Assembly: GCA_017303975.1 (NCBI GenBank)
Contig: JAFLBG010000001.1
Coordinates: 155,988-219,987, forward strand
Length of the DNA stretch: 64,000 nt
DNA from: Bacteroidota bacterium
Lineage (GTDB): Bacteria > Bacteroidota > Bacteroidia > JAFLBG01
Reading direction: 5' to 3'
Shown here: positions 1 through 64,000 of the stretch, in pieces
Numbering within the stretch: the first letter of the stretch is position 1
How the letters are laid out: each line of letters starts with the position of its first letter
Translations under genes and position numbers: made by a program
Notes under the pieces: generated by a model
Databases searched by the model: none
Seen by the model: only the letters and a program-made list of their open reading frames with translations
What the model was told of the DNA's origin: nothing

Positions 1-999
1 ATCCGGTATGTCTAAAGGCGATTGCGTGCAGAAAAATATTCCTACACCTTTCGAACGAATCAAACGAATAATTTGTTCAATTTGATTTAGAAAAGCAGGA
101 GACGAATTGTTAAATAATAAATGTGCTTCATCAAAGAAGAAAACCAATTTAGGTTTTTCTAAATCGCCCACCTCTGGTAGTGTTTGGTATATTTCTACCA
201 ATAAGCTTAGCAGAAAAGTAGAGTAGAGTACAGGCTTGTCTTGAGCGTCAGAAATATTCAATAGGCTTACAACGCCCATTCCGTCTACCTTTTCAAAAAA
301 ATCGGAAATATCAAATGAGGGTTCGCCAAAAATGGTCGAAACTCCTTGCTGTTCGAGCGATACAATTTTTCGTAAGATAGTGCTTGCCGTAGAAGTAGAT
401 ATTTTACCATACTCTTCTTTTATTTCTTTAGCGCCATCGCCTTCTGCTAAATAGTTAAGTGTTTTTTTTATGTCTGCTAAATCCAACAGCGGAAGATTTT
501 TGTCGTCTGCATATTTATACAATACCGTCAAGGCGCCTGTTTGTGTGTCATTCAGCTCCAATATTTTTGATAGCAACAATGGGCCAATTTCTATACTTGT
601 GGCTCTTACTTGTGCTCCTCGTTTTCCGGTTAAAGATAGCAGCTCAACAGGAAATGCTTTGTTGGTGTAGGGTACAGACAATGCGTGTATTCGTTCCTTT
701 ATTTTTTCCGTAAGTATGCCTTCTTTCGCCATGCCCGATAAATCGCCTTTTACATCCAATAAAAAAACAGGAACACCCGCATCAGATAGTTGTTCTGCCA
801 ATAATTGTAATGTGCGTGTTTTTCCCGTTCCTGTTGCCCCCGCCACCAAACCATGTCTGGTAAACATTTTTAGCGGTATCGAAACTTTGGCATCTCCAAT
901 AATTTCATCGTTAAAAACGCCCGCTCCTAAATAGATAGAAGTTGAACTAAAAGAATAATTAGATTGTATATTTTTTATGTACGTGTTTTTGTCTGACAT
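1..999 (-). CDS. HerA-like P-loop ATPase (DUF853 family), C-terminus beyond window
   Basis: The reading frame starts at an ATG at 999 and is still open at base 1, so 333 N-terminal codons are present and the C-terminus is missing. Residues 54-61 are a Walker A motif (GATGTGKT). A Walker B stretch ending FFFDEAH lies about 50 residues before the edge, followed by FFCTQSPLDIPD, a sensor-like segment typical of the HerA/DUF853 family. Family members are hexameric DNA-translocase-like ATPases; the cellular role of the DUF853 branch is poorly defined. The gene is divergent from the START-domain gene, with 150 bases between the two starts. The family call is firm, the role is not. Confidence 0.85.
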   Translation of the reverse strand, partial: MSDKNTYIKNIQSNYSFSSTSIYLGAGVFNDEIIGDAKVSIPLKMFTRHGLVAGATGTGKTRTLQLLAEQLSDAGVPVFLLDVKGDLSGMAKEGILTEKIKERIHALSVPYTNKAFPVELLSLTGKRGAQVRATSIEIGPLLLSKILELNDTQTGALTVLYKYADDKNLPLLDLADIKKTLNYLAEGDGAKEIKEEYGKISTSTASTILRKIVSLEQQGVSTIFGEPSFDISDFFEKVDGMGVVSLLNISDAQDKPVLYSTFLLSLLVEIYQTLPEVGDLEKPKLVFFFDEAHLLFNNSSPAFLNQIEQIIRLIRSKGVGIFFCTQSPLDIPD

Positions 1000-1149
1000 T
1001 TTTTGTGGTTTTAGTTCCCCTCACTTTTAAGATAATTATAAATACAATATAACACGTGGTTGTGTGTGTTTTTATTTTCAATTAGAGACTAGATACTTAC
1101 CAAATTTTGCTCGTATAACCCCGTTTTTACGTAACTTACAGTCAATACA

Positions 1150-1812
1150 ATGATCACATTTTTTAAAACATACTTTTTATTTTTTTTACTTGTTGCATCT
1201 GTTTCAATGAGTGTTGCCCAAACTAGCGCACCGTGGAAACATATGTATGAAAAGGATAATATAACAGTGTATTACCGAAAATCCCCCGAATCATCCATAC
1301 ATGAACTTAAACTAACAACTACCGTAAACGCATCTCTTTCATCGGTTGTACATTTGTTGCAAGATGTAAAAGCCTATCCGGAATGGGTATATAGAACAGT
1401 TAGTGCACACGAAATAAAAGAAATAAGCCCTAGAGAGACATATTACTATGTGGTTTCCGATTTTCCTTGGCCTTTAACTAATAGGGATTATGTGGCTCAC
1501 AATAAGCTTTCTCAGGATAAAAAAACAAAAATTGTTACTTCTAATTCTGTAGCCAGTCCTACTGTTCTGACGGAGAAAAAAGAGTTTGTACGGATAAAAG
1601 AGATGAAAACAGAATGGAAATTTACGCCACTTTCTAATGGGTTTGTTAATGTTACTTATACTCTACAAAGCAATCCTGGCGGCAATTTGCCAGATTGGTT
1701 AATAAACCTAGCCGTGGATAAAGGACCGTACGAAACCTTACTGAAATTTAAAGCGTTGTTGCAAGAAGAAAAATACAGGAAAGTGAAGGTTGCTTACATT
1801 CAAGATATATAG
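1150..1812 (+). CDS. Secreted START-domain (SRPBCC fold) protein
   Basis: This 220-residue protein has a cleavable-looking signal peptide (residues 1-23, ending SVAQ). The remainder reads as one START/SRPBCC lipid-binding domain: a VYYRKSP strand early, the YPEWVYR helix-grip segment, and a C-terminal helix PYETLLKFKALL. Such proteins hold a hydrophobic ligand in a deep cavity, and the signal peptide places it in the periplasm or beyond. No ligand can be inferred. It stands alone between the HerA-like gene and the adhesin. No convincing TAnnTTTG element precedes it. Confidence 0.75.
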   Translation: MITFFKTYFLFFLLVASVSMSVAQTSAPWKHMYEKDNITVYYRKSPESSIHELKLTTTVNASLSSVVHLLQDVKAYPEWVYRTVSAHEIKEISPRETYYYVVSDFPWPLTNRDYVAHNKLSQDKKTKIVTSNSVASPTVLTEKKEFVRIKEMKTEWKFTPLSNGFVNVTYTLQSNPGGNLPDWLINLAVDKGPYETLLKFKALLQEEKYRKVKVAYIQDI

Positions 1813-1986
1813 TCGCAGAGCCTTAAAAAGTAATACCTTAAAATCGTAACCTGCCAATAGTAATTAACGTTCAAGTCTTAATAAAACCCTCCTTTAAAAC
1901 TTTGTAATACGATTTTTTTCGCTTACTTTGAGAGATTGTTAATATCATTTAAAAGATAATTTCTGTAAATAATTTATAAAATTAAT

Positions 1987-4900
1987 ATGTACTTGATGAG
2001 AAGAGTTTTACTAACCATTTTTGTTTTGGTAAGTATAGTAAACAAAGGTATTTCCGAGAATTTGTTTTGGATTGGCGGTTCAGGCAATTGGAATGATACC
2101 AAACATTGGTCGTTGTCAAGCGGAGGTGTTTCTGCAGCAATGTTTCCGACAAATTCGGATAACGTTATTTTTGATAAAAAATCAACCACAACACAAGGCG
2201 ATTTTGTAGTAACGATCAATACAGATGCGGTTTGTAATGACATTACAATAAAGGAAGAAGCTTCCGGACTTACATTAAAAGGAGGCTCTTCTGTTAAGTT
2301 AAGTGTTTTGGGCGCATTTCAGAGCTACGCATCTACCGTTACGAATGATTTTTCAGGAACAATTAGTTTAAACAAAGCAAAACTAAAGTCCTTTACATCT
2401 AAAGGGTTTGTTTTTGGAGCAAAAACTATTTTTGAAGGAGGAGGCTTGAACCCTCTTGCTCCTGTGGTTACAGTTACTGTAACAAATGCTACGTGTAAAA
2501 GTTCTTGTAACGGAACAGCAACTGCGATTGTTTCTGGAGGTTCTGGAAGTTATGCATACACTTGGCAAGGAACAGGTCAAGTAGCCGCAACCGCTACGGG
2601 CTTGTGTGCGGGTACTTATATTGTTACTGTCACAGATTTAGTAAGCAGCGAAACAGGAATTGGAGTTGGTTCTATTTCCGAGCCATCTGCTATTGTTGTG
2701 CCATTCTTTAGTAATACCCATGTAACATGTAATGGTCTGTGTAATGGGTCTTCTACTCCTGTTTTAGGTGGTGGTACTCCTGGATATACCTTTGTTTGGT
2801 CGCCTGGAGGGCAAACCGGATCTACCGCTACAGGTTTGTGTGCCGCAACGTACACCCTATTAGTTACAGATGCCAATACATGTACCTCAACATTTACAAC
2901 CACCATAACTCAGCCCAACACATTAGTTGCTAATGGAAATACAAAAAACATATCGTGTAATGGTGTTTGTACGGGTAGTGTTGGTGTAGCACCAACAGGC
3001 GGAACAACTCCTTATACCTATTCTTGGTCAACGGGCTTAACCAGCACTACTGTTAATGGGCTTACCGCCTTATGTGCAAATACATACAGTGTTGTTGTGC
3101 GCGACAGTAAAGGTTGTACAGCTTCTTACTCTGGAACTGTTTCCGAGCCTTCTGTATTATCTGTAGGAACTAGTTCTACCAACGTATCGTGTGGAGGTTT
3201 GTGTGATGGTGTTGCAAATGCAAACGGGGTGGGTGGTACATTGCCATACACGTATGCGTGGTCTAATAGCGGGGCTGTAGCTTCTGTTTCCGGTCTTTGT
3301 GCTGCGGCATATACCGTTACTGTTACCGATGGTGGTAGTTGTACGAAAACAGCTACCGTAACAATTACTCAACCCCTTACTCTTACTGTTTCTCCTACTC
3401 AAACTCCTGTTACATGTTTTAATCTTTGTAATGGCGCAGCTGCTGCCGGAGCCTCGGGAGGAACATCTCCTTATTCCTATGTTTGGTCTAATACACAAAC
3501 AGATGCGTCTGCTACAGCACTTTGTGCAAATACCTATACGGTAGTAGTTACCGATTTTAATCTTTGTACAACCACCGGAACTATTACAGTAACACAGCCT
3601 AATGTGCTTGGTGTTACTACAACATCGGCTAATGTGGCTTGTAATGCGGTTTGTACCGGTTCGGCTTCTGCAACAGGTAGCGGGGGGACATTGCCATATA
3701 CCTACGCTTGGTCTAATGCTGCAACTTCAGCAGCAATTGGTAGTTTGTGTGCGTCAAACTATACAATTACTGTAACAGATGGAAACAGCTGCTCTGTAAC
3801 ATCTACGCTTTCTATTTCTGAACCTACTGCATTATCAGGTAATCCAAGCTCTGTGAGTACCAGTTGTAGTGGGGCTTGCGATGGTTCCGCTTCTATTGCG
3901 CCTTCAGGAGGAACAACCCCTTATACGTATGCTTGGTCTAACAGTGCTGTTACTTCAGGTATTAATAATGTTTGTGCGGCAAACTATACCGTTGTTGTAA
4001 CAGATGCTAGTAGCTGTTCAATCACAAGAACTGTTAATGTAATTGAACCCAACACGTTAAATTTAAGTATTGCGACAAATACCGCATCTTGTAATGCAGG
4101 ATGTAACGGTACTGCTGCTGTTACCGTTTTGGGTGGAACAGCCCCTTATACCTATGCTTGGAGCAATGCTGCAACTGGAAATAGTGTTACCGGTTTGTGT
4201 GCAGGTACGTATACTGTTGTTGTTACTGACGCAGGTCTTTGCTCAAAAACAGAAACCGTAAGTATTGCGCAGCCTGTTGCAATTAGCTCTACACTTACAT
4301 CTACCGATGTGCTTTGTTTTAGCCAAGCCAATGGAGAGATTGATGCCGAAATAAGTGGAGGTACAACACCTTACAATTATTCTTGGTCGCCCGGGGGACA
4401 AACAACGCAGGATTTAACGGGATTGACTGCGGGAACCTATACACTTTCTATTACAGATGGTAATTTGTGTCCTTATACAGAAACGGTTACTGTTTCACAA
4501 CCCAATGTGTTAAGCATAAATCCATCAATTACAAATGTTACTTGCTCTGGAGATTGTGATGGAACAGCTACTGCGAATGCTTTAGGTGGAACTACCCCTT
4601 ATTCCTATGCTTGGTCCACAGGAGATGTAACTGCCTCCGTAAGTGATCTTTGTGCCGGCAGTTATACTTTATCTGTTTTAGATGATAATAATTGTCCAGC
4701 AGTTCAAACTTTTTCAGTTTCACAGCCTACGGTATTGTCGGCTCAAATAACAGGAAGTACACCAACTTGTGCGTTGTGTAACGGTACCGCAACCGGTTTT
4801 GCTAGTGGCGGCACAGCTCCATATAATTATTTGTGGTCAGATGGACAAACTACTCTTGTCGCGACAGGCTTGTGTATTGGCAGCTACACATTTACGGCAA

Positions 4901-7900
4901 CAGATTTTAATTTGTGTGTTGCTACAGCTACCGTAGACATTGTTCAAACAGTTAATATTGCAATAAATGTTTCTGCTCCTAATATTTCGTGTTTCGGAGC
5001 TTGTGATGGAATTGCTACAGCCACTCCTTCGGGCGGGAATGCACCATACACCTACTCTTGGAGTACCAACGAAACCGCTGCAACAATTTCTAATTTATGT
5101 GCTGGCACATATACAATAGAAGTTAATGACTCTCAACTTTGTTTTAATACCGCAACTGTAACCCTTACAGAGCCTGCTATTCTTGCATTCTCATCTGCAA
5201 CCAGTTCTGATATTTCTTGTTTTGGTGCAGATGATGGAGATGCGGCTGTAGCTGTAACTGGCGGAACAACCCCTTATACCTATGCGTGGTTGCCCGGTGG
5301 AGAAACTACATCAAGTTTAACTGGCCTTTCCGCTGGAACTTATACTATTGATGTACGTGATGTTAACGGATGTACTATTCAACAAACTTTCATTATAACC
5401 GAACCTACCCAAATTGTCTCTAATTATACTGTTACAACGCCTCCAAATTGTTCATTAAGTGATGGTAATGTAGCTACCACTCCTTCGGGTGGAACATTGC
5501 CTTATACATATGTATGGAGCAATGCTGCTACTACACAGAATTTGAGTAATGTTGCGGCAGGAACATACTCTCTTACAATTACGGATGGTTCAGGTTGTTC
5601 TACGTCCGAATTGGTAAATGTTGCAAACATAACCGGTCCAACTATAACTACATTTTCTAGCAATATAAGCTGTAATGGGTTGTCGGATGGTGTTGTTGGG
5701 GTTACTCCGGCCGGAGGGGCTTTCCCATATACTTATTCCTGGTTAGTTATTGGGAATACCACAGATTTTGTAAGCAATCTTCCTCAGGGCACCTATACCT
5801 CAAGAGTAGATGATAATATTGGTTGTATCGTGTTTACAAATATTACGATTACAGAGCCCGCACAACTTGTTTCTGATGCAGTATATTCGGATGTTACCTG
5901 TAATGCTCTTTGCAACGGTACTGCAAACGTAACTGCTACTGGCGGAACAGCTCCTTACACATATGTTTGGTCTTCGGGTGGATATACAACAGGAAACATT
6001 ACAACTTTATGTGCAAACTCTTACACGGTTGTAGTTACAGATGCCAACAATTGCAGTGACACGGAGGTGTTTACAATTACAGAGCCTACCGTACTTACAT
6101 CAACTCTTACCTATAATGACATTGTTTGTTTTGGTCAGTGTAATGGTGGTGCTACAGCTAATCCAGCTGGAGGGATTACACCTTATACATATGCGTGGAG
6201 TACAGGTGCTGTAATAAGTTCGATTACTAACTTGTGTGCAAATACCTATTCCTTGGTTATAACAGATGATAATAATTGTAGTATTACAAATACTGTTGTT
6301 ATTGTTGAGCCACCATTATTAACAACCACACTTACATCAACCAATATAACTTGTAATGCTTATTGCGATGGAACTGCAAGTGTTGCTGTTAATGGTGGTA
6401 CTGGAGCCTATACATATGCTTGGTCTCCGGGTGGAGAAACAATTGACGCACTTTCTGCATTATGCCCAGGAACATATATAATAAATGTAACCGATGCCAA
6501 TAGTTGCGCATCTACAAAAACAGTTTCTATTACCGAGCCAAATGCACTTGCAATAGGATTAACGACTACCAGTGTGAGTTGCAATAGTATTTGCAGTGGG
6601 GTAGCTAATTCGTTAGCCACAGGAGGAACAGCACCGTATACCTATGCTTGGTCAACAGGTGCTTCAATATCAAGTATTACAGGATTGTGTGCCGGATCTT
6701 ATACGATATCACTTACAGATACGAATATGTGTTCTGTTGCCCAAATATTTACAATTGATCAGCCTACACCATTATTAGCTAATGCACTCAATGTAGCGCC
6801 TGCATGTTTTGGCAGTTGTGATGCTGTTGTTTTTGCTAGTCCTGTTGGTGGAACAACTCCTTATACCTACAATTGGCAACCGGGAGGACAACTTACTCCT
6901 GCAGTATTAAATCAATGTTCAGGAACTTATACTGTAACAGTAACTGATAGAAATGGCTGTTCTGATGTGAAAACGACTACAGTAACCGACCCACAACAAA
7001 TAACGATTTTAACAGCCCAATCTCCACCTAATTGTGGTTCGTCAAATGGGTCAATAACAGTAACTCCAGTAACAGGGGTAGGTCCTTATATATACCAATG
7101 GTCGCCAAGTGGGCAAACTTCAGCCGCAGCAACAGGTTTGGCAGCAGGTATTTATACATTAACGGTAACAGATATAATTTCTTGTCAAGAAACATTTACT
7201 ATCACACTCAACAACAATGGCGGTCCTACTGGCGAAACAGTTACAGTGGTTGATGCGCTTTGCTTTGGAAATTGCGATGGGTCAATTAGTGTAAGCCCTG
7301 TTGGAGGAACTACGCCTTATACCTATAGTTGGACAGATGGTCAGACAAACGCTTTGGCTACCGGATTGTGCATGGGAACTTACATTTTAGAAGTAAAAGA
7401 TGCAAGCAATTGTATTCGTTTTGTAACTGATGAGGTAGATGAACCGGATCAAATTGATTTTGGGGCAACAATTACTAATGCAACTTGTGGTGGAATATGC
7501 GATGGAGACATTTCTCTTGCTCCTTCAGGTGGAACCGGTGCTTATACCTATTTATGGAGCAATGCTGAGACAACAGCTCAGATTACCGCTCTATGCGGAG
7601 GTTCTTATACCATAACGCTTACAGACGACAATGCGTGTGAATATTCAAATACACTTACCGTAAATCAAAATATTACAATTGCGATTAGTCATACCGTTAC
7701 CAATTCATCATGCAATGGCAGTTGTACAGGTACCGCTAATTTTTCTGCGAGTGGAGGAAGTGGTGCATATAGCTATTTGTGGCAGCCGGGTGGATTTACA
7801 AGTACCAGTCTTACCGGATTATGTTCCGGTACTTATACCATAACAGCAACAGACACTTTGGGTTGTTTTGGAACAACTACTGTTCAAATAGCAGAACCAA

Positions 7901-10900
7901 CTTCACTTTCTGCAGCTACCAATTCTGTGGCCCCAACTTGTAATCAATGTGATGGGCAAGCTTCTTTAGTTCCAAGCGGAGGAACAGCACCATATACATA
8001 TGTGTGGGGAGTTGGCGGAACAGATTCATTAGTTACTGGACTATGTGCAGGAATGATTACCTATACCGTTTACGATTCTTTTAGTTGCAACACTTCTGGA
8101 TCTTTTGTATTAAACAATAATGGTGGTCCAACAGGAGAAACTTTTGTTACCACAAGTGTAACTTGTTTTGGAGCTTGTGATGGAACAGCTTCCATAACAC
8201 CTATAGGTGGAATTTCACCATATACTTATAGTTGGTCAACCGGAGAAACAAGCAGTGTTGCAAATGGCTTGTGTGGCGGAGTGCATTCAGTTCAAGTAAC
8301 GGATTCGTTAGGTTGTGTTAGAACCACAACGGTTTCTATTGATGAGCCGACTCAATTAGCAGCTACACCTGTTGTAACCGATGCTACTTGCGGCTTGTGC
8401 GATGGTGTAATTGCTGTTAGTCCTACTGGTGGAACTACACCTTATACATTTGCATGGAATACCGCTTCTACCGCCAGCTCTGTATCTGCGCTTTGTGTAG
8501 GTATTTATACTGTTGTTGTTACAGATGCAAACAATTGTTCTCAAACACTTAATGTTCCTGTTTCTAATCCTAATGGTCCGGCTATTGGTTTAACCACTAC
8601 CTCTGTAACCTGTTTTGGATTTTGTGATGGAACGGCTATTTCGGCAGCATCCGGAGCTACACCTCCTTATACCTACTTGTGGAGTAATGCTTCTACAGAT
8701 ACATCAATTACAGGTCTTTGTGCAGGTAATTACAATATACAATTATCAGATAATGCGGGCTGTGTATCCATACAGTTGTTCACGGTTTCTGCTCCGGCTG
8801 TTGTTTCGGGTAATGCCTCAAATACAACCCCTACTTGTTTTGGAAATTGTGATGGAGCTATTGTTATGTCAGGAACCGGTGGTATTTCTCCTTATTCTTA
8901 TTTGTGGAATACAACAGAAACCACTTCTTCTATTTCTGCGCTATGTGCCGGAAACTATACTGTAACAATAACCGATTTTAATGGATGTTCAACAGATGTT
9001 GTTACTACACTAACTCCACCGGCTGTATTAACTGTCACCAATACGGTAACAAATCCGGGTTGTGGTTTGTGTGATGGAGTTGTTACTTTAAGTCCATTGG
9101 GCGGATCTTCTCCGTATACATTTAATTGGAGTAATGGTCAAACAGGTCAATCAATAACTGGAGTTTGTGCAGGGTCTATAAGTTATACAGTTCAAGACGC
9201 AAATAGTTGTACACAGAGTGGTGTAATTGTAATTAATAGTAGCAATGGTCCTACAGGAGAAACCATTACAACAACATCTGTAACTTGCTTTGGATTGTGT
9301 AATGGAGTTGCAAGTATAACACCTATAGGTGGAACAGCACCATACACCTACGATTGGGGCGGAGGGCAAACAGGACAAACAATAAGTGGATTGTGCGTTG
9401 GAGATTATTCTGTACAAATTACAGATGGACAGAGTTGCGTAAGAACAGCCACTCTACAAATACTAGAACCTAGTGTGCTTGCTACAACGTCTGTTGTAAC
9501 AGATGCAACGTGTGGATTGTGTGATGGAGGAATATCGGTTACACCAAATGGTGGTACTTCTCCATACACGTATTTATGGGATGATGGGTCAACCAACAAT
9601 AATGTTTCTCTTTTGTGTATTGGTGTCTATACCGTTACGGTTAGAGATGCCAACAATTGTTCTCAAACCTCTAGCATACCTGTATCTAACCCTAATGGAC
9701 CTTCGTTAACATTAACAACTACCAGTGTAAATTGTTATGGTGCTTGTACTGGGTCTGCTACAGCAATAGTTAGCGGAGTAATGGGGCCTTATACATATTC
9801 TTGGAGCAATTCCAACACAACAGATACGCTTATTACAAATGTATGTGGAGGAAATTACAGTATTAAAGTTTCGGATAACTTGGGATGTGCGACCATAAAT
9901 GTATTTACAATAGATGAGCCTGCTCAGTTTATAGAAAACGCAACTATTACAAGCCCAACTTGTGGTCAGTGCAACGGTTTAATAACGTTAGCTCCAACCG
10001 GAGGTACTCTTCCAATTTCATATCAGTGGAATACAGGAGATACCATTACTACCGTAAGTAATGTATGTGCAGGTGCTTATAATTTGCTAGTTACCGATGG
10101 AAACAACTGTACTAAATCTATAACATATCCCGTTAGCAATACCGGAGGACCAACCGGAGAAACTATTACAACAACTAGCGTAAGTTGCTTTGGACAATGT
10201 ACCGGTACTGCTACCGTAACACCGGTTGGTGGTACAGCTCCTTACACATACTTATGGTTAGTGCTAGGTAATACAACAAACAGTGTAACTGGTTTATGTG
10301 CTGATGACTATTACATACAAGTATCAGATGCAAATAGTTGTATCAGAACAACCTCGTTATCAATTGCGGAACCACCTACATTTACAATAAATCCTACCGT
10401 GGTGGCTCCAACTTGCGGTGTGTGTGACGGTGTTATTACACTAAACCCAACCGGAGGTACAAGCCCATACACATTTAGTTGGAATACGGGCGATGTTACA
10501 GCCGCTGTTTCTAATCTATGTGCCGGAAATTATAGTGTTACTGTTTCGGATGTTACAGGGTGTCCAACCGCCTACCAAGTAGCATTAAACAACCCGGGTA
10601 TTTCGGTTGCTGTTATTACAACAAGCGTTAGCTGTTTTGGTGTGTGCGATGGAACTGCAACCTCCATAGTTACAGGAACAAATACACCATTTACCTACAG
10701 TTGGAATAATGGTGATACCAATGCTAATACAACCGGATTGTGCGATGGAAATTATTCTATGCAGGTAACCGATAATATTGGTTGTATTGCGGTAACGTCT
10801 TTCTCTATTGATTTTCCATTACCTGTGGCAGCAAACCTGCCTATAACAACCAATCCAACTTGTTTTGGAGATTGCGATGGAAATGTGAATATAATTGCTA

Positions 10901-12030
10901 TTGGCGGAGTTTCTCCATACAATTATAGTTGGAGTAATGGCAATACAACATCAGCATCTACGGGGTTGTGCGCTGCAACATATACGTTAGTTATTTCAGA
11001 TAAAAATGGCTGCTCCAATACTCTCCAAAATCAATTAACTGAACCATCTGCCCTTGTGCTTACAAAAACGGTTACTCCGGCAGTTTGCTCTAATGTAACT
11101 GATGGAACAATTGATATAACAGTTTCTGGAGGAACAACGACTTATACGTATCAATGGTCTGGATCGGTTTCTGCTACAACAGAAGATATAACCAATCTTG
11201 CGGCTGGAACTTATACTGTACTTGTAACAGATGCCAAAGGATGTACCCAAAGTGATACTGCCTCATTCTCTTACCAACTAATATTAAATGCAATTGCAGG
11301 GAACGATACTAGTTTCTGTGAGGGGGCATTGTTAGCACTTAATGGAACTGCAAGTACAAATGCTATTACATATCAATGGACAGATCTTGCAACATCCACT
11401 ACAGTTGGGGTTGCTGCTTCGGTTACAGTTACACCTACTGTAGGCACTACTAATTATATCCTTACTATTGTAAATGGTGTTTGTACAGACAAGGACACCG
11501 TGATGGTATCTTCTGTGGCGTTGCCGGTGGTAGATGCTGGTCAAGATGTTTCGGTGTACTTAAATGGAACTACTACAGTGGGCGGAAACCCTACCGGTCC
11601 TGTTGGTTCAACATACAATTGGATTCCTGTTGTTGGACTATCAAACCCTACGGATGCCAATCCTGTTGCAACACCTAGCGTAACAACTTCTTATACCGTA
11701 ATAGTTACTACCTCATTAGGTTGTAGTAATTCTGACAATGTTGTTGTTACAGTGCTTCCGGAAATATCATTCTACAACGGATTGTCTCCTAATGGCGATG
11801 GCGTAAACGATTACTGGATGATAGATAATATTCAAAAATTCCCGAATTGTTTGGTTGAGGTTTATAATCGTTGGGGAGAATTACTATTCAGTTCAGTTGG
11901 TTATAGCAATCCGTGGGATGGAACGTACAAGGGCGAACAGTTGCCAGTGGGTACGTATTATTATGTAATTAATTTAAATGATTCTGAATTCCCAGATCCA
12001 TATTCGGGACCAATTGTAATCATGAGATAA
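1987..12030 (+). CDS. Giant SprB-repeat adhesin with gliding-type (type B) T9SS C-terminal domain
   Basis: This is a 3347-residue exported protein. Residues 1-23 are a signal peptide. Residues 24-155 are an N-terminal domain opening with FWIGGSGNWNDTKHW, a pattern common at the start of large Bacteroidota adhesins. About 39 SprB-type repeats of roughly 75 residues follow (residues ~160-3095), each with a CxGxCDG start, GGTxPYTYxWS core, LCAGTYTVxVTD and a final NxC. Two Ig/PKD-like segments cover ~3097-3260. Residues ~3260-3347 are a gliding-motility-associated C-terminal domain (LSPNGDGVND, VEVYNRWGELLF, WDGTYKGEQLPVGTYYYVI), the signal for type IX export and surface attachment. SprB itself is the mobile adhesin of gliding flavobacteria; whether this cell glides is not shown. 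The PorP/SprF gene follows after 18 bases. Confidence 0.93.
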   Translation: MYLMRRVLLTIFVLVSIVNKGISENLFWIGGSGNWNDTKHWSLSSGGVSAAMFPTNSDNVIFDKKSTTTQGDFVVTINTDAVCNDITIKEEASGLTLKGGSSVKLSVLGAFQSYASTVTNDFSGTISLNKAKLKSFTSKGFVFGAKTIFEGGGLNPLAPVVTVTVTNATCKSSCNGTATAIVSGGSGSYAYTWQGTGQVAATATGLCAGTYIVTVTDLVSSETGIGVGSISEPSAIVVPFFSNTHVTCNGLCNGSSTPVLGGGTPGYTFVWSPGGQTGSTATGLCAATYTLLVTDANTCTSTFTTTITQPNTLVANGNTKNISCNGVCTGSVGVAPTGGTTPYTYSWSTGLTSTTVNGLTALCANTYSVVVRDSKGCTASYSGTVSEPSVLSVGTSSTNVSCGGLCDGVANANGVGGTLPYTYAWSNSGAVASVSGLCAAAYTVTVTDGGSCTKTATVTITQPLTLTVSPTQTPVTCFNLCNGAAAAGASGGTSPYSYVWSNTQTDASATALCANTYTVVVTDFNLCTTTGTITVTQPNVLGVTTTSANVACNAVCTGSASATGSGGTLPYTYAWSNAATSAAIGSLCASNYTITVTDGNSCSVTSTLSISEPTALSGNPSSVSTSCSGACDGSASIAPSGGTTPYTYAWSNSAVTSGINNVCAANYTVVVTDASSCSITRTVNVIEPNTLNLSIATNTASCNAGCNGTAAVTVLGGTAPYTYAWSNAATGNSVTGLCAGTYTVVVTDAGLCSKTETVSIAQPVAISSTLTSTDVLCFSQANGEIDAEISGGTTPYNYSWSPGGQTTQDLTGLTAGTYTLSITDGNLCPYTETVTVSQPNVLSINPSITNVTCSGDCDGTATANALGGTTPYSYAWSTGDVTASVSDLCAGSYTLSVLDDNNCPAVQTFSVSQPTVLSAQITGSTPTCALCNGTATGFASGGTAPYNYLWSDGQTTLVATGLCIGSYTFTATDFNLCVATATVDIVQTVNIAINVSAPNISCFGACDGIATATPSGGNAPYTYSWSTNETAATISNLCAGTYTIEVNDSQLCFNTATVTLTEPAILAFSSATSSDISCFGADDGDAAVAVTGGTTPYTYAWLPGGETTSSLTGLSAGTYTIDVRDVNGCTIQQTFIITEPTQIVSNYTVTTPPNCSLSDGNVATTPSGGTLPYTYVWSNAATTQNLSNVAAGTYSLTITDGSGCSTSELVNVANITGPTITTFSSNISCNGLSDGVVGVTPAGGAFPYTYSWLVIGNTTDFVSNLPQGTYTSRVDDNIGCIVFTNITITEPAQLVSDAVYSDVTCNALCNGTANVTATGGTAPYTYVWSSGGYTTGNITTLCANSYTVVVTDANNCSDTEVFTITEPTVLTSTLTYNDIVCFGQCNGGATANPAGGITPYTYAWSTGAVISSITNLCANTYSLVITDDNNCSITNTVVIVEPPLLTTTLTSTNITCNAYCDGTASVAVNGGTGAYTYAWSPGGETIDALSALCPGTYIINVTDANSCASTKTVSITEPNALAIGLTTTSVSCNSICSGVANSLATGGTAPYTYAWSTGASISSITGLCAGSYTISLTDTNMCSVAQIFTIDQPTPLLANALNVAPACFGSCDAVVFASPVGGTTPYTYNWQPGGQLTPAVLNQCSGTYTVTVTDRNGCSDVKTTTVTDPQQITILTAQSPPNCGSSNGSITVTPVTGVGPYIYQWSPSGQTSAAATGLAAGIYTLTVTDIISCQETFTITLNNNGGPTGETVTVVDALCFGNCDGSISVSPVGGTTPYTYSWTDGQTNALATGLCMGTYILEVKDASNCIRFVTDEVDEPDQIDFGATITNATCGGICDGDISLAPSGGTGAYTYLWSNAETTAQITALCGGSYTITLTDDNACEYSNTLTVNQNITIAISHTVTNSSCNGSCTGTANFSASGGSGAYSYLWQPGGFTSTSLTGLCSGTYTITATDTLGCFGTTTVQIAEPTSLSAATNSVAPTCNQCDGQASLVPSGGTAPYTYVWGVGGTDSLVTGLCAGMITYTVYDSFSCNTSGSFVLNNNGGPTGETFVTTSVTCFGACDGTASITPIGGISPYTYSWSTGETSSVANGLCGGVHSVQVTDSLGCVRTTTVSIDEPTQLAATPVVTDATCGLCDGVIAVSPTGGTTPYTFAWNTASTASSVSALCVGIYTVVVTDANNCSQTLNVPVSNPNGPAIGLTTTSVTCFGFCDGTAISAASGATPPYTYLWSNASTDTSITGLCAGNYNIQLSDNAGCVSIQLFTVSAPAVVSGNASNTTPTCFGNCDGAIVMSGTGGISPYSYLWNTTETTSSISALCAGNYTVTITDFNGCSTDVVTTLTPPAVLTVTNTVTNPGCGLCDGVVTLSPLGGSSPYTFNWSNGQTGQSITGVCAGSISYTVQDANSCTQSGVIVINSSNGPTGETITTTSVTCFGLCNGVASITPIGGTAPYTYDWGGGQTGQTISGLCVGDYSVQITDGQSCVRTATLQILEPSVLATTSVVTDATCGLCDGGISVTPNGGTSPYTYLWDDGSTNNNVSLLCIGVYTVTVRDANNCSQTSSIPVSNPNGPSLTLTTTSVNCYGACTGSATAIVSGVMGPYTYSWSNSNTTDTLITNVCGGNYSIKVSDNLGCATINVFTIDEPAQFIENATITSPTCGQCNGLITLAPTGGTLPISYQWNTGDTITTVSNVCAGAYNLLVTDGNNCTKSITYPVSNTGGPTGETITTTSVSCFGQCTGTATVTPVGGTAPYTYLWLVLGNTTNSVTGLCADDYYIQVSDANSCIRTTSLSIAEPPTFTINPTVVAPTCGVCDGVITLNPTGGTSPYTFSWNTGDVTAAVSNLCAGNYSVTVSDVTGCPTAYQVALNNPGISVAVITTSVSCFGVCDGTATSIVTGTNTPFTYSWNNGDTNANTTGLCDGNYSMQVTDNIGCIAVTSFSIDFPLPVAANLPITTNPTCFGDCDGNVNIIAIGGVSPYNYSWSNGNTTSASTGLCAATYTLVISDKNGCSNTLQNQLTEPSALVLTKTVTPAVCSNVTDGTIDITVSGGTTTYTYQWSGSVSATTEDITNLAAGTYTVLVTDAKGCTQSDTASFSYQLILNAIAGNDTSFCEGALLALNGTASTNAITYQWTDLATSTTVGVAASVTVTPTVGTTNYILTIVNGVCTDKDTVMVSSVALPVVDAGQDVSVYLNGTTTVGGNPTGPVGSTYNWIPVVGLSNPTDANPVATPSVTTSYTVIVTTSLGCSNSDNVVVTVLPEISFYNGLSPNGDGVNDYWMIDNIQKFPNCLVEVYNRWGELLFSSVGYSNPWDGTYKGEQLPVGTYYYVINLNDSEFPDPYSGPIVIMR
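2467..11271 (+). repeat. About 39 tandem SprB-type coding repeats (~225 bp each)
   Basis: I counted 39 units by their C1xGxC2(D/N)G starts. Units differ clearly in sequence, so this is an old array. Each unit normally has four cysteines. Six units (starting near 4309, 5209, 5440, 5665, 7030 and 11080) lack both the second and third cysteine. From about 7.2 kb a higher-order pattern appears: a linker of the form NGGPTGE recurs near 7210, 8115, 9240 and 10140, spacing groups of four or five units. Confidence 0.9.
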
Positions 12031-12048
12031 AAAAAGTGAGTAATTAAA

Positions 12049-12969
12049 ATGTTTAAAAATCCAACTTATAAGAATATGATACGAGTTAAACTGATAGTAC
12101 TTTTTGTTGCTTTTGCCTTTGTTGTGCAAGCACAGCAGCTACCACACTTTAGTCAGTTTGTGATTAATGATTTTGTGTTAAACCCCGGAGTTACCGGAAA
12201 GAATAATTTTTTCGAAGCAAAATCTGTAGTTAGAAACCAATGGGTGGGAATTACCGATGCACCTAGAACTTATGTGTTAAGTTTACACGGACCAATTAAA
12301 TCCAAAAATTTTGGGGTGGGAGGTTCTGTGTTTACTGATATTACAGGTCCTACACGCAGAACAGGGTTTAACGCATCGTATGCGTACCATCTAAAAATAA
12401 AAGAAGGCTTGAAGTTAGGGCTTGGTGTAACAGCCGGGTTGCTGCAATTTGCTATTGATGGCTCAAAATTAAATTTACAAAACGCTAATGATGTGGCTTT
12501 GGCGAATGGGTATGTAAATGATTTGATTCCTGATTTTGGTTTTGGGGCGTATTTACATAGCGAAAAATTTTATGTTGGAGTAGCAGCACCACAAATTTAT
12601 CCGGCTCGACTTAAGTTTTTTGACTATACAACAGCAGGCAGAATAGTTACACATTTCTATGCTATTGCAGGTTATAAGTGGAATGCAAGCGATGATTTTT
12701 TAGTAGAACCTATGTTGGCTGTAAAACAAGTAGCCCCAGTGCCTGTGCAAGCAGATATTGGAGCACGTGTTTCGTACAAAAAAACAGTTTGGCTAGGAAC
12801 TACCTATAGAACCAAAGATGCGGTAAATGTAATGGTTGGTTATAATTTTAAAGAAAACCTTACAATTGGATATTCATACGATATTACTACATCTAATTTA
12901 AAACGCTACAATACCGGAACGCACGAAGTATTATTAGCTATTCGGTTTTATAAAGCAGAGACCAATTAA
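12049..12969 (+). CDS. PorP/SprF family outer-membrane protein (T9SS-associated)
   Basis: The protein has 306 residues with a signal peptide ending VVQAQ. The mature start is the typical PorP/SprF opening (QLPHFSQFVINDFVLNPGVTG), followed by alternating beta-strands of an outer-membrane barrel and a terminal strand ending in IRFY. In flavobacteria SprF is needed to bring SprB to the surface, and type B sorted adhesins are generally paired with a PorP/SprF paralogue. The 18-base gap after the adhesin suggests one transcript and one function. An internal ATG at 12076 (MIRVKLIVLF) also gives a good signal peptide and could be the true start. Confidence 0.9.
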   Translation: MFKNPTYKNMIRVKLIVLFVAFAFVVQAQQLPHFSQFVINDFVLNPGVTGKNNFFEAKSVVRNQWVGITDAPRTYVLSLHGPIKSKNFGVGGSVFTDITGPTRRTGFNASYAYHLKIKEGLKLGLGVTAGLLQFAIDGSKLNLQNANDVALANGYVNDLIPDFGFGAYLHSEKFYVGVAAPQIYPARLKFFDYTTAGRIVTHFYAIAGYKWNASDDFLVEPMLAVKQVAPVPVQADIGARVSYKKTVWLGTTYRTKDAVNVMVGYNFKENLTIGYSYDITTSNLKRYNTGTHEVLLAIRFYKAETN

Positions 12970-13001
12970 GAAAAAACATACTCATAAAAAATAAGTCGTA
13001 T

Positions 13002-13047
13002 AAAAAAAGCGTGGGCGAAAGTGAATCTTTTGCCCACGCTTTTTTTT
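13002..13047. terminator. Bidirectional terminator between porP/sprF-like gene and yebC
   Basis: An A7 run, GCGTGGGC (13009-13016), a further GAAAG/CTTTT pairing, GCCCACGC (13032-13039) and a T8 run form a long hairpin with A and T tracts on either side. It serves both convergent genes. Confidence 0.85.
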
Positions 13048-13066
13048 CTAAGTTACGTTGCGGTGC

Positions 13067-13774
13067 TTACTTCATATTGCTGTAAACTGCCTGTACATCA
13101 TCATCGTCTTCTATCTTATCAATAAGCTCTTGCACCTCTTGTTCTTGTTCGGGTGTAAGCTCTGTTTGTGTATTTGGAATTCGTGTTAATTCGGCACTAA
13201 TAACTGTCAGTCCTAATTGCTCCAGGCCTTTTTGCATTGCGCCAAAATCAGAAAACGAAGTTTGAATAATTATGTTTGCTTCGTCTTCATATACTTCTTC
13301 TGCGCCAAAATCAATTAATTCAAGCTCTAAATCATCACTATTTTTTCCGGCAGGATCTATTTTAAAAATACCTTTGCGTTCAAACATAAAATCTAAAGAG
13401 CCCGTTTTCCCCAACGCACCACCACCTCTATTAAAGCACAGTCGAATATTTGCCACTGTACGCGTTGGATTATCTGTTGCACACTCAATAACAATGCCTA
13501 TTCCATGAGGACCATATCCTTCATAGGTAATTTCTTCATAATCTTTTTCGTCTTTTGATACGGCTCTTTTTATAGCAGAATCTACTCGCTCTTTAGGCAT
13601 GTTTACACTTTTAGCATTTTGAATGCACATGCGCAAACGTGGATTGTGATCCGGGTTTGGGCCACTTTGCTTAACGGCAATAGCAATTTCCTTGCCTATA
13701 CGTGTAAATGCTTTAGCCATCTTGGCATAGCGAGCAAACATTTTGTGTTTACGTTTTTCGAATATACGTCCCAT
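13067..13774 (-). CDS. YebC/PmpR family protein
   Basis: This 235-residue protein has the usual YebC length and signature segments: an N-terminal KRKHKMFARYAKMAKAFTRIG helix region, MPKERVDSAIKRA, YEGYGPHGIGIVIECATDN, NRGGGALGKTGSL and the acidic C-terminus. Family members are annotated as DNA-binding regulators, and several have been tied to ribosome stalling at proline stretches and to mitochondrial translation (TACO1). A -7 element lies 20 bases upstream of the ATG. It is monocistronic, ended by the shared terminator at 13.0 kb. Confidence 0.93.
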   Translation of the reverse strand: MGRIFEKRKHKMFARYAKMAKAFTRIGKEIAIAVKQSGPNPDHNPRLRMCIQNAKSVNMPKERVDSAIKRAVSKDEKDYEEITYEGYGPHGIGIVIECATDNPTRTVANIRLCFNRGGGALGKTGSLDFMFERKGIFKIDPAGKNSDDLELELIDFGAEEVYEDEANIIIQTSFSDFGAMQKGLEQLGLTVISAELTRIPNTQTELTPEQEQEVQELIDKIEDDDDVQAVYSNMK

Positions 13775-13794
13775 GTAAAATGTAAATTAAGTTA

Positions 13795-13802
13795 CAAAAC
13801 TA
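13795..13802 (-). promoter_or_regulatory. Bacteroidota -7 element for yebC
   Basis: On the minus strand the bases read TAGTTTTG, a perfect TAnnTTTG, ending 20 bases before the yebC ATG. No TTG is seen at the expected -33 distance. Confidence 0.6.
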
Positions 13803-13830
13803 CAAAAAAATGGGAAATAGTATAGAATGG

Positions 13831-15396
13831 TTAGTGTGCCTCTATCTTTTCGGTTTCGGGGATTGCAATTAATTCAACCTGTATATTTCTAAGAGGGGCG
13901 GTATGTTTTTTGTAATCATAAATAATTTCTATTACATCATAATCAATGTTATTCGATTTCGAGCCATCAATAATTACTTTGCTTTTCGGTGGAATATGAT
14001 CTAATGTTTGTAAAATGCTTCCTTTGTTTAGAAACGAAACCTCTTCGGAAAGTACCAATCTGATTACCTCATCTTTATTGTGCGTTTCTTTTTTATAAGA
14101 GTAAGAATATTTATAGTTTTTGCGCAAAATGAAGTAAATGGCCACGCACATTCCTATCGCAATTCCTTTTAATAAATCAGTAGATAAGATGGCTATAACC
14201 GTTACCACAAAAGGGATAAACTGATCTGCACCCAATTTGTACATCCCCTTAAAAAGAGACACTTTTGCTAACTTGTAACCTACTAACAATAATATTGCTG
14301 CTAGGGATGCAATTGGAATATAATTCAAATACCGTGGAATTAAAATAGCGGAGACCAGCAGAATAGCCCCGTGTATAATAGTTGCTAATTTTGTTCTTCC
14401 GCCAGAGCTAATATTAGCAGAGCTTCTAACAATTACTTGTGTTATTGGTAAACCACCTATCAATCCCGAAACAATATTTCCAATCCCTTGCGCTTTTAGT
14501 TCTTTATTGGTAGGTGTGTTTCTTTTATATGGATCTAACTTATCGGTAGCTTCTACAGATAAAAGAGTTTCCAAGCTTGCTACAATGGCTAATGTGAATG
14601 CGACTTTGTACACATTTATGTTAGAAAACTGTGAAAAGTCGGGAGTTGTGAAAAAACTTATAAATTGCTGAAAAGTAGAAGCAACGGGTAATTGCACTAA
14701 ATGCTCCCCATTCAAAAATAATTCAGGGGAAATAATTGCATACGCTTGATTAATTAAAATACCTACTAATACTACAAATAAGGAGCCGGGCAAAAATTTA
14801 AACAGTTGCACTTTTTTCATAAAGGGCCTATCAAACAAAAGGATCAATCCAATAGATACTATGGAAATAATTATTGCGCCAAAGCTATTATATACAACTG
14901 CATAATAAATATCAGAAAAAGTGTTATGTCCATCAATTTGGTCAAAAGATTCGTCCCCCATAAAATCTTTGTCGAAACCTAATGCGTGCGGAATTTCTTT
15001 TAAGATTAATGTAATACCGATTGCCGCCAACATACCCTTAATTACTGACGAAGGGAAATAGTGCCCTATAATTCCGGCACGAAGGAATCCTGCAATTAAT
15101 TGAATAATTCCTGCAATTACAACCGCTAATAAAAATGCTTCGTAGCTGCCTAGTGTGGTAAGTGCATTCAATACAATAACAACTAAGCCCGCAGCAGGCC
15201 CCGACACACCTAATGCAGAGCCGCTTAAAATACCCACGACTATACCCCCTACCATTCCGGCAATTATTCCGGAGAAAAGTAAATCGGGGCGACCAGTTGA
15301 TGCAGAAGCTACGCCTAAACACAAGGGCAGTGCAACAAGATAAACAACAAGCCCCGCAGGGAAATCGTACTTAATATTTTCGAAATATTTTTTCAT
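13831..15396 (-). CDS. SulP family anion transporter with STAS domain (probable bicarbonate)
   Basis: The 521-residue protein starts with the SulP signature region (FPAGLVVYLVALPLCLGVA) and has 10-12 hydrophobic segments up to about residue 415. A soluble STAS-like domain (~435-515) contains the strand KVIIDGSKSNNIDYD. SulP proteins move sulfate, bicarbonate or other anions across the inner membrane. The substrate cannot be read from the protein alone. A beta-carbonic anhydrase gene just upstream on the same strand (75-base gap) points to bicarbonate, as in other SulP/carbonic anhydrase pairs. Confidence 0.9.
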   Translation of the reverse strand: MKKYFENIKYDFPAGLVVYLVALPLCLGVASASTGRPDLLFSGIIAGMVGGIVVGILSGSALGVSGPAAGLVVIVLNALTTLGSYEAFLLAVVIAGIIQLIAGFLRAGIIGHYFPSSVIKGMLAAIGITLILKEIPHALGFDKDFMGDESFDQIDGHNTFSDIYYAVVYNSFGAIIISIVSIGLILLFDRPFMKKVQLFKFLPGSLFVVLVGILINQAYAIISPELFLNGEHLVQLPVASTFQQFISFFTTPDFSQFSNINVYKVAFTLAIVASLETLLSVEATDKLDPYKRNTPTNKELKAQGIGNIVSGLIGGLPITQVIVRSSANISSGGRTKLATIIHGAILLVSAILIPRYLNYIPIASLAAILLLVGYKLAKVSLFKGMYKLGADQFIPFVVTVIAILSTDLLKGIAIGMCVAIYFILRKNYKYSYSYKKETHNKDEVIRLVLSEEVSFLNKGSILQTLDHIPPKSKVIIDGSKSNNIDYDVIEIIYDYKKHTAPLRNIQVELIAIPETEKIEAH

Positions 15397-15470
15397 TAGC
15401 AGTTAAGATAAATTTGAATTGTATAACAATAGTTGGTTTTGCCAGTTTGGTAAACCAATTTGTTAGGAGA

Positions 15471-16118
15471 TTAAATTATTTGTTCAAAATCAAATTTATA
15501 AACCCCATCTATTTCTTTGTTGTCTCCAACGGTAACATTTAAGTCTTTCAATAAACCATTAGCTACATCATATACTAAACCATGTACCTGAAGAAACCTT
15601 CCGGTAGCCCATGTGTTTTGAATTATAGATGTTTTTATCAAATCAAGCACTTGCTCTTGCACATTCAGTTCTACCAACCTTCTTCTTTTTTGTTCTAAAT
15701 CGGCAATACTGTCAATTTCTTTTTTATGCAAACGATACACATCTTTTATGTGTCGAAGCCAGTTGTCAATTATACCTACTTGTTTATTATCAAGCGCTGC
15801 ATTAATACCGCCACAACCATAATGTCCGCATACAATTACGTGGCTTACCTCTAAAACATTTACTGCGTAATCAAGTACACTAAGCATGTTCATGTCCGTG
15901 TGTACTACCATGTTGGCAATATTTCTGTGTACAAATATTTCTCCTGGCTGAGTTCCAGTAATTTCGTTCGCAGGCACTCTGCTGTCGGAACATCCAATCC
16001 ACAAAATGGGAGGTTTTTGTCCTTTAGCTAGTTTGTTAAAATAATCAGGGTCTGATGTCGTTTTCTCTTCTACCCACTTTTTGTTATTTACGAATATATC
16101 TTGATAAATTTTTGGCAT
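15471..16118 (-). CDS. Beta-class carbonic anhydrase
   Basis: The protein has 215 residues. The zinc ligands and active-site dyad are visible: Cys43 in GCSDSRVP with Asp45 and Arg47, then His99 and Cys102 in GHYGCGG. The segment PGEIFVHRNIANMV is also typical. It interconverts CO2 and bicarbonate. No signal peptide is seen, so it should act in the cytoplasm, where it would trap or use the bicarbonate brought in by the adjacent SulP transporter, with which it is probably co-transcribed as the first gene. Confidence 0.95.
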   Translation of the reverse strand: MPKIYQDIFVNNKKWVEEKTTSDPDYFNKLAKGQKPPILWIGCSDSRVPANEITGTQPGEIFVHRNIANMVVHTDMNMLSVLDYAVNVLEVSHVIVCGHYGCGGINAALDNKQVGIIDNWLRHIKDVYRLHKKEIDSIADLEQKRRRLVELNVQEQVLDLIKTSIIQNTWATGRFLQVHGLVYDVANGLLKDLNVTVGDNKEIDGVYKFDFEQII

Positions 16119-16210
16119 AACATGTACTTAGTTTAATGAAGCAATTACTTGAAAGATGAATTAAAGAGGTGTCGAAGAATAACGACACCATAAACACGCA
16201 GAAAAACTAA

Positions 16211-16516
16211 TTAAATGTTATTTGGAGGGGGAGTTTCCGGTATGGGTAAGTGAAAGTTTGGAATTTGATATTTATTGAAATCGATGTCTGCTTCTAGTAA
16301 TGGACTATAAACAATAAATTGATTGGAAAAATAAAAATCGTCTTGCTCGCCTTGTTTACTTTCTTCCTTTTTTTCGCTTTCCGACTCCTCGGCCTCTTCT
16401 GTTTCTATTATTGACGAAAAACAATACTGCTCCGTATCAAGCAATATAGAAAGCAAACTTGTCATTTGCGACAATGTAAATGCTACTATTATGGCGATTA
16501 ATACGTTTTTTTTCAC
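16211..16516 (-). CDS. Small exported acidic protein, function unknown
   Basis: I do not recognise this 101-residue protein. Residues 1-25 form a signal peptide or single membrane anchor. A strongly charged stretch (EEAEESESEKKEESKQGEQDD) follows, then a short C-terminal part ending in a proline-rich tail (PIPETPPPNN). It is divergent from the lipoprotein gene, with 76 bases between the starts, and 92 bases upstream of the carbonic anhydrase start on the same strand. The reading frame and signal peptide make it a plausible gene, but no role can be given. Confidence 0.6.
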   Translation of the reverse strand: MKKNVLIAIIVAFTLSQMTSLLSILLDTEQYCFSSIIETEEAEESESEKKEESKQGEQDDFYFSNQFIVYSPLLEADIDFNKYQIPNFHLPIPETPPPNNI

Positions 16517-16592
16517 AGTATTTTAATACGATTATCAATTAAAAATATTCCAAAATAATTATATCTTGGTGGTATAACCAAAAAATAATTAA

Positions 16593-17642
16593 ATGCGAAA
16601 AATACTACTTTTTTTACTTGTGGGTGCACTCCCAATTGTTAATTCTTGTGAAAAAAAGAAAGATGTACAAGGATGTACAGATGCCGATGCGACTAACTAC
16701 AATGCAGACGCTACTGTTGATGACGAATCTTGCACATACAACTACGATGCCTCAACAGATAAAAATGAGGCGAAACAAGCTGCAGGGAATACCACTACAG
16801 GTATATACGAAGATTTAATGGTGTTTACCATGGTACAATACGAATCTGATAACAATGCCGGACTAGGAAAAACAAATGGCACAACGCCTACACCTGCCTG
16901 TGCAAATGTGTCCATCACCCCTAGTTTGCCTACTGTTTGGCCCAAGAAACTTACAATTGATTTTGGTACTACTAATTGTTTGTGTGATGACGGAAAATAC
17001 CGAACAGGCAAAATCGAAGCTCGATTCAACGACAGTTGGGTAACACCGACATCTAATGGTCCAAAGGACAGTATGGTGGTAACCCTTACCAATTACCACG
17101 TAAACGACACCATGCTTATGGGCACTAGAATATTTGTGAAAGACAGCATTTCAGCATCGGTATTGAGTATCACTGCGATTGTAAATAATGCAGGCGTTGT
17201 TTTTCCCGGAACATCTGGAAACGATACGTTAAACTGGAGTTATACAGGATCTGTTAAACTTACTTTTGGAAATAAGGGTGACTATAACGATAATGTAGTA
17301 AGTTTAAATATTTCAGGAAATGTTGATACAAAAGTTGGAACATATGCTATTCAGACATTGCAAACGCTATCCACACAATTTAGTTGTCTGTCAACGTGTG
17401 TTTTTACTGCTGGACAATTAAAATTATCTAATACCGAGGCACAAAGTGTGAAAGTGGGACCTAAAACCTATAGTGCAAGTGTAACAACAGCCTATACACT
17501 CGATTTTGGAACAGGTAGCTGTGACGGTACGATCAACTCATCAACAAATGTGGTTGGTGTTAATACCACTGATAGTTCAGAGTTGTTTAATGAATCAAGT
17601 TCCGAAACGATTAACTGTGATGATTTTACAGACTGGGAATAA
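16593..17642 (+). CDS. Lipoprotein with Asp-rich N-terminal motif, unknown function
   Basis: The 349-residue protein has a type II signal peptide with lipobox VNSC (Cys19). Just after it comes GCTDADATNYN followed by DATVDDESC, a short two-cysteine Asp/Asn motif that recurs in many secreted Bacteroidota proteins and resembles calcium-binding loops. The rest (~60-349) is a beta-rich region with paired cysteines (NCLCDDG, CLSTC) and no family I recognise. It probably sits in the outer membrane facing the periplasm or surface. A strong terminator separates it from the sigma-factor gene. Confidence 0.75.
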   Translation: MRKILLFLLVGALPIVNSCEKKKDVQGCTDADATNYNADATVDDESCTYNYDASTDKNEAKQAAGNTTTGIYEDLMVFTMVQYESDNNAGLGKTNGTTPTPACANVSITPSLPTVWPKKLTIDFGTTNCLCDDGKYRTGKIEARFNDSWVTPTSNGPKDSMVVTLTNYHVNDTMLMGTRIFVKDSISASVLSITAIVNNAGVVFPGTSGNDTLNWSYTGSVKLTFGNKGDYNDNVVSLNISGNVDTKVGTYAIQTLQTLSTQFSCLSTCVFTAGQLKLSNTEAQSVKVGPKTYSASVTTAYTLDFGTGSCDGTINSSTNVVGVNTTDSSELFNESSSETINCDDFTDWE

Positions 17643-17667
17643 TTGGCGTAGGCATAGATTTAGTTGA

Positions 17668-17697
17668 CTAAAAAAGGGCTCTAAAGCCCTTTTTTAG
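17668..17697 (+). terminator. Intrinsic terminator after the lipoprotein gene
   Basis: A 13-bp stem (17668-17680 with 17685-17697) has a four-base loop (CTAA). The core AGGGCT/AGCCCT is followed by a T6 run. It isolates the sigma-factor locus from the upstream gene. Confidence 0.85.
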
Positions 17698-17734
17698 TAT
17701 GTATATAGAACAATAAAATTATTTTACATCTGTT

Positions 17735-17760
17735 GTAACTTTTATTACTATTGGTTCGTC
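17735..17760 (+). promoter_or_regulatory. ECF-type promoter upstream of the sigma-factor gene
   Basis: GTAACTTTT (17735-17743), 13 bases and CGTC (17757-17760) form GTAAC-N17-CGTC, the general layout of ECF sigma promoters (AAC-containing -35, CGTC -10). The same motif with identical spacing precedes the barrel gene at 19580. The sigma ATG is 24 bases downstream, so the factor probably activates its own gene. Confidence 0.7.
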
Positions 17761-17784
17761 ACATACAAAACGGAATTCTATTTA

Positions 17785-18270
17785 ATGACTATTGAGGAGT
17801 ACAATACATGTGTAGATAATTTCTCGGACGGCATTTACCGGTTTATCCTTAAAAACGCCAAGGATACCGATAAAGCCAAGGATATTGTGCAAGACACTTT
17901 TGAGAAGCTTTGGAACAAGGTGTTGGATGTAGATTTTTCAAAGGCAAAATCGTATTTGTTTACAACCGCATACCACACATTTATTGATCAAGTAAGAAGA
18001 GAGAAAAAACAAGGAGATTGGGAAGAAGCGCCATTACAAAGTCTTACCCACACAAAACAATATTCCGATTTAAAACACATACTAGAGGATGCGTTAAATA
18101 AACTTCCGGATATTCAAAAATCTGTACTAATGCTGCGTGATTATGAAGGGTACAACTACCAAGAGATTGGAGAGATAACCTCATTAACAGAAGCGCAAGT
18201 AAAGGTATATATTTTTAGAGCACGAACTTTTTTGAAAAATTATATTGGCAGTATAGAAAACGTATTATAA
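17785..18270 (+). CDS. ECF RNA polymerase sigma factor
   Basis: The protein has 161 residues, the normal size for an ECF sigma factor. Region 2 covers ~10-75 (DIVQDTFEKLWNKV, then AKSYLFTTAYHTFIDQVRRE). Region 4 covers ~105-155 (LPDIQKSVLMLRDYEGYNYQEIG and EAQVKVYIFRARTFLKNYI). It directs RNA polymerase to a small regulon. Its own upstream region and that of the barrel gene at 19673 carry the same ECF promoter. The anti-sigma candidate starts one base after its stop codon, the usual arrangement for a coupled sigma/anti-sigma pair. Confidence 0.93.
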   Translation: MTIEEYNTCVDNFSDGIYRFILKNAKDTDKAKDIVQDTFEKLWNKVLDVDFSKAKSYLFTTAYHTFIDQVRREKKQGDWEEAPLQSLTHTKQYSDLKHILEDALNKLPDIQKSVLMLRDYEGYNYQEIGEITSLTEAQVKVYIFRARTFLKNYIGSIENVL

Positions 18271-18271
18271 C

Positions 18272-19564
18272 GTGGAGATAAACAAACATAATTACTCATT
18301 TTACCTAGAGCAATACACCAATGGCTCTATGGACGAGGCTTTACAAGAAGCTTTTGAGCAATTTATGGTTGATAATCCGGAATTGTGGGATACCACAACA
18401 ACTATTCTTGATTTGGAAGAAATCACACTGCCTTTTTCAGAAAAAGAATCGCTAAAAAAAACTACTATTTCACTAGATAATTACGCCACTTTTTTTGTCC
18501 GAAAAATAGACAATGATTTGTCTAATGCTGAAATAGCAGCCCTAGATGCCTTTCTTGACAAAAATCCGCACTTAAAAGGAGAAGTTGCATTATTTGAAAA
18601 AGCAAAATTGAATACAGATACAACTATTGTTTTTGAAGAGAAGCAAGCATTAAAAAAAACAGAAACAGTAATTACAGCAGACAATTATGCGCACTATATT
18701 GTTCTTGAACTAGACAATGAATTGGGGGAGTACGAAAGTAAAAAACTTGCTCAATTTATAGCTACCAATAAAAAATATGAACAAGAAAAAGAGTTGTACG
18801 CTAAAAGTCGTCTGGTTGCACATCCCGTCCTATTTGAGGATAAGGAACTATTGAAAAATATTGGCAGCAGAAAGAAAAATGGGCTGTTCTATTACATTTC
18901 AATTGCTGCATCTATTCTCGTTTTGCTGGGTATTGGAATTGTATTTTTAAATCAAGCGAAAGACGAAGCCACTTCCATTTCTTTGTCGAATATTAATACG
19001 TTAGATGCACTTGTGAAAAAGACTGCCCCAGTCATATCGCACAGTACTAACACGACTAATGGCATTACAGCGAAACCTAAAAGTGAGTCATCCCGAGAAC
19101 ATAAATTCGCATCCAATGCTACTAAAAAAAGAAAAAGGAAAAATCGTGTTTCGGCTACTCCTGAACCACAAGTACCTATTGCGAAAGAACAAATAACTCC
19201 TGATACGTTAACCACAACTATCTATGCAGCAACTAGTATAGATACCAATGATGTTGGAAGTGCTACTTTTTCGGCAAACACCGAAAATGCTTTACCTGTT
19301 GCGCCCCAAACCTATTACATATACGAAAAGGTGGCCGTTGAAAAAAAATCAACATGGATAAAACAAGTATTGACTAAAAAAGATTCTAAAACAGAAAAAC
19401 AGAAAAATGGGTTTACTCAACTACTAGCTAAAACAGTTGCAAGGCTGACTAACAAAAAAATTATATATACCCCTAGCTATAATGAATACAATGAGTTGGT
19501 GGCATATTCGATACAAACACCAGGGTTTGCGATGTCTAAAAATATAGGAAATGAAGAAGAATAA
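18272..19564 (+). CDS. Putative membrane anti-sigma factor with triplicated cytosolic module
   Basis: The gene begins at a GTG one base after the sigma-factor stop. No closer in-frame ATG fits. The 430-residue protein has three diverged copies of a ~60-residue module (~5-66, 69-132, 137-197), each with an NY start, a DN(D/E)L or similar turn, a helix ending near a KNP/NP, and a closing F-E-(E/D)-K-x-x-LKK. One membrane helix follows (~204-227), then a long Lys/Thr/Ser-rich periplasmic tail. No zinc-finger HxxxCxxC motif is seen. Position, topology and the sigma neighbour support an anti-sigma role; this is inference. Confidence 0.7.
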   Translation: MEINKHNYSFYLEQYTNGSMDEALQEAFEQFMVDNPELWDTTTTILDLEEITLPFSEKESLKKTTISLDNYATFFVRKIDNDLSNAEIAALDAFLDKNPHLKGEVALFEKAKLNTDTTIVFEEKQALKKTETVITADNYAHYIVLELDNELGEYESKKLAQFIATNKKYEQEKELYAKSRLVAHPVLFEDKELLKNIGSRKKNGLFYYISIAASILVLLGIGIVFLNQAKDEATSISLSNINTLDALVKKTAPVISHSTNTTNGITAKPKSESSREHKFASNATKKRKRKNRVSATPEPQVPIAKEQITPDTLTTTIYAATSIDTNDVGSATFSANTENALPVAPQTYYIYEKVAVEKKSTWIKQVLTKKDSKTEKQKNGFTQLLAKTVARLTNKKIIYTPSYNEYNELVAYSIQTPGFAMSKNIGNEEE

Positions 19565-19579
19565 TTTTTAGAACGAACT

Positions 19580-19605
19580 GTAACTTTTACCATGTCTCAA
19601 TCGTC
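19580..19605 (+). promoter_or_regulatory. ECF-type promoter upstream of the GIN-domain/barrel gene
   Basis: GTAACTTTT (19580-19588), 13 bases and CGTC (19602-19605) repeat the motif at 17735-17760 with identical spacing. The 13 spacer bases mostly differ, so the match is not a plain duplication. The expected start of transcription is ~60 bases before the ATG at 19673. Confidence 0.7.
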
Positions 19606-19635
19606 CTATTATAAAGGAAGCTAAAACATAGGATA

Positions 19636-19646
19636 TAATTTTAGCA
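19636..19646 (+). promoter_or_regulatory. Possible second, housekeeping-type -7 element for the barrel gene
   Basis: TAATTTTAGCA matches the TAnnTTTAGCA pattern also found before rnr, the SpoIIE gene and the YfhO gene in this window. It lies 26 bases before the ATG and would give basal expression besides the ECF promoter. No -33 TTG is seen. Confidence 0.35.
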
Positions 19647-19672
19647 CAAGTAAAAATTAAACTAGATACCAA

Positions 19673-21121
19673 ATGAAAAACTTAATTCCCGCAGCATTTT
19701 TAACACTAGGATTATTGTTACATGCAAAAGCACAAACAGCCAGTTTTACTAAAGTACATTTGAATGGCAACGTAGATGTGGTAGTTGAACAATCGGACAG
19801 TTTTTTAGTTGCAATTAATGCTTCTGAAAATAACGCACCTAAGATAAAAACTACCATTTCTAACGAAGGTGTACTTACAATAACAACGGATGCAGGCATT
19901 AAAACATCTGAGAAAGCAAGTATATTAATAAAAGTGCCTAAGCTAAACGAACTAGAAATTAACGGTTCGGGTAATATTAAAAGTAAAGGAACATTAACGA
20001 CCGACAATATTGCGCTTATTACAAAATCAACCGGCTCTATGGATTTAAACATAAAGGCCTCAGAAATAAATGCAACCATACATTCCATTGGGGTAATAAA
20101 ACTTGCAGGAGAAACCTCTGTGTTAAATACTGAGATAACGGGTGTAGGCAGTATTGATGCGTTTGAGCTTCAATCAAACAAAACAAAAGTTTCAATATCG
20201 GGTGCTGGTTCTGCACAGGTGCAGGCTAAAGATAAGCTAGAGGCGTCCGTATCGGGTGTAGGTTCGGTTGTATACAAAGGAACTCCTTCCGAAAAAATAA
20301 TTGAGGTAAGTGGTCTAGGTGCAGTAAAATCGAAAGAAACAAAAGAGATGGTAAGAAACCCAGGTACAAAATTTAATTTTTTCAACAAACAAATTACTGT
20401 AGAAGATGATGAAATTGAGGGTGAAGAAGAAAAGAAGTATGAGTACGATGCAGGCGATTTTAAACATTGGAGAGGGATTGGATTTGGTATAAATGGATAC
20501 ATGAGAGATGCATCATTCGTGCTTCCTGGAGGATATCCATATTTAGAATTAGATTATGCAAAATCGTTTTCTTTTAGTTGGAATGTCATAGAAAGACAAA
20601 TGCGCTTAACAAAGAATGCTCCTAATGTAAACTTGTTTTGGGGTGTTGGATTTGAATGGAACTCATATGCTTTGCAAAATAATTATAGATTAAGACCATC
20701 AAACTGGAAACCCGAAGGAAACGTTATATTAGACGCACCTCCATTAACTTTAGGTGCGGATTACGAAGCAACGGACGTGTTTACTAAAAATAAATTGAAA
20801 ACAGTTTTTGTGAAAGTTCCTTTAATGCTCGAAATAAATTCATCATCTAATCCTGATAAAAATTTCCATGTAGCAGCCGGAGTAATTGGCGGGTACCGCC
20901 TTGCAGCAAAAACAAAAATTAAATACGAAAAGAATAATGATGAAAAAAAGGAAGTCGTGAAAAATGATTATTTCATAAATCCATTCCGTGTGGAGGCAGC
21001 TTTCCGAATTGGATACAAGCATAACACCTTATTTGCCAACTATGCTTTAACATCTTTATTTCAAGACACAAAGGGTCCCGAATTAAATCCATTTACAATA
21101 GGGATACACAGAAGTATATAA
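19673..21121 (+). CDS. GIN (DUF2807) head domain fused to an outer-membrane beta-barrel
   Basis: This 482-residue protein has a signal peptide (residues 1-21). Residues ~24-215 form a DUF2807/putative auto-transporter adhesin head-GIN domain, a right-handed beta-helix-like fold with repeated short strands (LNGNVDVVVEQSD, INGSGNIKSKG, GVGSIDAFEL, GAGSAQVQAK, GVGSVVYKG). A short acidic linker (EDDEIEGEEEKK) leads to a barrel-like region (~255-482) with alternating aromatic strands (FSFSWNVIERQ, NVNLFWGVGFEW, FVKVPLMLEI, VEAAFRIGYKH). It should sit in the outer membrane with the head domain in the periplasm or outside. Its ECF promoter marks it as a probable target of the adjacent sigma factor. 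Confidence 0.8.
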   Translation: MKNLIPAAFLTLGLLLHAKAQTASFTKVHLNGNVDVVVEQSDSFLVAINASENNAPKIKTTISNEGVLTITTDAGIKTSEKASILIKVPKLNELEINGSGNIKSKGTLTTDNIALITKSTGSMDLNIKASEINATIHSIGVIKLAGETSVLNTEITGVGSIDAFELQSNKTKVSISGAGSAQVQAKDKLEASVSGVGSVVYKGTPSEKIIEVSGLGAVKSKETKEMVRNPGTKFNFFNKQITVEDDEIEGEEEKKYEYDAGDFKHWRGIGFGINGYMRDASFVLPGGYPYLELDYAKSFSFSWNVIERQMRLTKNAPNVNLFWGVGFEWNSYALQNNYRLRPSNWKPEGNVILDAPPLTLGADYEATDVFTKNKLKTVFVKVPLMLEINSSSNPDKNFHVAAGVIGGYRLAAKTKIKYEKNNDEKKEVVKNDYFINPFRVEAAFRIGYKHNTLFANYALTSLFQDTKGPELNPFTIGIHRSI

Positions 21122-21139
21122 ACGAGAAGAATGGCAAAA

Positions 21140-21174
21140 AGCGCAAAAGCCAATACTGTAGTGGCTTTTGCGCT
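21140..21174. terminator. Bidirectional terminator between the barrel gene and dxs
   Basis: The 13-bp perfect stem AGCGCAAAAGCCA (21140-21152) pairs with 21162-21174 across a nine-base loop. It lies between two convergent genes, with an A-rich tract on the left side and a short AT-rich stretch on the right. Confidence 0.75.
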
Positions 21175-21198
21175 ATGTTATAAAAATAAGTAGGGGTA

Positions 21199-23127
21199 TT
21201 ATCCCACCAATGCTTTCTTGCTTAGTCCAACCAATTCTTTTGCTGCGTGAACAATTCCTTCTACATCAAAACCGCATTCTTTGTGCAGCTCCAGCTGTTC
21301 GCCATGTTCAATAATTTTATCGGGTATTCCTAGGCGCCTTACTTGAGCAGCATATCCACTATCTCCCATAAACTCAAGCACTGCACTGCCCATACCGCCC
21401 ATAATACAGCCATCTTCTACGGTAACAATTTTTGTATGTTTAGTAAACACTTCGTGTAAAAGTTGCTCGTCTATTGGTTTTGCAAAACGCATATCGTAAT
21501 GCGCTGCATTTATACCCTCTTTTTCTAATTGCTTGCAAGCCTCTACAGCATAATTACCAATATGTCCTATGGTTAGTATTGCAACATCTTCGCCTGCTTT
21601 TATTTTTCTTCCTTTGCCAATTTCAATTTTTGTAAAAGGCTTTTTCCAATCTGTCATCACACCATTTCCACGTGGGTAGCGAATAGAGAATGGTGCATTT
21701 GTTTCGGGCAATTGAGCGGTGTACATTAAGTTTCTAAGCTCTTCTTCATTCATCGGAGCAGAAACAATCATATTGGGAATACATCTAAAATAAGCTATAT
21801 CATAAGCGCCATGATGAGTAGGCCCATCGGCTCCTGCAAAACCACCTCTGTCTAAACAAAACACCACATGCAGGTTTTGCATGGCTACATCATGCACCAC
21901 TTGATCGTATGCACGTTGCATAAAAGAAGAATAAATATTGCAAAATGGTACTATTCCTTGCGTTGCAAGTCCTGCCGAAAATGTAACAGCATGTTGTTCT
22001 GCAATACCCACATCAAAAGCTCTGTCGGGCATTGCTTTCATCATAATATTTAACGAGCAACCGCTAGGCATAGCAGGTGTTATACCCATTATTTTAGGAT
22101 TCTTTTCTGCCAACTCAACAATGGTATGCCCAAAAACATCCTGATATTTTGGTGGTTGTGGTTCGGTTGGTTTTACTTTAATAATTTCTCCTGTGTCTTT
22201 ATTAAATAGTCCGGGAGCATGCCACACGGTTTGGTTTCCCTCTTCCGAAAATTTATATCCTTTTCCTTTTACCGTTAAGCAATGCAAAATTTTTGGACCC
22301 GGAATATCTTTTAAATCTTTTAATACTTGTTGTAGGCGAACTACATCATGTCCATCAACAGGTCCAAAATAGCGGAACTTAAGCGATTCGAATAAGTTAC
22401 TTTGTTTTAAAAGCGTTGTTTTTATTGCATTCTCAACCTTTGACGCTATCTCTTGCGCATTAGGTCCAAATTTGCTGATTTTACCTAGCAATTTCCAAAC
22501 TTCATCTTTTACTTTATTGTAGGTGTGAGAAGTGGTAATGTCTGTCAAATATTCCTTCAGTGCCCCTACATTTGGGTCTATCGACATGCAATTGTCATTC
22601 AAAACCACTAAAATATCTGCATTCTCCGCACCGGCATGATTCAATCCTTCAAAAGCCATTCCGGCTGTCATGGCTCCATCGCCAATAACTGCAACGGTTT
22701 TCTGTGCATCATTTTTATACCTACTCGCTACGGCCATGCCCAATGCCGCAGAAATAGAAGTGGAGGAATGACCTACACCAAATGTATCGTATTCGCTTTC
22801 TTTGCGTTTAGGGAAACCACTAATGCCTTTGTAAATTCTGTTGGTGTGGAAAATATCTCTACGACCTGTGAGAATTTTATGTCCATATGCTTGATGTCCC
22901 ACATCCCATACCAATTGATCAATTGGCGTATTGTAAATATAATGTAAGGCAACTGTAAGCTCAACAACACCTAAGCTTGCGCCAAAGTGTCCACCTTTTT
23001 GAGACACCACATCAATAATGTATTGGCGTAACTCATCACAAACTTGTGGTAGCTTATCTGACTTTAACTTGCGCAAATCAGCCGGATAATTAATCTTTCC
23101 TAAAAGTTCTCCCGCTTTAAATTCCAT
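21199..23127 (-). CDS. dxs: 1-deoxy-D-xylulose-5-phosphate synthase
   Basis: The enzyme condenses pyruvate and glyceraldehyde 3-phosphate to DXP, the first step of the MEP isoprenoid pathway, using thiamine diphosphate. Visible motifs are VWDVGHQAYGHKILTGR, the cofactor-binding GDGAMTAG with LNDN further on, and DRGGFAGADGPTHHGAYD in the pyrimidine domain. Without its upstream extension the protein has 642 residues, normal for DXS. I start at the ATG at 23127 rather than the in-frame ATG at 23166 because a perfect -7 element (23145-23152) lies between them, which would leave the upstream ATG untranscribed. Confidence 0.95.
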   Translation of the reverse strand: MEFKAGELLGKINYPADLRKLKSDKLPQVCDELRQYIIDVVSQKGGHFGASLGVVELTVALHYIYNTPIDQLVWDVGHQAYGHKILTGRRDIFHTNRIYKGISGFPKRKESEYDTFGVGHSSTSISAALGMAVASRYKNDAQKTVAVIGDGAMTAGMAFEGLNHAGAENADILVVLNDNCMSIDPNVGALKEYLTDITTSHTYNKVKDEVWKLLGKISKFGPNAQEIASKVENAIKTTLLKQSNLFESLKFRYFGPVDGHDVVRLQQVLKDLKDIPGPKILHCLTVKGKGYKFSEEGNQTVWHAPGLFNKDTGEIIKVKPTEPQPPKYQDVFGHTIVELAEKNPKIMGITPAMPSGCSLNIMMKAMPDRAFDVGIAEQHAVTFSAGLATQGIVPFCNIYSSFMQRAYDQVVHDVAMQNLHVVFCLDRGGFAGADGPTHHGAYDIAYFRCIPNMIVSAPMNEEELRNLMYTAQLPETNAPFSIRYPRGNGVMTDWKKPFTKIEIGKGRKIKAGEDVAILTIGHIGNYAVEACKQLEKEGINAAHYDMRFAKPIDEQLLHEVFTKHTKIVTVEDGCIMGGMGSAVLEFMGDSGYAAQVRRLGIPDKIIEHGEQLELHKECGFDVEGIVHAAKELVGLSKKALVG

Positions 23128-23144
23128 GTTGTTTTTATGAGTTG

Positions 23145-23152
23145 CAAAAGTA
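23145..23152 (-). promoter_or_regulatory. -7 element for dxs; decides its start codon
   Basis: On the minus strand the bases read TACTTTTG, a perfect TAnnTTTG, 17 bases before the ATG at 23127 and downstream of the alternative ATG at 23166. Confidence 0.6.
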
Positions 23153-23231
23153 GTGGATTTTAACATTAATTTAATATTGTTTGGTAAAGTTTATTAAACT
23201 GATAACCAACTTGTTTGAAAATTGTTCTGTG

Positions 23232-23849
23232 CTATGTAAGTGAATCAAACAAAAAGCCTCGTTCTGTATAGAATTGAAGCACTTTTGGCAATGTGGTTTT
23301 AATTTTTTCTTCTGCTTTTATATTGTCGTGAAACACAAGAATAGAGCCATTTCCATAGTTATTGGTTGCATTCAAATAACATTGCTCATTTGAAATAGAG
23401 GCAGAATAATCCATGGTAAGAATATCCCACAATACAATTTTGTACTTTTTTTGCAATTCACGGTAGGCTGAAAGCCGCATTTTACCATAAGGTGGGCGAA
23501 ACATCGTAAAAGGATACAATTCTTGACATTTTTCAATATTGGCAAGATAATCTGCATTGCTAACTTTCCAGCTGTTTACATGATTATAGGAATGATTGCC
23601 AACAGTGTGACCTTCCGTTAAAATCCTGTCGAAAAGGGTAGGGTACTTTACAATATTTTCCCCCACACAAAAAAATGTAGCCTTTGCGTTATACTCTTTA
23701 AGTATATCTAGAATACGAGGAGTAATGGTAGGTATGGGCCCATCATCAAATGTAAAATAGATTTTTTTTTCACTTGTAGCAACTCTCCAAAGCGCCTTTG
23801 GATAAAGCTTTCTGAGTAGAATAGGTGGTTTTACAAGTAAATTACGCAA
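23232..23849 (-). CDS. Polysaccharide deacetylase (NodB homology domain)
   Basis: The protein has 205 residues, nearly all one NodB domain. TFDDG (33-37) carries the catalytic base and metal Asp36. HSYNH supplies His86 and His90 as metal ligands. FRPPYG and LWDILTMDYS are later family motifs. The enzymes remove acetyl groups from N-acetylglucosamine-containing glycans such as peptidoglycan or capsule; the substrate is not evident. There is no clear signal peptide. The only upstream start in this frame is TTG (MRNLLVKPP), and no nearer ATG fits the domain, so a TTG start is likely. Confidence 0.88.
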   Translation of the reverse strand: MRNLLVKPPILLRKLYPKALWRVATSEKKIYFTFDDGPIPTITPRILDILKEYNAKATFFCVGENIVKYPTLFDRILTEGHTVGNHSYNHVNSWKVSNADYLANIEKCQELYPFTMFRPPYGKMRLSAYRELQKKYKIVLWDILTMDYSASISNEQCYLNATNNYGNGSILVFHDNIKAEEKIKTTLPKVLQFYTERGFLFDSLT

Positions 23850-23982
23850 AGATTTTTTGTTTATAGGTATGCGTTACAAAAAATATCGACTCGTGAAATT
23901 ATACATAACTCCAAAATAGATTCTTTAGTGCGTTCAGGGTGAACTCTATGCCACTACGAGCATTTTTACACACCCCTAGCCA

Positions 23983-23992
23983 CTCTCGAGAG
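23983..23992. repeat. Short intergenic palindrome
   Basis: CTCTCGAGAG is a perfect 10-base palindrome inside a C-rich 23950-23995 stretch between the deacetylase and the DUF2723 gene. The rest of this 154-base gap shows nothing else. It may be a fragment of a dispersed intergenic element or a weak transcription end signal. Confidence 0.25.
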
Positions 23993-24003
23993 AGGAACTA
24001 AAT

Positions 24004-27000
24004 CTAATTACCCGCAGGCATTTGCTGCTGAATAGCCATTGGAAGCTCTTTTTCAAACTTCTTAGATAGCTCATCCTGCTTAAAGCTTTTTGCCATGTAC
24101 ACCAAACGTTGCATGATATCCGCTGCTTGGCGTTTTTCTCTTTCGTATGCTCCGCTTAAGGTAGAGTAGTAGTTAAACTCTTGCTTGAAGTTTTTAAACA
24201 ATTTTTCTGCTAGCTCATTCGCTTGTTTAACATCTCCTGCTTGGTAATACGCACCGGTTATAGAGTACATTGTTGCATCATATGGAGCATTTTCTTCAGG
24301 CATTTCTTCACGACATTTGTTTAGCACTTTTATGGCCATATCATTTTTCCCTTCCTCAATTAATGCAGATGCTAAAGCTCCCATTTGCAAGCGCAAATTC
24401 ATAATCATTCGCATGATGTTTTCGTCCAAAAATGTTCCGGGTTTTTTAATATTACCCCATTTAAACTTATTCATTATGTTGTCATACATAATATCTGTAG
24501 CCACGCGCGAGCCCATTTGCTGCTCTTCCGGAGTGTTTTTAATTGGCACCAATCTAAACGCCAATCCTTCTAACTGAAAATAATCTTGTAAATCGATATA
24601 CGCTTCAGGACCTGTAGTTACCGCAAAATAAACTGGTCTATCCCACTTGAAATTGGCTAACAAATCCAACACCAATAAGTCATTTTTCATGATGTAGTTT
24701 TTGTTTACCTCCCAATCAATAGAAGGGACAATTCTGCTTTTAAGCTTCTCAGAAACCAATCCATTTTTTACAACTTTGTTGGTATCAACCGGAATACTCA
24801 TTTTATTAGTTGGGAAATAAGGCATGTAGCTGCCATCTCCACTAGGAATTTGTTTGTTTTGATCATTGCTACTTACAAAATCTATCAGCTCTTTTAGATT
24901 AACGTAGCCCTTTACAGCCTTTTGCGGATATACGGCTACATAATCACGAGTGCCTTGTCTGTACTTATCGTTTGTCATGGAGAATGGCACAGGGTCAGAA
25001 TTGTAAGCTTTGCGCTTCATTTGATCTATGTACCAATCTGTATTTAGTAAGCTTAAGTTTACAACACGCACATCTGTACGAATACCCTCTACCTCCTGCA
25101 CATACCAAAGCGGGAATGTATCATTATCTCCATTGGTAAATAAAATTGCATTAGGCGCACACGAATTTAAATAGTTGATGGCAAAATCTCTTGCAGTATA
25201 TCTTCCGGAGCGATCGTGGTCGTCCCATCCGTCTTTAGCCATTACGGCCGGAACAGACAAGCACAACACTGAGACTAGCGCTGCCCTTGGAACATCACTC
25301 AAGGTGTTTTTTAGTAATTCGTACAACCCGTAAACACCAAGTCCAATCCAAATTGCAAAGGCGTAAAACGATGCGGAGAATGCATAATCACGCTCGCGTG
25401 GTTGGTATGGATATTGATTTAGGTACACAACAATTGCAAGTCCGGTAAATAAAAATAACAACATTACCACCCAAGCATCTTTTGCATATTTATTAAAATG
25501 GAACCAAAGGCCAATTAAACCAAGCAAAAACGGCAGTGCATAAAATTTGTTTTTGGCTTTGTTGTTTTTTAGCGAATCTGGAAGTCCTTTCTCTGCTACT
25601 CCAAAAAAGCTGTCAACAGCGGGGATTCCGGATATCCAATTGCCGTCACTAGAGTTTCCGTGCCCTTGGATATCATTTTGCCTTCCTACAAAATTCCAAA
25701 AGAAATAGCGGAAATACATGTGATTAACTTGGTAGGAGAAAAAGTAAGTAAGATTCTCGAAGAAAGTTGGTTTAATAACTGTTTCCGATTTTCCTTCGTT
25801 ATTCATGATGGTAATTTTCTGCCCTGTTACTTTCCCCCAGTTTTTGTAGGCCGCTTCGTGATTGGATTGCGAACTCCACATGCGTGGAAAAATGGTACAG
25901 AAACGCTTGTCGTAATTTGGCACTGAATTTTTTCTATCATCAGAAATTACGTACTTGTTTTTTTTGCTGTCTTTTTTATACTGTGGTCCGCCATCTACTC
26001 CAGTTAAACTTTGCGTGTTATCAACCTCTTGGCGCATATACACCGGATTCCCATCCTTGTATGGCTCTTGAGGGTCTAATGGAGCGTTGTAATATTGTCC
26101 AAACAACAATGGATTGTCTCCATATTGCTCACGATTTAAGTAGGACAACATCGTAATAGCATTCTCCGGATTATTCTCATCAATTGGAGTATTGGCTTTC
26201 GAACGAATTACCAACATGAAAAAGGACGAGTAGCCAATTAATAAAACAATTACACACAGCATAATTGTGTTTAGTGTTGCATAATTATTTTTAAGTTTAA
26301 ATAATAACCATGCAGACAATCCGCCAACGGCTAGTCTAAGCATTACCGCAGATCCTGAAGGGCTTGCAATCAGCGCTAACAATAAAAACAATCCTCCCAA
26401 TGCAAGTAATGTATTGAATAGTTTAGAGGAAGGATGATGCGAGTATCTAACGCCAACAACTAAAATAGAAACCAATAGAATAAAGTAAATGATTGTTCCA
26501 CTATTAAAAGGCAATCCAATGGTATTGATAAAGAAAAGTTCGTAATTGGCTGCTAGGCTTACAACACCGGGTATTATTACGTTTTGAATTCCCCCCAATA
26601 ACAATACAGAAATAATGAATGTGTAGATAAATCCTTTGCGAGTAACTTCGTATTTTTTAAAATAGTATATAAACACCAAAGCCGGAACCGCCAACAAATT
26701 CAGCAAATGCACGCCTATTGACATTCCAATTAAATAAACAATCAAAACAATCCATCTGTCTGCACCGGGTTCGTTTGCAATTCGTTCCCACTTTAACATT
26801 GCCCAAAATACGGCAGCAGTAAACATGCTGGACATCGCATAAACCTCGCCCTCTACAGCCGAAAACCAAAACGAATCGCTGAATGTATAGGCTATGGCAC
26901 CCACCACACCGCTACCAAAAATAATTAGTTGGTCGGCAGTTGATAATTCTGTTTCATTTTTGGCAATCATTCTTCTAATTAAAGCCGTGATAGACCAAAA

Positions 27001-27282
27001 CAAAAACAAAATGGTAAACGCACTAGACAATGCCGACATTAGGTTAATCATCAACGCTACCTTTGTAACATCTCCCATTGCAAACAATGAAAAGAAACGT
27101 CCCAACATTTGGAAAAATGGTGCTCCCGGAGGGTGCCCTACTTCTAGTTTATACGCGGTAGCAATGTATTCCCCACAATCCCAAAAACTGGCAGTAGGCT
27201 CCATTGTAGATGTATAAACAAATGCAGCCACGCCAAAGCAAAGCCATCCAATAATATTATTTAAAAGATTATAATTCTTCAT
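24004..27282 (-). CDS. DUF2723 (TMEM260-type) membrane protein, probable protein O-mannosyltransferase
   Basis: The 1092-residue protein begins with the DUF2723 signature: MEPTASFWDCGEYIATAYKLEVGHPPGAPFFQMLGR, with the conserved Asp-Cys-Gly-Glu in the first periplasmic loop as in GT-C glycosyltransferases. About 12 or more membrane helices occupy residues 10-700. A soluble region follows (FTNGDNDTFPLWYVQE at ~710), and the last ~130 residues are helical and TPR-like. Family members (vertebrate TMEM260) transfer mannose to proteins; in Bacteroidota the family is a candidate for O-glycosylation of exported proteins such as the adhesin here, which is inference. It is 39 bases downstream of the response-regulator gene. 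Confidence 0.88.
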   Translation of the reverse strand: MKNYNLLNNIIGWLCFGVAAFVYTSTMEPTASFWDCGEYIATAYKLEVGHPPGAPFFQMLGRFFSLFAMGDVTKVALMINLMSALSSAFTILFLFWSITALIRRMIAKNETELSTADQLIIFGSGVVGAIAYTFSDSFWFSAVEGEVYAMSSMFTAAVFWAMLKWERIANEPGADRWIVLIVYLIGMSIGVHLLNLLAVPALVFIYYFKKYEVTRKGFIYTFIISVLLLGGIQNVIIPGVVSLAANYELFFINTIGLPFNSGTIIYFILLVSILVVGVRYSHHPSSKLFNTLLALGGLFLLLALIASPSGSAVMLRLAVGGLSAWLLFKLKNNYATLNTIMLCVIVLLIGYSSFFMLVIRSKANTPIDENNPENAITMLSYLNREQYGDNPLLFGQYYNAPLDPQEPYKDGNPVYMRQEVDNTQSLTGVDGGPQYKKDSKKNKYVISDDRKNSVPNYDKRFCTIFPRMWSSQSNHEAAYKNWGKVTGQKITIMNNEGKSETVIKPTFFENLTYFFSYQVNHMYFRYFFWNFVGRQNDIQGHGNSSDGNWISGIPAVDSFFGVAEKGLPDSLKNNKAKNKFYALPFLLGLIGLWFHFNKYAKDAWVVMLLFLFTGLAIVVYLNQYPYQPRERDYAFSASFYAFAIWIGLGVYGLYELLKNTLSDVPRAALVSVLCLSVPAVMAKDGWDDHDRSGRYTARDFAINYLNSCAPNAILFTNGDNDTFPLWYVQEVEGIRTDVRVVNLSLLNTDWYIDQMKRKAYNSDPVPFSMTNDKYRQGTRDYVAVYPQKAVKGYVNLKELIDFVSSNDQNKQIPSGDGSYMPYFPTNKMSIPVDTNKVVKNGLVSEKLKSRIVPSIDWEVNKNYIMKNDLLVLDLLANFKWDRPVYFAVTTGPEAYIDLQDYFQLEGLAFRLVPIKNTPEEQQMGSRVATDIMYDNIMNKFKWGNIKKPGTFLDENIMRMIMNLRLQMGALASALIEEGKNDMAIKVLNKCREEMPEENAPYDATMYSITGAYYQAGDVKQANELAEKLFKNFKQEFNYYSTLSGAYEREKRQAADIMQRLVYMAKSFKQDELSKKFEKELPMAIQQQMPAGN

Positions 27283-27321
27283 GTATGCGTTGATTAATTG
27301 AAGGGATGAATTTAAGGAAAT

Positions 27322-28023
27322 TTATTGTTTTACCACCAACTTAAAACCCCTTCCATGGATATTTAAGATTTCTATTTGAGGGTCGTCTTTTAAATATTTG
27401 CGAAGCTTTGTAATATATACGTCCATACTTCTGCCTGTAAAATAATTATCGCTTTGCCAAACGGTGTTTAGTGCAAATGCTCTGTCTAATACATCGTTAG
27501 AATATACGCACAACAGCTTAAGTAAATCGGCCTCTTTGGTGGTAAGCTTTTGCTGTTTTTTACCAATAAGTAAAAGTTGTTGTTGGTAATCAAATTTATA
27601 TTTCCCTATATCAAAATTAGTTCGGTCGGCAGAGGCTTGTGTTTGACTTTTGGTTCGTCTTAAAATAGCATTTAAGCGTAATAACAGCTCTTCCATGCTA
27701 AATGGTTTATTGATATAATCATCTCCACCTGCCTGAAAACCCTCTATGGCATCTTCTTTCATTGATTTTGCTGTAAGAAATATTATTGGGATGTTTTTAT
27801 CTGCTGCACGAATTTCCTTGGCTAGTGTAATGCCATCTTTTATTGGCATCATGACATCAAGTATGCATGCGTCAAATTTCGATTTCTTAAATTTTTCGAA
27901 ACCTTCTTTACCATTAACTGCAAGTAGTGTTTCAAACCCTTTAGCATCTAAGTATTCTTGCAGCAACGAGCCTAAGTTTTTATCGTCTTCTACTAACAAT
28001 AATTTTGTTTTTACATCTCCCAT
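27322..28023 (-). CDS. OmpR/PhoB-type response regulator
   Basis: The protein has 233 residues. The receiver domain covers ~1-125, with the acidic pair in LVEDD, phospho-acceptor Asp56 in ILDVMMP and the LTAKS threonine/lysine. The winged-helix DNA-binding domain (~135-233) contains LTTKEADLLKLLCVYSND and SMDVYITKLRKYLKDDP. It starts one base after the sensor-kinase stop codon, so the two are certainly partners. The DUF2723 gene 39 bases downstream may share the transcript, but no site shows what is regulated. Confidence 0.95.
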   Translation of the reverse strand: MGDVKTKLLLVEDDKNLGSLLQEYLDAKGFETLLAVNGKEGFEKFKKSKFDACILDVMMPIKDGITLAKEIRAADKNIPIIFLTAKSMKEDAIEGFQAGGDDYINKPFSMEELLLRLNAILRRTKSQTQASADRTNFDIGKYKFDYQQQLLLIGKKQQKLTTKEADLLKLLCVYSNDVLDRAFALNTVWQSDNYFTGRSMDVYITKLRKYLKDDPQIEILNIHGRGFKLVVKQ

Positions 28024-28024
28024 T

Positions 28025-29641
28025 TTAGTTTTGTATATAAGGTAAATAAATTGTGAACGTACTTCCTTTTCCTAGTTCGCTTACTACATCTATCGTTCCG
28101 CCATGTTTTTCAACAACAGCTTTTACATAGCTCAAACCTAGTCCGTAACCTTTTACGTTGTGCACATTTCCCGTAGGTACGCGATAGAGCGTGTCGAATA
28201 TTTTTTTGATGTTTTCTTTGCTTATACCAATTCCGTTGTCGGTTACATCAATTAAAACACCATCTTTTACATTTTTGGTAGAAACGCATATTTCCGGATT
28301 TGTTTGTGTGTATTTAATGGCGTTGTCTATCAAATTGTAAATAATGTTTGTGAGGTGTACGCGGTCTGCTTTTACAATAAAATCAGTAGCTGCGAGCTGT
28401 GTTATAATTTTCCCTTGTTTGTTTTCCACTTGCAATCGAATAGTATCAATTGCTCTTTCAATAATGGCGTGAATATCGTTATCAGAAATCTTCAATTTGA
28501 ACTCGCCTTTGTCCAAAATAGCGGTTTGTAAAATGTTTTCGACTAGTGTGCCAAGCCGTTTATTTTCCTCGTTTATAACACCTACATATTTTTCTGTTTT
28601 TTCTTTCGATTTAAAAACAGAATTATCGCTCAATACCTCGCATGCCAATGAAATAGTAGATATGGGGGTTTTGAATTCGTGTGTCATATTACTGATAAAA
28701 TCGTTTTTTATTTCCGATAATTTTTTTTGTTTGAAAATAGTTGAAATGGTGTAGTAGAAAAACCAAAGCAGTGCACTAATAAAGAATGCCGATGCAATTA
28801 GCATCAACCACATGTTTTTAAGGATATAATTTGTTTGATTTGGAAAGTATACCGCCAAATATTTCGGTTTAATATGAATATTGTTTGGCGATAAATTTGT
28901 TTTGAATTTACTGGCTGAAATTTTATTTGTTGCGCTATCTTTAGATGCCGCTATATCGGTCGCACTGCCAACAATAGCATAGTTGTATTTTGCAGTTATT
29001 CCGTTTTCTTTAAGTGATTGTGCAAGCAGTGTGTCTAGCAATAGTGTGTCAATTTGGTCGTTGTAATCGTTGTAGATATTGATACTTACCAACTCATCAA
29101 AAATATCGCTTACCATTTCGTTCTTATTCATGAACTTGCTAAAATTGTCAATGGAAGAACTGTTTGATGTAATTCCAAACGGCTGAATAGAATGATTTTT
29201 ATAGTTAATACCAAAATCATTGCTGGATGCAGAGTCGGTAATATAATTTTTCTCTCTTGTGTTTTTTATAATTACGCCATTGGAATCCGTTTCTAATTCT
29301 TCGAAAATTTTAACATTGTATCTATTGCTTGCTGCGCTGTATCTGGCGGGTGTTTCCAGCAATGAATCCCCCACTAGTTTACGAGCCAATCCGGTTGAGT
29401 CATTCTTGGAAAGCCAACGCACGCCTTGCTTTCTAAAGTTAAATCGTTTTTTAATTTTTGCCGCGGTCGATTTTTTTTCAAGTTGAAGCGCTGTGTTGGT
29501 TAATGCACTTGCTACTTGCTGTTCAAAGCGCTGTGTACTTATTTCTACAGCATTATTTATCCAATACAACTGAATAAGCACAATGCCCAGTAATGCTATA
29601 ATTGCAAGTACACTTATTAGCTTGAGTCTAGTCGTATTCAT
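28025..29641 (-). CDS. Sensor histidine kinase
   Basis: The 538-residue inner-membrane kinase has one helix at ~8-29, a ~240-residue periplasmic sensor region of no recognised family and a second helix at ~276-299. A HisKA domain follows with phospho-acceptor His321 in THEFKTP. The HATPase domain has NLIDNAIKYT (N box), DVTDNGIGIS (G1) and KGYGLGLSYVK (G2). Signal and target genes are unknown. Its ATG lies five bases behind a perfect -7 element, so the mRNA is probably leaderless. It is divergent from the DUF502 gene. Confidence 0.95.
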   Translation of the reverse strand: MNTTRLKLISVLAIIALLGIVLIQLYWINNAVEISTQRFEQQVASALTNTALQLEKKSTAAKIKKRFNFRKQGVRWLSKNDSTGLARKLVGDSLLETPARYSAASNRYNVKIFEELETDSNGVIIKNTREKNYITDSASSNDFGINYKNHSIQPFGITSNSSSIDNFSKFMNKNEMVSDIFDELVSINIYNDYNDQIDTLLLDTLLAQSLKENGITAKYNYAIVGSATDIAASKDSATNKISASKFKTNLSPNNIHIKPKYLAVYFPNQTNYILKNMWLMLIASAFFISALLWFFYYTISTIFKQKKLSEIKNDFISNMTHEFKTPISTISLACEVLSDNSVFKSKEKTEKYVGVINEENKRLGTLVENILQTAILDKGEFKLKISDNDIHAIIERAIDTIRLQVENKQGKIITQLAATDFIVKADRVHLTNIIYNLIDNAIKYTQTNPEICVSTKNVKDGVLIDVTDNGIGISKENIKKIFDTLYRVPTGNVHNVKGYGLGLSYVKAVVEKHGGTIDVVSELGKGSTFTIYLPYIQN

Positions 29642-29646
29642 TCGAG

Positions 29647-29654
29647 CAAATTTA
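29647..29654 (-). promoter_or_regulatory. -7 element for the kinase/regulator operon (near-leaderless)
   Basis: The minus strand reads TAAATTTG, then five bases, then the kinase ATG. The divergent DUF502 gene has the identical octamer and identical spacing. Confidence 0.6.
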
Positions 29655-29736
29655 ACGTATAATGCGAAGCTGTATTACGGGCATTAACAACTTTTAACAC
29701 ACTCCAAAACATACTAAAAATTCCCGTTTTTTAATG

Positions 29737-29744
29737 TAAATTTG
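29737..29744 (+). promoter_or_regulatory. -7 element for the DUF502 gene (near-leaderless)
   Basis: TAAATTTG (29737-29744) is followed by CACCT and the ATG at 29750. With transcription starting about four to seven bases after the element, the mRNA would begin at or next to the start codon. Confidence 0.6.
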
Positions 29745-29749
29745 CACCT

Positions 29750-30349
29750 ATGAAAAACGGGTTTTGGAAAAAAGTAATTGGTTATTTTATTCAGGGATTA
29801 TTAATTATTGTACCTATTGGTATTACCGGTTGGGTATTGCTCAAAATTGTAAAAACAATTGGCTCGTTTTTCGATTTTTCGGAAGTGCTCATCCATCCGA
29901 TTATAGATAAGTTTATTTTACTGGGAATTTCTATTGGGATTATAATTTTATTGGGGCTGCTAGGCTCTTCTTTATTATTTAAACCTTTGTTTGTTGTTTT
30001 TGAAAACGCGATTGAACGCGTTCCGATTATTAAAATAATTTACACTTCTATCAAAGATTTTTTATCTGCTTTTGTGGGCAATAAAAAAAGATTTGATAAA
30101 CCTGTTCTTGTTTATATTGATAAAGCAAACAATGTGCAAATGATGGGATTTATTACCCAAAAAACACTTGCCACTATTGGAATTAAGGAGGAAAGGGTGG
30201 CTGTTTATCTTCCATACTCGTATGGATTTATGGGACAATTAATAATTGTGCCTGCAGAAAATGTTATTTCTATTGACATTTCATCATCTGATGCAATGAA
30301 ATTTATTTTATCCGGAGGCGTTAGTGGTATTGATAACCAAGCAAAATAA
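29750..30349 (+). CDS. DUF502 membrane protein
   Basis: The 199-residue protein matches the DUF502 pattern: a first helix with GLLIIVPIGITGWVLLKI, a second with GIIILLGLLGSSLLF, then a conserved soluble part (IERVPIIKIIYTSIKDFLSAF, FITQKTL, VYLPYSYGFMGQLIIVPAENV). These proteins sit in the inner membrane of many bacteria and in plant LCV/LCV-like proteins; no biochemical role is established. It ends six bases before the aldehyde dehydrogenase ATG, so the two genes are probably co-transcribed, without an obvious shared function. Confidence 0.88.
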   Translation: MKNGFWKKVIGYFIQGLLIIVPIGITGWVLLKIVKTIGSFFDFSEVLIHPIIDKFILLGISIGIIILLGLLGSSLLFKPLFVVFENAIERVPIIKIIYTSIKDFLSAFVGNKKRFDKPVLVYIDKANNVQMMGFITQKTLATIGIKEERVAVYLPYSYGFMGQLIIVPAENVISIDISSSDAMKFILSGGVSGIDNQAK

Positions 30350-30355
30350 TTTTGT

Positions 30356-31798
30356 ATGCAAAAAATTAAAAACTATATCAACGGAGAATTACTGGAACCT
30401 GCAGGCAATAACTACATAGACAATTACAATCCGGCCACAGGCAAGGTGTATTCATTCATTCCCGACTCTGACGAAAAAGATGTTGAGCTTGCTGTAAAGG
30501 CGGCACAAGATGCTTTTCCTAAATGGTCCACTACACCGAAGGATGAGCGCTCTAGAATAATGTTAAGAATAGCGGCACTCATCGAAAAAAATTTAGATAG
30601 GCTTGCATTAGCCGAATCTATTGATAATGGGAAACCTGTAAAGCTTGCTAAAGTTGTAGATATACCAAGGGCTGCCGCCAATTTTCATTTTTACGGGACG
30701 GGAATTTTGCATTTTGCTTCCGAAGCTCACTCTATGGAGCATTCTGCCATTAACTACACCTTGCGCGAACCAATTGGTGTTGCAGGATGTATTTCTCCTT
30801 GGAATTTACCATTGTATTTATTTACCTGGAAAATAGCACCTGCCATAGCTTCGGGCAATTGCGTGGTAGCGAAACCTTCTGAAATTACGCCAATGACTGC
30901 ATACCTGCTTTCTGAATTATGCATCGAAGCAGGACTACCCAAAGGTGTTTTAAATATTGTACATGGCTACGGACATAAGGTTGGCAGCGCTATTACTGCA
31001 CATCCCAATATTCCGGTTATTTCATTTACAGGTGGCACTAAAACAGGTGCAGAAATTGCACGTGTGGCAGCGCCTATGTTTAAAAAGCTATCGCTAGAGT
31101 TGGGGGGTAAAAACCCGAATATCATTTTTGCGGATTGTGATTTTGAGAATATGATTAAAACCACCATTCATTCGTCCTTCTCAAATCAAGGTCAGATATG
31201 TCTTTGTGGGTCTCGTATATTTATTGAGCGCCCTATTTACGAAAAATTCAAAACAGCTTTTTTAGTAGAAGTAAATAAATTAAAAGTTGGCAATCCTACA
31301 GATGAGTCCAGCAGATTGGGTGCTGTGGTGTCCAAGTCGCACATGGAAAAAATTATCTCTTATATTGAATTGGCAAAACAAGAAGGAGGAAAGCTTCTTC
31401 ATGGAGGCAATCGTGTAACTGTTGCCGGAGAATGCGCAGAAGGTTATTTTATAGAGCCTACTGTTTTCGAGAACTTGCCCTACAATTGCAGAACCAATCA
31501 AGAAGAAGTGTTTGGTCCTTTTGTAACCCTTACTCCGTTTGACACAGAAGAGGAAGTGTTGAAATACGCCAATAGCACAACGTATGGGTTAGCCTCTACG
31601 GTATGGACAGAAAATCTTACCAAGGCGCACCGTGTAGCGCAACAAATCCATGCAGGAATTGTATGGATTAACTGTTGGTTATTACGTGATTTACGTACTC
31701 CATTCGGAGGAGTTAAAAGCTCTGGTGTTGGACGTGAGGGCGGTTTCGAGGCTTTTCACTTTTTTACTGAGCCTAAGAATGTGTGTGTAAAATTGTAG
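30356..31798 (+). CDS. Aldehyde dehydrogenase, 2-aminomuconate/2-hydroxymuconate semialdehyde type
   Basis: The protein has 480 residues, normal for the ALDH superfamily. PWNLPLYLFTWKIAPA, the nucleotide-binding FTGGTKTG, the general-base segment LELGGKNP, catalytic Cys282 in NQGQICLCGSR and EEVFGPFV are all present. The KPV/FHFYG opening and the WINCWLLRDLRTPFGGVKSSG ending fit the muconic-semialdehyde branch (ALDH8-like) best. That would place it in the lower kynurenine pathway, and a tryptophan 2,3-dioxygenase gene lies 8 kb away. The substrate call is moderate; ALDH itself is certain. Confidence 0.85.
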   Translation: MQKIKNYINGELLEPAGNNYIDNYNPATGKVYSFIPDSDEKDVELAVKAAQDAFPKWSTTPKDERSRIMLRIAALIEKNLDRLALAESIDNGKPVKLAKVVDIPRAAANFHFYGTGILHFASEAHSMEHSAINYTLREPIGVAGCISPWNLPLYLFTWKIAPAIASGNCVVAKPSEITPMTAYLLSELCIEAGLPKGVLNIVHGYGHKVGSAITAHPNIPVISFTGGTKTGAEIARVAAPMFKKLSLELGGKNPNIIFADCDFENMIKTTIHSSFSNQGQICLCGSRIFIERPIYEKFKTAFLVEVNKLKVGNPTDESSRLGAVVSKSHMEKIISYIELAKQEGGKLLHGGNRVTVAGECAEGYFIEPTVFENLPYNCRTNQEEVFGPFVTLTPFDTEEEVLKYANSTTYGLASTVWTENLTKAHRVAQQIHAGIVWINCWLLRDLRTPFGGVKSSGVGREGGFEAFHFFTEPKNVCVKL

Positions 31799-31865
31799 TG
31801 GTTTTAGTTTTTTAAGCTACACAATTTTGTAAAGAAAATATTGGAAATAAAAATGTGCAAAAAAA

Positions 31866-32810
31866 CTACTCCACTCCAATATGAATCAACGCATCGCCTT
31901 CATTAATTACTGGTTGATTATTTACACCCACAATATAGCCCGATTCAGGCGCTTTTAGCTGTATCTCTGTATCTCCATAGGGGTCGGCAATGTAACCTAT
32001 AACCTCTCCTTTTGTTACGGATGAGCCATATCGCTTGTGTGTTGCAAACAATCCTGCCATGCGCGCTCTAACCCACTTAGATTCTTTAAGCAATTTGGTT
32101 TCACGTTCCTCGACATTGGTATCAAGCATTTCCATTTGTTTTAGTAGTCGCAAACACCCTTTAATTCCTTCGTTTATAGCCAAACTATTGAAACGCATCG
32201 ATTCGCCCGCTTCGTACACCAAAATAGATTTTCCTTTTTTGGAAGCTTCTTTTCTAAACGTTTTGTCTCGGTAGGGCGAATTAAGGGTAAATGGCGCACT
32301 AAACATGTTGGCATAAGCCAAACTTTGCTCATCATCAAACACACAGCGCGTTTGCGGAAAGTTATTTATTTGAGCACCTCCAGTATGAAAATCGACACCA
32401 AAATCTATTTGTGGGACAATTTCTTTCATTAAATCGTATGCCATCCTGCTACCTAGAGAGCCGGACTGGGTGCCCGGAAAACATCGGTTTAAATCCCGCC
32501 CATCGGGTAATTCGCGCGAACCACTTATAAAAGAAACAATATTGATAATAGGAATAACAATAACACTGCCTTTTACTAGTTTTTGCAAAACACCTTGCCG
32601 GATTAGTCTGCGCAAAATCTCAATTCCATTTATTTCATCACCGTGCATGCCTGCAATAAATAGTGCTGTTGGGCCTGTATGGATAGAGCGAAAAACGTGT
32701 ACCGGAATTTCAATAAAGGTACGTGTAGGCAGCCTATACGTGTTTAGATTTGCCTCTAAGAATTGACCGGGCTTAATTGTATGGCCGTTTATAACAATAT
32801 CCTTGTGCAT
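31866..32810 (-). CDS. AstE/aspartoacylase-like zinc deacylase
   Basis: The 314-residue protein belongs to the succinylglutamate desuccinylase/aspartoacylase M14 branch. Zinc ligands His56 and Glu59 are in GMHGDEINGIE, and a third His follows in GVDFHTGG. SRELPDGRDLNRCFPG holds the substrate-binding Arg/Asn. The last ~90 residues are a small beta-barrel. The branch that neighbours rimK and RimB-type proteases, as here, is usually left unassigned or annotated as a deacylase. The two partners lie upstream on the same strand, but a 449-base gap with a dead gene intervenes. Confidence 0.85.
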   Translation of the reverse strand: MHKDIVINGHTIKPGQFLEANLNTYRLPTRTFIEIPVHVFRSIHTGPTALFIAGMHGDEINGIEILRRLIRQGVLQKLVKGSVIVIPIINIVSFISGSRELPDGRDLNRCFPGTQSGSLGSRMAYDLMKEIVPQIDFGVDFHTGGAQINNFPQTRCVFDDEQSLAYANMFSAPFTLNSPYRDKTFRKEASKKGKSILVYEAGESMRFNSLAINEGIKGCLRLLKQMEMLDTNVEERETKLLKESKWVRARMAGLFATHKRYGSSVTKGEVIGYIADPYGDTEIQLKAPESGYIVGVNNQPVINEGDALIHIGVE

Positions 32811-33018
32811 ATAGTTAGTTGAATTATTACAATGTACAAAGTATTTGTAAATGAGAATAAACCATATGGGACATTTTTGAGTGGCGAAATAGATTTTTTA
32901 ACTGCCTTAATTTTTGGTAAATGGATTTATTGTGTCCTGCATTTAAACAATTAAACATAAGCGGCAAACATGTTTTTGTATTTGCTCTGCTTTTGTTTTA
33001 AGGTAACATTGTAAAAAA

Positions 33019-33217
33019 ATGAAAAGGATTATTAAATTTTTGCTGATTACTATTTCGACAAAATTTTTATCATCACAAAATGCAAACTCGGGAACAGGAT
33101 TACCAATTTCGGCTTCAATAAATAGAAATTGATTTTTCAGCTTTGCCTTCGGGAGTATATATCATTAATGTAGAAACATCAGATAAACACTATCTGTCGC
33201 GATTTATAAAACAATAG
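33019..33217 (+). pseudogene. Remnant of a T9SS-secreted protein: signal peptide joined to C-terminal sorting domain
   Basis: An ATG at 33019 opens a frame with a signal-peptide-like start (MKRIIKFLLITIS..LSSQNA) that stops at 33130. One frame over, from 33128 to a TAG at 33215-33217, the bases encode IDFSALPSGVYIINVET followed by SDKHYLSRFIKQ, a textbook ending of a type A T9SS C-terminal domain. A secreted protein seems to have lost its whole passenger region and shifted frame, leaving only its two export signals. The surrounding gap (32811-33259) holds nothing else that I can recognise. Confidence 0.7.
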
Positions 33218-33259
33218 AAGAGAAGTTATTAGGAGCAGAGAAGCGAGAATGTTTATGTA

Positions 33260-34141
33260 TTAATGAACATACTCGTTTCTTTCTACATACTCTATTATTT
33301 TTCCGGCTATATCAATTTTGGTTGCGCCTTCAATACCTTCTAATCCCGGGGAGGAATTGACTTCCATTACTAGTGGTCCTCTGGAAGATTGCAGCATATC
33401 TACACCTGCAATATCTAGCCCCAATGTACGCGCGGCTTTTATAGCAGTTGCTTTTTCTTCCGGAGAAAGTTTTATGACACTTGCAGAGCCACCTCTGTGT
33501 AAGTTGGATCTAAATTCCCCTTCTGCACCTTGTCTTTTCATCGCCCCTACAATTTGACCATCCACTACAAACGCTCGAACATCAGCACCTCCGGCTTCTT
33601 TAATAAACTCCTGCACCAAAATGTTTACATCTTGGCTCAAAAAGCCTTCTATTACTGATTTTGCAACACGATGTGTTTCAGCCAAAATAACGCCAATGCC
33701 TTGCGTTCCCTCCAAAAGCTTTACTACTACGGGTGCTCCACCTACTTGGTTAATTATATTATCAATATCTTTCGAACTATATGTAAAAGCTGTTTTCGGC
33801 ATTCCTAAATGTGCTCGCGCCATTAGCTGCAAGCTTCTTAGTTTGTCTCTGGAGCGCACCAGTGCTTGTGATTCCACCGCAGTGAAAATTTTCATCATCT
33901 CAAATTGGCGCACCACTGCCGATCCATAAAAAGTGGCAGATGCTCCAATGCGCGGAATTACAGCACTTACATCGGTTACTTCTTTTCCTTGATAAAATAT
34001 ATGTGGCCGCCCTGCTTCGATTACAAGCACACATTTTAAATGGTCGAGCACCAACATTTCATGACCTCTTTGCTCACCCGCTTCTACCAAGCGTTTGGTA
34101 GAATAAAGTTTAGGGTTACGAGAAAGCACTACAATTTTCAT
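33260..34141 (-). CDS. rimK: RimK-type ATP-grasp glutamate ligase
   Basis: The 293-residue protein is collinear with RimK: an N-terminal domain (~1-95), then an ATP-grasp fold with the Gly-rich loop [11 protein letters not shown], the [16 protein letters not shown] strand-loop and the metal-binding [14 protein letters not shown]. In E. coli RimK adds glutamates to the C-terminus of ribosomal protein S6 and can make polyglutamate. The RimB-type protease gene ends one base before its ATG, so the pair is co-transcribed, as in the pseudomonad RimABK group. Confidence 0.92.
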
Positions 34142-34142
34142 T

Positions 34143-34583
34143 TTATTTTCTATTTGTATTTAACAGTTCAACATCAACAATAAATCTGCTCTTAAGCAAT
34201 CGCCTGCCAATTAAAACAGGAAAACGCATGTTAGCTCTATCCGTTAGGGATATAAAGGATTTTATTTTTCTTCCGGCAATTATCACTCGTGTCATTATAA
34301 CATAGCGTTTTTCTAAATCGCCAAAAGAATTTTTAATCATTTTTTCTGAAAATTTTTCGAACTGATGCTCTTGCTCATTGTACTCCGGGTGGCTTGGATC
34401 AAGCAATTTGAAACACAATACAGGTTTGTTTTTTTTTGTTATGATTTTAATATCATGACAGTGAAGTGCAGTTGTATATGCACCTGTATCTATTTTTGCC
34501 TCTATGCCAACTAATTTTATATCCGGAAAATCAACCAATTCTCTACGGCCAATTAATTGTTTCGATTTTTTTGTCTTTGCCAT
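34143..34583 (-). CDS. RimB-type aspartic protease-like protein (PF05618)
   Basis: This 146-residue protein belongs to the family once called ATP-dependent zinc protease. It contains [16 protein letters not shown], with the retropepsin-like DTGA catalytic motif, and later [10 protein letters not shown], like the flap and second half of a single-lobed aspartic protease. In Pseudomonas, RimB acts with RimK to control glutamylation of ribosomal protein S6. Spacing to rimK is one base. It should be cytoplasmic. Confidence 0.88.
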
Positions 34584-34704
34584 GAATGGGTATCTGTTAC
34601 AATAATATTATTTTATTGTATTTCCACCAATAGTTATCAATAATTTAATATTTGCTTATTCCCTTTATTTGCAGTAATACTACAAGTTTGTACCTTGTGC
34701 AACT

Positions 34705-35775
34705 ATGGAAAATACGAGATACGATTACATACTAGTAGGGCAGGGAATTGCTGGGTCGGTGTTGGCGTTGTCTCTTCATAAGCAAGGTAAGCGTGTTTTG
34801 GTAATTGATGAGCCCGGATTGTCTAGCTGCTCAAAGGTTGCAGCCGGTGTTTGGAACCCCATTGTTTTTAAGCGTTTGAATAAAAGTTGGATGGCCGATG
34901 AGTTGCTGCCAGCAGCGCATCAGTTTTATACTTGGGCAGAAGGCATTGTTGATGGCTCATTTCATCACGTTATTCCTATGGTGAAATTTTTTACCGAACA
35001 GCAAGAAATTAATTTGTGGAAGAAAAAATTAAACGAAGAGGAAGGTATTTATTTAAGTAAAGTGTTTCACTCCGAATTCCACCCTGCGTTTTTTCAACAA
35101 ACACTATGCTCATCAGAGGTAGAAAAATCGGGCTTTTTGGACACAAAGTTGTTTCTGCAAAAAACACGTGCATTTCTTAGCAAAAACGATATGTTGTTGG
35201 AAGAAACAGTTGATTACTCTAAACTAAATGTACAGGCTGATACAGAAGTTTCTTACAAGCAAATAATCGCCAGCAAAATTGTTTTTTGCGAGGGGTATAA
35301 AGCGTTAGAAAATCCATACTTTCCTAAAAATGCATTTAAACTTACAAAGGGAGAAACATGCACAATTCGCGTAGAAAATTTAGATGTAGCAAAGATTGTA
35401 AATAAAGGTGTTTTCATTGTTCCGCTAGGAAGCAATAAGTATAAGGTAGGCGCTACTTATAATTGGGACAACATTGACGAAAATTCTACGAGTGAAGGAT
35501 TAGTAGAGTTAACAAATAAATTAAATAAACTGCTGTGTGTTCCTTTCGAAATACTAACACACGAGGCGGGAGTACGTCCAACAACGGTTGATAGAAGACC
35601 ATTGATTGGCGAACATTCCACCCATAAGAGTGTTTTGTTTTTTAACGGATTTGGCACAAAGGCTGTAATGCTTGTTCCGTATTGGGCTCAGGCATTTGCA
35701 GAAAATAAATTAGAAGATCGACCTTTTTATAGCGAGTGTGATATAAAAAGATTTTTTAAAGCTGGTAACCACTAA
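34705..35775 (+). CDS. FAD-dependent oxidoreductase (DAO/glycine-oxidase-like fold)
   Basis: The 356-residue protein begins with a dinucleotide-binding fold (YDYILVGQGIAGSVLALSL, then RVLVID). Near the C-terminus, GVRPTTVDRRPLIGEH and LFFNGFGTKAVMLVPYWAQ complete the FAD site as in D-amino-acid-oxidase-like enzymes. No signal peptide is seen. The substrate cannot be predicted; Bacteroidota genomes carry this subgroup as an uncharacterised single gene. A TACCTTGTGCA sequence five bases before the ATG resembles the -7 elements of the window. Confidence 0.8.
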   Translation: MENTRYDYILVGQGIAGSVLALSLHKQGKRVLVIDEPGLSSCSKVAAGVWNPIVFKRLNKSWMADELLPAAHQFYTWAEGIVDGSFHHVIPMVKFFTEQQEINLWKKKLNEEEGIYLSKVFHSEFHPAFFQQTLCSSEVEKSGFLDTKLFLQKTRAFLSKNDMLLEETVDYSKLNVQADTEVSYKQIIASKIVFCEGYKALENPYFPKNAFKLTKGETCTIRVENLDVAKIVNKGVFIVPLGSNKYKVGATYNWDNIDENSTSEGLVELTNKLNKLLCVPFEILTHEAGVRPTTVDRRPLIGEHSTHKSVLFFNGFGTKAVMLVPYWAQAFAENKLEDRPFYSECDIKRFFKAGNH

Positions 35776-35777
35776 TT

Positions 35778-35803
35778 TTTCCAAAATTTTAGAACTTTGG
35801 AAA
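35778..35803. repeat. AT-rich inverted repeat between two oxidoreductase genes
   Basis: TTTCCAAA (35778-35785) and TTTGGAAA (35796-35803) form an 8-bp inverted repeat across ten bases. No T run follows, so it is a poor terminator. It could be an operator upstream of lhgO, 36 bases away. Confidence 0.3.
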
Positions 35804-35839
35804 CGCTAACGATGTACATTAATTTAATTAGCATACAAC

Positions 35840-37069
35840 ATGAATACAACTCAAGAAAACATTTTTGATATAATTATTGTAGGAGGCGGAATTGTTGGTC
35901 TGGCTACGGCCTATAAGATAAATACAAAATATCCCACAAAGAAAATATTGGTTTTAGAAAAGGAAAAGGAAGTGGCAGCGCACCAAACGGGACATAATTC
36001 GGGAGTGATACATTCCGGGTTATACTACAAGCCGGGCTCCTATAAAGCAAAAAACTGTGTAGATGGACGCAGAGAGCTTGTCTCCTTTGCAAAAGAACAT
36101 GGTATAAAACATGATATTTGTGGAAAGATTGTTGTTGCCACCGATACTTCTGAATTGGCGCACATGAACAGAGTATTTGAAAATGGCCTAAAGAATGGAG
36201 TTGAAGGGATCGAAAAAATAGATGCTAAGCGAATAAAAGAAATAGAGCCTTATTGTGTAGGAATAGAGGGCATTTGGGTGCCATGTGCCGGAATTATTGA
36301 TTATGCGGACGTGTCTAGAAAGTATGTGGAGTTAATTAGAAGCAAATTTAATGGCAGCAAGGTGCTTACAGAGCACGAAGTAACCGGCTTTGAAAAACAC
36401 ACCAAGCACACGCATGTTATTACGCCTAAAGGAACATTTACAGGAAATTATATAATTACTTGTGCAGGCTTACAAAGCGATAGAATAACAAAGAAGGAAG
36501 GAACTCCTACAGATACTGCTATTGTTGGCTTTAGAGGTGATTATTTTGATTTGTCTGATAAAGGATTAGAAAAGGTTAAGAATTTGATTTATCCGGTACC
36601 CAATCCTAAATATCCATTTTTAGGTGTTCACTTTACTCGTATGATACACGGTGGCACCGAATGCGGACCCAATGCCGTATTTGTGTTTAAGCGAGAGGGG
36701 TATGGCAAAACGGACTTTTCGTTGCGAGATACTGTGGAAGCATTGTCGTTTGGTGGCACTTGGAAGTTTTTTGCGAAAAACATGAAGTTTGGATGGGACG
36801 AATACCGTGGCGCATTTTCAAAAAAATTCTTTTTAAAGCGCTTACGCAAACTTATCCCAACACTAGAAATGGATGACTTAAAGCCGGGAAGAGCCGGAGT
36901 ACGAGCAATGGCATTGGCTCCGGAAGGAGAAATGATTGATGATTTTAAAATTGAAGTAAATGGAAACGCAATACATGTTCTAAATGCACCTTCTCCTGCA
37001 GCTACATCATCACTTGCTATTGGAACTGCGATAGAACAAATGGCTACACAGCATTTTAATTTGGGATAA
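35840..37069 (+). CDS. lhgO: L-2-hydroxyglutarate dehydrogenase/oxidase
   Basis: The 409-residue protein has an N-terminal FAD fold (DIIIVGGGIVGLATAYKI, then ILVLEKE), followed by the family-specific AAHQTGHNSGVIHSGLYYKPGSYKA segment. CAGLQSDR and PGRAGVRAMA lie further on, and the end HVLNAPSPAATSSLAIG matches the family. It oxidises L-2-hydroxyglutarate, a by-product of central metabolism, to 2-oxoglutarate and probably passes electrons to the membrane quinone pool. It is unlikely to be functionally tied to the preceding oxidoreductase, although both run in the same direction 64 bases apart. Confidence 0.92.
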   Translation: MNTTQENIFDIIIVGGGIVGLATAYKINTKYPTKKILVLEKEKEVAAHQTGHNSGVIHSGLYYKPGSYKAKNCVDGRRELVSFAKEHGIKHDICGKIVVATDTSELAHMNRVFENGLKNGVEGIEKIDAKRIKEIEPYCVGIEGIWVPCAGIIDYADVSRKYVELIRSKFNGSKVLTEHEVTGFEKHTKHTHVITPKGTFTGNYIITCAGLQSDRITKKEGTPTDTAIVGFRGDYFDLSDKGLEKVKNLIYPVPNPKYPFLGVHFTRMIHGGTECGPNAVFVFKREGYGKTDFSLRDTVEALSFGGTWKFFAKNMKFGWDEYRGAFSKKFFLKRLRKLIPTLEMDDLKPGRAGVRAMALAPEGEMIDDFKIEVNGNAIHVLNAPSPAATSSLAIGTAIEQMATQHFNLG

Positions 37070-37144
37070 TTAAAATTTATGTCGAGCCTGAGGTTTTTCT
37101 AAAGTTCAAAGCTTTGGTAATGCACTACTAGAAAGCGCTATCGC

Positions 37145-37711
37145 TTATTTCTTCTTGCAGTAAAGGTCAGAATCTTCTATCGGATATTTTTTATCTAAGT
37201 CAACATCATTAAAGCTTTGTTGTTTACCCCAAGCAAAGTACTTCTCAAAAAATGGCAACAGTCTATTCGTTTTTATTTTTTCTAAAAAATACACTTCGTG
37301 TTCTTTTTCCTTGATACCCATTTCGTACAGCACTTTATCGTGCTCCTTAATTCCCAACGAATGAAAAAACTGCATCATTCTAAAATACTCACAAACATTG
37401 CCGCTTTCCAATCGTCCTGCAAAATAAAAGGGCATAAACCAGCCTATTATGTAGCAACTAAACGATATTAGCTTTCCTAAAATATAAAAACGCACTTCAT
37501 ATGATTTAGAAATAGGAATGTTGTATGTATTCATTATAGCCAACACTTCGCTGCGATGATTCCATTCGTCAATTTCAATTTGTCTTATGGCTTTTTTCTC
37601 TTCAACATTCTTTACTGCACCTGCATGTCCTTGATAGGCAAACGCTGCGGCCTTTTCTGCAGAATATGCTTTTTTCAGCAAATCGACAAGCTGAGGGTGC
37701 TTTAGTTGCAT
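37145..37711 (-). CDS. COQ7-like ferritin-fold di-iron protein
   Basis: I start this at the ATG overlapping the hemH stop (TAATG) rather than the TTG at 37750, giving 188 residues. It shows a COQ7/ferritin-like iron pattern: Glu19 in SAEKAAA, ExxH as Glu49-His52 in DEWNHR, an Asn/Glu-rich third helix (~100-115) and ExxH as Glu135-His138 in KEKEHEV. Hydrophobic helix ~75-100 suggests membrane association. COQ7 hydroxylates demethoxyubiquinone, but Bacteroidota generally make menaquinone, so the true substrate is open. The one-base overlap shows translational coupling to ferrochelatase. Confidence 0.75.
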   Translation of the reverse strand: MQLKHPQLVDLLKKAYSAEKAAAFAYQGHAGAVKNVEEKKAIRQIEIDEWNHRSEVLAIMNTYNIPISKSYEVRFYILGKLISFSCYIIGWFMPFYFAGRLESGNVCEYFRMMQFFHSLGIKEHDKVLYEMGIKEKEHEVYFLEKIKTNRLLPFFEKYFAWGKQQSFNDVDLDKKYPIEDSDLYCKKK

Positions 37712-38724
37712 TACGCTTGAGTTACCAATTTTTTCAAAGCCTCTATCCAAACCGGATGGTCGTTCAAACTCTCTACCAGTTGCACTTTTTCGCCACCATG
37801 TTCTTTGAAAATTTCATCGTATTCGGTGCCAATTTCATAAATTGTTTCCAAGCAATCTGCTACAAATGCAGGCGAAAAAATTAGTATTTTCTTTGCACCT
37901 TTTTCTGCAAGCTCTGCAACTACCTTATCTGAATAGGGTTTTAGCCACTTGTCATCCAACCTTGATTGAAACGTGGTGGTGTACTTCCCTTCCGGAATAC
38001 CAATGGTACGAACCAGCTGGCGTGTGGTTTCAAAACATGCAGCTCTGTAGCAATACGCATTATTCTTAGTTATCTTATTGCAGCAATCGCCCATTTGGCA
38101 GGTGTTTCCTCCGTAATGTGCAGACGCTTTTCTAATCTGTCTTTCAGGTAATCCATGGTAACTAAACACTACATGGTCATACTCTAGGTGGTTGTGTTTT
38201 TTTGCTACCTCCGCAAACGCTTGTATAAAGGGCGGAAAATCATAAAATTTATTTATAATTTTTAGTGTTGGCGTAACTTCCCATTTTTTGACAACTCGCA
38301 AAAGCTCTTCTACAGAAGAGCCCGTGCTAGATGAAGCATACTGCGGATACATAGGCAGAGCAACAATTTCAGAAACTTTTGCCTGACGTAATTTTTCTAG
38401 CGCAGATTCTAAACTTGGCTGTTGGTAACGCATTCCAAGCTCAACGACAAATTCATAGCCCAACGCCTTTTGCAAAGCATCTTTTACTTTGTTCCCATAA
38501 ATCAAAAGTGGAGAACCATCCTTAGTCCAAATATGCTTGTATAGCTTGGCTGATTTAGGTGCTCTAAAAGGAACAATAATTCCATTAACCAAAATAAATC
38601 GTCCAATGGGATTGATATCAATTACTCTAGGGTCGTTTAAAAATTGGGTGAGATATTTTCTTACATCCGAAGTAGCAGGGCTATCAGGCGTTCCAAGGTT
38701 AATTAATAATACTCCTTTTTGCAT
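37711..38724 (-). CDS. hemH: Ferrochelatase
   Basis: The 337-residue enzyme inserts ferrous iron into protoporphyrin IX, the last step of classical heme synthesis. Visible are GVLLINLGTPDSP at the N-terminus, FSYHGLPERQI with the catalytic His, and FSPAFVADCLETIYEIG with the second active-site Glu region. A cysteine-rich stretch (TCQMGDCCNK) sits where some ferrochelatases hold an iron-sulfur cluster or a loop. It lies in an operon: hypothetical gene, exonuclease (4-base gap to hemH), hemH, then the coupled di-iron protein. Confidence 0.95.
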   Translation of the reverse strand: MQKGVLLINLGTPDSPATSDVRKYLTQFLNDPRVIDINPIGRFILVNGIIVPFRAPKSAKLYKHIWTKDGSPLLIYGNKVKDALQKALGYEFVVELGMRYQQPSLESALEKLRQAKVSEIVALPMYPQYASSSTGSSVEELLRVVKKWEVTPTLKIINKFYDFPPFIQAFAEVAKKHNHLEYDHVVFSYHGLPERQIRKASAHYGGNTCQMGDCCNKITKNNAYCYRAACFETTRQLVRTIGIPEGKYTTTFQSRLDDKWLKPYSDKVVAELAEKGAKKILIFSPAFVADCLETIYEIGTEYDEIFKEHGGEKVQLVESLNDHPVWIEALKKLVTQA

Positions 38725-38728
38725 ATAG

Positions 38729-39433
38729 TTAAATTAGAGGAAACGCTATATTTTCCTGACTTATAATTTCTTCACACTTTAATTTTAAATAAAGCTGTGC
38801 AACCGTAACAGCATCTTTTTGGCAATACGTAACTATTCTATTTAAATCCTTTTGTTCGTAATATACTCGAGCTACATCACTACCATCAATGTCGTCTTTA
38901 GGCGTTGGTATACCAAATACATGAGCAAGCAAATTAAGAGAAGTGAAATTTTTATAATCGCCAAACTTCCACATATCCATTGTGTCAAGGTGTTTAACCT
39001 CCCAAGGTTTTTTACCGGAAAGGTCAAGTATGGCAGGTAGTTTAATGCCATTAATCAGCATTCTTCGGCACAAAAAAGGGAAATCAAACTCTCGGCCATT
39101 ATGTGCACACAGCATCTGATTCTCCTTGTTGTACTTGGTTTGTAGCAACTCCGAAAACTCTTTCAGTAGCTCTTTCTCATCGTCTCCATAAAAAGATTTT
39201 ACACGAATGGTTTTGTTTTTCATAACAATAGCCACAGAAATGCAAATAACTTTTGCAAACTCTGCATATATACCGGATTTTTTATATATCTCTTCCGGTG
39301 TTTCTTGCTGATTAAATCTAAATTTTGTGTCCCATAATTTTTTTGTGGCATCGGGCAACTGCTTGTATTCATAAACAATGGGAGCGGTTTCGATATCTAA
39401 AAAAAGAATGTTTTCGTAATTAAAATCAGACAT
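38729..39433 (-). CDS. Predicted 3'-5' exonuclease, PolB-like (DnaQ fold)
   Basis: The 234-residue protein has the exonuclease motifs in order: Exo I LFLDIET (~10-16), Exo II AHNGREFDFPFLCRR (~110-124) and Exo III YCQKDAVTVAQLYLKL near the C-terminus. This is the arrangement of the predicted PolB-like 3'-5' exonuclease family (PF10108), a free-standing proofreading-type nuclease of unknown pathway. It sits four bases before hemH and 29 bases after the hypothetical gene, with no clear functional link. Confidence 0.88.
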   Translation of the reverse strand: MSDFNYENILFLDIETAPIVYEYKQLPDATKKLWDTKFRFNQQETPEEIYKKSGIYAEFAKVICISVAIVMKNKTIRVKSFYGDDEKELLKEFSELLQTKYNKENQMLCAHNGREFDFPFLCRRMLINGIKLPAILDLSGKKPWEVKHLDTMDMWKFGDYKNFTSLNLLAHVFGIPTPKDDIDGSDVARVYYEQKDLNRIVTYCQKDAVTVAQLYLKLKCEEIISQENIAFPLI

Positions 39434-39462
39434 AGTTATTGTTTTTTTACTGATTAAAAACG

Positions 39463-39867
39463 TTACTTAATCATAACTCCTCTTTTGTTAAGAATAGGAA
39501 CGGTTGTAAAGTATTCTTCTTTGATTGTTTCCGCCAAAAAAATATACTTTTTATCGTACATTTTTTTATTGTGGTAAAAGCTTATCCAATACTCATTATT
39601 CAGGCCAAAAACATTTTCCATAATGGGTTCTATCTTCGAAAAACTCTTTGGTTCGATTGTATCCAGAAAATGGCGTAGTGTAGACGTTTTAATCTCTTCT
39701 CCGTCAATTTGCCCATAACCGCTGGAAGTAACCAACACGCCTTCGAGCGGCTCATTCTTTAAATTTACGAAATAAACATTCCACTCATCTTGTGCCAATT
39801 CGTTCTGTTCTTTAACTACAGCCAAAGCCACATTCTCAACTTCCGGAAACTCAATATCTTTTCGCAT
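39463..39867 (-). CDS. Conserved-looking cytoplasmic protein, unknown function
   Basis: I do not recognise this 134-residue protein. It has no signal peptide, is predicted alpha/beta, and contains DEWNVYFVNLKNEPLEGVLVTSSGYGQIDGEE and, near the end, KKYIFLAETIKEEYFTTVPILNKRGVMIK. It is the first gene of the operon leading to the exonuclease, hemH and the di-iron protein. The good codon pattern over its whole length and its place in the operon support it as a real gene. Confidence 0.7.
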   Translation of the reverse strand: MRKDIEFPEVENVALAVVKEQNELAQDEWNVYFVNLKNEPLEGVLVTSSGYGQIDGEEIKTSTLRHFLDTIEPKSFSKIEPIMENVFGLNNEYWISFYHNKKMYDKKYIFLAETIKEEYFTTVPILNKRGVMIK

Positions 39868-40091
39868 ATTGTAAAATTGCTTTTAACCGTAAATCTACAA
39901 AATGACTGTTAAATAATTCGCATTTTCTTCTGTTTGGTATTGGTAATTGTAGCTTTCTTAACGTTCTTGAATAAAAAACAAAAGATACAAGCCACTTAAT
40001 ACCAACTAGCATTGGAAAATGCACCTGTTGATGAATATCATTTTTTAGTACCTCTCTTTTTACCTAAATTTCAGCAATAAAAAAATGTGTT

Positions 40092-41054
40092 ATGGAAATT
40101 ACGCCCGAAATTGCGGAAAAATTAGATCTCCTAAATAAGAAAATTTCTTCTACTGGTCAAAGCTTTTCAGCCTACTTAGATGGATTTTTGCATGCGGATT
40201 ATTTGAATTATTGGGATTATGTAGAAGTAGATACCCTACTAACACTACAAAAGCCGCGCACAAAATTTCCGGACGAGGTTATTTTTATAATGTACCATCA
40301 AGTAACAGAGCTGTATTTTAAACTTTGTTTACATGAGTTAAAACAAATTGCAGATTCTGAAAATACCACAGCTGCTTATATGTACGAGAAGCTAAGACGC
40401 GTTAATCGTTATTTCGAAGCACTTACCAAGTCGTTTGATATTATGGTGGATGGGATGGAAAAGGAGCAGTTTTTACAATTCAGAATGTCGCTGATGCCCG
40501 CCAGTGGCTTTCAGTCGGCACAATACAGAATGATTGAAATTTACTCAACCAACTTTTTCAATCTAGTGGCAAAAGATAAGCGAGATAATTTTTCTGTTAA
40601 CCACACAGAAAAAGATATTGAGGGCATGTATGAGTTTATTTATTGGAAGTATGGAGCTACCGAATTAGCAACAGGAAAAAAGACATACACCTTACTTCAA
40701 TTCGAAGAAAAATATTCTAAGCAATTTATTGCAACAGGCCAGAATGTACTAAAATCAAATGTTTGGGCAAAATACCTTTCATTGCCGGAAAGCGAACAGA
40801 AAAATGAGAAGTTGATTTCTGCGTTAAAGCAGTTGGATGTAAACGTTAACGTAAACTGGCCACTGGTGCATTACAAATCGGCAGTGCGCTACCTACAAAT
40901 GGATCCAAAAGACATTGCCGCTACCGGTGGAACTAATTGGCAAAAGTACTTGCCTCCGAAATTTCAGAAACGAATTTTCTACCCAACAATTTGGAGTGAA
41001 CAAGAAATTGCAGATTGGGGGAAAGCCTTTATTTTAGAGGCTTTAATGAAATAG
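40092..41054 (+). CDS. kynA: Tryptophan 2,3-dioxygenase
   Basis: The 320-residue heme enzyme opens the indole ring of tryptophan to N-formylkynurenine, starting the kynurenine pathway. The substrate-site FIMYHQVTELYFK (distal His) and LLTLQKPRTKFPDE are present, as is the proximal-His region PLVHYKSAVRYL, and the ATGGTNWQKYLPPKFQKRIFYP ending is diagnostic. No other early pathway gene is nearby; the muconate-type aldehyde dehydrogenase at 30.4 kb could serve the last steps. The 224-base gap before it holds a TAAATTTCAGCA element (40065) resembling other -7 elements here, and nothing else that I recognise. Confidence 0.95.
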   Translation: MEITPEIAEKLDLLNKKISSTGQSFSAYLDGFLHADYLNYWDYVEVDTLLTLQKPRTKFPDEVIFIMYHQVTELYFKLCLHELKQIADSENTTAAYMYEKLRRVNRYFEALTKSFDIMVDGMEKEQFLQFRMSLMPASGFQSAQYRMIEIYSTNFFNLVAKDKRDNFSVNHTEKDIEGMYEFIYWKYGATELATGKKTYTLLQFEEKYSKQFIATGQNVLKSNVWAKYLSLPESEQKNEKLISALKQLDVNVNVNWPLVHYKSAVRYLQMDPKDIAATGGTNWQKYLPPKFQKRIFYPTIWSEQEIADWGKAFILEALMK

Positions 41055-41057
41055 AAA

Positions 41058-42281
41058 TCAATTAGTTTTAGAGGATGAAAATTTATCGGTAAAGTACTTT
41101 ACAGGATACCAGGCTGCTATGTATCCAATTATAAATACACTTATTAGAACATAAACTACATCCATTAGCAGTATTTTAACGGGGTAGGCCTCTACTACAA
41201 AGCCCTCGTCAAATTTTATTAAACTAAATTTTTGCTGTAAAAATACTAATAGCAATCCTAGGAAAACACCGCCAAATGCGCCTAAGAATGTGATTAGCAT
41301 CCCTTCTTTCATAAAAATACTCCTAACCATTTCTTTGTCGGCACCCATGCTCCACAAGGTTCTAACATCCTTTTTCTTGTCGAGAATTAACATGGCAATG
41401 GAACCAATTACATTGAATGTGGCTATTATCAATATAAACAAGAGAATAATAAATGTCCATAGTTTCTCGGACTTGAAAGTCTTATACAGTAATTCATTCT
41501 GTTGCTCTCTATTTTTCACCGTATATTCTTCGCCTAAATGCTGTTGTATTCTGTCTTGCAACTGCTTATCTATACTCTTGTTATCGAACCGTATTTCTAA
41601 ACTACTGGCCTTATTATCTGCATCTAGCAATTTAGCAGCAAAATCAAGCGATACAATCACATACTTATAGTCAAACTCATCATTCACCGAAAATATGCCG
41701 CTAGGAAAAGCAGGCTGTTGACTAAATCCATCTTCCGGATTGAGCTTTGCGGACAAGCCTTTTCTAGGAACATAAAACAAAACAGGCGTAAATGGGTCGC
41801 TGTTATTTATTTGTAATTGATATGCAACTCCACGCCCCAATAGACAATAGTTTGTAGCATCATCTTTAAGTATATATTCTCCTTCTTTGATAAGCGTATC
41901 AAATTGTGTAATGCGCTCAAATCGATCATCTACGGCTTTTAAGGTTGCAATGCACTGCTTATCGCCATACTTTACAAGTGCATTTTCTTCTAACACAAAA
42001 GAATAGTTAGTAAGCTCCGGCCATGCTATTAGACTTTTAATTTTAGTGTCGTCTATAGAAAATGTTTTTCCTTGTGCTGCAACAATTCGAATATCCGGGT
42101 CGAACGATTTGTATAAATCTTTTACTAAGTCTGAAATACCATTAAATGCAGACAAAACAACAATCAACGCCATAGTGCCTACCAACACCCCAATCACCGA
42201 AATAATTGAAATTATATTTATGGCATTATGCGATTTCTTAGAGAATAAATACCTACGAGCAATGAAAAATGGAAGATTCAA
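41058..42281 (-). CDS. LolC/E-like ABC transporter permease (FtsX fold)
   Basis: The 407-residue protein has one N-terminal helix (NIISIISVIGVLVGTMALIVVLSAFNG), a periplasmic domain of ~220 residues and three C-terminal helices: the LolC/E/MacB topology. It probably belongs to a lipoprotein-release or similar mechanotransmission complex with a separate ATPase, which is not in this window. It starts seven bases after rbfA on the same strand, a layout often seen in Bacteroidota, and ends three bases from the convergent dioxygenase gene without a terminator between. Confidence 0.85.
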   Translation of the reverse strand: MNLPFFIARRYLFSKKSHNAINIISIISVIGVLVGTMALIVVLSAFNGISDLVKDLYKSFDPDIRIVAAQGKTFSIDDTKIKSLIAWPELTNYSFVLEENALVKYGDKQCIATLKAVDDRFERITQFDTLIKEGEYILKDDATNYCLLGRGVAYQLQINNSDPFTPVLFYVPRKGLSAKLNPEDGFSQQPAFPSGIFSVNDEFDYKYVIVSLDFAAKLLDADNKASSLEIRFDNKSIDKQLQDRIQQHLGEEYTVKNREQQNELLYKTFKSEKLWTFIILLFILIIATFNVIGSIAMLILDKKKDVRTLWSMGADKEMVRSIFMKEGMLITFLGAFGGVFLGLLLVFLQQKFSLIKFDEGFVVEAYPVKILLMDVVYVLISVFIIGYIAAWYPVKYFTDKFSSSKTN

Positions 42282-42288
42282 AACAAGC

Positions 42289-42627
42289 TTATTTTTTTAA
42301 CAACTGATCTATTCTTTCGGCATAGTCCAACGAGTCGTCAATAAAATATTCCAACTGAGGTACAATGCGCAATTGATGCTTTACTCTATTTCCAAGAGCT
42401 TTACGTATTTGCGATGTGTTTTGCTCAATATCTTTTAACAACTTATTCTTGTCAGTCGCATTAAATAAACTTAGATAAATACGGGCAATGGATAAATCGG
42501 GAGTAACTCGTACAGTAGTAACTGTAATGAGTGGGTTTCCAAAAATAACTTTACCATCACGTTGAAACCAATCGCCAATTTCTTTTTGAACCAATCGTGC
42601 TACTTTATTTTGTCTAGTTGTTGTCAT
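42289..42627 (-). CDS. rbfA: Ribosome-binding factor A
   Basis: The 112-residue protein is a complete RbfA KH-type domain: RQNKVARLVQKEIGDWFQR at the start, PLITVTTVRVTPDLSIARIYLSLF in the centre and RKALGNRVKHQLRIVPQLEYFIDDSLDYAERIDQLL at the end. It helps mature the 30S subunit, including 16S rRNA 5'-end processing, and matters most at low temperature. A clear promoter sits four bases before its ATG. The LolC/E-like permease follows in the same operon. Confidence 0.94.
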   Translation of the reverse strand: MTTTRQNKVARLVQKEIGDWFQRDGKVIFGNPLITVTTVRVTPDLSIARIYLSLFNATDKNKLLKDIEQNTSQIRKALGNRVKHQLRIVPQLEYFIDDSLDYAERIDQLLKK

Positions 42628-42631
42628 GCTG

Positions 42632-42660
42632 TAAAGATAACAATTCGGCTTTTATAGCAA
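42632..42660 (-). promoter_or_regulatory. Promoter of rbfA: TTG-N18-TATCTTTA, near-leaderless
   Basis: The minus strand reads TTG (42660-42658), 18 bases, then TATCTTTA (42639-42632), four bases and ATG. This fits the Bacteroidota TTG / TAnnTTTG layout with one mismatch. Confidence 0.55.
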
Positions 42661-42665
42661 CAGTA

Positions 42666-44069
42666 TCATTTACACAAATGATACTGCTTAACAAACTCTT
42701 GAGTTAGGGGAGTATAGGGTAGCAAACCTGAATTAGGCAATTCTATTTTTGCAGTGCTTTTGGTGTCATTTGATCTACAAAATTGAGCTAACAGAGCATC
42801 GTAGCTATTTGCATAGTTTTTAGCCAAAGGCACATGTTTTTTAGCATAACTAAATAATCCTATCCATAAAATACAACACATGGGCAGCAAGGCATATATA
42901 GACACTTGCGCCATTCTTTCATTTTGCAACCCCAACTTAAGTAGTGTAATCCAAATAAATGCAACAACTAAAAAACTTGGCAGGAGCCACGTTCGTATTG
43001 GACCCAATGTTTTAGTAAAAATAAAATAGTTTAGAATAAACGTTATTGCCATGCTTATTACCAATAGTACCAATAGTTTGCGTTGCAATTGTTTTAAAAC
43101 GAATATGGAATGCGCAGATTGTTTCACTTGAAACACCCTTGGAATCAGCAATAAAAACAATAAAAAAGAAACCAGTACAATACAGTTTTTGGACGTAAAT
43201 AAAACATCAATCAAGGTGGTGTAGTTTTTTTCAGAAAAGTAAATAGGAATGCCTGCTAAGCTTTGCGGTTCAACAACGTCAACTAGTGTGGGTTGAGAAA
43301 GTAATCTTTCTTGATTTCCGGTTGCAGCTAAACTAATTCCTAAGCCTGCACCAATCAATAGATACAGCACCAACATTTTCTTTTGCATAACAAAAGGTAG
43401 CTTTACAAAACTACTTTTTACAATTTTTGAATATACAAAAAATGTAGAGGTAGAACCTATCAGTAAAATAGCGGTCAACTCAGAAGCCCCCGCTATATAT
43501 ATTCCGGACACAACAAGTAACAAATAGGTGAGTAGGTTACTTTTTTCATTGAACACCAAACTGATTGCAAACAGAGCTATTACAAAACTTTGCAAATGAA
43601 AAACAGAAGAACTGATCCAAAACCAGTTGTCAGTTAATTGCGGTGCAGCAAAAAAAATAATCATCGTTGAAAGTACCGCTAAACAGACTTGCCAAAAAGC
43701 ATTTGGAGCAACCACGCCTATTTTAGCAATTACTTTTTTTTGTAATGAATAAACGCTGGAAATTAGGACTAGTAGTGTAAATGAATGGTGCAGAACAATA
43801 ATCCAATTAATATCTAAAAAATTCGTTGCTTTCCCCCATAGCAAATAGAAATATAGTAATCCGCTCCAACGAGCACTCCAATTGGAACAAACATATCTTA
43901 CGCTATTGTAGATGCCACCTTGCGTATCGAGTAAATTCAAGAAAAAAAATTCTTCGGACGACAATCTGTTGTAAAATGAAAGGGAAAAGTAAAAATAGAG
44001 AAATAGCGCGCCAATCAAGCCAATGACAATTGGTAATAAATATTCCTTCACAAATCGGAATTGGTTCAT
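42666..44069 (-). CDS. Polytopic membrane protein, DUF6056/GT-C-like
   Basis: The 467-residue protein has 10 or so hydrophobic helices spread over its length. The first periplasmic loop contains SSEEFFFLNLLDTQGGIYNSVRYVCSNWSARWSGLLYF, which resembles the acidic first loop and following Arg-rich segment of GT-C/DUF6056 proteins. No catalytic residue can be assigned with confidence. It may be a glycosyltransferase-like or cell-surface polysaccharide protein. It is divergent from rnr, with only 23 bases between the starts. Confidence 0.55.
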   Translation of the reverse strand: MNQFRFVKEYLLPIVIGLIGALFLYFYFSLSFYNRLSSEEFFFLNLLDTQGGIYNSVRYVCSNWSARWSGLLYFYLLWGKATNFLDINWIIVLHHSFTLLVLISSVYSLQKKVIAKIGVVAPNAFWQVCLAVLSTMIIFFAAPQLTDNWFWISSSVFHLQSFVIALFAISLVFNEKSNLLTYLLLVVSGIYIAGASELTAILLIGSTSTFFVYSKIVKSSFVKLPFVMQKKMLVLYLLIGAGLGISLAATGNQERLLSQPTLVDVVEPQSLAGIPIYFSEKNYTTLIDVLFTSKNCIVLVSFLLFLLLIPRVFQVKQSAHSIFVLKQLQRKLLVLLVISMAITFILNYFIFTKTLGPIRTWLLPSFLVVAFIWITLLKLGLQNERMAQVSIYALLPMCCILWIGLFSYAKKHVPLAKNYANSYDALLAQFCRSNDTKSTAKIELPNSGLLPYTPLTQEFVKQYHLCK

Positions 44070-44077
44070 TTATTTAA

Positions 44078-44085
44078 TAAATTTA
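44078..44085. promoter_or_regulatory. Palindromic -7 element shared by rnr and the divergent membrane gene
   Basis: TAAATTTA is its own reverse complement and fits TAnnTTTA on both strands. The rnr ATG is seven bases to the right (after GCATATC), and the membrane-protein ATG is eight bases to the left. Confidence 0.45.
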
Positions 44086-44092
44086 GCATATC

Positions 44093-46441
44093 ATGTCGAA
44101 AAGAAAATTCAAAGCAAAGAAAGAGAAAAGAAGTACGAAGTCGTATCTTTTTCAAGAAATTTTAAGAATACTTAAATCTAAGCCCACACAATCGTTCAAC
44201 TATAAGCAAATTGCAGCCCTTTTACATATAGAGAATCAGGCGGATAAATTACTTATCAATACACTGTTAGAAGATTTTGTAGAGAAAAAAGTGGTTGTTG
44301 AAACACAAAGAGGTAAGTACAAAATTTTTAAAGACGAAAAACTAATCTCCGGAAAGGTTGATATGACCATGTCCGGATCGGCATTTGTAATTCCGGAAGA
44401 TGAAGGTGCAGATATATTTGTTTCTGCAAACAACTTAAATTCCGCTATGCACCAAGACTTGGTTCGCATCAGAATTGTGGATAACCACAGAGGAAAAGCC
44501 GAAGGTGTGGTTGAAGAGGTTATTAAAAGAGCGCGTACGGAATTTGTAGGAACCATTCAAAAATCGAAAACATTTGCCTTTTTGGTTCCGGATAATGTGC
44601 GAATTAATACAGATATTTTTATTCCACCAGACAAGCTTGGTATTGCAGAAGACAAACAAAAAGCAGTAGTAAAAATAATCGAATGGCCTACAAGTGGCAA
44701 GAATCCAATTGGAGAGGTTGTTCGCATTTTGGGATTTGCAGGAGAAAACGATACCGAAATGCATGCCATATTAGAGGAGTTTGGCTTGCCATATAGCTTT
44801 GAAGAGGTGGTAGAAAAATTTGCAGATTCTATCCCAAAAGAAATTTCGGAATCGGAAATAGCCAAAAGGAGAGATTTTAGAAACATTGATACATTTACCA
44901 TAGATCCCTTTGATGCCAAGGATTTTGACGATGCCTTGTCTTTTAAAAAACTTACCGACAATACTTATGAAATAGGTGTTCACATTGCAGATGTTTCGCA
45001 CTATTTGCAAGAAGGAACCATTTTAGACAAAGAAGCAGAAAGTAGAGCTACCTCTGTTTATTTAGTGGATAGAACCGTGCCAATGTTGCCCGAAGCGCTG
45101 TCTAACTTTTTATGCTCCTTGCGACCAAACGAAGATAAGTTGTGCTTTTCGGCAGTTTTTGTGATTGACAACAATGCGAAAATTTTGGAACAATGGTTTG
45201 GGCGAACAGTGATACATTCCGACAAGCGCTTTAGTTACGAAGATGCACAAGAAGTGCTGGAAAGTGCATTTAACAAGGTAAAAGAAAAGAAGCCTTTGTT
45301 AAGCGGACTGGAAAATAAATACGAAGAAGAATTATATATTTTAGATTCTATAGCAAAAAAATTGCGGGAAGAGCGAATTAGAAAAGGAAGTATAACATTC
45401 GAAAAGCAAGAAATTAAATTTCAATTGGATGAGTCGGGAAAACCAACCGGAGTGTACTACAAACAAATGAAAGATTCTAATAAATTGATTGAAGATTTCA
45501 TGTTACTCGCAAACCGAAAGGTGGCCGAGTTTGTAGGCAAACCTAAATTTGATGCGAAAGGAAAACATGAAAGTCAAAAACCCAAACCTTTTGTTTATAG
45601 GATTCATGACAAGCCGAACGAAACAAAATTGAAAGCTTTTTCTGAGTTTGTAAGTAAAATGGGGTTCAAACTGAATATTACAAATGATAGTGTAGCTGCA
45701 CAGTCGATGAATAGCTTGCTTAAGGAAGTTGAAAAAAAACCGGAGGCAAATGCCATTGAATTGCTTGCTATTCGCACTATGGCAAAGGCTGTTTATTCCA
45801 TAAATAATATTGGGCATTACGGCCTTGGGTTTGAGCACTATTCGCACTTTACATCTCCTATCAGAAGATATCCGGATGTTTTAGCGCACCGATTGCTAGA
45901 TATATATTTACGAGGCGAGAAAAAAAATATTGATGAAAATGAGCTAGAATCTAAGTGTAAGCACTCTTCCGAAATGGAAAAAATTGCTGCCGATGCAGAA
46001 CGAGCTTCCATCAAGTATAAGCAAGTAGAGTTCCTAAAAGATAAGATTGGCGAGCAGTTTGAAGGTATGATCTCCGGAGTGTCAGAGTGGGGAATTTATG
46101 TAGAGATTATTGAAAATCACTGCGAAGGAATGATTCGGTTGAAAGATATTGAAGGCGATTATTATTATTTTGACGAAGACAACTTTAGAGCCGTTGGCAA
46201 AAAAACCGGGAAAACATTGCGCTTAGGAGACAAGATAATGGTAGAGATAAAACGTGCCGACCTCATAAAAAAGCAAATTGATTTTTTATTTATTGAAAAA
46301 ATAATTGCTACATCAACAGACGATAGCTTTAAGGCGCCTAAAACAAAAGAATCTGCCCAAAGAATAAAACAGTACAAACCGAAAGATAAAAAAAAGACCG
46401 ACAACACACATTTCAATGATGAATACGGTTTTGAAATATAA
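44093..46441 (+). CDS. rnr: Ribonuclease R
   Basis: The 782-residue 3'-5' exoribonuclease degrades structured RNA. Domains in order: a basic N-terminus (KRKFKAKKEKR), winged-helix RNase B N-domain (~20-75), cold-shock OB folds (~80-250), RNB catalytic domain (~265-600) with the metal-binding IDPFDAKDFDDALS and YGLGFEHYSHFTSPIRRYPDVLAHR, then S1 (~645-730) and a Lys-rich tail (YKPKDKKKTD). Length and order match RNase R rather than RNase II. The ATG is seven bases downstream of a TAAATTTAGCA element, so the mRNA is nearly leaderless. Confidence 0.95.
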   Translation: MSKRKFKAKKEKRSTKSYLFQEILRILKSKPTQSFNYKQIAALLHIENQADKLLINTLLEDFVEKKVVVETQRGKYKIFKDEKLISGKVDMTMSGSAFVIPEDEGADIFVSANNLNSAMHQDLVRIRIVDNHRGKAEGVVEEVIKRARTEFVGTIQKSKTFAFLVPDNVRINTDIFIPPDKLGIAEDKQKAVVKIIEWPTSGKNPIGEVVRILGFAGENDTEMHAILEEFGLPYSFEEVVEKFADSIPKEISESEIAKRRDFRNIDTFTIDPFDAKDFDDALSFKKLTDNTYEIGVHIADVSHYLQEGTILDKEAESRATSVYLVDRTVPMLPEALSNFLCSLRPNEDKLCFSAVFVIDNNAKILEQWFGRTVIHSDKRFSYEDAQEVLESAFNKVKEKKPLLSGLENKYEEELYILDSIAKKLREERIRKGSITFEKQEIKFQLDESGKPTGVYYKQMKDSNKLIEDFMLLANRKVAEFVGKPKFDAKGKHESQKPKPFVYRIHDKPNETKLKAFSEFVSKMGFKLNITNDSVAAQSMNSLLKEVEKKPEANAIELLAIRTMAKAVYSINNIGHYGLGFEHYSHFTSPIRRYPDVLAHRLLDIYLRGEKKNIDENELESKCKHSSEMEKIAADAERASIKYKQVEFLKDKIGEQFEGMISGVSEWGIYVEIIENHCEGMIRLKDIEGDYYYFDEDNFRAVGKKTGKTLRLGDKIMVEIKRADLIKKQIDFLFIEKIIATSTDDSFKAPKTKESAQRIKQYKPKDKKKTDNTHFNDEYGFEI

Positions 46442-46460
46442 ATTTACGGTAGCCATTTTT

Positions 46461-46468
46461 TATTTTTG
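46461..46468 (+). promoter_or_regulatory. Possible -7 element for the DoxX gene
   Basis: TATTTTTG matches TAnnTTTG and lies 44 bases before the ATG at 46513. No -33 TTG is visible at the right distance. Confidence 0.4.
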
Positions 46469-46512
46469 AATAGAGTGTTCTAGTATATTTAAATTTTTTA
46501 ATACAGTTTGAA

Positions 46513-46941
46513 ATGAATAGTATAAGCAGTTTAATAACTAACGAAAGTGTTCTGGTATTTGTATTGCGCGTAATATTGGGGATACTTTTTTTCTTTCAGG
46601 GGTACGACAAAATTTTTAAAATAAAAATCAGTGGCGTAGTTGATTTTTACAAATACGAACTCGGTACGATAAGAATGCCAAATTGGGTATTGGCACTATC
46701 AGCCTACTACACCTCCTATATAGAGTTGATTGGCGGTATTTTATTAATTGTTGGTTTTTTTAAAAGCTGGGCACTCTATTTATTAGGAATTGATTTGATA
46801 CTGGTAACAGCCGCATTTAGCATGATTAAACCTATGTGGGATATGCAGTTGTTATTCCCAAGGTTAATTATCTTATCCATTCTATTATACCTACCCGCCA
46901 ACTGGGACTTACTCTCCATCGACAACCTATTTAGATTTTAG
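46513..46941 (+). CDS. DoxX-family membrane protein
   Basis: This 142-residue protein has four hydrophobic helices and the DoxX-like opening VLRVILGILFFFQGYDKIFKI, followed by the second-helix motif YIELIGGILLIVGFFKSWALYLLGI. It sits in the inner membrane. DoxX-like proteins accompany quinone and redox chemistry in various bacteria, but most, including this one, have no assigned reaction. It stands alone between rnr and metF. Confidence 0.8.
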   Translation: MNSISSLITNESVLVFVLRVILGILFFFQGYDKIFKIKISGVVDFYKYELGTIRMPNWVLALSAYYTSYIELIGGILLIVGFFKSWALYLLGIDLILVTAAFSMIKPMWDMQLLFPRLIILSILLYLPANWDLLSIDNLFRF

Positions 46942-47031
46942 TTTTCGGCTGTGCATTGATTTTATCTATTTGCGCTTGCACGCAGCTTTTCAATGCTTTT
47001 TTATTTACTTTTACGGGAATAATTGGAGAAA

Positions 47032-47985
47032 ATGAAAGTTACAGAACACATAAAATCAGCTAAAAAGACCTTGTTCTCTATAGAAATTTTACCACCGTTA
47101 AAGGGGAAGGGAATTCATTCTATATACGAAGGAATAGATCCACTAATTGAATTTAAGCCTGCATTCATTGATGTTACCTATCACAGAGAAGAATTTATTT
47201 ATAAAAAGCGCGAAGGTGGATATTTGGAAAAAATAGCCACTCGCAAGCGTCCAGGAACTGTTGCTATTTGCGCTGCATTGATGAACAAATATAAAATTGA
47301 TGCTGTACCTCATATCATTTGTGGTGGTTTTACAAAAGAAGAAACAGAGAATGCTTTGATTGATTTGAATTTTCTGGGGATTGATAATGTATTGGCATTG
47401 CGAGGTGATTCTATTAAAACAGAACCCACTTTTGTTCCTGAACCTAATGGACATGCTTATGCGTTAGATTTAGTTAAGCAAATTGTTCAGCTCAATAAAG
47501 GCAACTACTTGTTTGAAGATATTATCAATCCTACACCCACCAAATTTTGTATAGGCGTAGCGGGATATCCCGAAAAACATTTTGAAGCGCCAAATTTGAC
47601 TTTTGATTTAAAACATTTGCAAGCAAAGATTAAGGCTGGTGCCGAGTATGTTGTTACTCAGATGTTTTTTGATAATAAAAAGTTTTTTGAGTTTGTGAAT
47701 GCATGCAAGGCCGCAGGGATAGACGCTCCAATTATTCCAGGTTTAAAAATATTGAGCACCAAGAAACAAGCTTCTATGCTTGCTAAAACTTTTCATATTG
47801 ACATTCCACAGGAATTTTTAGAAGAGATAGAGAAGTGTAAAACAGATGAACAGGTGAAACAAGTCGGCATTGAATGGTCAATTAATCAGTGCAAAGAGCT
47901 TGTTAAATTTGGAGTTCCTTGCTTACACTTTTATACAATGGGAACATCTGATACCACAAAGCGTGTGGCAGAAAAGGTGTTTTGA
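47032..47985 (+). CDS. metF: Methylenetetrahydrofolate reductase
   Basis: The enzyme (317 residues from this start) reduces methylene-THF to methyl-THF with FAD, supplying methyl groups for methionine. The TIM-barrel motifs are present: FSIEILPPLKG at the start, PAFIDVTYHRE, LDNVLALRGDSI-like GIDNVLALRGD, FCIGVAGYPEKH, GAEYVVTQMFFDN and the CLHFYTMG end. I choose the ATG at 47032. The open frame extends to a TTG at 47023, but ATG is three codons on and fits the family. The upstream 90 bases show no riboswitch. Confidence 0.95.
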   Translation: MKVTEHIKSAKKTLFSIEILPPLKGKGIHSIYEGIDPLIEFKPAFIDVTYHREEFIYKKREGGYLEKIATRKRPGTVAICAALMNKYKIDAVPHIICGGFTKEETENALIDLNFLGIDNVLALRGDSIKTEPTFVPEPNGHAYALDLVKQIVQLNKGNYLFEDIINPTPTKFCIGVAGYPEKHFEAPNLTFDLKHLQAKIKAGAEYVVTQMFFDNKKFFEFVNACKAAGIDAPIIPGLKILSTKKQASMLAKTFHIDIPQEFLEEIEKCKTDEQVKQVGIEWSINQCKELVKFGVPCLHFYTMGTSDTTKRVAEKVF

Positions 47986-48037
47986 TAGTAGTCCCACTGT
48001 AAGTTGCAGGCTAAGTAAAAAATAAACGTGTATTACA

Positions 48038-49363
48038 GTGTACCATATTTCAATTAATTCTAATTCTAATTTACTTGGCAATCTTCTAGCTTTAAATTCT
48101 AGCTATTCTTCCTACTGTCTTCTAAATAGCAATTGCAATCATCAGCAAGAACAAGGTGATTGGAACAAACAATTAAATAAAGCAAAATCCTCTTATCTGC
48201 TTGGGTTGGGAGAAATAGATTTTATTGGAGTAAATAAAAACTGTATGTACGAACTGGATGTATTTACCCAAAAGCATAAGGGTAAGTGGCTGTTCGGCTG
48301 CATTTCGTACGATATAAAAAACGAAATAGAGAAATTAGAATCCGAGAACTACGATGGATTGGAATTCCCGCTGATTCATTTTTTTGTTCCTAAATATGTA
48401 GTAGAAATAAATGAGAATAATTGTACTATCCATTCACAAGGGGCCAATGATTCAAAAGAAGAAATAGATACGCTTATTGCTAAACTTACAAATACCCAAA
48501 TTGCGCACCCCGATTCGCAAAATGCGAAACTCGAAACAATCAACCTGGAAACCCGCAATTCAAAACAAGAGTATCTTGCCGCTGTAAACAAGCTAAAACA
48601 ACATATTCAGTTAGGAGATATTTATGAAGTAAATTATTGTATGGAGTTTTTTGCTCAAAACGTAACCATAAATCCTATTACAGTTTATGAAAAATTAAAT
48701 ACGCTAACCATGGCTCCCTTTTCTGCATTTTATAAAAACGGCTCCAACTATGCTTTGTGTGGCAGTCCCGAACGATTTATAAAAAAAGAAGGGAGCAAAA
48801 TTAGTTCTCAGCCAATAAAGGGAACGGCTAAACGCTTTGAAAACAAAGAAGAAGATGAATTAGCAAAAAAGCAATTGTTTGAAAACAAGAAAGAGCGCAG
48901 CGAAAATGTAATGATTGTTGATTTGGTTCGCAATGACTTATCACGAATAGCTACCCGCTCGAGCGTCCAAGTAGAAGAGCTTTTCGGGGTATATACATTT
49001 AAATCGGTACATCAGTTAATTTCCACTATTAGCGCAGAAGTAAAACCCGACCTGCAATTTATAGACATTCTAGAAGCCTTATTCCCTATGGGCTCCATGA
49101 CAGGCGCTCCAAAGATAAGAGCCATGCAGCTTATAGAGCAATACGAAAAAACAAAACGGGGTTTATATTCCGGTAGCATAGGCTATATTAAGCCGAATGG
49201 CGACTTTGATTTTAATGTAGTAATAAGAAGTATTCTTTACAACGAAGAAAAAGAGTATGTGTCCTTTATGACAGGAAGCGCTATCACTGCAAATTGTGAG
49301 GCAGAAATGGAATACGAAGAGTGCCTATTAAAGGCAGAGGCATTGGCGAAAGCATTGAGATAA
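48038..49363 (+). CDS. pabB: Aminodeoxychorismate synthase component I (PabB)
   Basis: The 441-residue protein has an N-terminal domain (~1-170) and a chorismate-binding domain with PIKGTAKR, ENVMIVDLVRNDLSR, the ALFPMGSMTGAPKIRAMQ loop and FNVVIRSI. Lys261 in PIKGT is the PabB-type catalytic lysine; anthranilate synthases have PIAGT. It makes aminodeoxychorismate from chorismate and ammonia for folate. The start is GTG at 48038, as no ATG fits until far into the domain. The glutaminase and lyase partners are not nearby. Confidence 0.92.
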   Translation: MYHISINSNSNLLGNLLALNSSYSSYCLLNSNCNHQQEQGDWNKQLNKAKSSYLLGLGEIDFIGVNKNCMYELDVFTQKHKGKWLFGCISYDIKNEIEKLESENYDGLEFPLIHFFVPKYVVEINENNCTIHSQGANDSKEEIDTLIAKLTNTQIAHPDSQNAKLETINLETRNSKQEYLAAVNKLKQHIQLGDIYEVNYCMEFFAQNVTINPITVYEKLNTLTMAPFSAFYKNGSNYALCGSPERFIKKEGSKISSQPIKGTAKRFENKEEDELAKKQLFENKKERSENVMIVDLVRNDLSRIATRSSVQVEELFGVYTFKSVHQLISTISAEVKPDLQFIDILEALFPMGSMTGAPKIRAMQLIEQYEKTKRGLYSGSIGYIKPNGDFDFNVVIRSILYNEEKEYVSFMTGSAITANCEAEMEYEECLLKAEALAKALR

Positions 49364-49392
49364 AGACTTACCTATTTTATCTAAACAAGTGT

Positions 49393-49403
49393 TATATTTA
49401 GCA
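49393..49403 (+). promoter_or_regulatory. -7 element for the TPR-SpoIIE gene
   Basis: TATATTTAGCA (49393-49403) is an exact TAnnTTTAGCA, six bases before the ATG at 49410. Confidence 0.45.
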
Positions 49404-49409
49404 TCCTAA

Positions 49410-51254
49410 ATGAACTTAGAAGAGAAAATAGCAAAGCACGTAGAGTCAATAACTGATGAAAAAGACCGTTTAGTTGCTTCGCTGAAATATATTCAAATCA
49501 ACAACCCCAATATTACCAATGAGACGGAATTGGCTGAAAAATATTTAGGATTAGCTCAGGAGCTTCAATTTAAAGAAGGTGAGATTTGGGTTAAAGTCCT
49601 GCTCTCAAATAATAAGCAATACAACATTTACCAAAACATTGAAAGCTATGAATTCAAGAGTTTAGTAGCATATATACATTCACTAGCTGATTCTAGCTGT
49701 AAAGGGTGGGTGTTGCTTGCTATGATGCGTATCTATTTTATGCAATCGAGTTTCCTGAATACGCTCGAGCTCTTAAGTATCATAAAGAAAATAGCAGCTA
49801 AGTATGATGACAAACTTCTATTAGCTGAAACAGTAAGCTATAGCGCCTTATTTAAGATAGATTTGCAGGACTATAAAGAGGCAGCGCGTTTATTTGGAGA
49901 GGCAGCCTCCCTGTACAAAGAAATTGGAGAAAAAAAAAGCGCTGCTTACGTAAACTATTATATTGCAACCACAAATCATTCTTCAAATAATTTAATTATA
50001 GCCGAAAAACAGTATCTAGAATGTATTGAGGTGTTTAGACAATTAAAAAATGAAAAACAAATTATCTATATTTTACTAAAAATTGCTGAAATAAAAATAG
50101 CATCTGCTGATTTCAACTCAGCACAAAAAATAATTAAGGATGCCCTAGCTAAAGCGACAGAAATTGGCGAGACTAAAATTTCGGCTCTAGCTTTTATTTT
50201 ATTGGGCGAGATTTATATTCTCCAAAATAAATTTACCTCAGCGTTAGAGTATTTGACAAAAGCCAATAAAATAGATAATGAAATAGGGGTAGGCGCTTCG
50301 AAAGAAAAACTATATTGGCTCTCCTATGTTGCAAACAAAAACAGTAATGATACACTCCGCGCTTTATTTTTTTTAGAGAAGCACAACGAACGCTTAAAAG
50401 CAGAATCGATTAGATTTTCTGATAGCTCCCTACGACAATTAGAGGTTAAATACGCAACCGAAACTCTTGAAGCAAAAGCAGAATGGGAGCGAAAAAGAAA
50501 CGAAGAGATTGCTGCAAGTATTAATTACGCCAAACGTATACAATACGCATTGTTAGCCCACGATAAATTCTTGAATAACTATATACCACTGCATTTTGTT
50601 TTATTTAACCCCAAAGATATTGTTAGTGGCGATTTTTATTGGGCTACTTATAAAAACAATACTTTTTATTTAGCGGTGTGCGATAGCACCGGGCATGGCG
50701 TTCCCGGGGCATTTATGAGCCTATTGAACATTTCCTTTTTGAACGAAGCCATTAACGAACGTAATCTAACAAAACCTAGCGAAATATTTGATCATGCCCG
50801 AAAGCAGCTTATAAAGAGTATTTCAGCCGAAGGCCAAAAAGATGGATTTGATGGGATACTTATAGCCTTTGATTTCACTACAAAATCCATAACATATGCT
50901 GCAGCTAATAATGCACCAATTATTATAAGAAACAAAGAAATTTTAGAACTGCCAAAAGATAAGATGCCCGTGGGAGAAGGAATTGAAGATAAGCCGTTTT
51001 CGCTATTCACTATTGATTACTTGAAAAACGACAAGCTTTATTTATACACTGATGGATTTGCCGACCAGTTTGGTGGACCTAAAGCAAAGAAATACAAATA
51101 CAAGCCTTTGAATACTTTATTGCAAGTAGTATCAAACTTTCCAATGCAAGAGCAAAAACATAAATTGCAAAAAGAATTTATTGATTGGAAGGGAAATACA
51201 GAGCAAACAGATGATGTGTTAGTTGTAGGGATTGATTTGGATGTTGTTTTCTAA
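49410..51254 (+). CDS. TPR protein fused to SpoIIE/PP2C serine phosphatase domain
   Basis: The 614-residue protein has no signal peptide or membrane helix. Residues ~1-330 are helical repeats of TPR type (KEAARLFGEAASLYKEIGEKKSAAYVN, ALEYLTKANKIDNEIG), then a helical linker (~340-375) and a SpoIIE domain (~385-610). Metal-binding motifs are GDFYWA, CDSTGHGVPGAFMSLL, YTDGFADQFGG and QTDDVLVVGI. In other bacteria such phosphatases act on anti-anti-sigma (STAS) proteins in partner-switching systems; no such partner is beside it. The TPR part probably brings in the target. Confidence 0.9.
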   Translation: MNLEEKIAKHVESITDEKDRLVASLKYIQINNPNITNETELAEKYLGLAQELQFKEGEIWVKVLLSNNKQYNIYQNIESYEFKSLVAYIHSLADSSCKGWVLLAMMRIYFMQSSFLNTLELLSIIKKIAAKYDDKLLLAETVSYSALFKIDLQDYKEAARLFGEAASLYKEIGEKKSAAYVNYYIATTNHSSNNLIIAEKQYLECIEVFRQLKNEKQIIYILLKIAEIKIASADFNSAQKIIKDALAKATEIGETKISALAFILLGEIYILQNKFTSALEYLTKANKIDNEIGVGASKEKLYWLSYVANKNSNDTLRALFFLEKHNERLKAESIRFSDSSLRQLEVKYATETLEAKAEWERKRNEEIAASINYAKRIQYALLAHDKFLNNYIPLHFVLFNPKDIVSGDFYWATYKNNTFYLAVCDSTGHGVPGAFMSLLNISFLNEAINERNLTKPSEIFDHARKQLIKSISAEGQKDGFDGILIAFDFTTKSITYAAANNAPIIIRNKEILELPKDKMPVGEGIEDKPFSLFTIDYLKNDKLYLYTDGFADQFGGPKAKKYKYKPLNTLLQVVSNFPMQEQKHKLQKEFIDWKGNTEQTDDVLVVGIDLDVVF

Positions 51255-51263
51255 TTACATTTG
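51232..51263 (+). promoter_or_regulatory. Promoter of tilS inside the preceding gene end
   Basis: TTG (51232-51234), 21 bases and TACATTTG (51256-51263, perfect TAnnTTTG) are followed by TTGA and the ATG at 51268. The -33 part lies inside the end of the SpoIIE gene. It gives another near-leaderless start. Confidence 0.55.
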
Positions 51264-51267
51264 TTGA

Positions 51268-52596
51268 ATGCTGCATGAATTAAAAAGCCATATAGAACAA
51301 TACATACCCGGTTTTAGCGGTAAAACATTTTTATTGGCTGTGAGCGGAGGGATTGATTCTGTTGTTATGTGCGACTTGTTTCATAAACTAGAGTTAAAGT
51401 TTGGTATTGCACATTGTAATTTTACACTTAGAGGTAATGAGTCTGATGGGGATGAAGTATTTGTAAAGCAACTAGCAAAGCAATATGGCACTCCTTTTTT
51501 TTCTACGAGCTTTAATACTACTGAATTTGCTGCAAAAGAGGGAATTTCAACCCAAATGGCAGCCAGAGAACTGCGCTATCAGTGGTTTGAAAAAATCAGA
51601 CAAGAAAATGATTTTGATTTTATATGTACTGCCCATCATCAAAATGATGTGGTAGAAACAATACTTATCAATATAACAAGAGGTGCCGGGATTGCGGGTT
51701 TGCATGGCATTCTACCGGTAGCGAATAATATTTTCCGACCATTACTTTTTACAACACGAGAAGAAATAGAAGCATACGCCCACACAGCTCAAATTAACTA
51801 CCGAACAGATAGTAGTAATCATTCCGACTATTACATTCGAAACAAAATAAGACATCATGTTATTCCAATACTAAAAGAAATTAATCCCAGTTTAGAACAT
51901 ACAATATCTGAAAGCGCTCGTTTACTGGGAAGTATAGAACAATATTACTTAGACGGCATAACTCAAAAAAAAGAAATTTTACTTAAGAAAAAGGATTCGG
52001 GATATGCAATTGATATTGTTGAGTTGCAAAAAGAAAAACATATTTCAGTCTTGTTGTATGAAATACTCAAAGAGTTTGAATTTAATGCATCCACAATAAA
52101 CGATATTTTGATTGCCCTGAAGTCAAACGAATCCGGCAAACGTTTTTACTCAACTAATTTTGTGGTAGTAAAAGACAGGAATGTCTTGGTGATAGAGGAG
52201 AAGGGGCGTCTGTCGTTTTCGGAAATAGGCATTGCAGAAAATACAACTACCGTAACAGAACCAATTAAATTGACTTTGCATAAAGCAAAAAAGGCTACAG
52301 ATTTTATAATTAGCAAAGTCAATACCATAGCGCAATTAGACAAGGATAAACTTGTTTTTCCGCTAAAAGTAAGAAGCTGGCAACCGGGAGATTTTTTTTA
52401 TCCATTAGGAATGGAGGGAAGAAAATTGTTGAGCGATTTTTTTATTGATGCTAAAATCTCTGTTCTTGAGAAACAAAGAATTTTTGTATTGGTGAACGGA
52501 AACAATGATATTATCTGGATTATAGGGCATCGATTAGACAACCGATACAAAATAACTTCCCAAACAAAAACTGTTATGTATTGCCAAATGGCTTAA
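51268..52596 (+). CDS. tilS: tRNA(Ile)-lysidine synthetase
   Basis: The 442-residue enzyme changes C34 of the CAU-anticodon tRNA-Ile to lysidine. The PP-loop ATP motif SGGIDSV is at residues 26-32. FGIAHCNFTLRGNESDGDE and ICTAHHQNDVVETILINITRGAGIAGLHG follow in the N-terminal synthetase domain. The C-terminal domain (~360-440) has the VRSWQPGDFFYPLGMEGRKLLSDFFID motif typical of TilS. The promoter element ends four bases before the ATG. Confidence 0.95.
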   Translation: MLHELKSHIEQYIPGFSGKTFLLAVSGGIDSVVMCDLFHKLELKFGIAHCNFTLRGNESDGDEVFVKQLAKQYGTPFFSTSFNTTEFAAKEGISTQMAARELRYQWFEKIRQENDFDFICTAHHQNDVVETILINITRGAGIAGLHGILPVANNIFRPLLFTTREEIEAYAHTAQINYRTDSSNHSDYYIRNKIRHHVIPILKEINPSLEHTISESARLLGSIEQYYLDGITQKKEILLKKKDSGYAIDIVELQKEKHISVLLYEILKEFEFNASTINDILIALKSNESGKRFYSTNFVVVKDRNVLVIEEKGRLSFSEIGIAENTTTVTEPIKLTLHKAKKATDFIISKVNTIAQLDKDKLVFPLKVRSWQPGDFFYPLGMEGRKLLSDFFIDAKISVLEKQRIFVLVNGNNDIIWIIGHRLDNRYKITSQTKTVMYCQMA

Positions 52597-52614
52597 TTGA
52601 TATAATTTAGCACT

Positions 52615-53169
52615 ATGCAAGAAAAAAATTTGTTTGAAGAAAGGCAGTATTTAGGGTTGAACAAATCAACATTAGCTCGGAGATTGTTGTTGGCGCTGTT
52701 TTGCTTTGTAGCGTACTATTGGTCGGAAAACCCAAAACCGGTAGAGGTAATTTCCGGCATTGAAATTGTTTCTTATCCTATCGAGGAAATACCAAATTCG
52801 GGAGAGCTCTTTTTTGTTTTGGGAGTTTTTATTATTGTACTATCCGTGGTGTTGGCTTTTGTACCACACATTCGAACTGTAATAACCCCAAACTATATAT
52901 TATTAGAGGGTTTTTGGACTTCTAGAAAAGTAAAAATTACTTTAAACAATATTTCTACTGCAAAGCGCGTTAGATATAGTAAGTATAATTTAAACAGGCC
53001 TGTTTATAATATGCACAACAAGGGAGTTATTAAATTCTATACATCCGGAAACGATGCTATAGAGCTAATAGACAATGAAGGCTTAAAGTATAAAATTGGA
53101 ACTCAAAAACCGGAAACTTTTTTATTTATTACTGAAACCTTATTGAAAAACTCCCGTACAACAACTTAA
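52615..53169 (+). CDS. Membrane protein with PH-like domain, unknown function
   Basis: The 184-residue protein has two hydrophobic helices (~24-40 and ~62-85) followed by a ~95-residue soluble part that starts HIRTVITPNYILLEGFWTSRKVKITLNNISTAKRVR. This fold is like the bacterial PH domains that follow two helices in many small inner-membrane proteins. I do not know its job. The upstream TTG (52581) and TATAATTTAGCA (52601) would make a promoter only three bases before the ATG. The next gene is 52 bases away on the same strand. Confidence 0.65.
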   Translation: MQEKNLFEERQYLGLNKSTLARRLLLALFCFVAYYWSENPKPVEVISGIEIVSYPIEEIPNSGELFFVLGVFIIVLSVVLAFVPHIRTVITPNYILLEGFWTSRKVKITLNNISTAKRVRYSKYNLNRPVYNMHNKGVIKFYTSGNDAIELIDNEGLKYKIGTQKPETFLFITETLLKNSRTTT

Positions 53170-53221
53170 ATCTGTCGTTTATTTCTGATAGATATTGTTA
53201 AACCCTTTAAATACGAGAGTT

Positions 53222-53512
53222 ATGAACACAGTTAGAGTAGCATCTATAGAAAAAGAGCAATTAGCAACATTGCATTTCCCATCTCAAGAAGTTTTAGATT
53301 CGAAAGAAGCTAAAGACCAACGTTTAAAGGATTTGGAAAGAGCGTTAACGCTTGGAAATTTAGACCATATTAAAATAAAATTAATATTTGCCGATAACGA
53401 AGGCGATAAGCAGGTAGAAACTACCGTTTGGGGTATAACCGACAAAAGGGTTATTCTTAAACAAGGGCTGCTCATACCAATTCATCGTGTAAAGGAAGTA
53501 CGAATTATCTAA
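53222..53512 (+). CDS. Small cytoplasmic protein, unknown function
   Basis: The open frame runs from a TTG at 53195, but the ATG at 53222 is the likely start, giving 96 residues. A central helix (SKEAKDQRLKDLERALTLGN) is followed by a strand-rich part ending WGITDKRVILKQGLLIPIHRVKEVRII, similar to the beta-hairpin end of a PH-like or Lsm-like fold, and to the TDKRVILK..IPIHRI pattern seen in several small Bacteroidota proteins. It has no signal peptide, and nothing more can be said. Confidence 0.65.
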   Translation: MNTVRVASIEKEQLATLHFPSQEVLDSKEAKDQRLKDLERALTLGNLDHIKIKLIFADNEGDKQVETTVWGITDKRVILKQGLLIPIHRVKEVRII

Positions 53513-53532
53513 AAAATTCGTAAATTCCATAT

Positions 53533-55524
53533 ATGCAACACGGTACATTGGTTCGCTTTTTTTACAGCACCTTATTTTTTGCTCTATTTGTTACTTTAGG
53601 GTTTTCTCAAATTCAGAAACCTGTTAAGTGGAGTTTTAGTGCCCAAAATACATCTACAAACATTGTTGAAGTTAGGTTAGAAGCCACTATTGAAAAAGGG
53701 TGGCACATGTATGCTATTAACCCGGGTAGCCCGGATGTTATTCCAACTTCGTTTACATTTTCGGTAAGTCCTTCTTACGTTTTGGTTGACTCTGTTGTTC
53801 AGGGAATTCCGATTACACGCAAAGAGCCGGTATTTGACAATGCGGAACTCAATTTTTTTGAAGATCATGCAACATTCACTCAGAACGTTCAGCTAAAATC
53901 GAGTGATAGTGTAGTAATTAAAGGCAGTCTGGAATTTATGGTGTGTAGCGACAATAGTTGCCTTCCGCCCGAAATTGTTGAATTCGCAATACCCGTTTCA
54001 GCGGGCGAAAAAAAAAACGGTAGTTCCGAAATAACATCTACCGGAACAACAAAATCGAACACACTCATATTTATTTTGGGTTTTTTGGGAGGATTAGCCG
54101 CACTGCTTACACCCTGTGTATTTCCAATGATTCCGCTTACGGTAAGCTTTTTTACCAAACAAGGAAACGGACGCTCCGGACTTAAAAATGCCCTTATTTA
54201 TAGCTTTTCCATTATTATAATTTACATCGCTATTGGATTTTTAGTTACAGTTTCTCTGGGCCCAGATGCCCTAAACGCCTTGTCTAGCAACGAGTGGATG
54301 AATCTGCTTTTCTTTATCATATTCGTAGTTTTTGGTATTTCATTCTTAGGTGCATTCGAAATTACATTGCCCAGCAGTTGGGTAAACAAAGCTGACAAAG
54401 CCTCTGAAAAGGGCGGATTAATTGGAATATTCTTCATGGCATTTACACTTTCTTTAGTTTCCTTTTCTTGTACAGGTCCTATAATTGGCAGCTTATTAGT
54501 AGAAGCTTCTGTTGGAGGAAACTACATGGGACCGCTAACCGGAATGCTTGGCTTTTCTGTTGCATTGGCATTGCCATTTGGCTTGTTTGCAGCGTTTCCG
54601 CAATGGTTAAATTCACTGCCAAAATCGGGCGGTTGGTTGAATAATGTAAAAGTTGTGTTGGGATTACTGGAAATAGCATTTGCGTTAAAGTTCCTTTCTA
54701 TTGTTGATTTAGCAGGGTTGCACATCGACTTTTTGAATTTTCATATAAACGGACCTATAGGGTTTTTGAAACGAGAGCTGTTCCTTTCCCTGTGGATTGT
54801 CATTTTTACGCTTTTAGGATTTTATTTATTGGGAAAAATTAGATTTTCCCACGATTCGCTTGACACTAAATACGTTTCCATTCCTAAGTTTTTATTTGCC
54901 GTACTTGCTTTTTCTTTTGTGGTGTATTTAGTGCCGGGATTATGGGGTGCGCCTTTAAAGCTAATCAGCGGATTCCCGCCACCGTCCTTTCATAGCGAGG
55001 GTTGGGGGACGAATTCGCATGCACCAGCCGTGTCAACAGGTCCCAGTACACACGCCAATACATCTAGTGGACAAAAACACATTCAATGCCCGCATGGATT
55101 AAATTGTTTTCACGATTACTCGCAGGCGCTTGATTACGCAAAACAGGTTAATAAACCGCTACTAGTCGATTTTACAGGGTGGGCTTGTGTAAACTGCCGT
55201 AAAATGGAAGAGAATGTGTGGATAGACCCAGCGGTAATGAATAGACTTCAGAATGAGTATGTATTGGTATCACTTTATGTAGATGATAAAACACCTTTGC
55301 CTGAGGCAGAACAGTACATATCAACTACTACAGGTAAAAAAATTAAAACAATTGGTAATAAGTGGAGCGACTTTCAAACAGAGCGATTTAAAACGAACTC
55401 CCAACCTTGGTATGTAATTCTGAATCATGAAGAACAAGAATTAATCCCTGCACAAGGCTATAATCCTAACATACCTGAATTCGAGCAGTTTTTAGATGCC
55501 GGAATTAAGGCGTTTAAAAAATAA
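53533..55524 (+). CDS. DsbD-type protein-disulfide reductase
   Basis: The 663-residue protein has a signal peptide (~1-25), an N-terminal immunoglobulin-like DsbD-alpha domain (~28-155; FMVCSDNSCLPPE), eight or so membrane helices (~178-480) and a C-terminal thioredoxin-like domain with CVNC at Cys552-Cys555. The membrane part has the paired cysteines LTPCVFPMIPL and SFSCTGPIIG. It carries electrons from cytosolic thioredoxin to periplasmic disulfide isomerases and related proteins. It could keep cysteines reduced or correct in exported proteins such as the cysteine-rich adhesin, which is inference. Confidence 0.92.
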   Translation: MQHGTLVRFFYSTLFFALFVTLGFSQIQKPVKWSFSAQNTSTNIVEVRLEATIEKGWHMYAINPGSPDVIPTSFTFSVSPSYVLVDSVVQGIPITRKEPVFDNAELNFFEDHATFTQNVQLKSSDSVVIKGSLEFMVCSDNSCLPPEIVEFAIPVSAGEKKNGSSEITSTGTTKSNTLIFILGFLGGLAALLTPCVFPMIPLTVSFFTKQGNGRSGLKNALIYSFSIIIIYIAIGFLVTVSLGPDALNALSSNEWMNLLFFIIFVVFGISFLGAFEITLPSSWVNKADKASEKGGLIGIFFMAFTLSLVSFSCTGPIIGSLLVEASVGGNYMGPLTGMLGFSVALALPFGLFAAFPQWLNSLPKSGGWLNNVKVVLGLLEIAFALKFLSIVDLAGLHIDFLNFHINGPIGFLKRELFLSLWIVIFTLLGFYLLGKIRFSHDSLDTKYVSIPKFLFAVLAFSFVVYLVPGLWGAPLKLISGFPPPSFHSEGWGTNSHAPAVSTGPSTHANTSSGQKHIQCPHGLNCFHDYSQALDYAKQVNKPLLVDFTGWACVNCRKMEENVWIDPAVMNRLQNEYVLVSLYVDDKTPLPEAEQYISTTTGKKIKTIGNKWSDFQTERFKTNSQPWYVILNHEEQELIPAQGYNPNIPEFEQFLDAGIKAFKK

Positions 55525-55581
55525 CTTTTATTGACTAACCTTTATAAATCAGGTGTCGAACCCATTTGGAACTAAGAAAAT

Positions 55582-55623
55582 AAAAAAGCAAAGCAGATTC
55601 TCATAAAAAACCAAGCTTTGCTT
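55582..55623 (-). terminator. Terminator of the tRNA-Arg pair
   Basis: The minus strand reads AAGCAAAGC (55623-55615), a 20-base loop and GCTTTGCTT (55594-55586), then a run of Ts (55585-55582). It begins two bases after the last tRNA. Confidence 0.6.
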
Positions 55624-55624
55624 G

Positions 55625-55696
55625 TAGTCCCGACAAGAATCGAACTTGTATCAAAAGTTTAGGAAACTTCTATTCTATCCGTTGAACTACGGGACC
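55625..55696 (-). tRNA. tRNA-Arg (anticodon CCU)
   Basis: The minus strand folds as a 72-base cloverleaf. The acceptor GGTCCCG pairs with CGGGACT, with a G-U at the end. The D arm is GTTCAACGGATAGAAT, the anticodon loop TTCCTAA has CCT (complement at 55661-55663), and the T arm is ACAAG-TTCGATT-CTTGT. CCA is not encoded. It is the second gene of a two-tRNA unit. Confidence 0.9.
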
Positions 55697-55743
55697 AGAT
55701 ATAATTTCAACCATGTATAGTTGTAAAAACAGTGCATTCTTTG

Positions 55744-55817
55744 TGATCCCGGAGGGATTCGAACCCCCAACCCTCAGAGCCGAAATCTGATATTCTATCC
55801 AGTTGAACTACGGAACC
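55744..55817 (-). tRNA. tRNA-Arg (anticodon UCG)
   Basis: The minus strand folds as a 74-base cloverleaf. Acceptor GGTTCCG pairs with CGGGATC (two G-U). The anticodon stem TCAGA/TCTGA encloses the loop TTTCGGC with TCG (complement at 55781-55783), and the T arm is GGGGG-TTCGAAT-CCCTC. It lies 47 bases upstream of the CCU gene on the same strand. Confidence 0.88.
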
Positions 55818-55867
55818 AATTAAGTTCACAAATGTATTGTTTTTGCTGATATTTTGAAACCAATTTA

Positions 55868-56068
55868 CTAATCTGATTTTTCGAGTGTAAAAATGTCTTC
55901 TAAGGGCTTTTTAAATACTCTTGCGATTTTTAGCGATAATACTGTGGAAGGTACATACTTATTCGACTCTATGGCATTGATAGTTTGTCTGCTTACTCCC
56001 ACCAATTTAGCGAGTTCTTCTTGTGTAATGTCCTTAATAGCACGCTCTATTCTTAGATTATTCTTCAT
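55868..56068 (-). CDS. Small XRE-family DNA-binding protein
   Basis: The 66-residue protein is a single helix-turn-helix domain of the YozG/XRE type: [32 protein letters not shown] with recognition helix SRQTINAIE, then [24 protein letters not shown]. It starts 11 bases inside the end of the upstream membrane-protein gene on the same strand, so the two are translated together. It is probably a regulator of its own operon. Confidence 0.9.
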
Positions 56069-56561
56069 GTGCCATTTTTTTGTTTTGTATAAATATGGAA
56101 ACTCGGAAGTGAATTACAAAAACAAGAAGCAATAAAAACATATTTACTGTCAGTGCCCAATAAAACGAGAACCCATAAATAAACAGATTAGATAAAAAAA
56201 TTAATATCGTATGCATAAAGGCGGCAGTCAACAAGGAATTTAATCGCAATCTCATAATAAATTCATCCTCTATCTTCTCTTTCGAAAAGGCAACAAAAAA
56301 AAATCCAATAATTAGTAATGATATTAAAATTTCATATGCAAAATCATCTCTAATCAAAGTAAACCAATGGGTCTCTTTTAAATGTGCTTTTTCTCCAATA
56401 TACAGAACCTCACCATCTCCGTAAACTTGAAAAACAGTTACATTAAAAAATTTTTCAGGGAATATTTCCAATTTTAGTAAAAGCAAAAATAAAAGACCAA
56501 CAAACAATAAAGAGTATCCCACTGGTTTGATTCTATAGGGTAACAAAGGAATCGATTTCAT
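56058..56561 (-). CDS. Four-helix membrane protein paired with the XRE regulator
   Basis: The 167-residue protein has four hydrophobic helices (~15-32, ~75-95, ~103-127, ~132-155) and a soluble loop (~38-72) between the first two. The order resembles the DUF2178-like membrane partners of small XRE regulators common in Bacteroidota and Firmicutes. Its end overlaps the regulator start by 11 bases. No function is known. The upstream 134 bases to the YfhO gene start are shared by the two divergent units. Confidence 0.7.
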
Positions 56562-56695
56562 AATCTTATGTTTTTATAAAATCAAAAGTAAAGTATGTTT
56601 TACATAATGTCAAGTATAAAATATAATTAGACAAGCAAAATTAACATTTTTTAAGAGTTAATTAATCTTAATTTTAGCATATACAAACCACTCCA

Positions 56696-59644
56696 TTGTT
56701 TAAACAGGAATTGAAATATACCAACATTCTTTACTACCTATTATTAGTAATAATAGCAATGGGAGCTCTATGGCAAGTCGCATTTTTTCAAAATAGCGTA
56801 AAATGGGATTTTATTGAAGTGGTATTTCCTTGGCGATTTTATGTTGGCGAATGTTTGCAGGCGAATACATTTCCATTATGGAATCCTTATCAGCAACTGG
56901 GTTATCCAATGTTTGCTGATTTGCAATATCCATGGTGGTATTTAGAGCAATTGGTAATTGGATTTTTATTTGGCTATAACAACTACATCATGCAACTACT
57001 ATTAGTTGGCTATGTTTGGCTAGCAGGTGTAGGTATGTTTAAATTGAGCAATTGTTTTGTCGGGCATAGGCCTGCTTCTTTTATAATTGCTTGTTCCTAC
57101 ATGCTGTCAGGCTATTTTATTGGACATGCTCAATCACTCACGCTTATTATTGGAGGGGCATTTTTGCCTTTTGTGTTGTACTATTATATTCATTTGCTCG
57201 AATCCCCCAATCTAAAAACTACACTCAAGCTATCCGTTTTTTTATTCCTATTAATAAGTGGGGGCTACCAAGCGTTAACAATAATTTTAGCCTACTTACT
57301 TTTAATCTTATTCATAAGCAAATGGTGGTGCGAACGAAAGAACAAACTATTTCTTGTTGAATTGCTAAAAGCGCATGGACTTCTATTTGCAATAATTATT
57401 CTAGAAAGTCTATGTTTATTTGTAATTGTATTTCAGCTGCATGGGCAAACGAACAGGTTGTTTGGTGGTACAGTAGATTTTGTAAACGAGTTGCCTTTTA
57501 CTCCACAAAGTATGTTGTCTTTTATTCTACCAAATGCAACGGTAGAGAATTTACATTTTTTTAACACCGACCTTTCTTTAACCAACGGGTACATGGGAAT
57601 TATAACTCTTGTGTTTACTTTGTATTCAATACTGTTTCTGCCGAAAACAAAAACAGAAATTATATTGCTTGTATTTGGCTTGCTTTCTCTTTTAGCTGCT
57701 TTTGGTAACTATACTCCTGTAAGAACTTGGCTTTACTACATTCCGATGTTTAATACATTTCGGTTTACGGGTATTTTTAGGCTGTTTACAATTATTATTT
57801 TCTTGCTTCTTGCGGGAAAAAGCATCAAGCTTTTTTTTGAAAATGGAATTGCTGGAAAAAAAATGATTTCACAAGTTGCACTAGTGGCAAGTGTTTTGGT
57901 CGGCTTTCTTGTCTATTCCTGTTTTATTCATAATTCGGAACTGCTGGTGTTTAAGGGGAATATTATAAAGCAATCGCTCGTCCAGCTTTCTATACTTCTA
58001 GTTTCGATAGTTCTTATAGCAAAGCGGAAGCCGACATTGCTTACTATTGTTTGCGTTGTTGATTTACTTATTGCAACCCAATTAAACTCACCTTATACCG
58101 TATTCTCGGAAACAACACCCAAAGAAATTCATTCAACTATTGGCGAGAACTCAGAAGCATTTTCAACTCCATCAGCCACACCTATTATAAAAAATTCCGA
58201 TGCCAAAGCGTCTATGAACGGGATTGGTAGAAATTGTAATTTGTTTAAAAAAGAAATTTCTTATGATGGATACAGCTCGTTTTGGCTAGCAAATTACGAT
58301 AAGTTTTATTACGAGAATCCGAATCTTAGACGAGCTGTTTTACAAAATCCGTTTATCTATTTCTCATCAAACCTGCTCCCAATAAGCCAATTATCAAGTG
58401 ACACAAGCACACTCATTCAGACATCTACAATATTTGTTCCGGATTCTGTGTATGCACACTACAAAAATAGCGCCTTAAGAACCGATTCTGCAGATTATAT
58501 AAATGTTCTATCCTTCTTACCAAATCAAATACAGGTAGAGGTTAGTACAAAGAATACGCAGTTGTTAAACCTATTACAAAGCAATTTTCCGGGGTGGGAG
58601 GTAACAATAGATGGAAAACCTGTCAATCACTTTTCGGGAAATATTTTATTTATATCTACGGTTGTGCCTTCCGGGAAACATAGTATTACCTACACATTCA
58701 ATAACACTATTTTTATTTCAGCTCTTGCAATTAGTTATGGTGTGTTTTTAACTGTTTTACTTTGTTTGATTTGGCTTGTTTTGAAAGAGAGTAAATACAA
58801 ACACTACATTTTACTTTCATTCATTTGCTCCACAATCGCCATATTTATGATTGTTTACTACACACATAAAACTACAAGTCTAACACCCCAAGAGCTTACT
58901 TCATTTATAAAAGAGAAAAGTAAATCATACCCAATTCTGCTCAATACCGATAAAAATAATCAGTTACAGTTGCAACTAAGAAATAGTTATGATGTGCGCT
59001 ATACAAATAGTTGTGATATAAATAAATTTGCGCAGTTTCTTGCAAAGAATAATAGTGATACGTGTCTTTATGTTCAACACAATACGGCAAGAGCGGCAAA
59101 TCTGAATTTATATCTGCAAGAAAACTTTATGTTGCTACAGTCGCACAAAATTGAAAATGGAGAGTTGGTTTTATTGGTAAGAAAAAAAATTAAAAGCGAA
59201 TTTCTTGCCTATGCAGATTTTGAAAGCGGTCAGTCTAATTGGAGTATAGATTCATTGGCGCTTGACACAAATGTATACTTCACTAAACAACATTCGTACT
59301 CGTATATTCCGACAAGGGAATGGGGTATTTGTTATACAATAGAAGGGAAGCAACTAGAAACTGTTTCGAAGAAAAAATTTTTGACAATAGCTTTGAAATA
59401 CAAAGGGCCTAACACCAATCGAGCACTGGTGGCTATTTCGGTTCAAAATGGAGAGCATATTTTAAAGTGGGAGAAACGATTTTTGAGTGATTTTCATTCC
59501 TCTGAAACCGAATGGAATCAATTGTTTTGGGCTAGCGAAATTTCTTCGATATACCCGCAGGAAGCAAACAAGATTTTGATTTATGTTTGGAATATAGAAA
59601 AGGAAACCTTTTGGGTGGATGATATGAGTATTAATGCCCATTAA
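56696..59644 (+). CDS. YfhO-family membrane protein with C-terminal lectin-like domain
   Basis: The 982-residue protein starts at TTG (56696), as the first helix begins right after and the next ATG lies within it. It opens with YfhO/GT-C features (WDFIEVVFPWRFYVGECLQANTFPLWNPYQQLGYPMFADLQYPWWYLEQL), then some 12 helices up to ~770 with a periplasmic part (~480-690). Residues ~845-982 are beta-rich (DFESGQSNWS, WGICYTIEGKQL) like carbohydrate-binding modules. YfhO members are linked to glycosylation of surface polymers such as lipoteichoic acid; here surface glycans or glycoproteins are likely. TAATTTTAGCA lies 17 bases upstream of the TTG. Confidence 0.82.
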   Translation: MFKQELKYTNILYYLLLVIIAMGALWQVAFFQNSVKWDFIEVVFPWRFYVGECLQANTFPLWNPYQQLGYPMFADLQYPWWYLEQLVIGFLFGYNNYIMQLLLVGYVWLAGVGMFKLSNCFVGHRPASFIIACSYMLSGYFIGHAQSLTLIIGGAFLPFVLYYYIHLLESPNLKTTLKLSVFLFLLISGGYQALTIILAYLLLILFISKWWCERKNKLFLVELLKAHGLLFAIIILESLCLFVIVFQLHGQTNRLFGGTVDFVNELPFTPQSMLSFILPNATVENLHFFNTDLSLTNGYMGIITLVFTLYSILFLPKTKTEIILLVFGLLSLLAAFGNYTPVRTWLYYIPMFNTFRFTGIFRLFTIIIFLLLAGKSIKLFFENGIAGKKMISQVALVASVLVGFLVYSCFIHNSELLVFKGNIIKQSLVQLSILLVSIVLIAKRKPTLLTIVCVVDLLIATQLNSPYTVFSETTPKEIHSTIGENSEAFSTPSATPIIKNSDAKASMNGIGRNCNLFKKEISYDGYSSFWLANYDKFYYENPNLRRAVLQNPFIYFSSNLLPISQLSSDTSTLIQTSTIFVPDSVYAHYKNSALRTDSADYINVLSFLPNQIQVEVSTKNTQLLNLLQSNFPGWEVTIDGKPVNHFSGNILFISTVVPSGKHSITYTFNNTIFISALAISYGVFLTVLLCLIWLVLKESKYKHYILLSFICSTIAIFMIVYYTHKTTSLTPQELTSFIKEKSKSYPILLNTDKNNQLQLQLRNSYDVRYTNSCDINKFAQFLAKNNSDTCLYVQHNTARAANLNLYLQENFMLLQSHKIENGELVLLVRKKIKSEFLAYADFESGQSNWSIDSLALDTNVYFTKQHSYSYIPTREWGICYTIEGKQLETVSKKKFLTIALKYKGPNTNRALVAISVQNGEHILKWEKRFLSDFHSSETEWNQLFWASEISSIYPQEANKILIYVWNIEKETFWVDDMSINAH

Positions 59645-59647
59645 TGA

Positions 59648-59679
59648 AAGAAGGGCGGTAATTTTTTACCGCCCTTCTT
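59648..59679. terminator. Bidirectional terminator between the YfhO gene and ferritin
   Basis: GAAGGGCGGTAA (59650-59661) and TTACCGCCCTTC (59666-59677) form a perfect 12-bp stem with a T4 loop, extended by two A-T pairs on the outside. It lies between convergent genes. Confidence 0.85.
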
Positions 59680-59699
59680 CTTATAAAAGAACAATTCTT

Positions 59700-60218
59700 C
59701 TAGGCTTCTTTATCTGCCTTGCCTGTTCCGGCTCCCATCGTTTCTAAATCTCTATCGAAGAAATACAAGCCTCCTTTGTCATCGCCAATCAATTTTAATT
59801 TATCCATTACTTTTCTGGCTAACGCTTCTTCTTCTATTTGCTCAGAAACATACCATTGTAAGAAGTTGTGAGTGGTATAATCTTTCTCTTTCAAGCACGT
59901 TTCTACTAATAAATTAATTTCATGAGACACTTTTATTTCATGTTCTAAAATTTCCGAGAAAACAGCTTTTAACGATTTAAATTTAACAGGAGGCTGTCTC
60001 AATGCAGGCACAACGCCATTGCCACCTCGTTCATTAACAAACTTAAGTAGTTTAAGCATGTGCATGCGCTCTTCGTCCGAGTGTGTATATAAAAATTGTG
60101 CTGCGCCTCCAAAGCCTTCTGTTTCTGCCCAAGACGCCATAGCTAAGTAATATTGAGAAGAAGATGCTTCCAGCTCAATTTGCTTATTTAATGCGGTTTC
60201 TATTTTTTTCGATATCAT
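59700..60218 (-). CDS. ftnA: Bacterial non-heme ferritin
   Basis: The 172-residue protein is a four-helix ferritin with ferroxidase ligands Glu17 (IELEASS), Glu50 and His53 (DEERMH), and Glu94-type residues in EILEHEI, plus SEQIEEEALAR in helix D. The subunits assemble into a 24-mer that oxidises and stores iron. It is monocistronic, with 94 bases after the TPR gene end on the same strand and a terminator 20 bases downstream. Confidence 0.93.
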   Translation of the reverse strand: MISKKIETALNKQIELEASSSQYYLAMASWAETEGFGGAAQFLYTHSDEERMHMLKLLKFVNERGGNGVVPALRQPPVKFKSLKAVFSEILEHEIKVSHEINLLVETCLKEKDYTTHNFLQWYVSEQIEEEALARKVMDKLKLIGDDKGGLYFFDRDLETMGAGTGKADKEA

Positions 60219-60312
60219 ATTTTTATTTTTTTTAATATTCTATTTTCTGTTGATTAGTATTTTGCTTGATATTAAGCTGTTGCCAACAGCAAATTGCCAA
60301 TACATACTGTGC

Positions 60313-60636
60313 TTACAGCTCGTCAATTATCATCAATGCTTCTTCCAATTCTCCAATGGTTTTCATGTCTTTTTTCGAGTTGGCAATGAAAATGCCTTTA
60401 CGATAAATTTGAATTGCCTTTTGCGATTCTCCTGTTTGTTCGTATAATTTACCTAATTGATAGTATGCAGGAAGGTAGCTTTCGTTAATGCTGTGGGCTT
60501 TTTCTAATAATCCGATAGCCTCTTCTAAACGCTCTTCTTTTGCGTGTTCTAGCGCCAATGCATAAATTAAAAATACATCATTGGGGTCGTTTTTTAACAT
60601 TTCTAACAACAGGGTAACACGTTTTGTTTCGCTCAT
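60313..60636 (-). CDS. Small TPR protein following pheS
   Basis: The 107-residue protein consists of two to three TPR units (DVFLIYALALEHAKEERLEEAIGLLEKAHSINESYLPAYYQLGKLYEQTGESQKAIQIYRKGI). It has no signal peptide and must work through a partner that cannot be named. It starts three bases after pheS and is probably co-transcribed. Confidence 0.8.
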   Translation of the reverse strand: MSETKRVTLLLEMLKNDPNDVFLIYALALEHAKEERLEEAIGLLEKAHSINESYLPAYYQLGKLYEQTGESQKAIQIYRKGIFIANSKKDMKTIGELEEALMIIDEL

Positions 60637-60639
60637 GAT

Positions 60640-61665
60640 TTATACAATTGATTTAAATTGATTTAAAAATCTTACATCGTTCTCAAAAAACAAACGAATA
60701 TCTTTTACTTGGTATTTTAACATCGTAATCCGCTCTACGCCCATTCCAAAGGCAAATCCGGAATAAACACTACTATCTATTTTGCAATTATCCAACACAG
60801 CAGGGTCTACCATTCCACACCCCAAGATTTCTACCCACCCGGAGCCCTTGCAAATATTGCATCCTGAACCTTTACAAAAAGGACAAGAAACGTCCATCTC
60901 TGCACTAGGCTCTGTAAAAGGAAAATACGATGGGCGCAATCTTATTTTGGTATTGGCGCCAAACATTTCTACGGCAAAATAATTAAGCGTTTGCTTTAAA
61001 TCTGCCAACGAAACTTCTTTATCTATATACAATCCTTCTACTTGATGAAACTGGCAGTGTGCACGTGCCGATATTGCTTCGTTACGATACACCCTGCCTG
61101 GAGATATGGTACGAATAGGCGGTTTGTTGTTTTCCATCAAATGCACTTGTACCGAAGATGTTTGTGTTCTCAATACAATTGCGGGATCTGTTTCGATATA
61201 AAACGTATCCTGCATATCTCTTGCCGGATGATACTCCGGAGTGTTTAATGCAGTAAAATTATGCCAATCGTCCTCAATCTCTCTTCCTTCGCTAACAGTA
61301 AAGCCTATGTGCGAAAAAATATCAATTATCTCGTTTTTTATTTTTGTAATGGGATGTGTTGAGCCCAATAAAACAGGTTCTCCTGGAAGTGTGTAATCCA
61401 TTGCTCCCGATGATTTTTGTGTAGGAGCATCCATGCTAACCTTCATTCCTTCCCATTTTTGTTGAGCAGCTGTTTTTAGCTCGTTCAACTTTTGACCCAA
61501 TTCTTTTTTAAGTTCGGGAGTGGTGGTTTTAAAGTCTTCGAATAGATCATTCAAAACACCTTTTTTACTAAGATATTTCAAACGAAAATTCTCTAACTGC
61601 TCTTTCGATTCTATCGAAAACGCATCAACCTCGTTTAGTATGTTTATTATTTTTTCTTTTAACAC
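60640..61665 (-). CDS. pheS: Phenylalanyl-tRNA synthetase alpha subunit
   Basis: The 341-residue subunit carries the class II catalytic core: motif 1 region (HPITKIKNEIIDIFSHIGF), motif 2 (PGRVYRNEAISARAHCQFHQVEGLYID) and motif 3 (GFAFGMGVERITMLKY). The N-terminal coiled coil (~1-90) binds tRNA. An inserted SCPFCKGSGCNICKGSGW segment has four cysteines and looks like a zinc site, a feature of the bacterial branch. The beta subunit gene is not in the window. The start is GTG at 61665, ten bases behind a strong promoter. Confidence 0.96.
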   Translation of the reverse strand: MLKEKIINILNEVDAFSIESKEQLENFRLKYLSKKGVLNDLFEDFKTTTPELKKELGQKLNELKTAAQQKWEGMKVSMDAPTQKSSGAMDYTLPGEPVLLGSTHPITKIKNEIIDIFSHIGFTVSEGREIEDDWHNFTALNTPEYHPARDMQDTFYIETDPAIVLRTQTSSVQVHLMENNKPPIRTISPGRVYRNEAISARAHCQFHQVEGLYIDKEVSLADLKQTLNYFAVEMFGANTKIRLRPSYFPFTEPSAEMDVSCPFCKGSGCNICKGSGWVEILGCGMVDPAVLDNCKIDSSVYSGFAFGMGVERITMLKYQVKDIRLFFENDVRFLNQFKSIV

Positions 61666-61675
61666 TGGTATCTTA

Positions 61676-61706
61676 CAAAATTAAGGTAATGTGAAGGTGT
61701 ATGCAA
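61676..61706 (-). promoter_or_regulatory. Promoter of pheS: TTG-N20-TAATTTTG
   Basis: The minus strand reads TTG (61706-61704), 20 bases and TAATTTTG (61683-61676), a perfect Bacteroidota promoter. The GTG start is ten bases downstream. Confidence 0.7.
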
Positions 61707-61729
61707 TTTATACGATACAAATTTATGAA

Positions 61730-62551
61730 CTACTTAATAACTTTCATTTTCAAAACTCGCACATCCTGCAATGGCCTGGAATTTTGATCTACTTCTACGG
61801 CAGCTATTTTTTCTACCACGTCCATTCCCTCTACCACCTCTCCAAAAACAGTATAGCCGCCATCCAAGTGAGGTGTTCCTCCAACTGTGGAATATGTTTT
61901 GATTTGCTCTTCGTTAAATTTAAAATATGCTTGCTTAAGCAATTCGGCATCAATAGCTGGCTCTATCTGTTTTATCAATGGTTGCAGGCTGTCGAATTTG
62001 CTTTCTGTTTGAAACTGGATGAACTTATTTCTAAAATCGGCATATTCCGGCTTGTTTATTAATTCGGAAAATATTTGTTGCTTTAACGGTGCGTTTTTCT
62101 GGGCTTCCAACATTTTTAAATCCGATTCGGTAAATGTTTTTCCTTGTACAATATAAAATTGGCAATCGGACGATTCTTTATTCGGATTTTGATCATCGCT
62201 CAAACGAGCAGCTGCAAGTGCACCCTTTTTATGAATAAGTTTAGCATTAAATTCGGCAGGCACGGTACTCCCAAAACCGCCATTGCCTAGCATTGTTCCA
62301 CTTGGCGCACGCTTAGAATCCGGGTCTCCACCCTGAATCATAAAATCTTTAATTACCCTATGAAAAAGTAAACTGTCGTATTTATTGCTACGAACAAGTT
62401 TTAGAAAATTATCTCTGTGCTTAGGTGTTTCGTTGTATAGCTTTATTTTTATGTCGCCCTGGGTGGTTTTAATTAACACCTTTAGCTCTTGCTGTGCGAT
62501 GGCTGAAATTGACAAAAACAAGCATATTAAAGAGAAGAATCGTACTAACAT
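61730..62551 (-). CDS. Exported cyclophilin with a large internal insertion
   Basis: The 273-residue protein has a signal peptide (~1-19, SAIAQ). The first half is a cyclophilin core with FHRVIKDFMIQGGDP (catalytic Arg) and ESSDCQFYIVQ. The core resumes at ~225 with YSTVGGTPHLDGGYTVFGEVVEGMDVVEKIA. Between them lies a ~85-residue helical insertion (~140-225) absent from ordinary cyclophilins. It catalyses proline isomerisation in the periplasm, or in the outer-membrane compartment if lipid-anchored, which is not seen. The insertion may bind substrates. Confidence 0.9.
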   Translation of the reverse strand: MLVRFFSLICLFLSISAIAQQELKVLIKTTQGDIKIKLYNETPKHRDNFLKLVRSNKYDSLLFHRVIKDFMIQGGDPDSKRAPSGTMLGNGGFGSTVPAEFNAKLIHKKGALAAARLSDDQNPNKESSDCQFYIVQGKTFTESDLKMLEAQKNAPLKQQIFSELINKPEYADFRNKFIQFQTESKFDSLQPLIKQIEPAIDAELLKQAYFKFNEEQIKTYSTVGGTPHLDGGYTVFGEVVEGMDVVEKIAAVEVDQNSRPLQDVRVLKMKVIK

Positions 62552-62624
62552 AATGGCTTTTTTAGAGATAAATGGTGTATAATGTCCTTAAAATATTCAT
62601 TTTCACTTAAATAAAAAAATTAAG

Positions 62625-62632
62625 TATATTTG
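62625..62632 (+). promoter_or_regulatory. -7 element for the small lipoprotein gene
   Basis: TATATTTG is a perfect TAnnTTTG, 34 bases before the ATG at 62667. No -33 TTG is visible at the expected distance. Confidence 0.55.
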
Positions 62633-62666
62633 TTAGGATAGTCTTAACCCATAAAACTATTATAAC

Positions 62667-63029
62667 ATGAAAACTATAACTATACTTTCAACTAAATTGC
62701 TTTTGGCTAGTTTGATTTTAATAGCTATTACAAACTTTGGCTGCAAAAAAAAGGATACCACTTGTACCGCCAATGTATATGTAGTTGATGCCAGTGGAGC
62801 TCCTGTAGATGGCGCTTCTGTAAGATTGTGGGCAAACACCTCTAACAATCCTTCCAACAATACTAAGATTGAAGAAACGCAAACAACAGATAGCGATGGC
62901 TTAGTGGTTTTTGAGTTTAAACTTCAAGCTATATTTAATGCAGATGCAACAAAAGGCGCTCTAAAAGGCTCTGCTATTGTGAAGTTAGAACCCGGAGAAA
63001 CTGTAGATAAAACTATTACGGTTCAATAG
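62667..63029 (+). CDS. Small lipoprotein with carboxypeptidase-regulatory-like domain
   Basis: The 120-residue protein has a type II signal peptide with a lipobox around NFGC (Cys26). The mature part is a single beta-sandwich of the CarboxypepD_reg/Ig-like type: ANVYVVDASGAPVDGASVRLWAN, then TDSDGLVVFEFKL and an EPGETVDKTITVQ ending. It is probably bound to the outer membrane. The function is unknown. Its 3' end overlaps the convergent gene by 14 bases. Confidence 0.7.
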   Translation: MKTITILSTKLLLASLILIAITNFGCKKKDTTCTANVYVVDASGAPVDGASVRLWANTSNNPSNNTKIEETQTTDSDGLVVFEFKLQAIFNADATKGALKGSAIVKLEPGETVDKTITVQ

Positions 63030-63381
63030 TCTCCTCTTCCTTAAAGAAATTAACAATTGCTTCTTTGATTAAGTATTGTTGTTCTCCTGCTTTTAGTGGG
63101 GGAAGCTCCTCTTTTAATCTCCAATGTGGCCACCCATCCTTATCTAAACCTTCATATTCATAATAGCCATAGGGTTCTAATAATTTGCAAATAGCTATGT
63201 GCAACACATTTAGCTTTTGGTCTTTCGAAAACTTTTTGTAGCCCATCCCCAACACTTGAACACCAATCAAAAAAAGCACTCCATCTAAATCTAAACTACC
63301 ACCAAATTGAGTATTAAGTCTGGTTAATAATATATTCCAATCTGCTTTAAGTTTTTCTATCTGTGCGGCTTCGGGTAGCAT
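63016..63381 (-). CDS. Small cytoplasmic protein, unknown function
   Basis: I do not recognise this 121-residue protein. It is mostly helical, with LDGVLFLIGVQVLGMGYKKFSKDQKLNVLHIAICKLLEPYGYYEYEGLDKDGWPHW in the centre. A conserved-looking Tyr/Gly/Trp region stands out, and the end is acidic (FFKEEETIEP). No signal peptide is present. The gene overlaps the lipoprotein gene tail to tail by 14 bases and lies 98 bases from the divergent YifB-type gene. Confidence 0.65.
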   Translation of the reverse strand: MLPEAAQIEKLKADWNILLTRLNTQFGGSLDLDGVLFLIGVQVLGMGYKKFSKDQKLNVLHIAICKLLEPYGYYEYEGLDKDGWPHWRLKEELPPLKAGEQQYLIKEAIVNFFKEEETIEP

Positions 63382-63479
63382 TTTTTTTCTTTAAATATAC
63401 AAAGTTGTGCGGGAATTTTTTCAAACATCTTTTTTGTTCGGTATAAAAAAATTAGGTTTGTGCGGAAAATTACTCATCT

Positions 63480-64000
63480 ATGTTGGTAAAAACATTTGGC
63501 TGTGCGGTATATGGTATAAACGCTACACTTGTAACGGTAGAGGTAAACATTTCTACCGGTGTAAATTTCTTTTTAGTTGGATTGGCAGATAGTGCTGTAA
63601 AGGAAAGTCAACAACGTATTGATGCGGCATTAAAAAACAATGGATATAAAATTCCGGGAAAAAGTATTGTAGTAAATATGGCTCCTGCCGATATAAGAAA
63701 GGAAGGCTCTGCTTACGATTTAACCATTGCAATGGGAATACTAGCTGCATCAGAACAAATAGTGGCCGATACAATAAGCGATTATGTGATTATGGGTGAA
63801 CTATCGTTAGATGGCGGGCTTCAGCCAATTAAAGGTGTATTGCCAATTGCATTAGAAGCAAAGGCAAAAGGCTTTAAGGGAATAATTTTGCCAAAAGCAA
63901 ATGCCAGAGAAGCCGCAGTTGTTAATGGATTGCAGGTATATGCTGCCGAATCGATAAAGCAGGTAATTAATTTTTTTAATGGCGAGGAGCAACTTATTGA
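63480..64000 (+). CDS. YifB/ComM-type Mg-chelatase-like AAA ATPase, C-terminus beyond window
   Basis: An ATG at 63480 opens a frame that stays open to the window edge (173 codons). It reads MLVKTFGCAVYGINATLVTVEVN, then LVGLADSAVKESQQRIDAAL, INMAPADIRKEGSAYDL-like VVNMAPADIRKEGSAYDL and MGELSLDGGLQPIKGVLPIAL, the N-terminal ChlI-like domain of the YifB/ComM family. The AAA core lies outside. In Vibrio and Haemophilus ComM is a branch-migration helicase needed for natural transformation; YifB is widely conserved also in non-competent bacteria. Confidence 0.92.
   Translation, partial: MLVKTFGCAVYGINATLVTVEVNISTGVNFFLVGLADSAVKESQQRIDAALKNNGYKIPGKSIVVNMAPADIRKEGSAYDLTIAMGILAASEQIVADTISDYVIMGELSLDGGLQPIKGVLPIALEAKAKGFKGIILPKANAREAAVVNGLQVYAAESIKQVINFFNGEEQLI

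Follow-up and report, generated by a model that had tools for sequence, protein, structure and literature searches.

Do two copies of one short motif, standing before two neighboring genes, indicate that a single sigma factor reads both of them? The window that we analyzed, that is, the whole stretch of 64,000 nucleotides from a Bacteroidota bacterium (assembly GCA_017303975.1, contig JAFLBG010000001.1, positions 155,988 to 219,987), includes an ECF sigma gene, a gene for a putative membrane-anchored anti-sigma, and a gene for a protein that joins a GIN domain to an outer-membrane barrel (Table 1). With a probability of about 87%, we read this locus as an autoregulated circuit made of the ECF sigma, the membrane anti-sigma, and the outer-membrane protein. 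The question bears on how the ECF sigmas of Bacteroidetes are controlled, as in a survey from 2020 only 6% of the ECF genes in Bacteroidetes had a class I anti-sigma domain next to them, versus 32% across all phyla (PMC7406223).

Table 1. Features of the locus, in coordinates of the 64,000-nucleotide window.
Feature	Coordinates	Strand	Description and basis
GGGC/GCCC hairpin, A/T-flanked	17670..17695	.	read from sequence; sets the sigma unit apart from the gene upstream of it
Promoter 1 (predicted)	17735..17760	+	-35 GTAAC 17735-17739, N17, -10 CGTC 17757-17760; before the sigma gene
ECF sigma factor, 161 aa	17785..18270	+	Pfam Sigma70_r2 and Sigma70_r4_2
Putative membrane-anchored anti-sigma, 430 aa, GTG start	18272..19564	+	three modules, TM helix, disordered tether, folded tail (predicted)
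Anti-sigma module 1, residues 3-63	18278..18460	+	iterated module HMM; conservation; AlphaFold
Anti-sigma module 2, residues 66-129	18467..18658	+	iterated module HMM; AlphaFold
Anti-sigma module 3, residues 134-195	18671..18856	+	iterated module HMM; AlphaFold
Anti-sigma TM helix, residues 204-229	18881..18958	+	hydropathy; AlphaFold helix
Predicted periplasmic C-terminal tail, residues 377-424	19400..19543	+	AlphaFold: helix and three strands
Promoter 2 (predicted)	19580..19605	+	-35 GTAAC, N17, -10 CGTC; before the GIN/barrel gene
Output protein, 482 aa	19673..21121	+	DUF2807 (GIN/Toastrack) residues 25-205; C-terminal beta-barrel about 268-481

The promoter motif in the window and its genome

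In an exact search of both strands, the motif GTAACTTTT-N13-CGTC has exactly two matches in the window, both on the + strand, while 100 dinucleotide shuffles give a mean of 0.00. These are the two sites that the first-pass annotation had singled out, one before the sigma gene and one before the GIN/barrel gene, and both can be read, as it proposed, as GTAAC-N17-CGTC. GTAAC-CGTC is the general ECF promoter layout. Could the repeat be due to chance, or to recently duplicated DNA? Both halves of the motif are short, which leaves some room for it, but the shuffles predict none, the spacers of the two sites are as unlike as ATTACTATTGGTT and ACCATGTCTCAAT (a difference from which the first-pass annotation had already argued against copying), and many families share the arrangement, so that we give this explanation a negligible probability.

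The host genome (3,425,131 bases in 70 contigs, 99.8% complete) has five matches to GTAACTTTT-N13-CGTC, and none to a reversed control pattern. None of the five falls within a long ORF, each shares its strand with a gene that starts 21-110 bp downstream, and the three beyond the window pair are upstream of genes for envelope or secreted proteins. The regulon is not extendable by relaxing the pattern, as host genome scans with one or three mismatches give more control matches than pattern matches. Upstream of promoter 1, the hairpin in Table 1 is likely, from its sequence, to be a bidirectional terminator; a terminator scan did not list it, and it falls outside the loop and tail rule of that scan.

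The promoter pair in relatives

Of 105 homologous loci, 86 have GTAAC-N16/17-CGTC 9-51 bp ahead of the sigma gene; the reversed pattern is found there 0 times, and two patterns with the wrong spacer are found 1 and 2 times. In 1.93 Mb of strand-bases, 134 of the 145 motif matches fall at the two expected places. The second of these, between the anti-sigma and the output gene, has a site in 41 of the 50 loci where a barrel/GIN gene is adjacent, versus 1 of the 30 loci where none is. The -10 variants CATC and CGTA are common to both promoters of a locus, and the two have mostly changed together; in the Ancylomarina/Marinifilaceae lineage there is a CGTT ahead of the sigma, yet a CGTC ahead of the output. 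The p-values of these two associations, by Fisher's test for the second site and the presence of the output gene (p = 8e-13), and by permutation for the three matched -10 changes that are left after collapsing close relatives (p = 6e-5), overstate certainty because the loci share ancestry and are thus no independent samples.

Given the positions of the sites, the tie of the second site to the output gene, and the paired -10 changes, it is very likely that one ECF sigma reads both promoters. Sequence comparison gives good support to the shared promoter pair and to its conservation, and the same three observations support the self-regulating circuit with a matching output promoter, which the first-pass annotation had put forward. 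Across the genomes of 60 relatives, the strict motif has no enrichment (about 17 matches versus about 15 for the reversed control), thus the support there is positional. The circuit with its promoter pair is found in many families, across much of Bacteroidota. Relatives that have all three genes include the culturable species Draconibacterium orientale (L130) and Cryomorpha ignava (L095). Outside the main locus, sites in relatives are also upstream of genes for exported proteins, including DUF2807 genes (L168, L181) and another barrel gene (L180).

Alternatively, the two promoters might be read by different ECFs, or by several, with the general GTAAC-CGTC layout in common, and the locus would then be co-regulated instead of self-regulated. 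The host genome has about ten ECF-like genes, and the GTAAC-CGTC layout is found before a different ECF gene (L169, G031) in a genome that has no close homologue; the motif is not unique to the window sigma. In Flavobacterium, overlapping ECF regulons are also suggested for SM6, a motif of the CGT type (PMC9723704). We consider this alternative improbable, since the motif goes with this sigma gene in the majority of roughly 100 loci, and the -10 variants shift jointly within a promoter pair. SM6 is described as a set of mapped ECF-type promoters of Flavobacterium psychrophilum whose -10 box is CGT; one stands before a sigma/anti-sigma pair, and T9SS components are among the targets (PMC9723704). 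The likeness to our locus is in the CGT box and in the sigma/anti-sigma target, as far as a comparison by the -10 alone can take it.

The sigma factor

The Pfam matches agree with the gene call of the first-pass annotation, and the protein has regions 2 and 4 only, as ECF (group 4) sigmas of about 160-200 aa do. Its top NCBIfam model is NF058625 (PG0214/GFO_1088); the score of 112.2 bits falls short of 130, the cut-off for an equivalog, and we reject the protein as an equivalog of that family. NF058625 is also the best model for six of six homologues tested, and the window sigma and these homologues score 108-122 bits; it is the nearest NCBIfam model, yet all of them stay under the cut-off. 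Literature searches on GFO_1088, and on GTAAC in Bacteroidetes, found no paper.

The putative anti-sigma

Searched against Pfam and NCBIfam, the 430-aa protein matches no family above cut-off. From the gene order, the single membrane helix, the predicted helical cytoplasmic modules, and the weak anti-sigma matches of its homologues (zf-HC2 in 3/54, NCBIfam antisigma in 8/54), we infer that it acts as an anti-sigma. Modules, TM helix, tether, and tail are all predicted features. Family modules have about 65 residues, are zinc-less, and come one to five in tandem, with three in the window protein, each of them predicted by AlphaFold as three helices. The module 1 position is the best conserved in the family, and its predicted helices have a pLDDT mostly above 90. 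The TM segment is followed by 204 residues; residues about 230-375 of the protein mostly have a pLDDT below 50-55, so that the predicted tail, weakly conserved in homologues, is preceded by about 150 largely disordered residues.

To which known anti-sigmas could it be related? A fold search with the model gives nothing significant (RsiW, 5wuq, is at rank 42 with E = 2.7), and a module 1 profile run against the PDB found no anti-sigma domain. As in the class I anti-sigmas (zf-HC2/ZAS-type, such as RsiW), a short N-terminal domain, predicted to be helical, precedes the TM helix; unlike them, the window family has no H-x(2-4)-C-x2-C, occurs in one to five tandem copies, and has no significant structural match. 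Membership in the zinc (zf-HC2) anti-sigmas is rejected, as H.{2,4}C..C is found in 0 of 221 modules. FecR-type signalling is rejected as well: the window protein has no FecR or DUF4880 match, and DUF4880 appears in one of 54 homologues as a weak match (best E = 0.024).

By our comparison, the nearest described relatives in design are the Dma (dual-membrane-spanning) anti-sigmas, whose founding paper is Pardue 2024 PNAS, as cited in PMC13088901. In Dma, an N-terminal anti-sigma domain is followed by a TM helix, then by a long disordered tether, and finally by a C-terminal barrel; Das/Dma comes from Bacteroides thetaiotaomicron, Das is assigned to ECF21, and the loss of dma2 raises the expression of its own operon (PMC13088901). 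Both systems place a Bacteroidota ECF sigma beside an anti-sigma, putative in the window, with a cytoplasmic N-terminus, and the single TM helix and the long disordered tether are both predicted in the window protein, whose far end, as in Dma, would lie at the outer membrane. On the other hand, the window anti-sigma has three tandem modules and ends in a helix and three strands only, and its barrel is encoded by another gene, which has a promoter of its own. We reject membership in Dma because no barrel is fused to the window anti-sigma.

The outer-membrane output

Pfam finds DUF2807 (PF10988, 143.6 bits against a cut-off of 24.2) and OMP_b-brl_2 (33.2 bits) in the output protein, in agreement with its first-pass call. 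The AlphaFold model has a mean pLDDT of 87, and in it the GIN part is a right-handed beta-helix, which together with the PF10988 score identifies a DUF2807 (GIN/Toastrack) domain. By Foldseek, the GIN part matches 3pet (E = 2.1e-12, TM-score 0.85 by target) and also the solved DUF2807 structure 4opw, while the barrel part matches Ail/OmpA-type barrels with E about 1e-3.

The first-pass annotation took the DUF2807/barrel fusion as the output of the circuit. This holds for the window, but it does not hold as the general output: the gene next to the sigma/anti-sigma pair in relatives encodes an OMP_b-brl_2 barrel in 46 of 57 cases, and DUF2807 in only 8 of 57, every one of them fused to a barrel. 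The conserved output is the outer-membrane barrel, with the DUF2807 fusion as a minority form.

Toastrack (DUF2807/DUF4097/DUF2154) proteins belong to the Lia/PSP envelope-stress systems (PMC11237479). The GIN part of the window protein is likewise a DUF2807, with matches to solved structures of that family, but here it is joined to an outer-membrane barrel in one protein and has a probable ECF-type promoter instead of LiaRS/PSP control. A literature search for DUF2807 together with an ECF sigma found no paper.

A proposed circuit

In the normal state, the anti-sigma would use its tandem cytoplasmic modules to keep the sigma at the inner membrane; it would span that membrane once and extend its long disordered tether and small folded tail into the periplasm. 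A change in the outer membrane or in the barrel protein would then release the tail or lead to cleavage of the anti-sigma, and the freed sigma would read the GTAAC-N17-CGTC promoters. Its targets would be the sigma/anti-sigma operon, the GIN/barrel gene, and at least three more genes for envelope or secreted proteins in the host genome. Sensing by the tail, and feedback from the barrel to the anti-sigma, are inferred.

A narrower form of this explanation has the circuit work like Dma, but with the tethered tail touching a separate, co-regulated barrel in trans, so that the barrel would be both sensor partner and product, as a feedback. As far as the tether, the predicted layout of the window protein is comparable to that of Dma, with a small folded tail added and the barrel encoded next door. 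Moreover, single-module homologues with a C-terminal fused PorP/SprF barrel do exist (L081 and L085), and in the sigma tree they are outside the multi-module clade. However, PorP_SprF and OMP_b-brl_2 are different barrel families, the tree is rooted by midpoint only and has long outgroup branches, and about a third of the homologous loci have no adjacent barrel and keep the tail nonetheless. We hold this form as tentative. A further proposal would be that these proteins are an unnamed family of Bacteroidota modular anti-sigmas, with one to five zinc-less modules that bind the sigma as a tandem array and whose copy number changes repeatedly in evolution, and with a tether that reads a separate, self-induced barrel, in effect a split Dma in which the product is the sensor; taken as a whole, we consider it rather unlikely.

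For the autoregulated circuit itself, the predicted promoter is directly visible in the sequence of about 100 loci, which makes the targets, the sensing, and the evolution of this Bacteroidota envelope response testable. The sigma/anti-sigma pair is widespread, with an anti-sigma that has neither a Pfam family nor a zinc motif and varies in its number of modules, and this anti-sigma is a more unusual part of the circuit than its output. The first-pass annotation had overlooked both its modular build and its likeness to Dma.

The promoter motif in the genome

The first-pass annotation held that the motif GTAACTTTT-N13-CGTC occurs exactly twice in the intergenic DNA it had read, and this was confirmed for the window: there is no third copy, and shuffled window sequence yields none. 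Five copies exist in the whole genome, where the reversed pattern is absent; the three outside the window precede genes for envelope or secreted-type proteins. None of the five copies (C16, C18 and C58 included) falls within a long ORF. The shorter pattern TGTAAC-N17-CGTC has a sixth exact match in the genome, within a gene on the opposite strand, which is probably due to chance.

Features of the locus, its surroundings, further motif sites in the same genome, and fused homologues
Feature	Position	Strand	Remark
Motif before sigma gene, GTAACTTTT-N13-CGTC	17735-17760	+	exact pattern scan
Motif before output gene, GTAACTTTT-N13-CGTC	19580-19605	+	exact pattern scan
Motif site C16	43 bp upstream of gene		lipoprotein-like protein, weak DUF4190 match
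Motif site C18	110 bp upstream of gene		T9SS sorting domain protein
Motif site C58	21 bp upstream of gene		protein with sub-threshold OMP barrel match
Hairpin	17670-17695		upstream of sigma gene, read by eye
Candidate anti-sigma gene	18272-19564	+	
Lipoprotein-like protein	16593-17642	+	349 aa
SulP-like protein and neighbor	13831-16118	-	521 aa, 215 aa
Fused homologue, locus L081	4-1498	-	single module, PorP/SprF (PF11751)
Fused homologue, locus L085	1983-3465	+	single module, PorP/SprF (PF11751)

Conservation of the two promoters

The motif is also conserved in relatives with the same genes, before the sigma gene and before an adjacent output gene alike. Sigma homologues turned up in whole genomes of the same class and in 80 named loci, including Draconibacterium, Carboxylicivirga, Ancylomarina, Sunxiuqinia and Cryomorpha. 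In 86 of 105 loci, GTAAC-N16/17-CGTC stands 9-51 bp upstream of the sigma gene, against 0 loci for the reversed pattern and 1 and 2 for two wrong spacers; nearly all remaining loci have GTAAC followed by an altered -10 box. Over the 1.93 Mb of strand-bases searched, 134/145 matches fall at the two expected places. The second site is present in 41/50 loci with an adjacent barrel/GIN gene vs. 1/30 without (Fisher p = 8e-13, which overstates independence because close relatives are among the loci counted). Judged from these sequences, what the second site follows is the presence of the output gene, and not simply the point where the anti-sigma gene ends. In the sole exception (L089), which was counted as lacking an output gene, a barrel ORF has its start within the anti-sigma frame, and the distance rule used to call adjacent output genes overlooked it.

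Paired change of the -10 boxes

If one sigma reads both sites, their -10 boxes are expected to change together. Both promoters are readable in 52 loci, not counting three that lack an output gene and whose second site is spurious, which were removed by hand. The sigma/output pair is CGTC/CGTC in 41 of the 52. The altered pairs are CGTA/CGTA in four, CATC/CATC in two, GCTC/TCTC in one and CGTT/CGTC in four. When close relatives are collapsed into hand-picked clades, based on the sigma tree and on families, the matched changes come down to three (permutation p = 6e-5). The exception to matching is the Marinifilaceae: the Ancylomarina/Marinifilaceae loci L124, L131, L138 and L160, with CGTT before the sigma gene and CGTC before the output gene, are one lineage whose two boxes differ. 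Regulation, sigma binding, sensing and feedback by the window locus are what we propose from sequence and predicted structure.

A modular candidate anti-sigma

The anti-sigma gene starts at a GTG two bases past the sigma stop, and its N-terminus MEINKHNY agrees with the family start MxINRxNYE. An HMM seeded with the three repeats of the window protein finds, in 103 proteins, one module in 7, two in 76, three in 19 and five in 1; some of these are probably undercounts (L094 has one module called and its helix at residue 189). Module number changes repeatedly along the sigma tree, and in the homologues the membrane helix shifts among positions of about 78, 140, 205 and 354 residues. AlphaFold predicts with high confidence three helices for each window module; the model continues with a transmembrane helix at residues 204-229, then a disordered segment, and at 377-424 one helix and three strands. 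Context and weak family matches make the modules a candidate anti-sigma domain; structural searches yielded no significant hit to a solved domain of this kind. Conservation is highest in the first module, whose consensus (NYEayfLDYlEGnLs) differs from that of the last (nfd..IA.lEGdLs), and this suggests that the first module contacts sigma.

The family, comprising the window protein and homologues L088-L167, has 1-5 tandem modules and no Pfam family; a zinc motif was looked for in the modules and found in none.

Dma2 has an N-terminal anti-sigma domain, a transmembrane helix, a disordered tether and a C-terminal barrel; it is encoded together with an ECF21 sigma in one operon, whose expression goes up when Dma2 is lost (PMC13088901). 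The window protein likewise has a helix and tether with candidate anti-sigma modules ahead, but it has no barrel; the neighboring gene, behind a promoter of the same type, encodes one instead. Two single-module homologues branching outside the multi-module clade in the sigma tree (L081 and L085) carry an outer-membrane barrel fused C-terminally, a Dma-like layout but with a T9SS-type barrel. We read the fused and split forms as variants of one design, which may have changed in either direction.

The output gene and other motif-bearing genes

The window output protein combines DUF2807 with an outer-membrane barrel, and no other gene in the genome encodes a DUF2807 domain. Of the two parts of the output first described, the barrel generalizes (OMP_b-brl_2 in 46/57 next-gene proteins) and the fusion does not (DUF2807 in 8/57, all eight fused). 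The barrel is therefore the core of the output, to which GIN has been added in some cases. DUF2807 falls in the Toastrack group, a grouping that has been proposed for Lia/PSP proteins of envelope stress (PMC11237479).

Elsewhere in the genomes of relatives, outside the main locus, the motif precedes a free DUF2807 gene (L168), a barrel gene (L180) and a GIN/barrel fusion (L181), placements that are suggestive only, since genome-wide in relatives the strict motif is no commoner than its control. In genome G031, which has no close homologue of the window sigma, TGTAACTTTT-N12-CGTC lies 13 bp upstream of a different, 169-aa ECF sigma gene (L169). Genomes G021 and G015, also without a close sigma homologue, have TGTAACTTTT-N12/13-CGTC 22 bp upstream of genes for an outer membrane efflux protein (TolC-type, PF02321; L172) and a putative secreted/outer-membrane protein (L184), respectively.

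The sigma gene and its surroundings

The sigma is an ECF factor of 161 aa, for which the best curated model, NF058625, scores under its cut-off. Given the upstream hairpin, the sigma gene is likely a unit of its own. The lipoprotein-like protein just upstream of this unit contains the segment GCTDADATNYNADATVDDESC, and Pfam gives it no family above cut-off. Farther upstream, a protein whose sequence resembles SulP-type anion transporters sits immediately beside a beta-carbonic anhydrase-like protein, an arrangement known from SulP/carbonic anhydrase gene pairs.
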